Shown piece by piece: positions 1 to 43,783 of a DNA stretch of 43,783 nt. The stretch lies in the IMG/VR virus record IMGVR_UViG_3300009499_000016, positions 1 to 43,783 of that record; one strand, written 5' to 3'. The notes under the pieces were generated by a model, which was given only the letters and a program-made list of their open reading frames with translations, was not told where the DNA came from and did not search any database. Position 1 is the first letter of the stretch, and every line of letters starts with the position of its first letter. The translations under genes were made by a program, and so were the position numbers. The DNA comes from a virus.

Positions 1-123
1 GTAGGTGGCGCTCTGAGCAATACAATGGCCGGAGTAGAAAAAGACTTGGAAGCCCGCGAAACAAAGTTGATAGAGCTTTATAACAAAGGCGTTGAGGACG
101 GCGCTCAGAAAGAGTATCTCGAC
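1..123. repeat. Terminal direct repeat, left copy (circle overlap)
   Basis: Bases 1-123 are identical to bases 43661-43783. The copy lies inside one continuous reading frame (lipoprotein gene), which is what an assembly overlap of a circular or circularly permuted genome looks like. A true short terminal repeat of a linear virion genome is possible but would sit oddly inside a gene. Confidence 0.95.
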
Positions 124-414
124 CAGATAGAAAAAGATATTTATGATACTCGATTGGGCAAACAGACTGTAGAAACTGGCAAACAATTACTTGGGATGGA
201 TTGGAACGACCCGAAAGAAACGGGTGGCGCAATCGGCGGTATAGTGGCACTTGCTTATGCTTATATCAAGCGCAAAGATTTGGTTAATATGACCAAAAAG
301 TACAAATCACATAAGCAAGGTGCTGAGAAGTTTATGCGCGAAAACAATGATGGCACTGGCAAAAAACTTTACGAGAATATTGGTGAGGCAAGAACACATA
401 ACAAAGTAGTATAG
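1..414 (+). CDS. Predicted lipoprotein, C-terminal part (continues from 43562)
   Basis: This is the 3' part of a 170-residue protein that starts at 43562 and crosses the circle junction; the frame is open from base 1. The N-terminus (see 43562) is a lipoprotein signal. The part here is charged and helical (Glu/Lys-rich), then has a Gly/Ala-rich hydrophobic stretch near bases 223-270 (GGAIGGIVALAYAY) that could be a second membrane-interacting helix, then a basic tail. It follows a small membrane coiled-coil gene with a 4-base overlap, which recalls i-spanin/o-spanin pairs, but it is longer than usual o-spanins. An intrinsic terminator follows at 435. Function is inferred from context only. 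Confidence 0.8.
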   Translation, partial: VGGALSNTMAGVEKDLEARETKLIELYNKGVEDGAQKEYLDQIEKDIYDTRLGKQTVETGKQLLGMDWNDPKETGGAIGGIVALAYAYIKRKDLVNMTKKYKSHKQGAEKFMRENNDGTGKKLYENIGEARTHNKVV

Positions 415-434
415 TCATTCATCACCCTCTTCCG

Positions 435-473
435 AAGCCAGGTTCTATTATGTATGGGGCCTGGCTTTTTTTT
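435..473 (+). terminator. Intrinsic terminator after the lipoprotein gene
   Basis: Perfect 8-bp stem AAGCCAGG (435-442) / CCTGGCTT (460-467) with a 17-nt loop, followed by an uninterrupted T run. It closes the rightward late/lysis transcription unit 20 bases after the lipoprotein stop codon. Confidence 0.85.
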
Positions 474-482
474 ATTTTTCTC

Positions 483-510
483 TTGACTTTTCAGATTTAC
501 TTGTTCTAAT
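483..510 (+). promoter_or_regulatory. Possible weak sigma70-type promoter
   Basis: TTGACT at 483-488 and TCTAAT at 505-510 with a 16-base spacer, directly after the 435 terminator. The stretch 415-705 holds no convincing gene. It carries an 11-bp direct repeat TCTCAAACGAA (532-542 and 578-588) that could be a protein-binding site. Confidence 0.35.
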
Positions 511-564
511 TAGTCTATGTTTAATTTGAAATCTCAAACGAAAAAGAAAGGTAAGGTGATTAAA

Positions 565-615
565 ATGTGTGATTGGTTCTCAAACGAATCAAAAAAGATT
601 AGCGATAATCTATAA
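565..615 (+). CDS. Possible 16-residue peptide
   Basis: ATG at 565 with an AAGGTAAGGTG ribosome-site-like stretch about 10 bases upstream, ending TAA 613-615. It spans the second copy of the TCTCAAACGAA repeat. Too short to judge; listed only because the Shine-Dalgarno is good and the region is otherwise empty. Confidence 0.15.
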   Translation: MCDWFSNESKKISDNL

Positions 616-705
616 TTATGCGAAAATCTTTAGATATAAATGTAGACTCTATCAACACTTAGATAAAATGACAAGATAGTGCTAAAAATTAGCAAGATAA
701 GACTA

Positions 706-734
706 TTGACTTTCTAAAGTCTTTTTGGTATAAT
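706..734 (+). promoter_or_regulatory. Strong sigma70-type promoter with overlapping operator palindrome
   Basis: TTGACT (706-711), 17-base spacer, perfect TATAAT (729-734); expected start near 741. A palindrome GACTTT-CT-AAAGTC (708-721) covers the -35 box and adjoining spacer, a position suited to a dimeric repressor. It drives the leader with a pseudoknotted terminator and the membrane protein at 887. Confidence 0.8.
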
Positions 735-773
735 GCCGATGTAATGGATTGATAAGTAAACAGGAGTAAAGAA

Positions 774-890
774 ATGCCGATGATAAACAAACTCCAAAAC
801 CTTCAAATATCCCAGAAAAATGGCGACGGGGAGTTCCTGTGTCTTCATCGGCATTTCTGCTCCCCTTCTCGCCTTTTTATTTTGAAATGA
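774..890 (+). CDS. 38-residue leader peptide ORF
   Basis: ATG at 774 lies 8 bases after an AGGAG box; stop TGA 888-890 overlaps the ATG of the next gene (887) as ATGA, so the two are likely translationally coupled. Its start region ATGCCGATG (774-782) is exactly complementary to CATCGGCAT (846-854) in the loop of the terminator that lies within the ORF. Ribosome loading here would therefore compete with the RNA fold. The peptide sequence itself resembles nothing recognised, so it is probably a regulatory leader rather than a functional protein. Confidence 0.45.
   Translation: MPMINKLQNLQISQKNGDGEFLCLHRHFCSPSRLFILK
822..882 (+). terminator. Leader terminator able to form an H-type pseudoknot
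   Basis: Stem GGCGA (822-826) / TCGCC (869-873) plus GGGGAG (828-833) / CTCCCC (860-865), then TTTTTATTTT. The loop segment CATCGGCAT (846-854) is a perfect 9-base complement of the leader start region 774-782. Order along the RNA is A-B-A'-B', which is pseudoknot topology. It lies between the promoter at 706 and the gene at 887, so it is an attenuator or the 3' end of a roughly 140-nt small RNA. Confidence 0.7.
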
Positions 891-1111
891 AAAATATATT
901 TATAAAAATATGTATGGGTCTGAAATTATTTTTTCTTGTGTTAAGCATTAGCCTATATCCGATAGCTTGGATTGGTTATAAATTAGGTTGGGATTTGCAT
1001 AAAGAGATTAAAGACGGTGAAGATTTCTGTATTCACTGGTGGCGTAGAATCAGTAAGACTTTGAATTATTGCTATATGTGTTACCAGCAAGCAAGAAGAA
1101 AAATAGGTTGA
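887..1111 (+). CDS. Small predicted membrane protein (74 aa)
   Basis: Start chosen at ATG 887, which overlaps the leader stop (ATGA). Residues about 9-32 form one strong hydrophobic segment (LKLFFLVLSISLYPIAWIGY), followed by a soluble tail with WW, several Cys and a basic end. Not recognised; a lysogeny or superinfection-exclusion type membrane protein is a guess based only on size, topology and position next to the integrase. Confidence 0.6.
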   Translation: MKNIFIKICMGLKLFFLVLSISLYPIAWIGYKLGWDLHKEIKDGEDFCIHWWRRISKTLNYCYMCYQQARRKIG

Positions 1112-1155
1112 AAACAAAAAAGATACTTTTTGACAAGTGAAGATGCTGGCTAAGG

Positions 1156-1230
1156 CAGTGGAAACAGGGACAATCCTGCTAATGTCGTTACTTATAACGA
1201 TGTGACCAGTGGAAACAGCAACTATCCTGC
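1156..1230. repeat. Paired 24-bp imperfect direct repeats around a palindrome; candidate attP / integrase site
   Basis: Two copies starting CAGTGGAAACAG and ending ATCCTGC (1156-1179 and 1207-1230) match at 21 of 24 positions. Between them is TCGTTA-CTTA-TAACGA (1185-1200), a palindrome with a 4-base centre. The block sits just beyond the 3' end of the integrase gene in a 133-bp gap without a gene. Arm-type and core-type sites of tyrosine integrases have this sort of layout; the assignment to attP is inferred. Confidence 0.5.
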
Positions 1231-1244
1231 CCGCCAGCAACTAT

Positions 1245-2051
1245 TTAATCAAGACAGTCAGTAGAGCCTTGAAGAAATGATGAATCTAATTTCAGATAAA
1301 TCTCGGTGGTCTGAATACTCGAATGACCTAATAACTTTGAGACGATTAACAATGAGACCCCTTTTGATACCATTGAGGTTGCAAAAAACCGCCTTAGAAC
1401 GTGCGGCGGAAGATTTTGGCCGACTTTACGCCCTGCTTTTGTGCAGATGTTATAAATTGATTTTCGGTTCTTTGGAAACTTAATATTGCGTGATAGAATC
1501 TCTCTGACTGTTTGGTTGCAGGGAATAGTGCGAATCTTGCCACCTTTGCCTTGAATCCTGATAGATGATAGGTTAGGACTGATATTTTCCGGTCTTAGAC
1601 CACAAAGCTCCGAGCATCGCATCCCTGTATTCGCTAACATCTTGATTATGTCTGATTCCTTTTGAGTGGCTGATGCAAGGATTTTGTCGTATTGCTCACG
1701 GTTGATAAATGGCTGGTATGGCATATCTGCCTTGAGGTTATGAATAGATTGAGATACATTAGGGATGCCATAAGTTTCAGCTAAAAATCGGCAATAACTT
1801 TTGATAGCAGTTAAATGGCTATTTGCAGAGCTTTTTTTATGATTCCACAGGAATTTAGTTAGGTATTGTTGAATATTTACTGATGTAATTTTATTGATTG
1901 ATTTATTTGAAAGCTGAATAGTGAAATTTAAGATAGTTCTTTTATAAGCATCTTGAGTATTTAGGGATAGTGAATTGATGTATTGTAGCCAGTTTCCAAC
2001 CGATTCTTTAATAGGCGTCCTTGCCTGCGAATTTCGCAGGGATTGGAACAT
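1245..2051 (-). CDS. int: Tyrosine recombinase / phage integrase (XerC/D-like, 268 aa)
   Basis: Catalyses site-specific integration and excision through a phosphotyrosine intermediate. An N-terminal SAM-like core-binding domain (about residues 15-95) precedes the catalytic domain. All catalytic residues are visible: R145 (TGMRCSEL), K172 (GKGGKIRT), H217 and R220 (HVLRRFF), H243 (LGHSS) and Y252 (IYLKL). It is short, like Xer proteins, with no arm-binding domain beyond the core. Start ATG at 2051 has no Shine-Dalgarno, and a consensus promoter (TTGACA-16-TATATT) predicts transcription starting at about 2052, so the mRNA may be leaderless. It is the only gene on the minus strand in this half of the genome and marks the phage as temperate. 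Confidence 0.93.
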   Translation of the reverse strand: MFQSLRNSQARTPIKESVGNWLQYINSLSLNTQDAYKRTILNFTIQLSNKSINKITSVNIQQYLTKFLWNHKKSSANSHLTAIKSYCRFLAETYGIPNVSQSIHNLKADMPYQPFINREQYDKILASATQKESDIIKMLANTGMRCSELCGLRPENISPNLSSIRIQGKGGKIRTIPCNQTVREILSRNIKFPKNRKSIYNICTKAGRKVGQNLPPHVLRRFFATSMVSKGVSLLIVSKLLGHSSIQTTEIYLKLDSSFLQGSTDCLD

Positions 2052-2058
2052 ATTCTTA

Positions 2059-2112
2059 AATATAATAAAATAGGTAAGTTTGTCAACATATTTTTATGTT
2101 AATATAGGTAAG
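2059..2112. promoter_or_regulatory. Overlapping divergent promoters with repeats (integrase versus early operon)
   Basis: Leftward: TTGACA (2086-2081) and TATATT (2064-2059), 16-base spacer, driving int. Rightward: TTGTCA (2080-2085), 17 bases, TATAGG (2103-2108), aimed at the early operon. The two -35 boxes overlap. An inverted repeat AACATA-TTTT-TATGTT (2085-2100) and direct copies of TAGGTAAG (2071-2078, 2105-2112) sit on both promoters and look like regulator sites. The leftward promoter is the better match. Confidence 0.6.
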
Positions 2113-2178
2113 CATACCACTGGAATATGGGAAAGTCAAGTAAAAAATGTCTTATAAATCAAATTAGGTGAGCTAATA

Positions 2179-3057
2179 ATGAAACGAGCATATTGTGATA
2201 TGAATTTTCAGAACAAGACCCAAAAGATTATTGAGATAGCAAATACAATAATCAACGAATACAAGGAAGAAGGGTACGACCTTACTCTCCGCCAGTTGTA
2301 TTATCAGTTTGTTGCTCGCGACATAATCCCAAACAAGCAAAGTGAGTACAACAAGCTCGGTACAGCAATCAATAATGGCAGGCTTGCGGGGCTGATAGAT
2401 TGGAACAGTATCGTTGACAGAACCCGTAGGCACGAAGCCAATGCTCATTGGGATAGTCCTTCTGATATTATTGAAGACTCCGCTGACCAATATGCTATTG
2501 ACACAAGAGCCGACCAAGACAACTACCTTGAGGTTTGGGTTGAAAAGGATGCTCTTGTCGGAGTGATTGAGCGAGCTTGTGAGCCTTTGGATATTGGGTA
2601 TTTGTCCTGTCGGGGATATGTCAGTCAATCAGCGATGTGGCGGGCGGCAATGAGAATTAGAAGGCAAGAGAGAAATGGCCAAGTTTGCACAATCCTACTT
2701 CATTTAGGAGACCACGACCCCAGCGGAATTGATATGACCCGCGACATCCAAGACAGACTCAATATGTTCGGTAGCGAAGTTCAAGTCAAAAGAATCGCCC
2801 TTGATATGAAGCAAGTCAAAAAATATAAGCCACCGCCTAATCCCGCAAAGACAACCGATAGCCGTTATGCAAGCTACAGAGACGAATACGGCGATGAATC
2901 CTGGGAGCTTGACGCTCTTGATCCCAGAATAATAACAGAGTTAATCACAAAACAGGCAATGAATTATACAGACGAAGACAAGCGGGAATTTTTGATTGAA
3001 AAACAAGAAAATGAACGGCAGGAAATCCGAGAAATTGCAGATAACTGGAAAGCCTAA
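2179..3057 (+). CDS. Spo11/Topo VI subunit A-like protein (Topo mini-A type, 292 aa)
   Basis: Shows the two signatures of type IIB topoisomerase A subunits. In the winged-helix part, RQLYY (residues 38-42) matches the R-x-x-Y-Y motif carrying the DNA-cleaving tyrosine. In the Toprim part, VEKDAL (E122) and GDHDPSG (D178, D180) match the acidic Mg-binding residues. At 292 aa it is shorter than archaeal Topo VI-A, and no ATPase B subunit is encoded nearby, as described for 'mini-A' proteins of mobile elements. The C-terminus is charged. It is the first early gene (start 6 bases after AGGTGAG) and could nick or break DNA in replication or recombination. Cleavage activity is inferred from motifs. 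Confidence 0.75.
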   Translation: MKRAYCDMNFQNKTQKIIEIANTIINEYKEEGYDLTLRQLYYQFVARDIIPNKQSEYNKLGTAINNGRLAGLIDWNSIVDRTRRHEANAHWDSPSDIIEDSADQYAIDTRADQDNYLEVWVEKDALVGVIERACEPLDIGYLSCRGYVSQSAMWRAAMRIRRQERNGQVCTILLHLGDHDPSGIDMTRDIQDRLNMFGSEVQVKRIALDMKQVKKYKPPPNPAKTTDSRYASYRDEYGDESWELDALDPRIITELITKQAMNYTDEDKREFLIEKQENERQEIREIADNWKA

Positions 3058-3104
3058 GCCCAAATTGGCATAGCTCTTATAAAAAGTAAAACTGAAATGA
3101 GTTC

Positions 3105-3139
3105 CGGTCCCAGCCAAGGAGGGCTTCGACCGAGCTTTT
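3105..3139 (+). terminator. Hairpin with AAGGAG loop and short U tract
   Basis: CGGTC (3105-3109) / GACCG (3128-3132) and, inside, AGCC (3112-3115) / GGCT (3122-3125) closing loop AAGGAG, then AGCTTTT. The 13-base core AGCCAAGGAGGGC recurs exactly at 3918-3930. Weak terminator or regulatory RNA element between the 2179 and 3159 genes. Confidence 0.45.
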
Positions 3140-3158
3140 AGAGAAAGGTTGAGAGATA

Positions 3159-3704
3159 ATGAGTAAAGAAGCACTTGAGATATTAGAAGCGGTCGAATGG
3201 GCATTAAATGGAGCTTGTTATATATGCAAAGGGCTTGAACCAAGACATTTTTCTAATTGTGCCTTAAAACAAGCCATAATCCTCTTGAAGCAACAACCAA
3301 AAGCCTTAGATTTTGCTATAAACTGTGGGGCTATGGGAAAAGGTGATGATAGTTGCTGTGGCTGTATTTATTGGTCTGTTGATGGGAAACTGCTCTGTAA
3401 TGAATGCGGCACAGAATATCATTTAGTTGAGCAGCAACCACCAGGGGAGTGGACGAAAAAACTTAGAAACTTCATAAAATTATACGAAAATGAAGTTCCA
3501 CGAAGGGCAGAAATTACTTTTTTGATAGAAGCTTGCGATCGTCTCGACCGTGCGGAATCCATCAAGGCTGATTTGCTGGCAGCGTGCAAAGAATTTATGC
3601 TGATAGCAGATAATGGTTCAGCGGCATTTGATGACCCCTTGCCAGATTCGCCTTATCTAAAGGCTAAAGCTGCCATAGCCAAAGCAGAGCAGGTAGGGGA
3701 GTAA
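3159..3704 (+). CDS. Hypothetical Cys-rich protein (181 aa)
   Basis: Not recognised. Residues 20-34 hold CYIC and a later H/C pair; residues about 56-82 hold CGA..CCGC..CNEC, together enough for one or two structural zinc sites. The C-terminal half is helical and ends with Ala/Lys-rich repeats typical of early phage accessory proteins. Start ATG 3159 follows AAAGGTTGAGAG. Part of the rightward early operon. Confidence 0.7.
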   Translation: MSKEALEILEAVEWALNGACYICKGLEPRHFSNCALKQAIILLKQQPKALDFAINCGAMGKGDDSCCGCIYWSVDGKLLCNECGTEYHLVEQQPPGEWTKKLRNFIKLYENEVPRRAEITFLIEACDRLDRAESIKADLLAACKEFMLIADNGSAAFDDPLPDSPYLKAKAAIAKAEQVGE

Positions 3705-3712
3705 AGAGAGAT

Positions 3713-3880
3713 ATGAGCGAACTCGAAAAGATAAAAGAAATAGCAGAGCAAATGCCTGATGGCCCTGAAAAGCAAAAGGCATTACAAGCATATTCTAATC
3801 TGAAAACGTTTGAAATAATAGCGGATTCTTTTGACAAATTGAGTACGGAAACGGAAGCGGCGGCACTGGCAAAAGAGTAA
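3713..3880 (+). CDS. Small acidic helical protein (55 aa)
   Basis: ATG 3713 comes 6 bases after the stop of the previous gene and uses its GGGGAG/AGAGAG stretch as ribosome site. Predicted all-helical, Glu/Lys-rich, no Cys. The 3' end forms the left arm of the long stem at 3856-3941, so coding and RNA structure overlap. Unknown function. Confidence 0.55.
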   Translation: MSELEKIKEIAEQMPDGPEKQKALQAYSNLKTFEIIADSFDKLSTETEAAALAKE

Positions 3881-3945
3881 AGGAAGCCTAAACTCTCGTC
3901 TGACTACTTTCGTAACGAGCCAAGGAGGGCGAGCCGCCGCTTTTT
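3856..3945 (+). terminator. Terminator-like element with long structured loop
   Basis: Outer 9-bp stem AGCGGCGGC (3856-3864) / GCCGCCGCT (3933-3941) followed by TTTTT. The loop holds CTCGT (3895-3899) / ACGAG (3915-3919) and the mini-hairpin GCC-AAGGAG-GGC (3919-3930), which share G3919 and so are partly exclusive. Same 13-base core as the 3105 element. Confidence 0.5.
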
Positions 3946-3959
3946 GAAAAGAATGAATT

Positions 3960-4283
3960 ATGGATATAAGAAACCCAGAGTATCGAGGTATGGTGCAATT
4001 GGCCTCAGACAGAAAGGATGAGATTCTTGTGCTCCAAGCTGAGAATAAGCAACTGAGAGAAGCAACTGGATTACTTAACAGTATGATTTTAAGCGGGGAA
4101 AAGCACTCTGAGAAATCAAAGGAAATAGTCAAGCAAGCCCTAATGGAATTTGGACAAAAAAGTAAAGAAGAAAAACTCAAAGAGACCGAGCTTGAGAAGG
4201 CCGCCAAAAGATGTGCCCGCACAGGCAATCACAAAGACCTTCAGAAATATTTAAGGCTTAGGAGAATATACAATGGAAGCTGA
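3960..4283 (+). CDS. Coiled-coil protein (107 aa)
   Basis: Not recognised. Residues about 15-75 are a continuous charged helix with heptad spacing (coiled coil); the end is basic (KYLRLRRIY). Overlaps the next gene by 11 bases. Start ATG 3960 has only a weak AAAAGAATG-type ribosome site. Confidence 0.6.
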   Translation: MDIRNPEYRGMVQLASDRKDEILVLQAENKQLREATGLLNSMILSGEKHSEKSKEIVKQALMEFGQKSKEEKLKETELEKAAKRCARTGNHKDLQKYLRLRRIYNGS

Positions 4284-4428
4284 ATATATATGTCTAAGTT
4301 GTGGCAAGACTTTCGCTGACGGCGACACTTTTTGTTGTAGCCGATGCAGAGCGGAAATCTGTCCTAAATGCGGTGGAGATATGACAACAATTAAAGAATA
4401 CGATGAGGCAATGAAAGCTAATGGCTAA
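4273..4428 (+). CDS. Double zinc-ribbon small protein (51 aa)
   Basis: Four CxxC-type knuckles are visible: CLSCG at the N-terminus, CCSRC in the middle and CPKCGG after it, enough to bind zinc. Start ATG 4273 overlaps the previous gene, giving coupled translation; stop 4426-4428. Likely a small adaptor or nucleic-acid-binding protein; function unknown. Confidence 0.6.
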   Translation: MEAEYICLSCGKTFADGDTFCCSRCRAEICPKCGGDMTTIKEYDEAMKANG

Positions 4429-4597
4429 ATAGAAATATGAATTAACTGATAAAGGAATCAAGTTTTCTTGCAATAAGATGTATCGCGGCGAAATCACTAC
4501 GATTAAAGAAATCCCACAGCAACATAGAGTTGAGCTTGCTCGGATTTTACTAAGGATAATCAACGCTTGTATAATCGAGGACAAAGAAGATGAATAA
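4421..4597 (+). pseudogene. Small ORF interrupted by an amber codon
   Basis: ATG 4421 overlaps the stop of the previous gene, but codon 4 is TAG (4430-4432). The frame then stays open to TAA 4595-4597 and reads like protein (KYELTDKGIKF at the start). Without readthrough only a 39-residue product from ATG 4478, with no ribosome site, is possible. Other genes here use TAG as a true stop, so this is more likely a decayed or suppressor-dependent gene than code change. Confidence 0.35.
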
Positions 4598-4724
4598 ATT
4601 CATCAAGAATATTCTGGCTACAATTAGGCTCATAGGCTGGGCCTTGATATTCGCCTGGTCTTATCGAAATGATACTGCCCCAAAGGGTAAGGCCGAAGGA
4701 GAGCTAAGCATTGAAGGGGAATAA
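4590..4724 (+). CDS. Small membrane protein (44 aa)
   Basis: One hydrophobic segment, residues about 7-22 (ILATIRLIGWALIFAW), with a basic N-terminus and acidic tail ending IEGE. Start ATG 4590 overlaps the preceding frame. The tail codes for a GAAGGGGAA box that also serves as ribosome site of the next gene, a module repeated twice more downstream. Confidence 0.5.
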   Translation: MNKFIKNILATIRLIGWALIFAWSYRNDTAPKGKAEGELSIEGE

Positions 4725-4725
4725 G

Positions 4726-4911
4726 ATGAGCGAAATGATAGTCGTAGAATGTGATTATCAGGATGACGAATGCGCAGAGCGATTTGAAGGGTTTAGCTTA
4801 CCCACTTCTGACCGTTTTAAGCAATACTATTTGCAGAAAAAAGGTTGGTTATGTAAAGACGGCAAACATTACTGTCCTTTGCACAGAGCCATTGAAGGGG
4901 AATCAAAATGA
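4726..4911 (+). CDS. Cys/His small protein (61 aa)
   Basis: Start chosen at ATG 4726, 6 bases after GAAGGGGA. Residues show ECDYQDDEC and a C-terminal CKDGKHYCPLH, a pattern suited to one zinc site; such short 'W-C-...-H-Y-C-P-x-H' proteins are common in phage early regions. Ends IEGESK, echoing the previous gene's IEGE tail. Overlaps the next gene (ATGA). Confidence 0.6.
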   Translation: MSEMIVVECDYQDDECAERFEGFSLPTSDRFKQYYLQKKGWLCKDGKHYCPLHRAIEGESK

Positions 4912-5091
4912 CAAAGGAAGAATTTTACAAACTAATAAAGCAGGTCGATAAGAATGCTTACGTTGTTGTTACTTGGTCAGAAAGAGAAAAAGATTGTTTG
5001 CGTTCCCATAGTATTAAAGAAGTCAAATACAATTTAACAAGCAATCGCCTTGAATTATCAATAGATGACTGTTGAGAGCCATTGAAGGGAA
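4886..5091 (+). repeat. Direct repeats bounding the 4908-5075 gene
   Basis: GAGCCATTGAAGGGGAA at 4886-4902 and GAGCCATTGAAGGGAA at 5076-5091 (one G fewer); a third related copy, GCATTGAAGGGGAA, is at 4708-4721. Each copy contains the ribosome-binding box of the gene that follows. The repeats lie 190 bp apart and flank one small gene exactly. Confidence 0.75.
4908..5075 (+). CDS. Hypothetical small protein (55 aa)
   Basis: ATG 4908 overlaps the previous stop (ATGA); ribosome box GAAGGGGAA. Predicted alpha/beta fold with a central beta strand AYVVVTW. No motif recognised. It sits between two copies of a 16-17 bp repeat, as if the gene were a cassette. Confidence 0.5.
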   Translation: MTKEEFYKLIKQVDKNAYVVVTWSEREKDCLRSHSIKEVKYNLTSNRLELSIDDC

Positions 5092-5097
5092 GTAGCT

Positions 5098-5370
5098 ATG
5101 GTACAGAGATACAACCAATGCGATTGGTGTGGTGGCGAATATTCTCCTAATGATATTATGCAAAAAGCGGATGATGGAGAATATGTCAAATATTCAGACT
5201 ACGAAATTGTCCAGGCCATAAACAGCCACGAGAAATTCAAAGGCTATTTCAAGAATATCATACTAACGGCAGAAGGAATCACAGGTAATGCTGGTGATGA
5301 TGATGTTCTTATAGCTGGAATTATAGATATGTGTAAGCAAGCCCTCAAAGAAGCGGAGAAACCGAAATGA
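5098..5370 (+). CDS. Hypothetical protein with N-terminal CxxC (90 aa)
   Basis: Begins with CDWCGG, half of a zinc ribbon, then a helical region with a hydrophobic core and a Lys-rich end. ATG 5098 follows GAAGGGAAG. Overlaps the next gene by 4 bases. Unknown. Confidence 0.6.
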   Translation: MVQRYNQCDWCGGEYSPNDIMQKADDGEYVKYSDYEIVQAINSHEKFKGYFKNIILTAEGITGNAGDDDVLIAGIIDMCKQALKEAEKPK

Positions 5371-5612
5371 GTTCTGAAGACATAAGACATATTTATTGTG
5401 ATGGCAAAGAATGTTGTGAATCAATAGATGGATACAACCCTCACGCAAAAGATATAGACAACTTTATTGTTGATGATTTGAAAAAGCGGGGATGGATTGT
5501 TGTTAAAGAAAAAGATGTTATAGATGGATATTTCTGTGGAGTTCCATTGGTTATTGAGCAAGGAGAAACAAAGCACTTTTGCCCAAAATGCAAGCTATTG
5601 GAGAAAGAATAA
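5367..5612 (+). CDS. Zinc-ribbon-like small protein (81 aa)
   Basis: Cys pairs at both ends (CDGKECC near residue 11 and HFCPKC near the end) can form one zinc site, with an alpha/beta middle. Very similar layout to the 4726 product, suggesting family expansion in this operon. Start ATG 5367 overlaps the previous stop; stop overlaps the next start (TAATG). Confidence 0.6.
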   Translation: MSSEDIRHIYCDGKECCESIDGYNPHAKDIDNFIVDDLKKRGWIVVKEKDVIDGYFCGVPLVIEQGETKHFCPKCKLLEKE

Positions 5613-5974
5613 TGGATACTCTTTTTAATTTGGGCGTAGCTCTTTCCAAGGGGCTAAGGGACGAGGATAAAGACATAGTTAAATGTTTATCTCATACAAA
5701 CGACCCTGAAACTTCAAAAGAGGCCGCCGTGAAGATGGTTAAGTCTGGAGCATTGAGTCGGGAGGAAAAAGAAGTTCTGAATGCTATAAAATTACATTTA
5801 TCGTGGAGGAAGCAGTTTGATGAAAGCGAAGATTTTACAGCTAAAGAAGTACATTATTATCGTGGTCTTAATTACTACAAAATCCAGCGCCGTCTTAGCG
5901 GACTCCGAAACAAAGGCAAGATAGAACGCACAGGTGATAAACGTGATGGATGTTGTGTATGGAGGTTACTATGA
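5612..5974 (+). CDS. Winged-helix-type DNA-binding protein (120 aa)
   Basis: ATG 5612 chosen because it follows GGAGAAAG and overlaps the previous stop. Residues about 55-120 look like a winged helix: conserved SREEKEVLNAIK, then a helix pair around YKIQRRLSGLRNKGKIERTG and a terminal hairpin CCVWRLL. This resembles phage MarR/HTH-like replication or regulatory proteins, but no specific family is certain. Confidence 0.6.
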   Translation: MDTLFNLGVALSKGLRDEDKDIVKCLSHTNDPETSKEAAVKMVKSGALSREEKEVLNAIKLHLSWRKQFDESEDFTAKEVHYYRGLNYYKIQRRLSGLRNKGKIERTGDKRDGCCVWRLL

Positions 5975-6228
5975 AAAATTATGACAAAATACTTAGCCAA
6001 TTAGAAAAAGATATAGAGAAAGCTCGCTTAGACTGTGAATTGATAGGAGATAAACTTTGCGTAGTCCGTTTGGAACAACGAGCAATTCGTTATTTAATAA
6101 GTTCAGAAGTTAAAAGTTTAGAGCTTGCGCTTTCGGCTTTGATAAACATTTTTATGAGCGAGTTTCCACAATGGGATTGGAACGAATGTATCGAAAGACT
6201 CAAAATACGAAAGCCTGAATGGTGGTAA
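5971..6228 (+). CDS. Hypothetical helical protein (85 aa)
   Basis: ATG 5971 lies 5 bases after GGAGGT and overlaps the previous stop (ATGA), so translation is coupled. Entirely helical with Trp-rich end (WDWNEC...EWW). Not recognised. Confidence 0.55.
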   Translation: MKNYDKILSQLEKDIEKARLDCELIGDKLCVVRLEQRAIRYLISSEVKSLELALSALINIFMSEFPQWDWNECIERLKIRKPEWW

Positions 6229-6267
6229 AATGACAACAATAAAACAACTTCAAGAAAGGAGCTAATT

Positions 6268-7086
6268 ATGGCAATAGATAATGTAAAAATCAAGGAAATC
6301 ACAGTTAGCCTTAGTGGCGTTATTCCTGTCGCGGCTTATGAGAATCTTCGGCCAGGTTTTTCCATAACAGTTGAGCCTATTGACGGAGAAAGCCCAGAGA
6401 AAATAATTGGGGAGTTGCAACAATATCTTCATACAGTTTTCGAGAACGAATCCAACAGGGGCAAGGCTGATTTGATTGATAAGCAATATGCTAATATCCG
6501 ATTTCGTGAAAAGAACGGCAAGAAATATCCGTCAGTTACGTCAATTCTTGGCTGGGATAAGGACTGGCATATTACTGATGACGAGTTAAGGCAATATGCT
6601 TCTCGCGGGACAATAATGGATGCACTGATAAGTGCATTTCTATCAAGTGGTGATTGGATTGACCCAACCCAGATACCCTCACTAAGAGAAGAAGTATCTG
6701 TTTTAATGAGCGGCAGTCTAATGTTGACCTGGGAACAATGTTCTCATCGAGCTTTTATGACTAAGTATCGGGATAAAATTCAAGTCGATGAATTTCACGG
6801 TACTGTTTTTAATGACGAGGCGTTGTACTCTGGAGAATGGGACATACTCGGAAAGTATGATGGCGTAAGGTCAATAATGGACATTAAGCACGGCCAATGG
6901 GATATGAGACAGTTAGCTGCTTATGCTATATGTGAACTGGATATTGAGCAGCTTGTAATTCTGCCCATTGGTCCAACTGACAACAAGTGCGGATACAAGA
7001 AGCCAATAGTCTGCGATACAATCCAAAAAGAGTTTGAGGAGTTCTTAAAAGCAAGAGCGAAATTCAAACAGAGATTTGGGATATAA
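6268..7086 (+). CDS. PD-(D/E)XK nuclease-like protein, RecB/Cas4-type (272 aa)
   Basis: Residues 189-219 show the RecB-family motif train: GEWD (E190, D192), GKYDG (D198), MDIKHG (D205, K207) and RQLAAYA (Q215, Y219). A KKYPSVTSIL motif near residues 86-94 is typical of phage exonucleases that pair with SSB and recombination genes. Residues 1-75 are a separate N-terminal segment. Start ATG 6268 follows AGGAGC. Its neighbours, SSB (7509) and NinG-like protein (9455), fit a recombination/replication role. Confidence 0.75.
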   Translation: MAIDNVKIKEITVSLSGVIPVAAYENLRPGFSITVEPIDGESPEKIIGELQQYLHTVFENESNRGKADLIDKQYANIRFREKNGKKYPSVTSILGWDKDWHITDDELRQYASRGTIMDALISAFLSSGDWIDPTQIPSLREEVSVLMSGSLMLTWEQCSHRAFMTKYRDKIQVDEFHGTVFNDEALYSGEWDILGKYDGVRSIMDIKHGQWDMRQLAAYAICELDIEQLVILPIGPTDNKCGYKKPIVCDTIQKEFEEFLKARAKFKQRFGI

Positions 7087-7098
7087 CAGGAGAATGAT

Positions 7099-7284
7099 AT
7101 GGCTTTAGGTTGTTTATATTGTAGATTTTGGAAGCAATTACATAGATTTTTACGTTCTCCAAGAACAGAAAACGATTGGGGGTTTTGTGAAAAACAACAC
7201 AATCAATTAACTAAAGGTAGTTGGTATGGTTGTACTGTTGGCAAGAAAATTATCTACTTGCATAATATAGGAACCAGAAGATGA
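7099..7284 (+). CDS. Cys-rich basic small protein (61 aa)
   Basis: CLYC at residues 5-8, then C at about 31 and 46 with a His between; probable single zinc site on a Trp- and Arg-rich background. ATG 7099 follows CAGGAGAATGAT. Overlaps a 21-residue ORF by 4 bases. Confidence 0.5.
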   Translation: MALGCLYCRFWKQLHRFLRSPRTENDWGFCEKQHNQLTKGSWYGCTVGKKIIYLHNIGTRR

Positions 7285-7346
7285 ATCCAACCCTTGACCA
7301 AATACGAAACCTAAACACTCAAGAATTTGTTATGACAGGTGAATGA
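7281..7346 (+). CDS. Possible 21-residue micro-ORF
   Basis: ATG overlaps the previous stop (ATGA), and its own stop overlaps the next ATG (ATGA), so it forms an unbroken coupling chain 7099-7281-7343. It may serve only to hand ribosomes to the next gene. Confidence 0.3.
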   Translation: MNPTLDQIRNLNTQEFVMTGE

Positions 7347-7528
7347 TGAAAAAAACAGGCATACAAAAAACTTCTAATTTTGAAGTAACTGGATGTCCAA
7401 AATGCGATGAACCAACAACAGGTTTATGCTTAAAGCACAAGCTCGAATATCTCAAATGGGTTGCCGATACAGCCCGTAACGAATACGAAGCAGAAAGGAA
7501 GCAACAAAATGAACTTCCAAGCAGTTGA
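7343..7528 (+). CDS. Small zinc-finger-like protein (61 aa)
   Basis: CPKCDEP followed by CLKHK gives a C2-C/H zinc site; the rest is a charged helix. Start ATG 7343 with AGGTG 3 bases upstream. Its last 20 bases overlap the SSB start and hold that gene's ribosome site. Confidence 0.55.
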   Translation: MMKKTGIQKTSNFEVTGCPKCDEPTTGLCLKHKLEYLKWVADTARNEYEAERKQQNELPSS

Positions 7529-8102
7529 ACAAGCTAACGGAAATAAAGTGACTATTTTTGGCACTTTTACTGAAATTGGCGGTGTGCAATATACCCCACA
7601 GCAGAAGGCTAAAGCAATATGCAAAATAAGAGACACGACTGGCATAGAGCATAAAGTCCACATCTATCAAGGCATAGGAGAACTGCCGACGCCGCAGAAC
7701 CTCAATCAGAGATGCCAGTTTACAATCTCTACTTTCCAAGGTAATTACAAAGGTCAGCCATACATAGGATATTCTGGCTTTTGGAACAGCAATGCACAGG
7801 TAGCCCCACATAATACCCAACAAGCTCCACAGGCCACGAACTCCCCTCAATCTGCCCCACAGGGCAAGAAAGACCCGGATTGGGACGCTATCGCAGAGGG
7901 GAAAGTCAGACATGGCATTCTGTGTGCTATGTTGTCAGGTGGAATATCAGTTGATTACGAAGAAGTTTTGCGACATACAACTTTTGTGATGACTGGCAAA
8001 AACCACGATGCTTATCCTGACCCTGACCCATCAATCCAAAATAATCCTGACTATGTTGGTGATAACCCACGACCGCCAGCCGATGAAGATATACCCTTTT
8101 AA
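7509..8102 (+). CDS. ssb: Single-stranded DNA-binding protein (197 aa, divergent)
   Basis: Coats single-stranded DNA and recruits partners through its tail. The C-terminus ADEDIPF matches the acidic SSB tip that binds replication and recombination proteins. Residues 1-85 are beta-rich and suit an OB fold (VTIFGTFTEI, AICKIRD, FTISTF). A Gln/Pro/Ala-rich linker follows (about 95-120), then a non-standard helical part before the tip, so the protein is longer in the middle than a plain SSB. ATG 7509 was preferred over an upstream in-frame ATG because AAGGAAG lies 8 bases before it. Confidence 0.8.
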   Translation: MNFQAVEQANGNKVTIFGTFTEIGGVQYTPQQKAKAICKIRDTTGIEHKVHIYQGIGELPTPQNLNQRCQFTISTFQGNYKGQPYIGYSGFWNSNAQVAPHNTQQAPQATNSPQSAPQGKKDPDWDAIAEGKVRHGILCAMLSGGISVDYEEVLRHTTFVMTGKNHDAYPDPDPSIQNNPDYVGDNPRPPADEDIPF

Positions 8103-8114
8103 GGAGAAAAGGAA

Positions 8115-8492
8115 ATGGATGAAGTTATCGCAGTAGCCGAATCAATCAACAAAAGGATTGACCGCATAGAGCAACTATGTGCGGAATTGAAAGAAGCCGA
8201 CAAATATGCAGCCGAGGCCGAGTCTAATTATGACAAGGAACTCGCAAAGGCACAAGCCAGACTCGCAATGGGAAAGATTGAGGAAATAGACAAAGTGCCC
8301 ATAGGCAAAGTCTCTGTAACCCTAATTCCTAAATACGCTGCGGGTATATGTTACGAAGAAAAATGTGCAATGCTAATTGCCAAGAATAGGCGTAAGTCTC
8401 TGGTAAAGAAAATTGATGCACTTGCGGCTACGTTAAATGCAAAGCAGAGCATATATAGACACTTGAGCCACGAAAGAATTGGAACTACTTGA
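8115..8492 (+). CDS. Coiled-coil protein downstream of SSB (125 aa)
   Basis: Charged helical protein, two coiled-coil segments (about 5-50 and 90-118) around a short beta part. Such proteins often sit next to recombination genes in phages, but no named family is evident. ATG 8115 follows AAGGAGAAAAGG. Confidence 0.55.
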   Translation: MDEVIAVAESINKRIDRIEQLCAELKEADKYAAEAESNYDKELAKAQARLAMGKIEEIDKVPIGKVSVTLIPKYAAGICYEEKCAMLIAKNRRKSLVKKIDALAATLNAKQSIYRHLSHERIGTT

Positions 8493-8531
8493 AAGGAATC
8501 TGAGAAATCATCAAGATGCACGGTTGTTAAT

Positions 8532-8614
8532 AGGGACGAAAAAGCCAGTGGGTGAGCGGCAGGAACAGGCGTCTGCGTTAGAGCGGGTGGTGTGTCCTGT
8601 CTCGTCCCTTTTTT
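8532..8614 (+). terminator. Multi-branched intrinsic terminator or structured RNA
   Basis: Outer stem AGGGACGA (8532-8539) / TCGTCCCT (8602-8609) followed by TTTTTT. The 62-nt interior is itself folded: GCC/GGC near 8543-8560, and CAGGA (8560-8564) / TCCTG (8595-8599) holding further G/C-rich pairs. Ordinary terminators do not have such an interior; a ligand-binding or protein-binding domain is possible. Confidence 0.65.
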
Positions 8615-8628
8615 GAAAGGATAAATTT

Positions 8629-8916
8629 ATGGCACGAGGAACAGAAGAACATTGCCAAAAACTTTATACTCATTGTCGGTGGTTTACAGATAATGATGGT
8701 GATGAAATCGGCGTATTATTCTGCAATTTTGGAATGATATATTTAGGTTTATATTCTGACGAAGGCGGCGGAATCTATGAAGGAGCGGAAGCCCAAATAG
8801 TTCACAAGAATAAGCTATATACTTTGATTTGTGATGATGACCTTACACAAAGAGGTTGGGTGAAAATCGCAAAAAAATGGGCAATGCAAATCTGGCTTCA
8901 CGAGAAAGATAAATAA
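8629..8916 (+). CDS. Hypothetical protein (95 aa)
   Basis: First gene after the structured terminator. Beta-rich, Gly/acidic (DEGGGIYEG), with four Cys. ATG 8629 follows GAAAGGATAAATTT. No family recognised. Confidence 0.55.
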   Translation: MARGTEEHCQKLYTHCRWFTDNDGDEIGVLFCNFGMIYLGLYSDEGGGIYEGAEAQIVHKNKLYTLICDDDLTQRGWVKIAKKWAMQIWLHEKDK

Positions 8917-8918
8917 GA

Positions 8919-9119
8919 ATGTGTGAATTTGTCAACGAAAAGCGATTGATATACGGCGATGGAGCGATGTTTATCCGGCGTTGTGCTAAATGTTATCGTT
9001 TTGTTAAAGCTCCGAAAACAATGAATTTTTCAAAATTCACGGAAAGATATATTGAGGAAGACAACGCTATGTGTAGTAAGTGCGGCCCAACGCATTTGAT
9101 ATTTGAAGGATTTTATTAG
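8919..9119 (+). CDS. Zinc-ribbon small protein (66 aa)
   Basis: CAKC (about 22-25) and CSKCG (about 52-56) spaced as a classical zinc ribbon. ATG 8919 lies 2 bases after the previous stop. Same operon and probably same expanded family of small zinc proteins. Confidence 0.55.
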   Translation: MCEFVNEKRLIYGDGAMFIRRCAKCYRFVKAPKTMNFSKFTERYIEEDNAMCSKCGPTHLIFEGFY

Positions 9120-9129
9120 CAGTGAATAT

Positions 9130-9164
9130 GCTGGCGGGTAAGGAAGAGTCCTCTGCCCGCCGGC
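9130..9164 (+). promoter_or_regulatory. Stable hairpin ahead of a ribosome site
   Basis: GCTGGCGGG (9130-9138) / CCCGCCGGC (9156-9164) with an inner AGGA/TCCT extension. No T run follows, so it is not a terminator; it may protect the downstream mRNA or mark a processing site before the 9187 gene. Confidence 0.5.
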
Positions 9165-9186
9165 AAAATTATAAAGGAGAAAAGTT

Positions 9187-9432
9187 ATGCACGAGCGCAA
9201 GTACAAAATCATGGATGGTCGATTAGTCAAACGAGACAACGAAGTTCCTATATCGGATGATGAGCCATTGTTTATTTTCAGGGCCAAGGACAGAAAGGCT
9301 TTAGCAGCTTTGGTTGCTTACAACATGATTTTAGACAATCTCGAACAGAAGGCGGAAGTCACTAAGTCAATCAACGACTTTCGGCGATTCCAAGAGCAAT
9401 ACCCGGAGAAAATGAGAGAGCCTACACCTTAA
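9187..9432 (+). CDS. Hypothetical protein (81 aa)
   Basis: ATG 9187 follows AAAGGAGAAAAG. N-terminal beta hairpin, then a helix with RAKDRKALAALVAYNMIL, then a charged end. The 'LFIFRAKD..AL..L..Y' pattern is common among early phage proteins of unknown role located before ninG/dcm genes. Confidence 0.6.
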   Translation: MHERKYKIMDGRLVKRDNEVPISDDEPLFIFRAKDRKALAALVAYNMILDNLEQKAEVTKSINDFRRFQEQYPEKMREPTP

Positions 9433-9454
9433 TAAAATCAATAATGGCTAAAGT

Positions 9455-9913
9455 ATGACACCCAAACAAAAAACCTGGCATATATGTTCAAGGTTCATAC
9501 GGTTAAGGGACGCCCTTGAATATTGTCGAAAATACGGAATTGGCTTACATCAGTTTTCAAGGCCAGAGAACATCATAGGTAAATGCTGCACCTGTAATAC
9601 GGTTAAAGCCTGGATTTATATGGATGCCGGCCATTGGATAAATCGGGGCTCCGGAGGAAATTCAGGGGTATATTTTGACGAGAGAAACATCAATCTTCAA
9701 TGCAAATCATGCAATGCAGGATTTTACAAAGGGAAAGTACAGCCTGATGTCAAGAGCGCCTATGACCAATTTATGTTAGATAAATACGGCCAGGAAGTAA
9801 TGGATGAACTCAGAATAAGGGACAAGGTAGTGACAAGGAAATACTCAGTAATAATATTGGCACTCCATCAGTTCTACAAAGGAATGTATCAAGGATTGTT
9901 AGATAGTATATGA
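9455..9913 (+). CDS. ninG: NinG/Rap-like recombination protein (152 aa)
   Basis: Lambda NinG (Rap) acts on branched recombination intermediates. The family features are present in order: CCTCNT zinc-binding pair (about 44-49), DAGHWINRG (57-65), FDERNINLQCKSCN (74-87) and a following Gly/Lys region with conserved Tyr. The Cys/His set suggests a treble-clef, HNH-like metal fold. Context with SSB and a RecB-like nuclease supports a recombination role. Confidence 0.8.
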   Translation: MTPKQKTWHICSRFIRLRDALEYCRKYGIGLHQFSRPENIIGKCCTCNTVKAWIYMDAGHWINRGSGGNSGVYFDERNINLQCKSCNAGFYKGKVQPDVKSAYDQFMLDKYGQEVMDELRIRDKVVTRKYSVIILALHQFYKGMYQGLLDSI

Positions 9914-9922
9914 GAGGCAAGG

Positions 9923-11053
9923 ATGCCAGATGTGGATAATCCCGAAGAATTTAGATGTATCAGCTTGTGTACGGGATACGGTGGACTTGAACTGGGAATC
10001 AGGCGAGTTATCCCTGCTCTTAGAACAGTCTGTTACGTGGAGGTCGAAGCCTTCGCTTGCGCGAACCTGGTCGCAAAGATTGAAGCGGGTGAACTGGATG
10101 CAGCTCCTATCTGGACGGATATTAAAACCTTCAATGGACGACCTTTTTATAAAAGGGTACACATCATTACTGCGGGCTATCCCTGCCAAGGAGAGAGCGT
10201 CGCTGGCAAAAGGCAGGGCAAGGCAGACCCTCGATGGCTTTGGCCGCATATTGAGAGAATCATTGAGACAGTTGAACCTCTTTGGTTCTTCGGAGAAAAC
10301 GTCAGTGGACACCTTACTCTTGGATTCCCCACAGTTTATAGAAGCCTACGGCTTATGGGTTACAAAGTTGAGGCAGGACTGTTTACAGCGGAGGAAGTTG
10401 GCGCGCCTCACAAGCGGGAAAGATTGTTTATCCTGGCCTACAATAGCAACGGGCAGGGTTACTCAGCAGATGTCGCCAAGCCAAGAGAAAAGACACAGCT
10501 TGAATCTTGCGATGACGGTAGAGAAAGTGAATTGGAGAACGCCAGCCGAACAGCCAGCAGCAATCAAGACGGACAAATTAGTGGGCGAGCTCGGCAAGAG
10601 GATGTATCACAAGGATACGGGAAGATTGGCTCAATACGGCTTGGAGCAGCAAGTGAATTGGCCAACCCCACAAACAATGGATTTTCTGGACAGCAAGAGG
10701 GAAGTATTCAAAAGGGGCAATTCAATAAGATTCAAAAGCAATCAGAATGTGGATGGTCAGGCCGCATTAAGGGATGCCGTTGGCCTTCTCGCCCCGGACA
10801 GCCCCAGTACGAATGGGAAGAACCGAGAACAGTTAAAACTTATCCCGGACCAAAACCAACGTACTGGGAAGATTATAAAAAGAAAATCGCGGAAGCAATT
10901 GAATCCCAGTTGGGTAGAATCCCTAATGGGCATACCGAAGTGGTGGACTCAATTGCCAATAGAGTGGATAGATTAAGATTACTTGGAAACGGGGTAGTAC
11001 CCCAGCAGGCAGAAAAGGCTTTTAGGGAATTGATAAAGTTATTCAGAATTTAA
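9923..11053 (+). CDS. dcm: C5 cytosine-specific DNA methyltransferase (376 aa)
   Basis: Transfers a methyl group from SAM to cytosine C5 in DNA. Motif I is SLCTGYGGLELG (14-25), motif IV GYPCQ with nucleophile C88, motif VI ENV (125-127), motif VIII GAPHKRERLF (160-169), and motif X LLGNGVVPQ near residue 355. The target-recognition region (about 175-330) is low in conservation and rich in Asn/Gln/Ser, and it is overprinted by another long frame (9930-10976). Likely protects the phage genome from host restriction. Confidence 0.92.
   Translation: MPDVDNPEEFRCISLCTGYGGLELGIRRVIPALRTVCYVEVEAFACANLVAKIEAGELDAAPIWTDIKTFNGRPFYKRVHIITAGYPCQGESVAGKRQGKADPRWLWPHIERIIETVEPLWFFGENVSGHLTLGFPTVYRSLRLMGYKVEAGLFTAEEVGAPHKRERLFILAYNSNGQGYSADVAKPREKTQLESCDDGRESELENASRTASSNQDGQISGRARQEDVSQGYGKIGSIRLGAASELANPTNNGFSGQQEGSIQKGQFNKIQKQSECGWSGRIKGCRWPSRPGQPQYEWEEPRTVKTYPGPKPTYWEDYKKKIAEAIESQLGRIPNGHTEVVDSIANRVDRLRLLGNGVVPQQAEKAFRELIKLFRI
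9930..10976 (+). CDS. Long overprinted ORF inside dcm (348 aa)
   Basis: Starts at ATG 9930, 7 bases after the dcm start and in the +1 frame, and runs 1,047 bases. It does not read like a random shadow. It holds repeated WPT/WRTP elements (SWPT, NWRTP, NWPTP), a block RHSLNLA, and the C-terminal LNPSWVESLMGIPKWW, which I recall from a phage protein family found beside cytosine methyltransferases. Chance openness because of dcm codon bias is the alternative. There is no separate ribosome site beyond that of dcm. Confidence 0.45.
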   Translation: MWIIPKNLDVSACVRDTVDLNWESGELSLLLEQSVTWRSKPSLARTWSQRLKRVNWMQLLSGRILKPSMDDLFIKGYTSLLRAIPAKERASLAKGRARQTLDGFGRILRESLRQLNLFGSSEKTSVDTLLLDSPQFIEAYGLWVTKLRQDCLQRRKLARLTSGKDCLSWPTIATGRVTQQMSPSQEKRHSLNLAMTVEKVNWRTPAEQPAAIKTDKLVGELGKRMYHKDTGRLAQYGLEQQVNWPTPQTMDFLDSKREVFKRGNSIRFKSNQNVDGQAALRDAVGLLAPDSPSTNGKNREQLKLIPDQNQRTGKIIKRKSRKQLNPSWVESLMGIPKWWTQLPIEWID

Positions 11054-11065
11054 GGAGCAAATAAA

Positions 11066-11311
11066 ATGACTTACGCATTCACAATAATAATAAAGCCGGA
11101 AATAGAAAAAGATGGCTATTTGTATTGTGGCAAGTGTGAAACGAAATTGATGGTCGTAATATCACAAGAAGTATGGGATGTGGACGACGAGGCATTCAAA
11201 AGTGGTGAAGAAAAGCCAGAGGAGTGCCTCGATGAAGTTTTTGTCGGCGAAGTCACAGGCCATTTCTGCCAAACGTGCAACCAATTAACGAGCCTTTCTT
11301 ATAATTATTAG
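11066..11311 (+). CDS. Zinc-ribbon protein (81 aa)
   Basis: CGKCE (about 20-24) and CQTCN (about 71-75) flank a beta-rich acidic middle, a clear two-knuckle zinc ribbon. ATG 11066 follows AAGGAGC. Unknown role. Confidence 0.6.
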   Translation: MTYAFTIIIKPEIEKDGYLYCGKCETKLMVVISQEVWDVDDEAFKSGEEKPEECLDEVFVGEVTGHFCQTCNQLTSLSYNY

Positions 11312-11337
11312 GCCTTTTTTATGAAAGGAATGTAAAG

Positions 11338-11829
11338 ATGAAACAAAAAGTTAAACGTGGACAAATGTATTATTTAGTTTTGCACAAAAGAGATTGGGCG
11401 TATACGCCTGCTGTCATCGTTCCTGTTAAGGTTATAAGTTGTAAACGACGTTCAGAATGGATAGTTGTTGAGCAGTATGTTAGTACCTATAAGCACAAAT
11501 TAACAGTGCATATTGACTGGCTCGCACCAACAATTGAGAGAGCTAAAAACCTTTTACAAAATATGAAGATGTGGGAGAAAAGGTGGACCGCAAATAACTG
11601 GAGGTATAGTATTAACCATAAAACAGCAAAATCAGAGATTACTAACGCCCTCAGTAAATTACCTAAATATCAGCAGCGCGACATAATGAAACAGTTTAAG
11701 AAAGTCTATCCCAACTTATTGAAATCTGATGGTTCATTCAAAGTTAGTAAAATGAAAATGACTCATTGGGACGAACTGGCGTGGGCAACCATAGCATTAA
11801 AATACCCACTAAAGAATGTTTGGGAGTGA
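11338..11829 (+). CDS. Hypothetical basic protein (163 aa)
   Basis: N-terminal 60 residues are beta-rich (MYYLVLHKRDW, AVIVPVKVI) and suit an SH3-like fold; the rest is basic and helical with many Lys/Trp. Not recognised. ATG 11338 follows GAAAGGAATGTAAAG. Last gene before a 250-bp gap. Confidence 0.55.
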   Translation: MKQKVKRGQMYYLVLHKRDWAYTPAVIVPVKVISCKRRSEWIVVEQYVSTYKHKLTVHIDWLAPTIERAKNLLQNMKMWEKRWTANNWRYSINHKTAKSEITNALSKLPKYQQRDIMKQFKKVYPNLLKSDGSFKVSKMKMTHWDELAWATIALKYPLKNVWE

Positions 11830-11931
11830 AATAAGTTGCAATTTTTTTACATATCAGCGAAAAAGGTTGGACAGAATTTCGGGGAAAGCGACGTATCGAG
11901 GGGCAGGGATGCCACCTGCTGTCGTGGCCGA

Positions 11932-12058
11932 TGGGCATAATCAAGGCTAAATCCGAATAAGTTTCGTCAAATAATAGGGTTAGAATAAATACACCTTTAA
12001 TAGCCTGCTGAGAACTAAACTAAAAAGGATTAAACTAAGGGTATGGGTATTATGCCCA
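11932..12058. other. Nested inverted-repeat region, candidate replication origin
   Basis: TGGGCATAAT (11932-11941) is perfectly complementary to ATTATGCCCA (12049-12058); AATCC (11950-11954) and GGATT (12027-12031) nest inside. The interior is A/T-rich with a repeated TAAACTAA. The 253-bp gap 11830-12082 has no gene. It lies directly before a gene with a replication-organiser-type domain, a usual position for a phage origin. A transcript could also fold here. Confidence 0.4.
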
Positions 12059-12082
12059 ATAAGCTCGGTCTAAGGAATAAAG

Positions 12083-12397
12083 ATGAATTACACGGAAGAA
12101 TTTGAAAGATTTTGGAAGGCATATCCAGCCAGGTGGAATAAAGAATCTGATAGACATTATAAAGTCGGCAAATGGGAAGCGTTTCAAGTTTGGAAAAAAC
12201 TCAGCCAAAAAGATAAAGAAGATATTTTAGCTAAAGTAAAATACATACAAAAGGGACAATATGTTCTTGACGCACATCGTTGGCTCAAAAAGAGACGTTT
12301 CGATGATATAGAGATACCAATACCAAAACCACAATGGATAGTTGCAAAAAAACAAACTTATGCGGAATGGGTTGAAAAAAGTCAAAGCAAAATATGA
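12083..12397 (+). CDS. Replication-organiser C-terminal-domain-like protein (104 aa)
   Basis: Residues 7-70 match the domain found at the C-terminus of many phage replication initiators: FERFWKAYPARW, then KWEAFQVWKKL, then AHRWLKKRRFDD. Those proteins usually have an N-terminal DNA-binding domain; here the domain stands alone. Start ATG 12083 follows TAAGGAATAAAG. Probably takes part in origin recognition or helicase loading. Confidence 0.6.
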   Translation: MNYTEEFERFWKAYPARWNKESDRHYKVGKWEAFQVWKKLSQKDKEDILAKVKYIQKGQYVLDAHRWLKKRRFDDIEIPIPKPQWIVAKKQTYAEWVEKSQSKI

Positions 12398-12413
12398 ATA
12401 GGCGGTGAATGAT

Positions 12414-12659
12414 ATGGAATATAATAAAAGAGGAGTATTACATATTACTGTTTTTGATGTTCCAAACGAGAACAAGGCGAAAGTAGTAATTGCTATTGAT
12501 AATGAGGCTAACGAAGATTTCAGTGTGTGGATGTGTGCTTGTGAATATTTGCTTCACAAAACAGCCCAGAAAAGTAAAGCGGGATACGAAAAAGCATTAG
12601 AATTATTACGCAAAGGTGCGATGACATATAAAGACCAAGCTCCGAAAGGCGGTGAATGA
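12414..12659 (+). CDS. Hypothetical protein (81 aa)
   Basis: ATG 12414 chosen (an in-frame GTG lies at 12405); ribosome box AGGCGGTG. N-terminus is beta-rich, middle helical with CACEYLLHK. Ends DQAPKGGE; the same DQAPKG tail ends the next protein, encoded by an exact 17-bp repeat. Confidence 0.55.
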   Translation: MEYNKRGVLHITVFDVPNENKAKVVIAIDNEANEDFSVWMCACEYLLHKTAQKSKAGYEKALELLRKGAMTYKDQAPKGGE

Positions 12660-12842
12660 GATGACAAAGATATTAGTAAACGAGGAGATAACAAAGCTCA
12701 AAGAGCGAATAAAAGAGAAAACCGAACAGGAAAATATGGATATGCAGACAATAGGCAGTCTCCTGAAAGAGAACCGAAAACAAGCCAAGCGAATCAAAGA
12801 GCTTGAGGCTAAACTCGGTGGTTTTGACCAAGCTCCGAAAGG
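12633..12842 (+). repeat. 17-bp direct repeat bounding the 12661 gene
   Basis: GACCAAGCTCCGAAAGG occurs at 12633-12649 and 12826-12842. Each copy encodes the DQAPKG C-terminus of the upstream gene and carries the GAAAGG ribosome box of the next gene. The 193-bp unit between them is one complete small gene. Confidence 0.85.
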
Positions 12843-12849
12843 AAAATAG
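12661..12849 (+). CDS. Coiled-coil protein (62 aa)
   Basis: ATG 12661 follows GAAAGGCGGTGAATGAG. Almost the whole protein is a charged coiled coil (residues 8-55). Ends DQAPKGK, duplicating the previous protein's tail. Behaves as an inserted cassette. Confidence 0.55.
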   Translation: MTKILVNEEITKLKERIKEKTEQENMDMQTIGSLLKENRKQAKRIKELEAKLGGFDQAPKGK

Positions 12850-12852
12850 AGA

Positions 12853-13116
12853 ATGGGTTATAGAAAAAGATACAAAAAACAGTTAGCTTTATGGGTTGAG
12901 GGTAAATCAGTACACATGCCAAATGGTATCTGCTGCCCGGACTTCTCTTGTTGTATGCCAGAGCTGTTAGCCCCTAAGGAAGAAAGAGAATTATTCCAAA
13001 AACTATATTTAGCCAAGAAGTATAGCGAATACGAAAGGATGCTAATGATGTTTTTGGGTCGGGGTTTACCGCTAATAACGGACAAAAAAGTGTATATTGC
13101 AGGTGGCAAGCCCTGA
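12853..13116 (+). CDS. Hypothetical protein with CCPDFSCC motif (87 aa)
   Basis: A short basic N-terminus, then a motif GICCPDFSCC (residues 26-35) and helical rest. This GxCCPDFSCC signature occurs in a family of small phage proteins of unknown function; four Cys could bind metal. ATG 12853 follows GAAAGGAAAATAGAG. Confidence 0.65.
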   Translation: MGYRKRYKKQLALWVEGKSVHMPNGICCPDFSCCMPELLAPKEERELFQKLYLAKKYSEYERMLMMFLGRGLPLITDKKVYIAGGKP

Positions 13117-13129
13117 AAGGATGAATAAT

Positions 13130-14131
13130 ATGGCAGATACAAAGATAGAGTGGGCTGATAAAGTCTGGAACCCTATTGCAGGATGTACGAAGTGTTCGCC
13201 CGGTTGTTTGAATTGCTATGCCGAGAGGATGGCACATCGACTTAAACATATATGTTTAGCGACAAACAATAATCCTCAATATTTGGGCAAAACAGATGAT
13301 GATGGTCATTGGACGGGCGAAGTTGAGTGTTGTGATTGGATACTTGACCAACCTCTGCACTGGCGCAAGCCCAAACGAATATTCGTATGCTCCATGAGCG
13401 ATTTGTTCCACAAGAAAGTGCCGTTTGGTTTTATAAATAAAGTTATCAATAGAATATATGATTGTCCACAACATACTTTTCTGATATTAACAAAACGCGC
13501 CAACAGAATGTTAGAATATTATAATCAGGTTCTCAAAGGTTATCTGCAACGTGAAAACATCCAATTCAATCTATCCATATCAACCCAGGCCGAGGCCGAT
13601 AAGAATATCCCCATACTATTACAGATCCCCGCAGCGATTCGAGGGTTGAGTATTGAGCCGATGCTGGGGCCGATAGATTTAATAGGCAAAGATAAATCAA
13701 GAATGGGGAAAACTGGATATTTACCAAACTATTTTACTCCATTTTTTTGCAATGATTGTGGAAGACATCTTTCACGACCACCAACTCAAGTTACTGAACT
13801 CTGTCGATATTGTGGAAGTATGAGCGCGAAAGAAAGAAAATCAATATCTTGGGTAGTAGTCGGTGGTGAATCCGGACCTGGAGCCAGGTATTGTAATATT
13901 GAGAATATCCGTTCAGTGGTTCGGCAATGCAAAGTAGCAGGCGTTCCAGTATTTGTCAAACAGATTCACTTGTGGAAGCTAAACGAAACAGATAGACTTT
14001 TTGAAACAAAAAACGATGCCCTATTCTATTCCTGCAGAATATTACATCCCGAAATAAAGTGGGTGTTAATTAAAGACATAAACCAATTTCCAGAAGATTT
14101 AAGAATACAGCAATTACCTGAAAGGAGGTGA
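13130..14131 (+). CDS. Phage Gp37/Gp68 family protein (DUF5131, 333 aa)
   Basis: Family hallmark at the N-terminus: KIEWADKVWNPIAGC, then CSPGCLNCYAE, a radical-SAM-like Cys cluster; then RIFVCSMSDLFH and a C-terminal WVVVGGESGPGAR. A zinc-ribbon-like insert (CNDCG...CRYCG) lies at about 205-236. Start ATG 13130 follows GAAAGGATGAATA; an in-frame ATG at 13097 has no ribosome site. The biochemical role of this family in phages is not established. Confidence 0.85.
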   Translation: MADTKIEWADKVWNPIAGCTKCSPGCLNCYAERMAHRLKHICLATNNNPQYLGKTDDDGHWTGEVECCDWILDQPLHWRKPKRIFVCSMSDLFHKKVPFGFINKVINRIYDCPQHTFLILTKRANRMLEYYNQVLKGYLQRENIQFNLSISTQAEADKNIPILLQIPAAIRGLSIEPMLGPIDLIGKDKSRMGKTGYLPNYFTPFFCNDCGRHLSRPPTQVTELCRYCGSMSAKERKSISWVVVGGESGPGARYCNIENIRSVVRQCKVAGVPVFVKQIHLWKLNETDRLFETKNDALFYSCRILHPEIKWVLIKDINQFPEDLRIQQLPERR

Positions 14132-14199
14132 TGTCTAACGACTTAGGCAAAAAGGCCCAAAGTAAAAACAGTGTGTGCTTAAAGGTACGAAGGCCGTAA
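14131..14199 (+). CDS. Possible 22-residue peptide
   Basis: ATG 14131 overlaps the previous stop and follows the strongest ribosome box of the window (AAAGGAGGTG) with only about 3 bases of spacing. The 3' end runs into the terminator stem. Uncertain. Confidence 0.25.
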   Translation: MSNDLGKKAQSKNSVCLKVRRP

Positions 14200-14221
14200 A
14201 ATAGAAATTGCGGTCTTTTTT
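14190..14221 (+). terminator. Intrinsic terminator ending the early operon
   Basis: AAGGCCG (14190-14196) / CGGTCTT (14211-14217), including one G-T pair, 14-nt loop, followed by a T run. It separates early from late genes. Confidence 0.8.
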
Positions 14222-14307
14222 CTGAAATATAAGAAACGGTAAAATAAGGACTTATAAAGAACTAAAGCAGAATTATGATAGAAAAAGACAAAATAGTTAT
14301 ATTTAGG

Positions 14308-14336
14308 TTGACAGGTTATTAAGTAGTTTGTAATTT
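14308..14336 (+). promoter_or_regulatory. Sigma70-type promoter for the packaging/late genes
   Basis: Perfect TTGACA (14308-14313), 17-base spacer, TAATTT (14331-14336). It lies between the 14.2 kb terminator and the first late gene, leaving a leader of about 15 bases. Confidence 0.75.
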
Positions 14337-14357
14337 GTAAGTGCAAGGATGCAGAAA

Positions 14358-14510
14358 ATGAAAAAGCTGAATCCAAGACAATATAGGCTTGACGATTATC
14401 CATATCGAGAGCACACTCAAAGGTACAGACTTAACGACTCTGCCCGCGAAGCGAGAATCAAGGCAAATGAGCAGCGAGTACAAGAATGGACGAGCCAAAC
14501 CAAAACATAA
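14358..14510 (+). CDS. Small basic protein (50 aa)
   Basis: ATG 14358 lies 8 bases after AAGGA (an ATG at 14349 is too close to the box). Rich in Arg, Tyr and Gln, probably a nucleic-acid-binding helix. The stop overlaps an ATG of the next gene (TAATG at 14508). Confidence 0.5.
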   Translation: MKKLNPRQYRLDDYPYREHTQRYRLNDSAREARIKANEQRVQEWTSQTKT

Positions 14511-14716
14511 TGATACACGAGGAGATTGAAGGCTTGATGAGCCAGGTGAATGAAAAGATTGAAGATTTGGATGTAGGTGTATTTGGTGCAGTGCCAATTG
14601 ATTTTGATGTGAGTGGAAAAATGAATGAGCGCGCAAGGTTAAAGGGCCAAGCCCTTGAAGAAATAGACTTATTCCAGAAAACAACGCTTTTTGAGCTTAG
14701 GAAAGCTTTTGAATGA
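14486..14716 (+). CDS. Hypothetical acidic helical protein (up to 76 aa)
   Basis: Frame open from ATG 14486; the true start may be ATG 14510, which overlaps the previous stop. Helical, acidic, with conserved-looking FDVSGKMNERARLKGQALEEIDLF in its second half. First genes before terS; no family named. Confidence 0.5.
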   Translation: MDEPNQNIMIHEEIEGLMSQVNEKIEDLDVGVFGAVPIDFDVSGKMNERARLKGQALEEIDLFQKTTLFELRKAFE

Positions 14717-14729
14717 GGATGGACGAAGT

Positions 14730-15167
14730 GTGAGTAACCTACAAATAACGAAACTTGGCATTATAAAGGGTGGTAACTGTGAGAAATGGTTCAAGGCTCG
14801 CAGCAATCGCGAAGTGGGAGTCAGAATGGCCATTGATTGGCTTCTCAATCATAACTGCATTAACATCAATAAGGGGATGTGTAAGATAGTGAAAGTTCCC
14901 ACAAAGTTACATTCTCTCAAATGGGTAATTAACTTTTGTAATTCGAGTGATATTGAAATAGGTTGGCGTAGATTTATCTCTGAGATTGCTATTCCTTTAT
15001 ATAAAAAAGGCAAAGAGTTTAAGTTAACCCAACTTAAAAAATGGGGTGCTGATAAAGCAGCTTTAGAATTTGCTCTCATGGCCTCGATAAAAAATTATGA
15101 AATGATTTATAGCGTACCTCATAGAGACGAACTATATAAGAAGTGGAAGCCACTGGAGAATAAATGA
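14730..15167 (+). CDS. Hypothetical protein upstream of terS (about 145 aa)
   Basis: Start uncertain: GTG 14730 follows GAGGA with good spacing, and a TTG at 14691 is also in frame. Basic helical protein with WLLNH and LKWVINF blocks. Position suggests packaging or host takeover, but nothing is recognised. Confidence 0.55.
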   Translation: MSNLQITKLGIIKGGNCEKWFKARSNREVGVRMAIDWLLNHNCININKGMCKIVKVPTKLHSLKWVINFCNSSDIEIGWRRFISEIAIPLYKKGKEFKLTQLKKWGADKAALEFALMASIKNYEMIYSVPHRDELYKKWKPLENK

Positions 15168-15177
15168 AGGACTAAGT

Positions 15178-15735
15178 ATGACAGAAGAACAGAAACATCC
15201 TGGAGGACGGCCAACTAAATATGAATATGATTATAACAGACAAGCGTTAATCCTTGCTGAAAAAGGATTTACAGATAAGGATATTGCAGAAGTTTTTGAA
15301 GTTACTGAGCAGACGATAAATAATTGGAAAAATCAGTTTCCTCAGTTTTTTGAGTCCTTAAAAAAGGGAAAGCAGATTGCTGATAAGAAAGTGACACAAT
15401 CTCTTTATTTTAGGGCTTTGGGGTATTCTCATCCCGAAGTACATATTAGTAATTACCAAGGTGATGTAACTAAAACAGATATTATAAAGCATTATCCACC
15501 AGACCCAGTATCTATGATATTCTGGCTCAAGAACCGTGATAAAAATAACTGGAGAGATGACAAGAATCTCAATATAGGCGGGCAAGAGGACAATCCTTTG
15601 AATATAAGCATAACAGTAAATAAGGTCGAGAAAGTTCCTGAGAGGCCACATGAGGACGTAGAAGCGAAAGAAAGGGAGCATGAGGCTTATATTGCAAGAT
15701 ATAGTAATAGTTCTCCTGAGGAGGAGACTGTGTAA
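15178..15735 (+). CDS. terS: Terminase small subunit (185 aa)
   Basis: Recognises phage DNA for packaging and stimulates TerL. Begins with HPGGRPTKY, frequent in TerS proteins, followed by a helix-turn-helix at about 35-60 (TDKDIAEVFEVTEQTINNWK). The middle has the typical ALGYSHPE and PPDPVSMIFWLKNRDKNNWR blocks; the tail is acidic. The stop overlaps the terL start (TAATG), giving coupled synthesis. Confidence 0.88.
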   Translation: MTEEQKHPGGRPTKYEYDYNRQALILAEKGFTDKDIAEVFEVTEQTINNWKNQFPQFFESLKKGKQIADKKVTQSLYFRALGYSHPEVHISNYQGDVTKTDIIKHYPPDPVSMIFWLKNRDKNNWRDDKNLNIGGQEDNPLNISITVNKVEKVPERPHEDVEAKEREHEAYIARYSNSSPEEETV

Positions 15736-16613
15736 TGCCATTAACAGGACAGGCTAAGACAGATTATCAACGAGAGTATATGCATAAACGTAGGTCTAAC
15801 ACAAATGAAAGCAGAAGAATGAGAAACTTTCACATAGACTTTAGCGTGAAGCAATCCAAGGCTTATGATTACTGGATGCAGAATGATATAGCCCTGGAGC
15901 TTCTCTATGGAGGGGCAAAATATGGCGGCAAGAGCTACGGTGGCTGTCTATTGGTATATCTGGAGGCCGTAAGACTTGCCAAGGAGCATGTTAAGAAAAG
16001 ACCTGCCTATCCGATACCTGTAGGCTTTATGGGCAGGAAGGTCGGTAAGGACTTTTACGATACCACCTTCGAGTCTTGGAAGAAGGCCATACCCGGCGAT
16101 TGTTACAGATTAAAAGGCCAGCCAGTTGAGATAATTATTGAGGAAAGGGTTAAGATATTGACGGGCGGCCTTGATAATAGGGAGACGGTCAATAAGTTCA
16201 ATAGTGCAGAATTGGCCTTTTATTTCTTAGATCAAGCCGAGGAGACTCTTAAAGATGATATAAGTCTATTGAGGACGGCTACCTTCTGGCGATTGTCTCT
16301 GGGTGGGGTCAAGATACCCGGTAAGGGGTTGCTGACGGCGAATCCAGCCCAGTGCTGGTTAAAGCAGGAGTTTATAGATACAACTGAAGTTCCTGAGCAT
16401 TTACCACAGACTGTGGGGATGCCTGATGTTCGTCATTTTGTTAATAATGGTATGTTGGAAAATCCTTATGGAGTGGAAGAATATAGAAAGTTGCTTAGAG
16501 AGCTTGCAGTAAGTATTCCTCGTCTGAAATATTTAGTTACAGGTAAGTGGGAAGATTACAAAAGAGCAACATCATTAAAGTTTTCCCTTACCCAAAAAAG
16601 CAGGAGTTTATAG
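15735..16613 (+). CDS. terL: Terminase large subunit, ATPase part (292 aa, frame broken)
   Basis: Packaging motor ATPase. Walker A is GGAKYGGKS (59-67); Walker B with catalytic acid is FYFLDQAEE (162-170); coupling motif region near LLTANP (199-204). After KQEFID (210-215) the sequence continues through NPY..EY..YLVTGKW (243-272), then hits TAG 16611-16613. The nuclease half follows in another frame from 16630. A 19-bp direct repeat brackets residues 210-292, so the tail may derive from a duplication. Functional only if the two halves associate or a +1 shift joins them. Confidence 0.85.
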   Translation: MPLTGQAKTDYQREYMHKRRSNTNESRRMRNFHIDFSVKQSKAYDYWMQNDIALELLYGGAKYGGKSYGGCLLVYLEAVRLAKEHVKKRPAYPIPVGFMGRKVGKDFYDTTFESWKKAIPGDCYRLKGQPVEIIIEERVKILTGGLDNRETVNKFNSAELAFYFLDQAEETLKDDISLLRTATFWRLSLGGVKIPGKGLLTANPAQCWLKQEFIDTTEVPEHLPQTVGMPDVRHFVNNGMLENPYGVEEYRKLLRELAVSIPRLKYLVTGKWEDYKRATSLKFSLTQKSRSL

Positions 16614-16615
16614 AT
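16361..16615 (+). repeat. 19-bp direct repeats inside terL
   Basis: AAAGCAGGAGTTTATAGAT at 16361-16379 and 16597-16615, offset 236 bp (not a multiple of 3). In both copies one frame reads KQEFID. Each contains an AGGAG box, and the second is followed by ATG. The bracketed segment encodes a TerL-like piece similar to the start of the downstream ORF. Confidence 0.8.
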
Positions 16616-16629
16616 GTCGCAGCGTAACT

Positions 16630-17469
16630 ATGGAAGATAAGACAATACATCGTAAATTTATTCAGGCTCTACCGAGCGATAACCCTTATTTATCACAGGA
16701 GTATATTGGGGTCTTGAAGGAGACTTTTGCCCACAGGCCGGAGCTATTAGAGGCTTATCTGTACGGTTCTTGGGATGCTTTAGAGGGTGCAGACCAGATA
16801 ATCAAGGCCCAATGGCTGCGGGAGGCCGCAGGTAAGACGATACAGGGCTTATCAAGGCATCCGAGGTTAGCTTGTGATACTGCAGGATTTGGTGATGATG
16901 AGACGGTTATAATGTATGCCGAGACCACAGACATCGAGGAACAGTGGATAATGCCTTATTGTGATTTTCCGGTCTTGGTGGACAAGCTGGCCCAGTTAAG
17001 TGTCCTCAAGCATAACTGCCCTATCGCTTTGGAGCAGACGGGTGGAGATATAGGATTTTGTGCTGCCCGTTCATTATCGGCCCAAGGTAAGAAGGTTATT
17101 ATATATACCCCACAGGGAAAGTCGGGCCGTCCGAATATGTTTTATAACTTGCGCTCGGAGATATGGAGCACAGGGGCCGAGAAATTATCCAGGGGCCATG
17201 TCCAGTTGAAGATGGAGGATTTGAGCCAGTCCGACCGTGACAAGGTTATAAGGCAGTTGACCACGCCCAAATACAAATATAGGAACGGCAAGACTTTAGT
17301 AGAGCCTAAGTCGGAGATAAAGAAAAGGCTGGGTAATAGTCCGGATAGAGGCGATTGTTACGTGATTTTACTGTGGAGTTACGACAAAGCTCCAGCTATA
17401 GATGATTTTCGAGTATATGAAGAGGACATGAGCGTGGCCGATAGCTATGCCACAGTGAGTGTGATATGA
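16630..17469 (+). CDS. terL: Terminase large subunit, nuclease part (279 aa)
   Basis: RNase H-like headful or site-cutting nuclease of the terminase. DNPY (17-20) and YLYGSWDA (43-50) are the usual linker motifs. The acidic triad is visible as RLACDTAG (D83), ALEQTGGD (E135) and a late DRGDCY. The frame is open back to 16579, so the ATG at 16630 is only one possible start; a weak AGGAG box lies about 25 bases upstream. C-terminus ATVSVI is repeated after the next small gene (17603). Confidence 0.85.
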   Translation: MEDKTIHRKFIQALPSDNPYLSQEYIGVLKETFAHRPELLEAYLYGSWDALEGADQIIKAQWLREAAGKTIQGLSRHPRLACDTAGFGDDETVIMYAETTDIEEQWIMPYCDFPVLVDKLAQLSVLKHNCPIALEQTGGDIGFCAARSLSAQGKKVIIYTPQGKSGRPNMFYNLRSEIWSTGAEKLSRGHVQLKMEDLSQSDRDKVIRQLTTPKYKYRNGKTLVEPKSEIKKRLGNSPDRGDCYVILLWSYDKAPAIDDFRVYEEDMSVADSYATVSVI

Positions 17470-17625
17470 GAAAATTCGAAGATATTACCGAGAACGAATT
17501 GGATATTATTATGGAAGAATGGATAGGTAGAATTATAGTTGTATGGAAGATTATTGTAGGCACACTGGTAATAGCTTGTCTTATTAAGTATCTGGTGACG
17601 TAATGCCACGGTGAGTGTGATATGA
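17447..17625 (+). repeat. 23-bp direct repeat at the terL end
   Basis: A 23-bp unit beginning ATGCCAC and ending GTGATATGA lies at 17447-17469 and 17603-17625 with one mismatch. The first copy is the terL C-terminus (ATVSVI, stop). The second copy follows the inserted 45-residue gene and supplies the start of the next gene. This is what a cassette insertion with duplicated gene end would leave. Confidence 0.85.
17466..17603 (+). CDS. Small membrane protein (45 aa) between repeat copies
   Basis: ATG 17466 overlaps the terL stop. Acidic N-terminus, then a long hydrophobic segment of about 20 residues (IIVVWKIIVGTLVIACLI). It lies exactly between two 23-bp repeats. Holin-like by size, but no support beyond topology. 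Confidence 0.5.
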   Translation: MRKFEDITENELDIIMEEWIGRIIVVWKIIVGTLVIACLIKYLVT

Positions 17626-17822
17626 TAAACGCAAAACCCAAACTACTAAAACCAGAAAGAATAATTGAACTTTATAAAATTTATACAATTACAGACCAGT
17701 TATTTGAGGGGAGTACGATGCTTGAGATTTTCGAGCATATTGCAGCCTTAACGAAAGTAATAAAAGAGAGAGACCAACAATTAGTTAGTATTATCAATGC
17801 CAAGAAAAAAGAAACCGACTGA
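17622..17822 (+). CDS. Hypothetical helical protein (66 aa)
   Basis: ATG 17622 lies in the second repeat copy, with GTGAG as ribosome box. Helical, charged, overlaps the portal start by 26 bases. Unknown. Confidence 0.5.
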   Translation: MINAKPKLLKPERIIELYKIYTITDQLFEGSTMLEIFEHIAALTKVIKERDQQLVSIINAKKKETD

Positions 17823-19554
17823 CGAATACTACGTTGCATACGTAGAGAAGTGCTGGAATGAAGGCCAGGACTCTGCCAAGCCCCGGCGGACGGTTTGGGA
17901 GGAGTTATGGCAATTATATCAGAACAAGCAGGATTGGAGCAACAAGAAGGGTTGGCAGAGCAAATGTTTCATACCCAAGACGTTTATGCAGGTCGAGAAG
18001 GCCTCTGGTGAGGTCAAGAGGGCGGTAATACAGACCCGCAAGCTCTTTAAGATGGAATTGGACGATTACGAGGACAGGCAGGTTTTGGCTGACCTGGAGG
18101 AGCAGTTGCGTCTCGATGAAGATGCGGATGGGATGGGCGAATTGAAAATTGCCATAGAGAAGGTCAAGACCAACATAGACTTGCGTAAGAATCGAATGAT
18201 GATAGCCGAGAAGGGTTTTAAGCGGAGTCTAAGACGGACGAATTTGACTAATATATACTCGGAGATGGTCAAGGTGGCGTTTCTTTTGGGATTGGGCGTG
18301 CCGAAGGTCTTATGGGACAAGAAGAACAAACGCACCAAGTACGAGAATGTGGACATTATGAATTTATCTATCTGTCCGGACTATATGCCTTTTCAGGAGG
18401 AGAGGCCGAAGTATATAGTAGAACGCAAGGAGATGGATTTAGCCGTATTCTTAAAGAGGGTCAAGGATGAACCCTCGGCCTGGAAGGTTAAAGAGGCCAA
18501 AGATATTGAGGAGGACGCTCCTATTGAAAAGGAGATGAAAAAGAGACAGAGGAGGGGTTTGGGCCAATATACTCCCGTCTCTAAGAAAGTTGAGTTGAAG
18601 GAGTTTTGGGGCGATGTAATATCAGAGGACGGCAAGGACATCGAGGAGAATCTTCTCATAATGGTAGCGAACAAGAAGCATCTCGTGCGCAAGCAGGAGA
18701 ATCCTTTTAGGCATAAGAGACCGCCTTACGTAATGACAATGCCCTTGGTATATCCGCATAGGGGCACGGACGGCACGAGTCTGATAGCTCCCCAGGTCAA
18801 ATTGCAATACCTAATGAATAATATTGTCAATCTTTACGTTGATAACTTGAATTTTTCCATCAATAAGGTTTATGAGGCCAATCCTTCCGACTTTATGGAG
18901 CCGCAGGCTTTAACAGCCATCTACCCTGGAAAGGTGCTCAAGAAAAACGTATCGGGGGCAGGGCCGTCTCTTCAGGAGGTTCCCACTACTCCGGTAGGCA
19001 GGGACGCTTTGGCGGCGATAGAGCTAATTGACAGGTTCCAGCAGGAGGGTTCCAATGTCACCGAGTTTGTCAGTGGTATGCCGGGCAAGAAGTCCAAGAC
19101 TTTAGGTGAAGTGCAATTAAAGACGGCCCAATCGAGGGGCTTATTCGATGTTATCGCCCGCGATTTAGAGGAGAACTCTCTTAGGCCGCTATTGGAGATG
19201 TCTTATGATTTATACGTTCAATTCTCGGATTACGAATCAAGGGAGGACAATTATATTTTCAGCGTCGGCGGTCTGTCTTTGATGATAATGCAGAAGGAGC
19301 TGGTCGATAGGGTCGGTCAGGTATTAGCAATGGCCTTGCAGAGTCCTGTTTTAGACAAGATGACCGACACCGCCGATTTATATAAGAAATTCTTGAGCAT
19401 TTACAATCTTTCGGACGTTTATGTCGAGCCGGAGACTATGACTGAGAAGATAACGCCCGAACAGCAGATGTCGATACAGCAAAAGGCTGAGTCTGACGCC
19501 AAGCGGGAAGTGGCGGGAATGCCGGAAGATAAGATAGTGAAAATGACGGGATAA
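17797..19554 (+). CDS. Portal protein, podovirus type (585 aa)
   Basis: Dodecameric DNA gate at the capsid vertex, docked by terminase and tail. Length and helix-rich plan match short-tailed phage portals. Typical wing/stem features include FIPKTFMQVEKASG (about 58-71), a middle charged domain, then TSLIAPQVKLQYLMNNIVNLYVDN (stem/clip helices, about 328-351) and a C-terminal region EFVSGMPGKKSKTLGEVQ. It follows TerL and precedes scaffold and coat. No lytic or protease domain seen. Confidence 0.85.
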   Translation: MPRKKKPTDEYYVAYVEKCWNEGQDSAKPRRTVWEELWQLYQNKQDWSNKKGWQSKCFIPKTFMQVEKASGEVKRAVIQTRKLFKMELDDYEDRQVLADLEEQLRLDEDADGMGELKIAIEKVKTNIDLRKNRMMIAEKGFKRSLRRTNLTNIYSEMVKVAFLLGLGVPKVLWDKKNKRTKYENVDIMNLSICPDYMPFQEERPKYIVERKEMDLAVFLKRVKDEPSAWKVKEAKDIEEDAPIEKEMKKRQRRGLGQYTPVSKKVELKEFWGDVISEDGKDIEENLLIMVANKKHLVRKQENPFRHKRPPYVMTMPLVYPHRGTDGTSLIAPQVKLQYLMNNIVNLYVDNLNFSINKVYEANPSDFMEPQALTAIYPGKVLKKNVSGAGPSLQEVPTTPVGRDALAAIELIDRFQQEGSNVTEFVSGMPGKKSKTLGEVQLKTAQSRGLFDVIARDLEENSLRPLLEMSYDLYVQFSDYESREDNYIFSVGGLSLMIMQKELVDRVGQVLAMALQSPVLDKMTDTADLYKKFLSIYNLSDVYVEPETMTEKITPEQQMSIQQKAESDAKREVAGMPEDKIVKMTG

Positions 19555-19555
19555 T

Positions 19556-19756
19556 ATGATGAAGAAACCGAGAATTATTGAGGGTAAAATCATAGAAACA
19601 CAGAAGCCAAATGAGATTTATTTAGCTCTTTATAAGACAGGTAGTGGATGGCAGGTATCAGGAGTAATATATCACAAGCCAAATGAGGTTGCTGAGAATC
19701 TTATCGCATTTGGTCCAAAGCAAATTCTCATTATAAAAGTGGAAATCCCAGGATAA
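19556..19756 (+). CDS. Hypothetical small beta-rich protein (66 aa)
   Basis: Two adjacent ATGs (19556, 19559) just after the portal stop. Predicted beta fold (YLALYKTGSGWQVSGVIYH). Not recognised. Confidence 0.45.
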   Translation: MMKKPRIIEGKIIETQKPNEIYLALYKTGSGWQVSGVIYHKPNEVAENLIAFGPKQILIIKVEIPG

Positions 19757-19766
19757 GGAGTTAGAA

Positions 19767-20003
19767 ATGGCAAGCACAGGACAAATAAGAATCGAAAAGA
19801 GATTAGATGAGCTTGAGGCCCGTGTCAAGTGCCTTGAGAGCAGTTATGTTAGAGTACCTCAAGTACCGATAACACAAGAAGCTACTTTAACAGAAATTCT
19901 TACGGGAAAACCACCAGAAAAGGAGACAAAAAATGTCGAACAAGATAACGGGGCCGACCCTGGAGACCCAACGGTCGAAGATGACAATCAAGTCAACAGT
20001 TAA
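19767..20003 (+). CDS. Acidic coiled-coil protein (78 aa)
   Basis: ATG 19767 follows AAGGAGTTAGAA. N-terminal helix IEKRLDELEARVKCLE is a clear short coiled coil; the tail is acidic and disordered. Overlaps the next, strongly basic gene by 71 bases; the charge contrast suggests the products could bind each other. Confidence 0.5.
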   Translation: MASTGQIRIEKRLDELEARVKCLESSYVRVPQVPITQEATLTEILTGKPPEKETKNVEQDNGADPGDPTVEDDNQVNS

Positions 20004-20343
20004 GGTAAAGAAGACAGCAGGCAAGCCGACCGTTAAGACTTCGGACAATGCGATGCCAGAGAGAAAGCACGCCGAGAGGCCGTGGAATCAGAACAGGCCG
20101 AAGAAAGGCGTAGCGGGTACAGGCATAAAGTCAATTAGCAAGATTAAAAACTTTGCGAAATTAACTGCCGCTCCGAACCCTGATTATTCGGGCAAGACTG
20201 CCCACCTGGCGCCTGGTGTTCCCAACACCTCTGCAATAAAAAAGGGTTATACCGCGCCTGGGGTTAGTTCTAAGAAGATTCGTGGCGGCAGTACGGATGA
20301 GGAAGGAGACGCTCCGGCCCAGTCGGCTTATAGCTCGGCTTAG
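19933..20343 (+). CDS. Lys-rich basic low-complexity protein (136 aa)
   Basis: ATG 19933 follows AAAGGAGACAAA (ribosome box inside the previous gene). Very rich in Lys, Thr, Ser, Pro and Gly, no hydrophobic core; repeated APG/APGV elements (LAPGVPNT, TAPGVSS). Probably disordered and nucleic-acid-binding; located between portal and coat, so it may be packaged with DNA. Confidence 0.5.
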   Translation: MSNKITGPTLETQRSKMTIKSTVKVKKTAGKPTVKTSDNAMPERKHAERPWNQNRPKKGVAGTGIKSISKIKNFAKLTAAPNPDYSGKTAHLAPGVPNTSAIKKGYTAPGVSSKKIRGGSTDEEGDAPAQSAYSSA

Positions 20344-20344
20344 G

Positions 20345-20614
20345 ATGGACGAAGTATTGAAATATACTGTGTATAAATGGCTAAAAGGCATAAGGTTAAG
20401 ATTGTGGCTTTGGTGGACTCGACCAATTAAATGTAAGTTTGGTTTTCACGTAAGAAGCGAAGGTGAGTTTGGTTATGCCTTGTGTTCGGGTGTTATTACA
20501 TTTTATTGTAAAAGATGCCAAAAAGCCATAAAAACAACGCCTCTTGACGATTGCGATTTGACTTCAAGCGAAAGGTTGCAATTTATAATGAAATTAAAAG
20601 AGAATTGGTCGTAG
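20345..20614 (+). CDS. Hypothetical protein with CxxC (89 aa)
   Basis: Start chosen at ATG 20345 directly after the previous stop. Aromatic/basic N-terminal segment (LRLWLWW) and a CKRCQ pair near residue 56. Unknown. Confidence 0.45.
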   Translation: MDEVLKYTVYKWLKGIRLRLWLWWTRPIKCKFGFHVRSEGEFGYALCSGVITFYCKRCQKAIKTTPLDDCDLTSSERLQFIMKLKENWS

Positions 20615-20615
20615 G

Positions 20616-20792
20616 ATGAACCAAAAGAAAAAGATAAAAGAATTGTTGGAAAGTGCAATTTTAGATAATGATTCAGTTAATGCCACTTTATATCGAACAG
20701 GTGGCTATGATACTGAAAAATATTGTTTTATCAATCTTGAAAAGTATAACCAAGCTCTCGCTCTCTTGAACACCAAAGCCACGGGAGAATAA
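20616..20792 (+). CDS. Hypothetical small protein (58 aa)
   Basis: ATG 20616 follows TAGG. Helical with a Lys-rich N-terminus. Ends KATGE; the next protein ends KAATGE from a 15-bp repeat. Confidence 0.45.
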   Translation: MNQKKKIKELLESAILDNDSVNATLYRTGGYDTEKYCFINLEKYNQALALLNTKATGE

Positions 20793-20894
20793 AGGATGAC
20801 AGAAGGTAATACAGGACATACGGCAGAATGCAGATATTATGAAACTGGCAATATTCAAGATTGTGATTGTCAAAAAGCAGCCACGGGAGAATAA
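20778..20894 (+). repeat. 15-bp direct repeat bounding the 20796 gene
   Basis: GCCACGGGAGAATAA at 20778-20792 and 20880-20894. Each copy is a gene end (ATGE, stop) plus a GGGAGAA ribosome box. The unit between is one 32-residue ORF. Confidence 0.8.
20796..20894 (+). CDS. Cys-rich micro-protein (32 aa)
   Basis: ATG 20796 follows GGGAGAATAAAGG. Contains C at 12 and CDC at about 23-25 plus a His, enough for a small metal site. Bounded by 15-bp repeats. Confidence 0.4.
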   Translation: MTEGNTGHTAECRYYETGNIQDCDCQKAATGE

Positions 20895-20900
20895 TAAATA

Positions 20901-21065
20901 ATGCCCTGGAAGGCGAAAGACGCGAAGCATAAGACAAAAAAGGCCAACACCCCTGAAAAGCAGAGTTTGTGGGCGAGGATAGCCAATCAAGCCCTAAGAA
21001 AAGGGGCAAGCGAGGGCAGTGCCATTCGTCAGGCTAACGCGGCGATAGGAAGGATAGGGAAATAA
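20901..21065 (+). CDS. Small basic phage protein, MPWKAKDAKHKTKKA type (54 aa)
   Basis: N-terminus PWKAKDAKHKTKKA and C-terminus AIRQANAAIGR follow a pattern seen repeatedly in small phage proteins near packaging genes. Highly basic N-terminal half, helical C-terminal half. Role unknown. Confidence 0.6.
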   Translation: MPWKAKDAKHKTKKANTPEKQSLWARIANQALRKGASEGSAIRQANAAIGRIGK

Positions 21066-21275
21066 ATGAAAAGATTACTTGAAAATCTTGGCGGTTTTTT
21101 TGATTGGGTTTGGTGTAAGTATCGTGGTGAGTATATTTGGTGTTTTTTATATTGGCCGTCAATAGAATTTGATGATAAAGATTCTCAGATTTATGGTAGA
21201 GTTATCAAGAGTTATTGGTCAGGTTTTGTTTCAAGAGCAAGAGGACTACACTGGAAACGTAGAGCTAAGGGATAA
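21066..21275 (+). CDS. Aromatic-rich small protein (69 aa)
   Basis: Start ATG 21066 immediately follows the previous stop. Trp/Tyr-rich with two Cys; C-terminus basic (RARGLHWKRRAKG). Membrane association is possible but not clear. Confidence 0.45.
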   Translation: MKRLLENLGGFFDWVWCKYRGEYIWCFLYWPSIEFDDKDSQIYGRVIKSYWSGFVSRARGLHWKRRAKG

Positions 21276-21279
21276 ATAA

Positions 21280-21393
21280 ATGGGACAGCAGATGCACATA
21301 GGTTCACCGGAGCAAGGCGGCAATTTGACTAATCCCCGCTTAAAGAAACCCAAAAGGAAAAAGAGATGGCAGACAAAGAAGAAGAGGCATTAA
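21280..21393 (+). CDS. 37-aa protein copying the coat-protein N-terminus
   Basis: ATG 21280 follows AAGGGATAAATAA. The first 21 residues match the major capsid protein start: both begin MGQQM, share a G, then QGG, then LTNPRL. After LTNPRL the small protein switches to a polycation (KKPKRKKRW...KKKRH). DNA identity over the shared part is only moderate, so the copy is old or under selection. Could be a coat-interacting, DNA-binding peptide or a remnant. Overlaps the next gene by 28 bases. Confidence 0.55.
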   Translation: MGQQMHIGSPEQGGNLTNPRLKKPKRKKRWQTKKKRH

Positions 21394-21695
21394 AGCCTAT
21401 CGAGAGCGAAGAAGAACTCAAAGATGTCAACCAAGCCGTTCAAACAGCCGGTAAGGTCAAGGGTTTGACGGAACATCCTGGCTGGAAAGAGGTCTTAATG
21501 CCTATTTTCGATAGACAGATAGATACTTTAACCAAAGGCATTCTAACGGAGAAAAACCATCTTCAAATTATACACTACCAGGAGGCCATAAATGGTATTA
21601 AGAAGCTATTTGATGTAATCAATTATTATATTAACGAGGGTAAGGTGGCGGAGCAGAGAATCGAGCAGTGGGAGACCTTGAAGAAGGATGATTGA
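21366..21695 (+). CDS. Hypothetical helical protein (109 aa)
   Basis: ATG 21366 follows AAAGGAAAAAGAG. Acidic N-terminus, then helices around HPGWKEVLMPIFDRQIDTL and a charged end typical of phage head-gene neighbours (KVAEQRIEQWETL). Unknown, probably virion assembly. Confidence 0.6.
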   Translation: MADKEEEALKPIESEEELKDVNQAVQTAGKVKGLTEHPGWKEVLMPIFDRQIDTLTKGILTEKNHLQIIHYQEAINGIKKLFDVINYYINEGKVAEQRIEQWETLKKDD

Positions 21696-21858
21696 CTTGG
21701 AAAAACTATTAAATACGTGCGAGAAAATAAAAAAAGAGATGTTGAAGGTTTTTGATGAAAATTCTGATTTTACCGGCCAGATAACTATTGAAGTCCACTG
21801 CAAGAATGGTATAATCAAGGATGTATATGTGAGTAATAGGAGTAAGATTGATAAATGA
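21688..21858 (+). CDS. Hypothetical small protein (56 aa)
   Basis: ATG 21688 follows AAGAAGG within the previous gene end. Helix then beta hairpin. Its 3' end is the first copy of a 22-bp repeat and its stop overlaps the next ATG (ATGA). Confidence 0.5.
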   Translation: MIDLEKLLNTCEKIKKEMLKVFDENSDFTGQITIEVHCKNGIIKDVYVSNRSKIDK

Positions 21859-22064
21859 AATGCCGGGCAAAAATAATTGGGGAAGATGAGGTGGTTAAGG
21901 GATACCACTTTGAGCTTAAAGATAAGCATTATATTATTCTTGATACTGCGGAAATCGGCAACTACGGCGTGGATGGAGAAATGCTTTATGGTTTTGTCGA
22001 AGTTGACCCCGAAACAATAAAGCAGGAGCAAGAAAGCAGGAGTAAGATAAATGAAACGCCGTAA
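21855..22064 (+). CDS. Hypothetical beta-rich protein (69 aa)
   Basis: ATG overlaps the previous stop (ATGA) and uses the AGGAG in the repeat. Alternating beta strands with acidic end. Its last codons carry the AGGAG box for the next gene, which it overlaps by 14 bases. Confidence 0.5.
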   Translation: MKCRAKIIGEDEVVKGYHFELKDKHYIILDTAEIGNYGVDGEMLYGFVEVDPETIKQEQESRSKINETP

Positions 22065-22392
22065 CTTTCTAAAATCTATTATCGGTTCTCTGACTTGGTT
22101 ATTCTTACCACAGACAAAAAAGACTTTACCTGATGGATTTAAGAGAGTTTCGGATTATTCAGGAACCCCTACTCCTGATATGATTGCAGTGAATGGCGTT
22201 GAGCCTGTTCAAGAATGGAAACAATCAAACTATATGGATTTTGAACCTGATTCAATAATAGGGTTGGAGAAATATCAAGGTAGGCTTATAGTTTACTGTG
22301 AACATTCTATCTGGGAAATAGAAGAAAATTGTTATGGGGATGGTTTTCAAAGAAAACAACTTAGTTTTTTTGGTACAGAAGATGGAGAGTAA
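22051..22392 (+). CDS. Exported protein with Tat-like leader and nozzle-blade-like segment (113 aa)
   Basis: N-terminus MKRRNFLKSIIGSLTWLFLP has a twin-arginine motif (RRNFLK) and a hydrophobic core. The body (about 68-113) resembles one blade of the tail-nozzle beta-propeller at 33114: both read I/V-G-x-x-K-x-x-G-x-x-x-V then ES/HS-I/V-W. A secreted or membrane-held fragment of a tail protein would be unusual; a chance resemblance is possible over so short a stretch. Confidence 0.5.
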   Translation: MKRRNFLKSIIGSLTWLFLPQTKKTLPDGFKRVSDYSGTPTPDMIAVNGVEPVQEWKQSNYMDFEPDSIIGLEKYQGRLIVYCEHSIWEIEENCYGDGFQRKQLSFFGTEDGE

Positions 22393-22406
22393 TAGGAGTA
22401 AGATTG

Positions 22407-22718
22407 ATGATGGGAATATTTAGTGAATTATTTGGTGAGATGAAGCTAACTTTAGGTGCCGAGAAGCTACCTTTAGGTTATGACTTTCAAGGTATGGCCG
22501 CTCAAAGGATGGCTTATGGATATAAGCCTATAGATTGGAAACAAATATTATTAAATCAATTAAGGGCAGAGTCATATTTGAGACCTTTGAGTGAGTTTGA
22601 GCAGTTTCTTTTTGATTCCTTATTAAAGGATGCGCAAAATGAAGTGCAGAAAGGCGTTGTGGCGGAATTGTCAGACGCACCCTCGAAGACAGTAGCGCAC
22701 TGTGGCGAAGCAAAATGA
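22407..22718 (+). CDS. Hypothetical protein (103 aa) overlapping the tRNA-like gene
   Basis: ATG 22407 (ATGATG) follows AGGAG in the repeat. The first 80 residues are helical and protein-like (FELFEQFLFDSLL-type). The last 22 codons coincide with the 5' part of a tRNA-like sequence starting at 22653, so the original C-terminus may have been replaced. Confidence 0.55.
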   Translation: MMGIFSELFGEMKLTLGAEKLPLGYDFQGMAAQRMAYGYKPIDWKQILLNQLRAESYLRPLSEFEQFLFDSLLKDAQNEVQKGVVAELSDAPSKTVAHCGEAK

Positions 22719-22784
22719 AAGAAATGATAGTTTTGTTTTGCCAGAGGGCGTTTCAAATTGCAGGTTAGAATCCTGCCAACGCCA
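22653..22784 (+). tRNA. tRNA-Leu-like gene with a 59-nt anticodon-loop replacement
   Basis: Acceptor GGCGTTG (22653-22659) pairs fully with CAACGCC (22777-22783), discriminator A, no encoded CCA. Position 8 is T. D arm GCG (22662-22664)/CGC (22676-22678) with a loop close to bacterial tRNA-Leu. T arm GCAGG/CCTGC (22760-22776) with loop TTAGAAT. Anticodon stem CCCTC (22680-22684)/GAGGG (22744-22748) encloses 59 nt instead of 7, holding ACAGT/ACTGT and CAAAA/TTTTG hairpins. Long variable region of 11 nt fits class II. Tertiary pair 19-56 is T-A instead of G-C, a compensated change. No U33 or credible anticodon is visible. Confidence 0.6.
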
Positions 22785-22822
22785 TTAAAAACTAAATAAG
22801 TATTTACAGGTCAAGTTGGAAG

Positions 22823-22871
22823 ATACCCCTGTTAGTTCTCTCGTTGAGAATTGGCAGGGGTATTTTATTTG
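22823..22871 (+). terminator. Strong intrinsic terminator before the capsid genes
   Basis: ATACCCCTG (22823-22831) / CAGGGGTAT (22855-22863), continued inward by G-T and A-T pairs to TTCTC/GAGAA, nearly 18 bp in all, then TTTATTT. It lies after the tRNA-like gene and 60 bases before scaffold. No clear promoter follows, so read-through or a non-sigma70 promoter must serve the capsid genes. Confidence 0.85.
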
Positions 22872-22929
22872 TCTTTTACGTTTTGGGTAAAACGGAAACG
22901 CAAAAACATTTTATTAGGAGAAAGTAGTA

Positions 22930-23583
22930 ATGGCAAAGGAAACAGAAGCAGCCACAGAGACTCAATCTGGTACTGTCCAAGCGACAGAAGCCAAGAAAGA
23001 AGAAACTGTGGACTATGAGGCGAGGTATAAGACTTCGCAGGCAGAAATTCAGAAACTTACAGAAGACAATAAGTCTAAAGATGAATTGCTCGATACTGTC
23101 AGTCCTTACGTCAATTGGGATGCCGCTCAGGGCAAGACCGTTCCTGAGACGCAAACTGATACGGATGCAGAAGGCTACGTCAGCAAAAAAACTATGCAGG
23201 AAGCACTTATCGGCATAGAGAATAAGAGCAATTCTCAGATAATGGCCCTTCAATTCCAAGTAGCTCATCCGGAATTAGCTCCGTATGAAAAGACCTTGGT
23301 GGGGCCGACTATTCTGCGGATGCGTAAAGAGCATCCGCGCGAGTCATTAGGTAAGATTCTCGATAGAACTGCCGAATCTGTAACAAAATTCCTCGAAACC
23401 GAACGGGCCAAAGGCGAACAGCAAGCTAAAGATGCCTTGAAAAAGAAGGAAGAAGAGCTTGCCGGAGTCAGCGGACTCGAATCGGCTGGTACTACTGCTC
23501 CTACAAAAGAAGAGCAAGGCGAGACTAAAGAAGAATATTTCGCCAAGCGAAAAGCACAAATTGCGAAAAGAAAAGGTTTGTAG
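22930..23583 (+). CDS. Scaffolding protein (217 aa)
   Basis: Assembles the procapsid and leaves before maturation. Position directly before the coat gene, an acidic Gln/Thr/Lys-rich N-terminus, coiled-coil segments (about 35-60 and 150-190) and a basic C-terminal helix (EYFAKRKAQIAKRKGL, the usual coat-binding end) fit scaffold proteins. No protease motif. ATG 22930 follows TTAGGAGAAAG. Confidence 0.75.
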   Translation: MAKETEAATETQSGTVQATEAKKEETVDYEARYKTSQAEIQKLTEDNKSKDELLDTVSPYVNWDAAQGKTVPETQTDTDAEGYVSKKTMQEALIGIENKSNSQIMALQFQVAHPELAPYEKTLVGPTILRMRKEHPRESLGKILDRTAESVTKFLETERAKGEQQAKDALKKKEEELAGVSGLESAGTTAPTKEEQGETKEEYFAKRKAQIAKRKGL

Positions 23584-23597
23584 TAGGAGTATAAAAA

Positions 23598-24572
23598 ATG
23601 GGACAGCAAATGTATTTAGGGGCTGATGCCCAAGGTGGTTACTTAACGAACCCCCGTTTGTCGGAGACGTTGCGGCATGCATTAGTTCCCTTAATGAAGT
23701 TTAGACAGTTCGCGGATATTAAAGAGGGTTGGGGCAAAAAAGTCGGTGAAACATTATATTGGAATAAGGTCGCTGCTATAAGTACTGCAGGCGGAACCCT
23801 TGTCGAGACCAATGTAATGCCGGAGCATCAATTCTCTTTGTCGAGAGGCACTATTACCATGTCGGAATTTGGTAATAGTATTCCCTTTACAGGCAAGTTG
23901 CAGGCACTGAGTCAATTTGATGTAAGCGACCCGACTCAGGTAGTTCTCAGGGATGATATGGCCTCCATCTTGGATAAGGCGTGCGGACGGGAGTTCAAAC
24001 GCTCCCAGCGTAAGTATGTATGCCTTACGACAGCTTCGGGAACCTGGGAGAGCAGGGCTTTGGCGGCGGCGGCGACTTTTGCGACGTCTAATATCGCCAA
24101 GGTCAGTCCTTCAGTCTATCATATCCAGGAGATAGTTGACTGGTTCCGCACCAAGAATGTAAAGCCTTATGACGGCGAAGATTATGTCGGCATATTCTCA
24201 GTGAACTCCTTGAGGTCTATTTACGATGACGGTGCTTTTCAGGATGCTGCTAAATATGGCGACCCTGAAAGGTTGTTTGCCGGTGAGGTCGGACGTATCT
24301 ATAACTGTCGGTGCGTTCGAGAGACCAACTATCTCGTCAATACTCTCGGCAGCTCTACGGGAACTAACACCCTGGGCGAAGGAGTTATCTTCGGTGCTCA
24401 GACTGTAATGGAAGGAATAGCTGTTCCCGAAGAGTTGCGTCAGAAGATACCGACAGACTACGGTCGTTCCGAAGGTCTGGCCTGGTATGGAATCCTCGGC
24501 TTCAAGAGGATGTGGAAGGCCTCGGATTCCGGCCAGGATGAGCATATTGTTCACATCACTTCAACCAAGTAA
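23598..24572 (+). CDS. Major capsid protein, HK97 fold, N4-gp56-like (324 aa)
   Basis: Forms the icosahedral shell. Layout matches the N4-gp56/P22-like coat group: N-arm, GKKVGETLYWNKV region, TMSEFGNSIPFTGKL (E-loop to spine), a central helix with DKACGREFKRS, and GEVGRIYNCRCVRETN in the A-domain. No cleaved prohead sequence is evident. ATG 23598 follows TAGGAGTATAAAAA. The first 21 residues are mirrored by a 37-aa ORF at 21280. Confidence 0.85.
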   Translation: MGQQMYLGADAQGGYLTNPRLSETLRHALVPLMKFRQFADIKEGWGKKVGETLYWNKVAAISTAGGTLVETNVMPEHQFSLSRGTITMSEFGNSIPFTGKLQALSQFDVSDPTQVVLRDDMASILDKACGREFKRSQRKYVCLTTASGTWESRALAAAATFATSNIAKVSPSVYHIQEIVDWFRTKNVKPYDGEDYVGIFSVNSLRSIYDDGAFQDAAKYGDPERLFAGEVGRIYNCRCVRETNYLVNTLGSSTGTNTLGEGVIFGAQTVMEGIAVPEELRQKIPTDYGRSEGLAWYGILGFKRMWKASDSGQDEHIVHITSTK

Positions 24573-24584
24573 AGGAGGTTAATT

Positions 24585-25025
24585 ATGGCTTACGATGCAG
24601 AACGCTATCAGGCGAAAAAAATGATAACTAACCTCCGCGCGACTTTTGCCGGTGCCCTTAAAGGAACAACAGCAACGAATACCAATCAGCAGACTTCGGC
24701 TACGTTACTTGACCGTTTGGAGTTCTTTCAGACTATCAAGTTGACGGGATTCAAGGTCTTGCCGGAAGTAGCACCGGATGCCGGTGCCCACGCGACAAGT
24801 ATGACGACCCAGTTTGAGCTATGTCAGGGCACAGTAACCAAGGCGCGCGTAACGGCAGTTGGCACCGTTGCCGGTGTTATGGTGGACGGCACTATCGTTT
24901 CACCCAATATAGCCGCTGGGACGGGTTTTAACATCCGAGCTTCGATTACCGGATGGGATGGGACGGTTCAGACCTTTGCGCCGGGTGCCGTTAGATGTTA
25001 CATCGAATACCAGGAAAGATTTTAG
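24585..25025 (+). CDS. Capsid decoration / head stabilisation protein candidate (146 aa)
   Basis: Immediately follows the coat gene with a strong AAAGGAGG box, implying high expression. Thr/Ala/Gly-rich with beta strands (VTAVGTVAGVMVDGTIV, IEYQERF), typical of shell decoration proteins. No specific family named. Confidence 0.6.
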   Translation: MAYDAERYQAKKMITNLRATFAGALKGTTATNTNQQTSATLLDRLEFFQTIKLTGFKVLPEVAPDAGAHATSMTTQFELCQGTVTKARVTAVGTVAGVMVDGTIVSPNIAAGTGFNIRASITGWDGTVQTFAPGAVRCYIEYQERF

Positions 25026-25034
25026 GAGTTAGTT

Positions 25035-27344
25035 ATGTGGGCACCAGATATGCCAGTGGGTTACGAGTCGAGGAAATGCAGATATAGAATCTCAACTTTG
25101 TGCCGAGGCTTTGGTTTAGACCTAAGCGCAAACACAGAAAAAATCATAAAGAGCGCTATAGGAATAGGACAGATAGGCTCGGGTGCAGAGATAGAGTTAG
25201 ACTTATCAGCCAGTGATGCGTTGGGTATCTTTGGCGATAATGCCTTTGATTATGTATTCAGTGCGCATCAACTGGGGAATTTTCTTGCCACTAATGCCGT
25301 TTTAGAGGAATGGTGGCGGGTAATACGTCCAGGTGGTTATTTGATTCTATACGAGCAGGACAGAGACTTCTATCCCCACGTTGGCACATTTGGTGCCCCT
25401 CCATTTAGGAAGAAGGATTTAATATGGGAAGATGCCTGGGACATTCTAAGGAATTTCGGTAACGCCGAGAAGATAACAGCCACCAGGCATAACGAATCCA
25501 ACGAATATTCCTGGCAGCTTGTTATCAGAAAAGCATTTGCCTCTACGAAATGTCCCCAGGAATTGATGAGGCCCGACCCTCATATAGGGCAGGTATCTTT
25601 CCCCCGAAGCAAGAAAACGGACAAAGAGGCGTTGGTTATTCGATATGGTGCTTTGGGTGATACCGTATGGGTTACGCCGATACTCAAGCAGCTTAAAAAA
25701 GAAGGTTATTATGTTGTTATGAACTGTGCGGACTATAATGCACAGGTCTTAAAATCAAATCCCAACATTGATGAGTTTATAGTTCATCATTCCCCTACTG
25801 ACGTTCCTTATGTGGAATTGTCGAATTATTGGGAGCTTATCTCTGTGGGATTCGCAAAGGTCATCAATTTGACACAATCTATCGAAGGTGTCCTTGTTAA
25901 GTGTGAGGGTACTGAGGAATATGATTGGCCTCATGAAAAACGTCACGCCGAATGTAATGTGAACTATCTTGACAGGACGGTAGAGGTAGCTGGTTATTCT
26001 AAACTCAAGGGTAGTTTGCCGGAGTTGCATTTTACGGAAATCGAGGAACATTTAGCCCGCAACTTTATGAATCTTCACAAGGACAAATTCACCGTCATTT
26101 GGGTCTTGAGCGGTTCAGGTTTTAATAAGACATATCCCTGGGCCGAATATGTTGCGACCGAATTTTGTGTTACTCATAAAAAGGATGTTGAATTATATAC
26201 GGTTGGCGATGAGATGTGCCGGATACTCGAATGGCAAAATGCCTTGACCCAGAATAAAAGTGGTATCTGGACGGTCAGGCAAGCGTTCTTAATGACGAAA
26301 TACGCCGATCTTGTTATTGGCCCCGACACTGGCGTTCTTAATGCAGCTTCGTGTTTTGATACTCCGAAAATTGTCTTTTTGAGTACGGCGTCCGAGGAGA
26401 ACTTAACTAAATATTGGAAGAATGTCACGCCCTTGAGCGCTAAAGACTGCGAATGCCATCCGTGTCATAGATTGATATATTCCAATAGCTGCCCCAAAGG
26501 GACAATCGCTGGCAAGGCGGCGAAGTGTATGGAGAATCTAAAGCCTGAAACTATTCTGGAGGCTATGGAAAAGTATTATCAGGAATGGAAGACGCGACGA
26601 ATGATAGCCTTGAATACTAAGAAGGTCTGCGCCTTCACCATAGCCGATGATGAGATTACCCACAGGCTCGCTCGAAGAGTGAGGGCATCATTTAGCAAAT
26701 ATCATCCTGAAATACCTTTTTATATTTATGACAGCAAAGATGAGGAGAAGATTCTGGGCGAGATACGAGAATCAGCGGAAGCGTACAAGGCATTTGAGAT
26801 ACGTCCCCGATTATGTGAGATGCTGTTAAAGGATTTCGATTGCGTGATATATCTCGACGCCGATACGGTGGTCTGTGATAGATTAGACGAGTTCTTAGAA
26901 CAGGATTACGATATAGCAGGCTCTCTGAATATCGGGGAACAGGTATATCTCAATGCCGGTGTAACTGCCGTTACCAATTCCGATTTTTGCAAGGAATGGA
27001 CGGAACTGATGTATAAGCCGAATGGCGGCAAGTCCAATCAGGTTCATTTTAACAACCTTGCCTTTAGCAAGAGGTTCCGCTTGAAGATAGTTGATGAGCA
27101 CGATGTCTATTACAACGAGCGGTCGAGAGAGCATTGGAAGGATATAAGAGTTGATGGTGATGGTTTTGTCTGCAACGGCAGGAGGGTAAAAGTCCTGCAC
27201 TGGGCGGGTGGAAGAGGCAGAATGGAAGACAAGCTCTCATCGAAGGATTTCTCGCCCGAAGTCAGGATAGCTCTTGATGCTCTGACTTACACCAAGGACT
27301 TTACGACAATAGAAGGCATAGAGGTTAGTCAATGGAAACTTTAA
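25035..27344 (+). CDS. Three-domain methyltransferase - GT9-like - GT8-like glycosyltransferase (769 aa)
   Basis: Residues about 20-170 look like a class I SAM methyltransferase (DLSAS, FDYVFSAHQLGNF, WRVIRPGGYLILYE), though its glycine-rich motif I is eroded. Residues about 198-530 match heptosyltransferase-type GT9: VIRYGALGDTVWVTPIL at the N-lobe and ADLVIGPDTGVLNAAS at the C-lobe. Residues about 535-769 match a GT-A (GT8-like) transferase with DAD metal motif at 608-610 and LNAGV, then a late HWAGG. Located between decoration and fibre genes, so it may glycosylate virion proteins or host surface sugars. Confidence 0.8.
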   Translation: MWAPDMPVGYESRKCRYRISTLCRGFGLDLSANTEKIIKSAIGIGQIGSGAEIELDLSASDALGIFGDNAFDYVFSAHQLGNFLATNAVLEEWWRVIRPGGYLILYEQDRDFYPHVGTFGAPPFRKKDLIWEDAWDILRNFGNAEKITATRHNESNEYSWQLVIRKAFASTKCPQELMRPDPHIGQVSFPRSKKTDKEALVIRYGALGDTVWVTPILKQLKKEGYYVVMNCADYNAQVLKSNPNIDEFIVHHSPTDVPYVELSNYWELISVGFAKVINLTQSIEGVLVKCEGTEEYDWPHEKRHAECNVNYLDRTVEVAGYSKLKGSLPELHFTEIEEHLARNFMNLHKDKFTVIWVLSGSGFNKTYPWAEYVATEFCVTHKKDVELYTVGDEMCRILEWQNALTQNKSGIWTVRQAFLMTKYADLVIGPDTGVLNAASCFDTPKIVFLSTASEENLTKYWKNVTPLSAKDCECHPCHRLIYSNSCPKGTIAGKAAKCMENLKPETILEAMEKYYQEWKTRRMIALNTKKVCAFTIADDEITHRLARRVRASFSKYHPEIPFYIYDSKDEEKILGEIRESAEAYKAFEIRPRLCEMLLKDFDCVIYLDADTVVCDRLDEFLEQDYDIAGSLNIGEQVYLNAGVTAVTNSDFCKEWTELMYKPNGGKSNQVHFNNLAFSKRFRLKIVDEHDVYYNERSREHWKDIRVDGDGFVCNGRRVKVLHWAGGRGRMEDKLSSKDFSPEVRIALDALTYTKDFTTIEGIEVSQWKL

Positions 27345-27985
27345 TGGTCAAAACGGACCAGATGAAAATATCATCAAAACAGAAGTATCTTCGTGTATAT
27401 GCAGGTGAGACTTCTAATAAGGATATAGTTGGGGATGAGCACTTCTTGGAAATGATTGCCGCTGAATTTGGGAGGCGTGTCATCAGGGGCACGGCGTTAA
27501 GTTATGAATGTCCAGTTACTCATATAGTAAGTAGTGCAGAAAAACTATTGAGAAAAATATTTAATGATATGAATATAAAAACCGCTTTTGAGATAGGGAC
27601 ATTTCGCGGTGTCTCTACCGCTCTTCTGGCTCATTATGCGGATAAGGTTATAACGCTGGATGTTAAATACTTTGAAGAGGCGATGTATTTATGGGCTTAT
27701 GCCGGAGTAATGGAAAAAATCGAATATATTGTTACTATCGACGAGAACAAAAAAGAAGTGATTAACGGTATAGATTTCGATTTCGTTTTTATAGACGGTC
27801 ATCACGATTATGAATCTGTGAAAAAGGATTTTGAATTAACTAAAAAATGCGGAAGGGTATTGTTTCACGATTATCTTTCGACGTGTTCCGGTGTAATAAA
27901 GTTTGTAGATTCTTTGCCCAAAAACGAGATTGTAATTAAGCGGCCATTTGCCTATTGGGAAAGAAATGGAAATAGCCCAAGTTAA
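27332..27985 (+). CDS. Class I SAM methyltransferase, Methyltransf_24 type (217 aa)
   Basis: Motif I is AFEIGTFRGVST (about 86-97) and the downstream acidic signature is FVFIDGHHDYESVKKDF (about 151-167), typical of Methyltransf_24 enzymes in sugar or O-methylation clusters. The first 70 residues are extra. Start overlaps the glycosyltransferase by 13 bases and lacks a strong ribosome box, so translation is probably coupled. Confidence 0.8.
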   Translation: METLMVKTDQMKISSKQKYLRVYAGETSNKDIVGDEHFLEMIAAEFGRRVIRGTALSYECPVTHIVSSAEKLLRKIFNDMNIKTAFEIGTFRGVSTALLAHYADKVITLDVKYFEEAMYLWAYAGVMEKIEYIVTIDENKKEVINGIDFDFVFIDGHHDYESVKKDFELTKKCGRVLFHDYLSTCSGVIKFVDSLPKNEIVIKRPFAYWERNGNSPS

Positions 27986-28742
27986 ACAAGCTGGTTTTTT
28001 GTGGAATGTGCGAGTTCCCGTTCCTTGGCATGATATTAACATCATCACCGAAGTTATAGGTAACGATGAATACGGCATTTCCGAACTACGACAGGCCATA
28101 GGAAGCAATGTTAAGACCATACTTGATGTTGGTGGTCATATTGGCAGCTTTGGTGTTTTTGCTAAGTCTTTGTGGCCTGATGCAATTCTGGTCGCAGTGG
28201 AACCGGAACCTATGAACTGCAAGTTATATAAGATGAACTTGAAGGACAATGGATTGTGGGATGAAAAGTGTCATATTTTACAGGCTGCCATCGGTTATAA
28301 CCCAAAATGTAATTATCTCGTCCATAGCCCTTCTACGACAGGTGGTAACGTGGTGAGAACGAAGGAAGAAGCGGAGAAATATATCAACGAAGGTTATCGT
28401 TTCTACAATAGCATTGCTGTTGCCGATGTTGCATTATTGACTATTGAGGACATTCTTAGTGCATACGGAATAAAGCGTTTCGATTTAGCCAAATGGGATT
28501 GCGAGGGCGGAGAGATAGACGCCTTTAAGAACATCACGCCAGAAGCGGCGAGCAAGTTCCTTTTTATGATAGGGGAATATCATATCTGGAGCGAGAACAG
28601 TGATTATTTGAAAGCACCGCTTTTTGAATGTAGGCGATTCTGGCATCAGGCAAGAAAGAAATTTGAACATCTGAATTTTTCGTATAGCGGTGATTATAGT
28701 AGGCTCGGTCTGTTTCAGGCCTGGCCCAAGAAAGTAAGTTAA
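27966..28742 (+). CDS. FkbM-family methyltransferase (258 aa)
   Basis: SAM-dependent O-methyltransferase. Motif I ILDVGGHIGSFGVFAK, acidic motif VAVEPEPMN, and KWDCEGGE, the FkbM 'D-x-E-G-x-E' site. Start ATG 27966 follows GGGAAAG and overlaps the previous gene by 20 bases. Together with 25035 and 27332 it makes a compact sugar transfer/methylation set inside the structural operon. Confidence 0.82.
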   Translation: MEIAQVKQAGFLWNVRVPVPWHDINIITEVIGNDEYGISELRQAIGSNVKTILDVGGHIGSFGVFAKSLWPDAILVAVEPEPMNCKLYKMNLKDNGLWDEKCHILQAAIGYNPKCNYLVHSPSTTGGNVVRTKEEAEKYINEGYRFYNSIAVADVALLTIEDILSAYGIKRFDLAKWDCEGGEIDAFKNITPEAASKFLFMIGEYHIWSENSDYLKAPLFECRRFWHQARKKFEHLNFSYSGDYSRLGLFQAWPKKVS

Positions 28743-28754
28743 GGAGATTAACAA

Positions 28755-29408
28755 ATGGCAGCAGTAGATACAATAGAAGTCCTTAATAATTTAGATTTTG
28801 AGCATCTCAATACAGCGGATATTTATACCGTTGACGCAGATGCACAAGCAGGAGAGGCTTTAGTCACTAAGCCAATTTATGTTCCTTGTTTAAGTTTAGC
28901 AGGTGCTCGTGTCTTAATCAGTAACAATGGGGCTACAGGCTCAACAGTTATTGCAAGAGTCAGAGAGACTAAGACTTCGGGCATTACTACAACAACAGTC
29001 ACGAAAACTCAAAATACGCAATCAATGGAATGGAACTCTATTGCCTTGAATGCTGTGATAGTTGCAGGTACTGAGATAGTCTTAACAAATATTTACGAGC
29101 TTCTGATTCATGTTGACGTTGCTCTTGCCGGCACTACTGCACATCTCGGTACGGAAATCATTGTCGAAGTTCGCAAGGAAGTGACAGTTTCTGAATGGAC
29201 AGTATATCAGAGGTTCTCTGTATTGTCTGGAAAAACCGCTTTCAAGGCAGATGTATTGAGTACGGCAGCGGCAGGACAAAAAGTTATTGCTGTTGCTAAT
29301 CCGACTGCTGGAAACTTGAATCATATAAACAAACGTCTCTTCATACTTGATGCTACTGTGGATAATTGTGAAATAGTATGGCAGACGGCTTGTGGAGCTG
29401 ATGCTTAA
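28755..29408 (+). CDS. Putative virion surface/fibre protein (217 aa)
   Basis: Beta-rich, Thr/Ala/Val-rich, low Cys; AAGGAGATTAACAA precedes ATG 28755. Segments such as ALAGTTAHLGTEIIVEVRK are typical of phage fibre or decoration proteins. Stop overlaps the next start. Confidence 0.55.
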   Translation: MAAVDTIEVLNNLDFEHLNTADIYTVDADAQAGEALVTKPIYVPCLSLAGARVLISNNGATGSTVIARVRETKTSGITTTTVTKTQNTQSMEWNSIALNAVIVAGTEIVLTNIYELLIHVDVALAGTTAHLGTEIIVEVRKEVTVSEWTVYQRFSVLSGKTAFKADVLSTAAAGQKVIAVANPTAGNLNHINKRLFILDATVDNCEIVWQTACGADA

Positions 29409-30181
29409 TGGGTTGGCCCTATCAACAAAAACCGCCTATAGGATGGCCTATAGATTGGGATGAACCTATCAATCAGGGTCTTGTCGGATATTACCCTATG
29501 CTTGTAGGCTCAGGCAATACCGTTAATAATTTGAGCAGGAATGCTGGAGCAAGCACTATTGTTGGTGCTGAATGGAATGTTGGTTCAGGAGGTTCTTGTT
29601 TACTCTTTGATAGTCAGAATGACTATATAAACACCTCAGTATCACTTACAACAAGAAATTTCACTATTATTTGCTGTTATGATGAAGGAAATACAGAGAA
29701 TTTCTGTCTTTGGCAAGCTCAAGAAGGGGCAGGCGCTCCATATAAATATGCACTTCTCGAAATGCAGACCGATGATGATTTGACTTTATATACAGGTGAT
29801 GGAACTAATTATGATGCTTTGATTATATCCGATGCAGTAGGTGTTGGTAATTGGAATAAAAAAAATACTGTAGCTATAACAATTGATGGTGCAGGATTAG
29901 CAAAGGGTTATGTTAATGGTGTATTAAAAGGACAAGATACGCTTGTTGAAGTAGAAACCACTTGGACTTTACGGTTAGGTTCAGATGAATATATTCCTGC
30001 GAAGATGAAATGTTTTTATTATCTTGTATATAATCGCGCCCTCTCCGCTTCTGAAATAGCCTTACTCTACCGAGAGCCGTTTTGTATGTTCAAAGACCCC
30101 GCTGAGATTGCTCTTCTTGCGGCTTATACGGCAGGAGCGCCACCTGGGATACCAATATTTCGCAGAAGGAGGGCTGGTTAA
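29408..30181 (+). CDS. LamG/concanavalin-like virion protein (257 aa)
   Basis: Residues about 24-225 have the jelly-roll lectin pattern: GLVGYYPM, LFDSQNDYINTS, FTIICCY, KKNTVAITIDGAG, GYVNGVLKG, and the closing YNRALSASEIALLYREPF. After it comes a PFCMFKDP motif and a basic RRRR tail. Such LamG proteins bind glycans and often decorate capsids or tail fibres. Carbohydrate binding is inferred from fold only. Confidence 0.75.
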   Translation: MGWPYQQKPPIGWPIDWDEPINQGLVGYYPMLVGSGNTVNNLSRNAGASTIVGAEWNVGSGGSCLLFDSQNDYINTSVSLTTRNFTIICCYDEGNTENFCLWQAQEGAGAPYKYALLEMQTDDDLTLYTGDGTNYDALIISDAVGVGNWNKKNTVAITIDGAGLAKGYVNGVLKGQDTLVEVETTWTLRLGSDEYIPAKMKCFYYLVYNRALSASEIALLYREPFCMFKDPAEIALLAAYTAGAPPGIPIFRRRRAG

Positions 30182-31281
30182 TGCAAGGTATTCATTTAAG
30201 AAAATATGGTGTTGAGGCCAAGATACCTTTTGTGCTTTATGAGGTAGATGGTGTCGATTTAAGGGTCGATGCGGCAGATGGAGGGTCTGATTGCACGGTA
30301 ATGAAGGATGAAGGAGCTGAGGCGACATGTACTAATGATTTTGTTGATGAAGGAAATGGTTACTCTATTACCTTAACTGCTACTGAGATGCAGGCTGCTC
30401 GGATAGTAGTTTACATCATAGACTCAGCAACAAAGGTGTGGCTTGATGATGCACTTATAATTGAGACTTACGGCCATGCCTCAGCACAACATGCTCTTGA
30501 TTTAGATACGGCCTTAGCGAGTCAAACGATAGGAACCTGCACAACCAATACCGACATGGTTGGGACTAACAGTGCTGCATTAGCTTCAGTTTGTACCGAG
30601 ACACGGCTTGCTGAATTGGATGCTGCTAATTTACCGACAGATATTGCAGCTATTCCTACAACTGCTATGAGAGGAACGGATAGTGCGGCTCTCGCTTCAG
30701 TCTGCACAGAAGCAAGGTTGGCAGAGTTAGCAGCAGCAAATCTCCCAACAGATATTGCTGCCATTCCTACGACCGCTATGCGGGGTACAGATAGTGCGGC
30801 CCTTGCATCCGTTTGCACTGAGGCAAGATTAGCTGCGCTAACTGATTGGATAAACGGAGGCAGGCTGGATTTATTGCTCGATGCGATACCTACAACTGCT
30901 ATGAGAGGGACTGACAGTGCTGCCCTTGCCAGTGTTTGCACTGAGGCAAGATTAGCGGAGCTTGCGGCAGCTAATCTCCCTGCGGACATTGATGCTGTTA
31001 AGGTAGTAACCGATAACCTTGCGTCCTCAGCCACTACGATTGTGTCGGGTACTGTAAGCCACGATAATACCGCTGCGTCCACTACTGTATTTTATAGTGA
31101 TGACATAACGGAAGCTACGGCAGACCACTATAAGGGGCGAATAGTAATCTTTACAAGCGGGGCATTGCAAAACCAAGCCTCTGATATAACAGCGTACTCG
31201 CTGGTATCAGGAGAAGGAAAATTTACAGTAACGGCTTTGACTGAGGCGCCTGCGGATAATGTAACTTTTGTGATTGTATAA
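30181..31281 (+). CDS. Repeat-containing fibre protein (366 aa)
   Basis: N-terminal domain (1-105) is beta-rich (YGVEAKIPFVLYEVDGVDLRV, FVDEGNGYSITLTATEM), seen in many phage fibre proteins. Residues about 118-275 hold about four near-identical units of about 37 residues built from TTAMRGTDSAALASVCTEARLAEL and AANLPTDIAAI-type pieces. The DNA of the units differs mainly at synonymous sites. C-terminal about 80 residues form another beta domain. Overlaps both neighbours by one base. Confidence 0.65.
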   Translation: MQGIHLRKYGVEAKIPFVLYEVDGVDLRVDAADGGSDCTVMKDEGAEATCTNDFVDEGNGYSITLTATEMQAARIVVYIIDSATKVWLDDALIIETYGHASAQHALDLDTALASQTIGTCTTNTDMVGTNSAALASVCTETRLAELDAANLPTDIAAIPTTAMRGTDSAALASVCTEARLAELAAANLPTDIAAIPTTAMRGTDSAALASVCTEARLAALTDWINGGRLDLLLDAIPTTAMRGTDSAALASVCTEARLAELAAANLPADIDAVKVVTDNLASSATTIVSGTVSHDNTAASTTVFYSDDITEATADHYKGRIVIFTSGALQNQASDITAYSLVSGEGKFTVTALTEAPADNVTFVIV

Positions 31282-31490
31282 TGGCACAGATAACAGCATT
31301 ACAAGTGTATAGTTTACCTGGCATACTGCATAGCTTCACAGCTAAAGAAGAGCAGGTAGTGATAGTGCCCGCCCTCTGGAATAACGTTACCGAGAACAAT
31401 GCAGTTTCCTGGTCGAATGCGGCAGAGAATAACAGCGTTACCTGGGCGAACGCAAATGAAAATAACACGGTTTCTTGGAGTGCGGTTTAA
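31281..31490 (+). CDS. Small repeat protein with ENN-V-W units (69 aa)
   Basis: After a beta-rich first half, residues 33-69 are short tandem units of the form ENN-x-V-x-W-x-N-A (ENNAVSWSNA, ENNSVTWANA, ENNTVSWSA). Regular spacing suggests a beta-strand stack or trimeric fibre tip. Start and stop overlap neighbours (TAATG). Confidence 0.55.
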   Translation: MAQITALQVYSLPGILHSFTAKEEQVVIVPALWNNVTENNAVSWSNAAENNSVTWANANENNTVSWSAV

Positions 31491-32260
31491 TGGCTTTAGC
31501 AGATATTAGAGTGGATATACAGGCCAATTGGCCAAGTGGTTATTATAGCAGTGACCTCGATAGTGATAAGATTGATGAATATATCAATAATGTCCAGCAA
31601 TGGGTATGCCGAGGCTCACTATTTCTTCCCAATAAACATATCCTTCATAATTTTAGCTGGCTCAAAAGGGAGGTCACTGCCTCTACCGTTGACCAGCAGA
31701 GGCGGTATGCCCTACCGGACGGCACGGGTTCTATTTGGAAATTCAAAGTGGAGAAATCTTGTGAGCTTGTCAATTCAGATAGTTACAGAGTTCCCTTAAC
31801 TCGAATGCTCAAGCAGGACATAGAGAACGATAGCCGATTTAAGGATACAACGGACAAGGGCACGCCTTCGGTTTATTGCATAGATGACGGCGACTTATGG
31901 TTATACCCTTTGCCTGACCACAGTTCTAACAGTGGTTCGGCCTGGACGATAAATCTGGAGTATTACGGTTATTTGCCCGCTCTTTCCGATTCCAATACAA
32001 CCAATACGATTACAGACGATTATCCTAAAGTTCTGGAATATGACGCTACCGAGCAAGGGTATAGATTCGGCATGGACGAAGAGCAGGCGGAATATTGGAA
32101 GAATAAGAAAATCGAGATATTTCTTGAAATGCTCAAGGTTGATCAGGCATTGCAACTTTCAGGATTAGAAACAGGAATGACACCCATTGCCGGAGTAGCT
32201 TTAGGAGAAGGTCAGCCTTCGACATCGGGATATTATTATAACGACACACATTATGATTAA
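31490..32260 (+). CDS. Head-to-tail adaptor, T7 gp11/P22 gp4-like role (256 aa)
   Basis: N-terminal helices DKIDEYINNVQQWV, then a beta/loop middle with YALPDGTGSIWKF and SVYCIDDGDLWLYPLPD, then helices. This order (helix, DDG-x-LxLxPxP, helix) is typical of short-tailed phage adaptors. It precedes the nozzle gene by one fibre gene. Start ATG 31490 in TAATG. Confidence 0.65.
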   Translation: MALADIRVDIQANWPSGYYSSDLDSDKIDEYINNVQQWVCRGSLFLPNKHILHNFSWLKREVTASTVDQQRRYALPDGTGSIWKFKVEKSCELVNSDSYRVPLTRMLKQDIENDSRFKDTTDKGTPSVYCIDDGDLWLYPLPDHSSNSGSAWTINLEYYGYLPALSDSNTTNTITDDYPKVLEYDATEQGYRFGMDEEQAEYWKNKKIEIFLEMLKVDQALQLSGLETGMTPIAGVALGEGQPSTSGYYYNDTHYD

Positions 32261-32270
32261 GGAATAAAAA

Positions 32271-33113
32271 ATGGCTTTCACACGGAACTGGCAAGATGGC
32301 GTCCCGATAGGCACTGAGCAGGCCAGCGACTTGGATACTTTCATACAGAATGTCAGAGGTGACATTTCCGACAGGATAAAGAATATGGTGTATGGTTTTG
32401 TGGCTGGCGAGAACACTTTGAGTCAGCACTTTCAGTACCTTCAGTTCTACGAGCAGGCAAGTGTGGCCCAACCTTCGGCGGGTTATGGCAGATTGTACTG
32501 TAAGGCGGTTGGCGGCAAGTGCGAGTTTTTCTGGCAGGATGAGGATGGTGACGAGATACAGTTGACAACCGGAGGAAATTTTGGGGGCGGTAATTTAGAA
32601 CTGCTTGCCGGTATGGATTTATTGGGTTCGGCTACTTCTGATATTACCATTAACACTAATAAATTCACGGTAGCAGGGGCTACGGGAAATACGGTTATAG
32701 CTGGTACACTTACTCAACAGGGCGTAGCCACCTTAGCTGATACATCGGCATTAGCGACTTCCGGGGCTCCTGCGGCCGATGCTCAGATTGTCAATAAGAA
32801 ATATGTAGATGACCAGATTTCTGCAATCCAAGACCCGGCTTATTCGGGTGGAGAAAGCCATACCTTTGATGGTGGTTTGATTATGAAGATGGGTGTAACG
32901 GCGTCTATAGGTGCAAATTCAACGGGAGAAGTAACTTACGGAACGGCCTTCCCAAACGGGGTAATATCTGCACAAGTTACTATAAAAGGGAAATATACTT
33001 CTATTACTGCTATGAGTGCACAGCCAAAATCGGGAAGTGAAACATCAATTTTAGAGGTTTCAAATTCATTTTCTATTGCGCTTGTTGGGTATTGGATAGT
33101 AATAGGACATTAA
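32271..33113 (+). CDS. Tail fibre protein with Gp53-like C-terminal domain (280 aa)
   Basis: N-terminal part begins NWQDGVPIGTEQASDLDTFIQNVRGDI, as in fibre-tip baseplate linkers. Middle has coil and VNKKYVDDQI, a common fibre motif. The C-terminal 90 residues (FDGGLIMKMGV, GTAFPNGVISAQV, GYWIVIGH) match the Gp53-like fibre domain used for receptor contact. Confidence 0.7.
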   Translation: MAFTRNWQDGVPIGTEQASDLDTFIQNVRGDISDRIKNMVYGFVAGENTLSQHFQYLQFYEQASVAQPSAGYGRLYCKAVGGKCEFFWQDEDGDEIQLTTGGNFGGGNLELLAGMDLLGSATSDITINTNKFTVAGATGNTVIAGTLTQQGVATLADTSALATSGAPAADAQIVNKKYVDDQISAIQDPAYSGGESHTFDGGLIMKMGVTASIGANSTGEVTYGTAFPNGVISAQVTIKGKYTSITAMSAQPKSGSETSILEVSNSFSIALVGYWIVIGH

Positions 33114-34721
33114 ATGCCAACACAAATAGAACCAATTATAGCCCCTCGCGGTGGATTGAGATACGACCTGCCAGCGGATTTGATAGCATCTACGGATATG
33201 TCTGATTGCCGGAACGTCTTCTTTGAGGATGGCCTAATAAAGAAGCGCTATGGCTATAGTACGATGGGTTCTAATCTTCCTTTGTCCGGTGCTATAATGG
33301 GCTGCGACCAATTCTATGACTTCAAAGGTAATAATTGGCTCATAGTAGTTACGGAGAACCAGATATACAAGTGGCTGCCATCTTCGAGTTTGTGGGATAC
33401 GATGAGTGATGCGCCTGGTTTGTTTGGAGCCGGCTTGTTTGGGGCAGGAGCGTTCGGCGCTAATACCGGAGATACCTTTAGTGGCAATGATGAGGATTTC
33501 TTTAGTTACGATTATGTTCGTAAGACTACGGAGACCGACCCCTGGTGGATAATGACTAACGGAGTTGACCCCATTAAGAAGTTCACGGGTACGGGAGCGA
33601 TTTCCGATTTGATTTCCGATTTTCCAACTGGCGTAACTTCCTTATTGGCGAAGTTTGTTATTGAGTTTAAGGATTATCTTGTCCTCTTGGATGTTACAGA
33701 AAATGGTTCTCGTTATCCTCAAAGGATACGCTGGTCAGATACGGCAGACCCAGAAGATTTCATAAATGGCAATGCCAGTTATCAGGATATATCCGGTGCC
33801 GACTGGATTGTAGGTGCTATAAAATTCAAGGGTGACTATCTCGTTGTCTTTAAGGAGAGAAGCGTCTGGGTAGGTTACGCTACTGGCGAGAGTGATATAT
33901 TCCAATTCGACCAAAAGATAGCGGGGGCGGGCTGCTCATCAGGTAAAACGATTGAATCTTTAGGGGATGAAATAATCTATTTGGGTTGGGATGATGTCTA
34001 TGTCTTTAACGGTATAGATTACGAGTCGATAGGGACGCAGGTACAGAGAGAGATATTTGCAACAATGAACCCCCAGGAAATGAACCGATGCTTTGGGGTG
34101 ATAGTTGAGGAGCAGAAAGAGTATTGGCTTATCGTACCATCTACAAGCTCTACTTATCCCGATATTGCCTGGTGTTTCAATTACAATCTGAATAAATGGA
34201 CGCGGCACTCGTTCAACGATTTTCTAACTATGTATGGCTACTACGAGCGTGAGTCAACAATGATGATAGATGATTTAGTAGGAACGATAAATCAGCAGAC
34301 CTGGCGTATTGACGACAGGACTATTTTACAAGCTATGCCAACTACATTGTTTGGGGATAATCTTGGGAATATTTACGAATACAGCAGGCAGACCAATAAC
34401 GAAGATGGAGTTGCTATTGACGGCTGGTTTGCAACTAAAGACCTGAATCCGACCCAGCTTATGAGTAGATGGCTGTTAAAAAGGATAGATGTTTATTTCA
34501 CAGGTGTCTTGGATGTTGAATATTCGATAGACAAGGGTTCTACTTGGACAAGTATTGGGACATTGAGTTTGAACAGCGATTTAACAAGTCCTCAGCGTCT
34601 TTATTGCAAGTTGGACTTATTGATGGCGAGATTGAGGTTTAGGAATGCCAATTCAGGCGAGCATTTTGAATTTAGTAGGGTTAATCTTTATTGGGAACCT
34701 ACGGGAAGGAGACTTTCATAA
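33114..34721 (+). CDS. Tail nozzle / hub beta-propeller, T7 gp12- or P22 gp10-like (535 aa)
   Basis: Starts directly after the fibre stop. Recurrent blade motifs FKGNNWLIVV, FKDYLVLLD, FKGDYLVVFKERSVWVG, LGDEIIYLGWDDVYVFNG and YWLIVPS show a propeller. N-terminus RGGLRYDLPADLIASTDMSDCRNV and GLIKKRYGY match stabilisation/tubular tail proteins of podoviruses. The VFKERSVW blade is echoed by the 113-aa protein at 22051. Confidence 0.78.
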   Translation: MPTQIEPIIAPRGGLRYDLPADLIASTDMSDCRNVFFEDGLIKKRYGYSTMGSNLPLSGAIMGCDQFYDFKGNNWLIVVTENQIYKWLPSSSLWDTMSDAPGLFGAGLFGAGAFGANTGDTFSGNDEDFFSYDYVRKTTETDPWWIMTNGVDPIKKFTGTGAISDLISDFPTGVTSLLAKFVIEFKDYLVLLDVTENGSRYPQRIRWSDTADPEDFINGNASYQDISGADWIVGAIKFKGDYLVVFKERSVWVGYATGESDIFQFDQKIAGAGCSSGKTIESLGDEIIYLGWDDVYVFNGIDYESIGTQVQREIFATMNPQEMNRCFGVIVEEQKEYWLIVPSTSSTYPDIAWCFNYNLNKWTRHSFNDFLTMYGYYERESTMMIDDLVGTINQQTWRIDDRTILQAMPTTLFGDNLGNIYEYSRQTNNEDGVAIDGWFATKDLNPTQLMSRWLLKRIDVYFTGVLDVEYSIDKGSTWTSIGTLSLNSDLTSPQRLYCKLDLLMARLRFRNANSGEHFEFSRVNLYWEPTGRRLS

Positions 34722-34891
34722 TGGCTACACATCCGGAACAAGGTGGAAGTGATGGGACTTGGGGCACGGAAATAATGGCCTGGCTCGAAACTCAACACGA
34801 CAATTCAGGCTACCATACTTATTTTGTGTGTAATGAAGATAGGATAGTTTGCAATATAGATAGGATGGTTTGTAATCCAACCACTTATTAG
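34721..34891 (+). CDS. Small virion-associated protein with VCN repeats (56 aa)
   Basis: ATG 34721 overlaps the previous stop (TAATG). GSDGTWGTEIMAWLE is a fragment typical of phage fibre N-termini. The C-terminus repeats V-C-N three times, twice linked by DR (VCNEDRIVCNIDRMVCN). Three evenly spaced Cys could cross-link or bind metal. Confidence 0.5.
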   Translation: MATHPEQGGSDGTWGTEIMAWLETQHDNSGYHTYFVCNEDRIVCNIDRMVCNPTTY

Positions 34892-34905
34892 ATAGGAGAA
34901 TTATT

Positions 34906-35313
34906 ATGACGATAAATAATCCAAGCATTCTCAGTCACAACGTATCTGTTATGTTGGGTAGTGTAGATTCGGTCAATTTGAACGCGGTAGCGGCAACAAC
35001 TTTATACACCGTGCCCACTGGCAAAAAGTGCGTACTTGATTATGGTCGATTGAGAAATATAAGTGCCAGTTGTGGAAGTGCGGTAGTAACGATAGGACAG
35101 GTCGGTGCCCTTACTGATTTTCTCGGTTCACAGACATTATCGGGACTCAATGCGGCGGCGTGTACGGGTATTTTAATGCCTGTTCCGAACGCTACGACCG
35201 TTAAAGGCATTGAATATACTGCTGGTGAAGTTATTCAAATAAATGTTGCTACAGCAGCAGGTACTGCTTGTACGGCTACGGTAGAGTTATTTGGGACTCT
35301 GGATGATGCTTAA
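34906..35313 (+). CDS. Putative virion protein, Ala/Thr-rich (135 aa)
   Basis: ATG 34906 follows ATAGGAGAATTATT. Beta-rich, with AAATTLYTVPTGKKCVLDYGRL, a pattern recurrent in phage head/tail accessory proteins. Overlaps the tailspike frame slightly. Confidence 0.55.
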   Translation: MTINNPSILSHNVSVMLGSVDSVNLNAVAATTLYTVPTGKKCVLDYGRLRNISASCGSAVVTIGQVGALTDFLGSQTLSGLNAAACTGILMPVPNATTVKGIEYTAGEVIQINVATAAGTACTATVELFGTLDDA

Positions 35314-37276
35314 TGTCCAAAGAACACAGCTATTTCCACTTACATCTGGAATCGAAGACCCCAAAGTAAAAAGATGGGCGGATAACTTGACAAGTCTGCT
35401 TGATAGGAATTACCGGCAGATAGGTTCAAAGACAGGTAAGTTTAATGACATCATAACTAAAGGCCCTTATGTTGATGTCAGGGCTTATGGTGCAGTTGGG
35501 GATGGAGACGGAGCAGGTGGCGGTACTGATAATACTCCTGCGATTCAGGATGGCATGGATGACATGCTTTCTTCAGGCAAAACCTTATTTTTCCCTCCAG
35601 GTAGATACAAAACAACAGAACCAGTAACCGGAAACGGAAATATTTTCATGAAAGGTTCAAATGCTATTATCGAGCCAGATGACGATTTTACTACCTTTGA
35701 TTTCGATGCTGCGGCATCAGCTAAGGCGTCAACTACCGTCAGTGCGGAGATGGAAGTAGGAGATATGACTGTTACACTGGCGAGTGTATCAAATATCGTA
35801 GCAGGAGATTTATTGATATTCACATCAGATGTTCTTTGGTATTGGGATAATCGAGGTAGTTATTGCAAGGGCGAATTGCATGTCGTACATTCAATAGCCG
35901 GAAATGTTGTTACATTGACTTCTCAGGTGACTGATAATTATGATATAACCGGGGCTGAGACAGTTACAGTTGATGTGTATCCTAAAAAGAGTGTGATTAT
36001 CGATGGTATCAAAATTGTATGCAATTCGCATATAGATTCGACTATATTAAGTGTCAATCACATGCAAAATTCCCGCTTGTCTGGGTTAGAGTTGCTGAAC
36101 TCTGACACCGCAGGCTTAGAAGTAGGATATTGTTATAATACCAATATTGATTATATATTGGTGAACCTGGACGCCGATGTCGTCACTGGTTTAGGCTACG
36201 GATGCGTGATTTCCAGTTCAGCATTTGCAAAAGTTGTTAATTCAACTTTTGTTGATTGTAGAAGAGGAGTTGATTTTACAGGTATTGTCCCATCGAGATT
36301 TGGTATGGTCTCAAGTTGCTTTGCATCGCACAGAGACCCATCAAAAAGCACATCTGGTTTTGGAACACACGGAGAAGCAGAGCATATTCTTTTTTCCAAC
36401 AACATAATTCATGGAACACAGATTGGAATAATTGCTCGTGGTAACAATATCTCTGTAAATGGAAATACTTTTTCAGGAAAGGGATTGTATTGTGTTTATG
36501 CTCCATACGGTAATAATTTAAGTATCAAGAACAATACGGTAAGCACGCCGGCTAATCGAGTAGAGTTGACTGATGACCTTGGAACACTTTCATGGGACCA
36601 TTTTTTACACGTTCATGATGGCTTTGACTCTGGAGGAACGATAACTCTAATTGGAAACAATGCTCTCCGGTTGAAAGAAAGTTTTATTGAGACAGCGGTT
36701 CCAGACATTGAATGGTGTGCGCTTGATAACAATGTTATTATTAAAAACCCTGACGCTGGAACAAAGGTGTATTTTTTGGTAGGTGCTACTGATTTATCCA
36801 CCAGCCACATACATGGAAACAGGTTTAAGGTATTGACTGGTGTTAAAAGTTGGTATTCTACTGGTACGAGAAATATAGCCGATGTTGAGAAATTTGCTGC
36901 CTCTGATGGTACTCTTTACGCACAAGGCTCCGAGGCCGCAGCAGATATAGAAGCAGACGCCTCTACAACAATCCATGTAAATGTTCCTTCTGGAGCGAAA
37001 ATCCTCGGCGTTCAGCTCAGGGTTGATACAGCTTTAGCAGGCGGTGAATTATGGGACGCTGCATACTCCGGCGGAACAACACAGGCCATAGTTTCAGGTG
37101 CGGCAGTAGCTCAATATACAAAAATCAATAAATTCTTTGATGAAAATGCTGCTACAGCAATCGCAAGTTCTGAAGTCGATATTGCTATAACTAAGAATGG
37201 AGGCGGTAATTTTACTGCTCAAGGAACGATTAGTGCTATTGTTTACTATCAAGAATTTACAGCGTTGGTAAATTGA
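35303..37276 (+). CDS. Tailspike with pectate-lyase-like beta-helix (657 aa)
   Basis: Start chosen at ATG 35303 (ATG 35306 equally possible). The signature VRAYGAVGDG...TDNTPAIQDG (about 56-85) opens a right-handed beta-helix, with stacked GNxISVNGNTF-type rungs (about 330-410). The last 105 residues are a separate Ala/Thr-rich trimerisation-type domain. Such spikes bind and often cut host polysaccharide; catalytic residues cannot be assigned from sequence alone. Confidence 0.8.
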   Translation: MMLNVQRTQLFPLTSGIEDPKVKRWADNLTSLLDRNYRQIGSKTGKFNDIITKGPYVDVRAYGAVGDGDGAGGGTDNTPAIQDGMDDMLSSGKTLFFPPGRYKTTEPVTGNGNIFMKGSNAIIEPDDDFTTFDFDAAASAKASTTVSAEMEVGDMTVTLASVSNIVAGDLLIFTSDVLWYWDNRGSYCKGELHVVHSIAGNVVTLTSQVTDNYDITGAETVTVDVYPKKSVIIDGIKIVCNSHIDSTILSVNHMQNSRLSGLELLNSDTAGLEVGYCYNTNIDYILVNLDADVVTGLGYGCVISSSAFAKVVNSTFVDCRRGVDFTGIVPSRFGMVSSCFASHRDPSKSTSGFGTHGEAEHILFSNNIIHGTQIGIIARGNNISVNGNTFSGKGLYCVYAPYGNNLSIKNNTVSTPANRVELTDDLGTLSWDHFLHVHDGFDSGGTITLIGNNALRLKESFIETAVPDIEWCALDNNVIIKNPDAGTKVYFLVGATDLSTSHIHGNRFKVLTGVKSWYSTGTRNIADVEKFAASDGTLYAQGSEAAADIEADASTTIHVNVPSGAKILGVQLRVDTALAGGELWDAAYSGGTTQAIVSGAAVAQYTKINKFFDENAATAIASSEVDIAITKNGGGNFTAQGTISAIVYYQEFTALVN

Positions 37277-37334
37277 AATCTGGTATGAAATTTCAAGCGA
37301 AAAAACATAATAACAGTATTTTAGGAATAAGAAA

Positions 37335-38216
37335 ATGAGTTGGTTAAGTGATTTCGTAGGTGGGAGCAAAACGGAAATTAAGCGTCTCGACCCCTACAAA
37401 GGCTCTCCGAAAGATATGGCAAAACTGGCGGGGGTGGCTATGCCAGGCGCCGAGGAAGCATTACGTTTCGCAGGAGAGCCGCCCCCTATTCAGAAGACCG
37501 CAGGGATGAGCGATGTCGAACAAACGGCCTATGGCGGCTTACAGGATTATATGACAAGCCCCTTGGCCTCTCAGGACCCTATGTACCAGGCTGGTAGGGG
37601 CGAGATAGAAAAGACCCTTGCCGATGATTATGATCCTGTCGGCAGTACATATTATCAGGCGTATAGAACTGCGGTTATGCGGGAGCTTGAGGAGGCCAAG
37701 GATAGGATAGCTGCGAGCACCTCGGCGAGAGATAAATACTTCGGCGGGGGAAGGATAGAGACAGGTGGCGAGCTTGAGGAGTCTGCCGTTGGTGATTTGG
37801 CTATGGTATTAGGCCAATTACAGGAAAGGGAAAGGGAACGGAAACTTGGCGTGGCGCCTATGGCTATGGAGGGGGCTATCCGAGAGGCGGAAATGCCCGC
37901 CGATAGAGCAAGAACAGGATTCGAGCTTGGCGCTTTGCCGAGACAGCTTGAGGAGTTAGGTTATAGTCGAGAGCACGCTGCTTATATACAAGAGATGGTT
38001 AATTTAGGTATTCCGCTACAGACGGCTATCGCCTTAATGACATCCAAGCCGGAATTTACGGCCCAGCAGACAGGTGGGGGCTTGATGGACTTATTGCCCT
38101 CTCTTGCTATGGGTGCTGGAATGGCCGGAGGCGTCGGCAATCTATTTAGTTTGGGGGGCGGCGGCCCACCGGCTCAGGGCTGGGACCCTTATCTTCAAAG
38201 CAAATACGGTGTTTAA
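37335..38216 (+). CDS. Internal virion / ejection protein candidate 1 (293 aa)
   Basis: ATG 37335 follows TTAGGAATAAG. N-terminal MSWLSDFVGG, mostly helical Ala/Glu-rich body, and a glycine-rich hydrophobic end (LLPSLAMGAGMAGGVGNL). This is the first of three large late genes in the usual ejectosome position of podoviruses. Confidence 0.6.
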   Translation: MSWLSDFVGGSKTEIKRLDPYKGSPKDMAKLAGVAMPGAEEALRFAGEPPPIQKTAGMSDVEQTAYGGLQDYMTSPLASQDPMYQAGRGEIEKTLADDYDPVGSTYYQAYRTAVMRELEEAKDRIAASTSARDKYFGGGRIETGGELEESAVGDLAMVLGQLQERERERKLGVAPMAMEGAIREAEMPADRARTGFELGALPRQLEELGYSREHAAYIQEMVNLGIPLQTAIALMTSKPEFTAQQTGGGLMDLLPSLAMGAGMAGGVGNLFSLGGGGPPAQGWDPYLQSKYGV

Positions 38217-38230
38217 TAGGAGAATAAATT

Positions 38231-39055
38231 ATGCCAGTTACACAGTTGCCACCGGAAAGAACGTGGGGTTCATCTATAGGCCAAGCCTTTATGAACTATA
38301 TGCGCGGCAAGCAGATGAAAAGACAGCAAGGAATGGAAGAGCAGCAGTTTGGTATTGAGAGTGCCTTAAAACAAGCCCAAACTCAGAAAGCTACAGCAGA
38401 GGCGGGACAATCTGAATCTATGCAAAATGTGCTTCAAGGTTTGCTCAGAGGAAAAGAAGGCGGCATAGGTGGGTTAGGCCTTGAGGATTATGATGTAAGT
38501 ATAGGGCCAGGTGGGCCGACTTTCCAGCCTATAAAACTACCTTCCCCAACAGAACGAACAGATATAGCAACAGGTAGAGCAAGTTTGGACGCATTGGATA
38601 ACTTGAAAGTATTATTTGATAGCACCCAAACCAAAACCGGCCCTGTAATTGGACGAATGGCTCCGACAAAAGGATTGTTCGGTTTAACAACTGATGAACA
38701 AGAAGCATTTATGGCAGCAACTTCGGCTTTCAAAAATGCCATAATCAAAGAGATTACTGGGGCACAAATGTCGGAAGTTGAAGCCAAGCGTATTATGAAA
38801 CAAGTGCCAGACATTACAGACCCGCCGACAAGATGGCAAGCTAAATGGATTCAAAGTAAAAAGAATTTGGAATTTTTACAGCAACGCCGGTTAGAAGTTC
38901 TCGGACAATCTGGTATGCGAGTTCCTACGGGAGTCCAGGGAGTAACTACCACGCCACAAAAACCTACACAACAAATATTTACAGCGACAAATCCAACAAC
39001 AGGCGAAAAAGTACAATCGACTGATGGAGGTAAAACATGGCAACCAATACAATAA
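38231..39055 (+). CDS. Internal virion / ejection protein candidate 2 (274 aa)
   Basis: ATG 38231 follows AATAGGAGAATAAATT. Gln-rich helical N-terminus (KQMKRQQGMEEQQFGIESALKQ-like), then a globular middle (about 100-220) and a Thr/Gln linker ending in GEKVQSTDGGKTWQ, a small beta unit. Overlaps the next gene by 19 bases. Confidence 0.55.
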   Translation: MPVTQLPPERTWGSSIGQAFMNYMRGKQMKRQQGMEEQQFGIESALKQAQTQKATAEAGQSESMQNVLQGLLRGKEGGIGGLGLEDYDVSIGPGGPTFQPIKLPSPTERTDIATGRASLDALDNLKVLFDSTQTKTGPVIGRMAPTKGLFGLTTDEQEAFMAATSAFKNAIIKEITGAQMSEVEAKRIMKQVPDITDPPTRWQAKWIQSKKNLEFLQQRRLEVLGQSGMRVPTGVQGVTTTPQKPTQQIFTATNPTTGEKVQSTDGGKTWQPIQ

Positions 39056-40965
39056 ATCTGCCAAAAGGATTTGTTTTAGATAAACCAACAGATATAAATT
39101 TACCTAAAGGTTTTGTATTAGATAAAAAACCAGAGACGATTCTCGCAGAGCCGGTAAGTCCCGAAGAAAATGTTCTTGTAAAACCAAAACCTAAAGGAAT
39201 ATATGATTTTCAAAGAAAAATTGCGATAACACCAGAAAGAGGAGAACGGGCAATACGTAGGTTGCATTATGGTGCTCAGGGTATTGGTGGTATGGTAGGT
39301 GGAGGTTTGGGCGCAAAAGTAGGACGTCCTCTTGTTGGAGCAGGCCTTGGAGGCGCAGCGGCGGAATCTCTTGTCCAATTAGGAGAACATGCTTTGACTC
39401 CTGGAGCAGCACCGCAAACTTCTTGGGAAGCTGGCAAAAAAATAGGTTGGGCTGGTGGAAGAGAGATGCTTGAAGAAGGAATAGCAAGGGCAGTAATTAA
39501 AGTCGGAGCACCTTTCGCCAAAAAAATATCTCCAAAAACAAAAGGAGTTATAGATTATCTTAAAAGATATAAGGGACGATTGACACCAGCGCAAGCTACC
39601 GAAGACCGTGCCCTTGATATGTTGGAAAATGTTGCCGAATCTTCAATACTTGGAGGCAAACGTTTATTTGAATTTAAGGGAGGGCAAGCAGAGCTTCTTG
39701 ATACTATATCAAAGGATATTACCGAGCGTTTGGGTTCACGTGCAACAAAGGAACAGGCGGGCGAGATAGTACAGGCGATGATAAAGAATAAAACGGATGC
39801 TTTCAGAAAAGTCGGAACAGGGCTTTATAAAAAAGTTGATAATGCAAGCAAAGGAATTCTTATAAACACAAAGCCACTAAAAATAGAAGCGGCAAGAATG
39901 CTAAGTGAATTAACTCCTAAAATCACAAAAAAGACAACGCAAATGACAACAACAAAAGTTCTTGATGAACTTGGTCAACCTTTTGTAACCCCAATAACTA
40001 AAATAACAAAAGAAGCTTTAATGCCTTCTCTTGCAAGTAAAAATACAGTTCGTATGTTGAAAGACTTTAGAAATTTGCCTGATGCTGTGCCGTTTTCATA
40101 TTTGAATCAATGGCGTAGTGATTTACTCCAAGTAGGATATGCTCCAAGTGATATAATTCCAGGCAAAACTGCGGGTATGGCAAAACATTTCGCTCACAAT
40201 ATTGATAATCTTTTCAAACAAGCCGAAGGTGGATTAACTGGAGAGGCATTGCAATCGTTACAAACTGCAAATTCATATTGGAGATTAGGGAAAGAACGTT
40301 TCAATTCTACCTTGATAAAAAGAATTGCTAAAAAGAACCCAGAATATGTTTTACCAGCCTTTGTGAAAAGAGGCAATATTGCTGATATACAAGAAATTAG
40401 AAAATTGATAGGGTCAGAGGCATGGGAAGATGTAAAAGGTGCGTATATACAAGACCTTTTATTTGCACAAGCAAAGGATACATCGGGGGTATTATCGGGG
40501 AAGAAGTTACAGAATATATTAACTAAAATGACGCCAGAGACAATGACTGAGATTTTTGGAAAAGCAAGTGCAAAGGAATTGCAATTATTTGCAAATACAG
40601 CAATGGCAGTTCAACAAAGAGCAGCTGGTGGTGGCGGAATGTTAATACAGCTTACACAAGCAGGTGCAATATTAAGTGTTCCCGCTTGGGTAGCCGGAGG
40701 CAAACCTGGAATAGGAGCGGGCATGACAGCGACAGTTCTTTTAGGGCCTTATGCTATGGGGCATTTATTTACAAACCCAACAGGAATTAAATGGCTAACG
40801 GAAGGTTTGATTACAAGAAAAGGAACGAAAGAAGCTATACGTTTAGCGCCAAGAATAATGCAAATTATTAGTCAAGAAGCATTATCTAAGGATAGAACTA
40901 TACAAAAAGAACGAATAGCATCAAGAATGAGGCAACAACGTCCGAGTTTTGGACATCATTTTTAG
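39037..40965 (+). CDS. Internal virion / ejection protein candidate 3 (642 aa)
   Basis: ATG 39037 follows TGGAGGTAAAAC. N-terminus repeats INLPKGFVLDK twice, a short motif often seen at the start of phage ejection/transglycosylase-type proteins. Residues about 85-125 are Gly/Ala-rich (GIGGMVGGGLGAKVG), and a second hydrophobic region lies near 545-585 (GAILSVPAWVAGGKPGIGAG), which could insert in membranes. No lysozyme active site recognised. Base composition is more A-rich than its neighbours, suggesting separate origin. Confidence 0.65.
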   Translation: MATNTINLPKGFVLDKPTDINLPKGFVLDKKPETILAEPVSPEENVLVKPKPKGIYDFQRKIAITPERGERAIRRLHYGAQGIGGMVGGGLGAKVGRPLVGAGLGGAAAESLVQLGEHALTPGAAPQTSWEAGKKIGWAGGREMLEEGIARAVIKVGAPFAKKISPKTKGVIDYLKRYKGRLTPAQATEDRALDMLENVAESSILGGKRLFEFKGGQAELLDTISKDITERLGSRATKEQAGEIVQAMIKNKTDAFRKVGTGLYKKVDNASKGILINTKPLKIEAARMLSELTPKITKKTTQMTTTKVLDELGQPFVTPITKITKEALMPSLASKNTVRMLKDFRNLPDAVPFSYLNQWRSDLLQVGYAPSDIIPGKTAGMAKHFAHNIDNLFKQAEGGLTGEALQSLQTANSYWRLGKERFNSTLIKRIAKKNPEYVLPAFVKRGNIADIQEIRKLIGSEAWEDVKGAYIQDLLFAQAKDTSGVLSGKKLQNILTKMTPETMTEIFGKASAKELQLFANTAMAVQQRAAGGGGMLIQLTQAGAILSVPAWVAGGKPGIGAGMTATVLLGPYAMGHLFTNPTGIKWLTEGLITRKGTKEAIRLAPRIMQIISQEALSKDRTIQKERIASRMRQQRPSFGHHF

Positions 40966-41254
40966 TAGGTAGATGAATACAAAAATTACTTTTATCAGAA
41001 TGAGTACATTTTTCCCAAGTATCTTGAAAATAATATTTGAGTTTATTTTTATCCAAAGACCATAAAAAATGTTTTTCGATTATTCGCGTAACTATTTTAT
41101 CAAGAAGTTTATCGTTTTTGGTTCTAAGAGCCTTGCAAAGATTTCGGTATTCTTTACGTGTCATTTTTTGAGGATGGTATTTATTAGCTGTTTGGCTCCA
41201 AACAATTACAAGAAAGAAAATTATTAGAGATAAAAATATATAACTAATGAACAT
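40898..41254 (-). CDS. Leftward membrane-anchored hypothetical protein (118 aa)
   Basis: Starts with a strong hydrophobic helix (MFISYIFLSLIIFFLVIVW), then a basic cytoplasm- or periplasm-facing domain with RKEYRNLCKAL. Its 3' end overlaps the end of the ejection gene on the other strand by 68 bases. AATAGGT precedes the start. Follows the 41286 gene by 31 bases, so the two probably share a transcript. Confidence 0.5.
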   Translation of the reverse strand: MFISYIFLSLIIFFLVIVWSQTANKYHPQKMTRKEYRNLCKALRTKNDKLLDKIVTRIIEKHFLWSLDKNKLKYYFQDTWEKCTHSDKSNFCIHLPTKNDVQNSDVVASFLMLFVLFV

Positions 41255-41285
41255 AACTATATTTTACCTATTTTAACAGAGAAAT

Positions 41286-41531
41286 TTAAGTGAGAAAACC
41301 AATATCAAATACTTTTTGTCGTAATTTAGCTATGAGAGCAGCTTGTTTAATACTGAAGCGCTCGTGGTATTGGAGTTTGTCTATAAAGTTAATTTCCCAT
41401 CGGGTTAAGCCTTGGTTGCACTTGAGGAGTTCTCTAAGAAAGCCACAGGTTTGTGTTGCAACCCAAAAGCCAACAAGGGGCTTCGATTTTCGTTTTTTAC
41501 CTTCTTTTATCATTTCTTCTGTAATTACCAT
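41286..41531 (-). CDS. Leftward small protein, WExxF...KQ type (81 aa)
   Basis: C-terminal 45 residues (GLTRWEINFIDKL, FSIKQAALIAKL) match the LTxWExxFxxSL...LSxKQxxxL pattern of small phage and plasmid proteins of unknown role. ATG 41531 lacks a strong ribosome box; ATG 41513 is an alternative. A palindrome AACGTTA-GTAA-TAACGTT lies 14-31 bases upstream, an operator-like position. Confidence 0.55.
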   Translation of the reverse strand: MVITEEMIKEGKKRKSKPLVGFWVATQTCGFLRELLKCNQGLTRWEINFIDKLQYHERFSIKQAALIAKLRQKVFDIGFLT

Positions 41532-42000
41532 TGTTTTTATACTTAACGTTAGTAATAACGTTTGTTATGCGCTAGCCACCCCTTCCGTAAACCATCCGCT
41601 TAATTACGGTCTAAGGAGCGCGCAGCGCGACTTATATCCCTGGGAAGTAAGTTTCCGAGAAATTATAGATAACTGTACGTTAAGGAAGAAATTAACGAAA
41701 ACTGGATTGGTAATAAACCGAGGCGGAAGGGCGATTTCCTCTGTCAGGCTGTGTATCCGAGTCCCTTCGGTCGAGAGTTGCACGCCAAAACAACCGGCGA
41801 GGTCGCATCCATTGCTCCCACTTGTGGTACGTCAAGTTAGAGATTCACGTCCTTTTGAAAAATATACTTCCGCAATCCACCGCAGGATTTACGTTATCCT
41901 AAAACGATTAAGCCAACACAGCCTTATTTTATTATCAAAGAACAGTTTTATGTTTCTGGCTTATTACCTACCGGAATCCCCTCGGTTTCAGCCAGCGCAT
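41532..42000 (-). other. Gene-poor stem-rich region, possible large non-coding RNA
   Basis: No protein-like frame on either strand, in a genome otherwise packed to a few bases. Read leftward it has many local stems: GGCT/AGCC with ACCG/CGGT (about 41992-41958), AGGAT/ATCCT (41883-41899), CGCC/GGCG (about 41786-41800), CGTTAA/TTAACG (41679-41698), CCGTAA/TTACGG (41585-41608). A leftward promoter and pseudoknot terminator lie just upstream (42001-42117). Transcript identity and ends are unknown. Confidence 0.4.
41545..41562. promoter_or_regulatory. Operator-like palindrome
   Basis: AACGTTA-GTAA-TAACGTT, perfect 7-bp arms with 4-base centre, upstream of the leftward gene at 41531. Its inner 14 bases share the form CGTTA-N4-TAACG with the site at 1185-1200. 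Confidence 0.5.
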
Positions 42001-42046
42001 AAAAAAAGCCCCACCTATGCTCGTGATAGAAATTTCGGTGAGGCTT
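42001..42046 (-). terminator. Leftward terminator able to form an H-type pseudoknot
   Basis: On the minus strand AAGCCTCACC (42046-42037) pairs with GGTGGGGCTT (42015-42006), then seven T. The loop ends in CGAGCATA (42023-42016), the exact complement of TATGCTCG (42082-42075), which is predicted to be the very 5' end of the transcript. Confidence 0.75.
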
Positions 42047-42088
42047 TGAAATGCCAATATATTATATCTAATTTCGAGCATAAAAGGG

Positions 42089-42117
42089 AATCTAACATAT
42101 AAAATTGGTTTTGTCAA
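42089..42117 (-). promoter_or_regulatory. Leftward sigma70-type promoter
   Basis: TTGACA (42117-42112), 17-base spacer, TAGATT (42094-42089); start predicted at about 42082. It lies in the gap before the rightward ATP-grasp gene and faces the terminator at 42001 and the leftward genes. Confidence 0.65.
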
Positions 42118-42133
42118 CTAAAAAATAAAAAAA

Positions 42134-43393
42134 ATGTCAAAAATAAGGCTCATCAGTAAAACCGGAGATGCACTGGCCCTCTTGGGCAGATTAGCCGATG
42201 AGGGCAACGGTGTGAGTTTCTGGGTCAAGGACAAGAAGGCCAAGGACAGTTATAAGGGTATGCTTCCGCAGGTAGATAGCTGGAACAGCAAGCTCTCTTC
42301 TAAAGATACTATCATTCTACTGGATATGGTGGGATTTGGTGCGATAGCGGACAACTTAAAAAAGAATGGATTCAAAGTCTATGGTGGTGGAAAGCTCAAT
42401 GATTCACTGGAGCTTAACCGTGAATTTGGAATGAAGATCGCCAGGAGTTCCGGTCTGAAAGTACCGAAGTGGGAACGATTCAACTCATTTGACAAGGCAA
42501 AGGATTTTGTGGCGGACAATGAAAAGTCTTTTGTTTTCAAACCTCAGAATAACCAGAGTCCGGCTTTTACCTACGTTTCCTCTGATGGAGAGGATATGGT
42601 TGAGATGCTGGCTTATTTTGGGAGTATCTGGTCGGGCAAAGTTGATTTTATTCTTCAGGAAAAAATAGAAGGCGTGGAGGTCTCGATAGAAAGATTTTAC
42701 TTGGATGGAGAACCTGTTCCGAACACATTAAACTCTACGTTGGAATGCAAAAAGTTTCTTGAGGGAGATAAGGGTGTCAATACGGGATGTATGGGTTCGG
42801 TAGTACGATTTTGGAAGAAACCAAATCCGAAACTATACAAGCTAACATTACAAAAAGCCGAACCGTTTTTGAAGCGATTCAAATATTCCGGCCCGCTCGA
42901 TTGCAATTGCATTATCTGCGAAAAAGACAAGATGCCGTATTTCTTAGAGTGGACTGCCAGGTTTGGATATAACGCCCTCAGCGCTCTCTGTGAGGGCTTA
43001 AATCAGGATGTGGGTAGTTTTATAGAGGGTATTCTCAATGGAGGCGTTTCAAAGCCTTCTTATGATTGGTTAGGGGCTGTGAGGGTAAGCATTCCACCAT
43101 ATCCATCGGAATTAGGCGCCGATAAAAGTGCTAATAAGCCCATTAGGGGCATTGATGATATGGAACATATCTGGTTGCTTGATGTTAAGTACCAAAATGG
43201 ACGTTTACTTTCGGCAGGCGTTGACGGTGTGGTGGCGGAGGTTACCGGCAAGAACACAACATTAAGTGGTTTAGCAACTGATATTTACGGCATTGTGGAG
43301 AAGATGAAAATTCCCGACAAGCAGTATCGGGCTGACATTATCAGCAATGCCGAGAAAAGAATAAATATCTTGAAGGAATGGAAGTATGTCTGA
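42134..43393 (+). CDS. PurD-like ATP-grasp ligase (419 aa)
   Basis: ATP-grasp enzymes join a carboxylate and an amine or thiol through an acyl-phosphate. This one follows the PurD (GAR synthetase) plan: NREFGMKIARSSGLKVPKWERF (about 95-116), VFKP (134-137), ILQEKIEGVEVSIERF (173-188), GDKGVNTGCMGSV (211-223) and the late YFLEWTARFGYNAL metal/phosphate region. The N-terminal Rossmann-like part lacks an obvious PurD signature, so the substrate may differ. No Shine-Dalgarno precedes ATG 42134, only an A-rich stretch. It overlaps the next gene by 8 bases. Confidence 0.8.
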   Translation: MSKIRLISKTGDALALLGRLADEGNGVSFWVKDKKAKDSYKGMLPQVDSWNSKLSSKDTIILLDMVGFGAIADNLKKNGFKVYGGGKLNDSLELNREFGMKIARSSGLKVPKWERFNSFDKAKDFVADNEKSFVFKPQNNQSPAFTYVSSDGEDMVEMLAYFGSIWSGKVDFILQEKIEGVEVSIERFYLDGEPVPNTLNSTLECKKFLEGDKGVNTGCMGSVVRFWKKPNPKLYKLTLQKAEPFLKRFKYSGPLDCNCIICEKDKMPYFLEWTARFGYNALSALCEGLNQDVGSFIEGILNGGVSKPSYDWLGAVRVSIPPYPSELGADKSANKPIRGIDDMEHIWLLDVKYQNGRLLSAGVDGVVAEVTGKNTTLSGLATDIYGIVEKMKIPDKQYRADIISNAEKRINILKEWKYV

Positions 43394-43565
43394 TTTAGTA
43401 CAATGGATAATCGTAGCAATAGCAGTTTGTGGTCTTATTTATAATGTTATAGTTACGAATGCTACACTTAAAAATGATGTCAAACATCTGCAAAAGTCCG
43501 TAGATAGTCTATGGGAGAAGATAGATAAAATCGAACAATATCTTTTAGAAAGGGACAAAAAATGA
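43386..43565 (+). CDS. Small membrane coiled-coil protein (59 aa), i-spanin- or holin-like
   Basis: N-terminal transmembrane helix (about 5-22, WIIVAIAVCGLIYNVIV), then a charged coiled coil (about 28-58). Stop overlaps the lipoprotein start as ATGA. The pair TM-coiled-coil plus lipoprotein is the layout of two-component spanins; 59 residues is short for an i-spanin and could also be a holin-type XhlA relative. Confidence 0.6.
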   Translation: MSDLVQWIIVAIAVCGLIYNVIVTNATLKNDVKHLQKSVDSLWEKIDKIEQYLLERDKK

Positions 43566-43783
43566 AGAAGCTAATTGTTGTGGTGATACTGGCATTGGGA
43601 GTGCTGGTATTCGCTGGCGGTTGTGGCTCACCATTGCTTGATGTGGGAACTGGCGTAGCCGTAGGTGGCGCTCTGAGCAATACAATGGCCGGAGTAGAAA
43701 AAGACTTGGAAGCCCGCGAAACAAAGTTGATAGAGCTTTATAACAAAGGCGTTGAGGACGGCGCTCAGAAAGAGTATCTCGAC
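43562..43783 (+). CDS. Predicted lipoprotein, N-terminal part (continues at base 1)
   Basis: MKKLIVVVILALGVLVFAGGC is a signal peptide with a near-consensus lipobox (AGGC, Cys at residue 21), implying lipid attachment in the inner or outer membrane. The gene runs off the window and continues at base 1 to stop at 414, 170 residues in total. Start ATG overlaps the previous stop; AGAAAGGG serves as ribosome box. Candidate o-spanin or virion-independent surface protein. Confidence 0.75.
   Translation, partial: MKKLIVVVILALGVLVFAGGCGSPLLDVGTGVAVGGALSNTMAGVEKDLEARETKLIELYNKGVEDGAQKEYLD
43661..43783. repeat. Terminal direct repeat, right copy (circle overlap)
   Basis: Identical to bases 1-123. Joining the ends restores one uninterrupted lipoprotein gene. 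Confidence 0.95.

Follow-up and report, generated by a model that had tools for sequence, protein, structure and literature searches.

A gene block at 25035-28742 of the window, which is the whole 43,783-nt stretch of DNA, from an uncultured virus of bacteria, analysed here, encodes a 769-residue chain that joins a methyltransferase (MT) fold to a GT9 and a GT8 glycosyltransferase domain, followed by two separate methyltransferases. The relatives of this fusion sit beside the coat gene and probably serve to attach sugars to the virion, since they adjoin that gene in every contig that is long enough. Judging from its motifs, the N-terminal MT domain of the window fusion has lost its S-adenosylmethionine (SAM) site, and with moderate confidence the block can be regarded as a late, cytosolic unit of virion glycosylation in which methylation has moved in trans, the virion being the target that we infer.

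The MT-GT9 core without GT8 constitutes a large phage family, which is present in at least 144 IMG/VR contigs. A total of 82 MT-GT9 loci were found by MT motifs alone, without using the major capsid protein (MCP), and in 76 of them an MCP homologue lies upstream in the same orientation, at a distance of 0.4-6.3 kb; the six remaining contigs are too short to tell, and the linkage is therefore 76/76 where the contig suffices. Among 84,980 cellular genomes, MT-GT9 occurs at seven loci, each with an MCP gene upstream (7/7). The linkage in viral and cellular copies points to a function in the particle or in late infection, and its recovery without MCP, as well as the spread over viral contigs against so few cellular loci, all of them MCP-linked, argues for glycosylation of the virion. 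The usual gene order is MCP, cement-like protein, MT-GT9, adaptor and nozzle. Many phages have MT-GT9 as the sole enzyme recognised in the slot, which indicates that no sugar operon is needed. Phages with a related MCP that lack MT-GT9 also exist (L016-L018, PTXU04, Bas95 and Vibrio 1.232.O), and MT-GT9 is thus dispensable for building such a head. Across the cassettes, GT8, GT2, GT4 and GT17 genes were found; locus L021 carries in the same slot a gene for a polytopic membrane Wzy_C/TPR protein, which is O-antigen-ligase-like, and L032 carries aminosugar-type genes. Two further cassette genes that on visual inspection looked GT11-like (L005, 6804-7502) and sulfotransferase-like (L007, 5733-6473) were dropped for want of Pfam or PDB support.

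As the initial annotation had proposed, coat and decoration genes precede the fusion; these, the genes of the block and the adaptor gene described below lie on the plus strand. The MCP gene (23598..24572), the anchor of the linkage, is of the N4-like or phrog_1357 kind (phrog_1357, E=6e-13), and its product matches the MCPs of Escherichia phage PTXU04 and Vibrio phages with 33-34% identity (tblastn). The next gene (24585..25025) encodes a small, Thr-rich, all-beta protein that, in its AF2 model (pLDDT 80), resembles a capsid cement protein, the best PDB fold match being a weak one to chain H of the cyanophage Pam1 capsid asymmetric unit (TM ~0.53-0.55, E=3e-4). This cement-like protein is a candidate acceptor; members of its family separate MCP from MT-GT9 in 63 loci and have a median Thr content of 13.4% (15.1% in the window) versus 8.9% for MCP. 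Tightly packed behind it are the fusion gene (25035..27344, one uninterrupted frame), a Methyltransf_24 O-methyltransferase-like gene (27332..27985, 217 aa, with an alternative ATG at 27344) and an FkbM-family methyltransferase gene (27966..28742, 258 aa), the latter starting from the ATG at 27966, where its homologues begin, and not from the TTG at 27948. These genes had been described as all overlapping, which applies to the two inner junctions (13 and 20 nt), whereas the outer junctions are gaps of 9-12 nt. Neither a strong terminator nor an above-chance promoter signal was found inside the block, which, like the tight spacing, speaks for the virion-glycosylation reading. The spacing and the 76/76 linkage put the cassette inside the virion operon, and the linkage makes the placement argument of the original proposal much stronger than the sequence alone could show. 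The slot is closed by an SU10-type head-tail adaptor gene (31475..32260; phrog_2941, 7.6e-16), whose homologue in L007 matches Pfam SU10_adaptor at 4e-22. Near the block lie also gene 29408, encoding a structural protein of the laminin-G/concanavalin type, and gene 35291, encoding a spike of beta-helical fold, and a C5 DNA methylase is encoded at 9923-11053, among early genes and 14 kb from the cassette.

The fusion was modelled by AF2 with a mean pLDDT of 88.8 over its three domains, and it is kept as one full-length chain in five further contigs (L003, L005, L006, L007 and L025), and hence is no assembly accident. The architecture suggested earlier for this single chain is borne out, with the MT fold and GT8 recognised by Pfam and GT9 by profile and Foldseek. 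The GT9 domain (residues ~190-525; 25602..26609), of the GT-B, heptosyltransferase type, has in the window a Pfam match at E=0.02 that is below the cut-off; it is nevertheless assigned because of a sequence-profile match to the GT9 structure 3tov (E=1.1e-6), Foldseek matches to 3tov (1.6e-12), WaaF 1psw (2.5e-10) and WaaC 6dfe (3.7e-8), and the detection of GT9 by Pfam in 12 of the 52 members of the family. Its catalytic-type residues are Asp209, which follows LG in YGALGD, and the donor-site Lys365 (NKTYPW), accompanied by GPDTG at 429-433, and GD209 and K365 are invariant or nearly so over the 52 members. The GT8 domain (residues ~529-769; 26619..27341), a retaining GT-A enzyme, matches Pfam GT8 over residues 526-626 (2.3e-7; 31.1 bits against a cut-off of 24.3) and the Skp1 galactosyltransferase 6mw5 in the PDB (6.9e-5), and its motifs, the DxD within LDADTV (607-612) and NAGV (640-643), are retained in six of six full-length fusions. 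The catalytic-type Asp and Lys of GT9 and the DxD of GT8 are thus intact, and the N-terminal domain has lost its SAM-binding motifs.

This N-terminal domain (residues 1-175; 25035..25559) has a class-I methyltransferase fold and matches Pfam Methyltransf_11 above the cut-off (E=2.4e-7, residues 23-105), but at the corresponding sites it reads GLDLSAN (27-33), IGIG (42-45) and QLGN (79-82), so that the GCG of motif I has become SAN and the acidic Asp has become Gly. Among 80 proteins whose motifs were tabulated, those of the GT8 lineage have lost both motif I and the acidic Asp at the end of beta2 (8/8), while in the 72/72 outside it the Asp is kept and motif I is intact or changed at one residue. 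The part that had been called methyltransferase-like thus holds as to fold and not as to SAM binding. It is rather improbable that the domain retains methyltransferase activity through an atypical mode of SAM binding: the fold is retained under continuing purifying selection (dN/dS 0.096 versus L002 and 0.065 for L005/L004) and the replacement residues are themselves conserved, with LGN in 8/8 proteins, but the Gly-rich loop and the acidic Asp are gone from every member and separate methyltransferases have appeared beside the fusion. Both of these have an intact motif I, FEIGTFRG in the Methyltransf_24 protein (42.7 bits against 26.3; 1.1e-10) and ILDVGGHIGSF in the FkbM protein (37.5 bits against 22.7; Pfam Methyltransf_21, 3.3e-9), which also keeps WDCEGGE. 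Homologues of the former were found only in L003, L005 and L025 and those of the latter only in L005, L006 and L007, all of them GT8-lineage loci; stand-alone methyltransferases lie downstream of the fusion in 6/6 such loci with sequence there, and orthologues are absent elsewhere. In the tree, the GT8 lineage has one origin with 100% support, nested among MT-intact proteins, and the gain of GT8, the loss of the MT in cis and the two stand-alone methyltransferases coincide on one derived branch, their association therefore being a single, unreplicated event.

In the ancestral MT-GT9 protein, the GT9 domain would transfer a sugar and the N-terminal MT domain would O-methylate the glycan, the acceptor being a virion protein encoded alongside, most plausibly MCP or its Thr-rich, cement-like neighbour. 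In the window lineage, the motifs of the MT site were lost, a GT8 domain was fused at the C-terminus and two intact methyltransferases appeared directly downstream; the fusion would no longer methylate the glycan, which GT8 may extend. Any methylation would then come in trans from the Methyltransf_24 and FkbM genes, a reading favoured by the motif loss in the whole GT8 lineage and the stand-alone genes at all six loci, and O-methylation by the fusion itself, as first proposed, is not upheld. Gene order, MCP linkage, domain folds, the motifs lost or kept, the single origin and the purifying selection on the MT fold are results of the analysis; the donor sugars, order of action, acceptor and methylated positions are points that we infer. 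Retention of the GT9 Asp and Lys, of the GT8 DxD and of both stand-alone methyltransferases is consistent with this scheme, and so are two viral precedents. In PBCV-1, the A064R chain acts with GT-GT-MT order on the capsid-protein glycan, and the separate methyltransferase A061L completes methylation (PMC9614988). Similar to the window, it combines two GT domains and one MT domain in one viral chain with a second, stand-alone methyltransferase, but PBCV-1 is a eukaryotic giant virus, its MT is active whereas that of the window comes first and is degenerate, and its GTs belong to a GT34-like and a new family instead of GT9/GT8, so the chains are not homologous. Mycobacteriophages of cluster O (Corndog) likewise have GT and O-methyltransferase genes among head genes (PMC4351075); according to an article that cites Freeman 2023 (PMC11600133), these genes modify the capsid and the tail tube; they differ in being separate genes between portal and protease, in Actinobacteria hosts, without a GT9/GT8 fusion.

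GT9 and GT8 enzymes are also typical of the LPS core, GT9 being the LPS heptosyltransferase family. The enzymes might instead act on the host envelope, altering its LPS core or O-antigen at a late stage of infection, e.g., so that progeny do not bind again to cell debris or superinfecting phages are kept out, with the head-operon position reflecting late timing only. This is unlikely, though it deserves weight: WaaF and WaaC are among the GT9 fold matches, the cassettes include GT8, GT2, GT4 and GT17, the O-antigen-ligase-like protein of L021 fits host-envelope glycans better, and the aminosugar-type genes of L032 count against a virion target. However, LPS-converting genes are not commonly known to be tied to a capsid gene, unlike this family, whose tie is maintained across deep divergence, and most members work as a single enzyme in the cytosol, no flippase or ligase gene lying close by. 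The window GT9 shares with WaaF and WaaC the positions of the catalytic Asp and Lys but is phage-borne, MCP-linked and fused to MT and GT8 domains. Decoration of the tail spike, fibre or lectin-like proteins rather than the capsid shell is less probable still. It would suit the nearby concanavalin-type and spike genes and the presence, among the GT9-domain fold matches, of TibC, whose fold is related and which transfers heptose to a protein, a beta-helical autotransporter (PMC4358343), but the linked genes are those for MCP and the cement-like protein, and tail genes vary between relatives. Four cysteines late in the C-lobe (C474xxC477x8C486x11C498), conserved across the family, have the C-x2-C and C-x11-C spacings of the TibC iron-finger set (339/342/358/370); similar sets in WaaF-type chromosomal GT9s make this motif uninformative on a protein acceptor, and it was rejected as such a sign. 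Membership of the TibC/AAH (BAHT) group by sequence is also unsupported, as TibC was absent among GT9-profile matches up to E=10; the window protein has no N-terminal beta-barrel either. Since DNA is a frequent substrate of phage glycosyltransferases and the window encodes a C5 methylase, hypermodified bases, both glycosylated and methylated, were considered as well and appear very improbable: that methylase is encoded in the distant early region, the cassette has no recognisable gene for base hydroxymethylation or DNA binding, and by fold the closest matches are heptosyltransferases acting on LPS or protein.

Few cases of phage virion glycosylation are known, and they are mainly mycobacterial. 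The fusion looks phage-specific within the phylogeny and genome searches made. A direct scan with the window fusion protein alone gave no matches, its relatives being reached via MCP first and then by alignment; plasmids gave no DNA match to the block, cultured phages gave none to the GT8 domain, FkbM, the whole fusion or the L100 MT-GT9, the family had no counterpart among the 50,697 phage records searched, and no paper on an MT-GT9-GT8 fusion was found in literature searches. Tentatively, and with rather less confidence than in virion glycosylation itself, an uncultured phage lineage may have a dedicated capsid-glycosylation MT-GT9 near-fixed in its head module, one sublineage having turned the methyl-capping domain into a conserved non-catalytic one and added GT8 elongation and two trans methyltransferases, so rewiring the glycan from capped to extended. 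If true, a capsid-linked MT-GT9 in more than 100 uncultured phages, unmatched in those phage records, would represent a broad trait. The window lineage is also a natural experiment, in which catalytic-site loss within a fusion falls on the same branch as the gain of a second GT and trans methyltransferases. One MT-GT9 copy lies at about 58.2 kb on contig NZ_QBUY01000010.1, within a prophage that spans about 20.2-77.8 kb, and because the host, Paraburkholderia sp. C35, has both a name and a genome sequence, the question is testable.

A 769-residue protein is encoded by a single frame (25035-27344, plus strand), directly followed by a Methyltransf_24 gene (27332-27985) and an FkbM gene (27966-28742; ATG 27966 as start by homologue comparison), which bears out the run described in the initial annotation. 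The gene of the Thr-rich small beta protein (24585-25025) lies 12 nt 3' of the major capsid protein (MCP) gene (23598-24572), the fusion block begins 9 nt 3' of the former, and 12 nt separate the FkbM end from the next gene. The sole strong terminator-like hairpin of the area (22821-22866) is upstream of the block, and promoter-like matches in the block area were at chance level.

The methyltransferase (MT) fold and the GT8 domain were secured by Pfam, whereas GT9 was not in the window protein. At the level of sequence and predicted fold, the GT9 identity is secure: a search of solved structures with the family profile matches 3tov (1.1e-6); an AlphaFold model predicted with good confidence (mean pLDDT 88.8) has the GT9 enzymes 3tov, WaaF and WaaC as its top PDB matches, with the protein heptosyltransferase TibC lower in the list; and Pfam GT9 matches occur in 12 of 52 relatives. 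The GT8 part has one solved sequence relative only, the Skp1 galactosyltransferase (6mw5, 6.9e-5), whose substrate, a cytosolic protein glycan, is only suggestive for the fusion. The glycosyltransferase motifs of the fusion are intact.

An exact-peptide scan of IMG/VR with the window fusion protein alone returned no matches, and the MCP search recovered 22 loci, four with a full fusion (L003, L005, L006, L007). A search with 14 aligned proteins found at least 144 viral contigs in IMG/VR, of which 80 were kept; in 84,980 genomes it found eight loci, of which L106 is spurious. The relatives include a fifth full fusion (L025), and nearly all the rest are MT-GT9 proteins without GT8. MT-GT9 was restricted to phage loci, and is phage-specific within the searches made only, because the motif-based scan may miss bacterial MT-GT9 proteins without both scanned peptides.

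Among 82 MT-GT9 loci (L024-L105) retrieved by MT-domain motifs alone, 76 carry a homologue of the window MCP upstream on the same strand, at 405-6260 bp (median 1247), and the other six have less than 2.3 kb of contig upstream of MT-GT9; some loci are near-duplicates, so that independent lineages are fewer (L050 and L100 are one prophage). Identities to the window fall to 30% (MT-GT9) and 32% (MCP), which makes this an old association. The genes typically run in the order portal, MCP, small beta protein, MT-GT9, adaptor and nozzle, and the fusion block is placed in the late operon. The small beta protein family is present in 63 loci; its content of Thr exceeds that of the other virion proteins measured, and the best PDB match of its model, a weak one, is a cyanophage Pam1 capsid chain (E=3e-4, TM about 0.53-0.55). 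In L057, L075, L089 and L097, the MCP homologue is broken into two ORFs separated by a gap, which in L057 holds an ORF of 285 aa; an intron or an insertion may interrupt the capsid gene.

Variable glycan genes accompany MT-GT9 between MCP and adaptor, namely GT2 genes (L011-L014, L021), a GT17 gene (L029), a GT4 gene (L037), a Methyltransf_24 below the Pfam cut-off (L013), and, in the head block of L032 (8772-11359), a B12-binding radical-SAM protein and a DegT aminotransferase pointing to phage-encoded synthesis of unusual sugars; the interval is therefore a slot for glycan genes in which MT-GT9 is the constant member. GT9 would add a first or inner sugar onto a virion protein, GT8 would elongate the glycan, and Methyltransf_24 and FkbM would methylate it. 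In most of the family, the product of GT9 would be methylated (capped) directly by an intact cis MT. Chlorovirus A064R/A061L is a known case in which the work on a capsid glycan is divided in this way (PMC9614988), and cluster O mycobacteriophages carry GT/O-MT genes within the head operon (PMC4351075). Modification of the host envelope by these enzymes is a possible alternative in view of a relative (L021, 2598-4196) with a Wzy_C O-antigen-ligase-like polytopic membrane protein in the slot, which ends in TPR and has nine hydrophobic membrane-type segments. Signal-peptide-like hydrophobic N-termini, unusual among virion proteins, were also seen in head-block ORFs of L009 (8937-9863), L012 (4906-5637), L015 (8992-9816), L021 (1723-2493) and L006 (6557-7177 and 7280-8863). 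Second GT9 or MT-like ORFs directly upstream of MT-GT9 (L044, L045, L047, L062, L097) suggest domain duplication.

The 'methyltransferase-like part' of the initial annotation has the fold but lacks the SAM-binding motifs. The 72 proteins outside the GT8 lineage all have the acidic Asp that closes beta2, and their motif I is GLD[LIV]GCG or a one-residue variant of it (GCA, GCV, GCS, GAG, ACG or similar). In all eight GT8-lineage proteins (six full-length; L004 and L099 truncated ahead of GT8), motif I is SAN, SAA, SAT, SCK, SAG, NVR or NAK, Gly or Cys replaces the Asp, and LGN takes the place of the LE[DH]-type motif that comes next. The truncated L002, too, reads GLDLSAH...IGIG. In the maximum-likelihood tree, the eight form a single clade (100% support) nested within a starred clade of 22 including 14 MT-intact proteins, and from this nesting the loss is, on present data, derived and a single event. 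Constraint on the domain persists, with dN/dS of 0.096 (window/L002, 148 codons) and 0.065 (L005/L004) and protein identity about that of the GT9 and GT8 domains; it is a candidate pseudoenzyme and not a remnant in decay. The stand-alone Methyltransf_24 and FkbM genes have orthologues in the GT8-lineage clade only, directly 3' of the fusion in 6/6 loci with sequence there. Fisher values, which take no account of common ancestry, carry no weight as evidence here. As judged from motifs, the cis MT is dead and the trans MTs are intact in the window's lineage.

The closest cellular match (L099, 68%) comes from a contig of 6.6 kb that was binned with a Desulfobacterales MAG, which hints weakly at Desulfobacterales as host. 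Paraburkholderia sp. C35 carries L050/L100 as a prophage, whose 57.5-kb viral record maps to about 20.2-77.8 kb of the contig, with an integrase at its left end (20.3-20.8 kb). As for other genes of the window, large terminase matches run over consecutive ORFs (15735-16613 and 16630-17469; phrog_979 and phrog_2), possibly an interrupted or frameshifted gene, the early region encodes a C5 DNA methylase (9923-11053) and a DUF5131 protein (13097-14131, 4e-70), and a PurD-like phosphoribosylglycinamide synthetase ATP-grasp gene (42134-43393; GARS_A 4e-13) is located at the end of the record.
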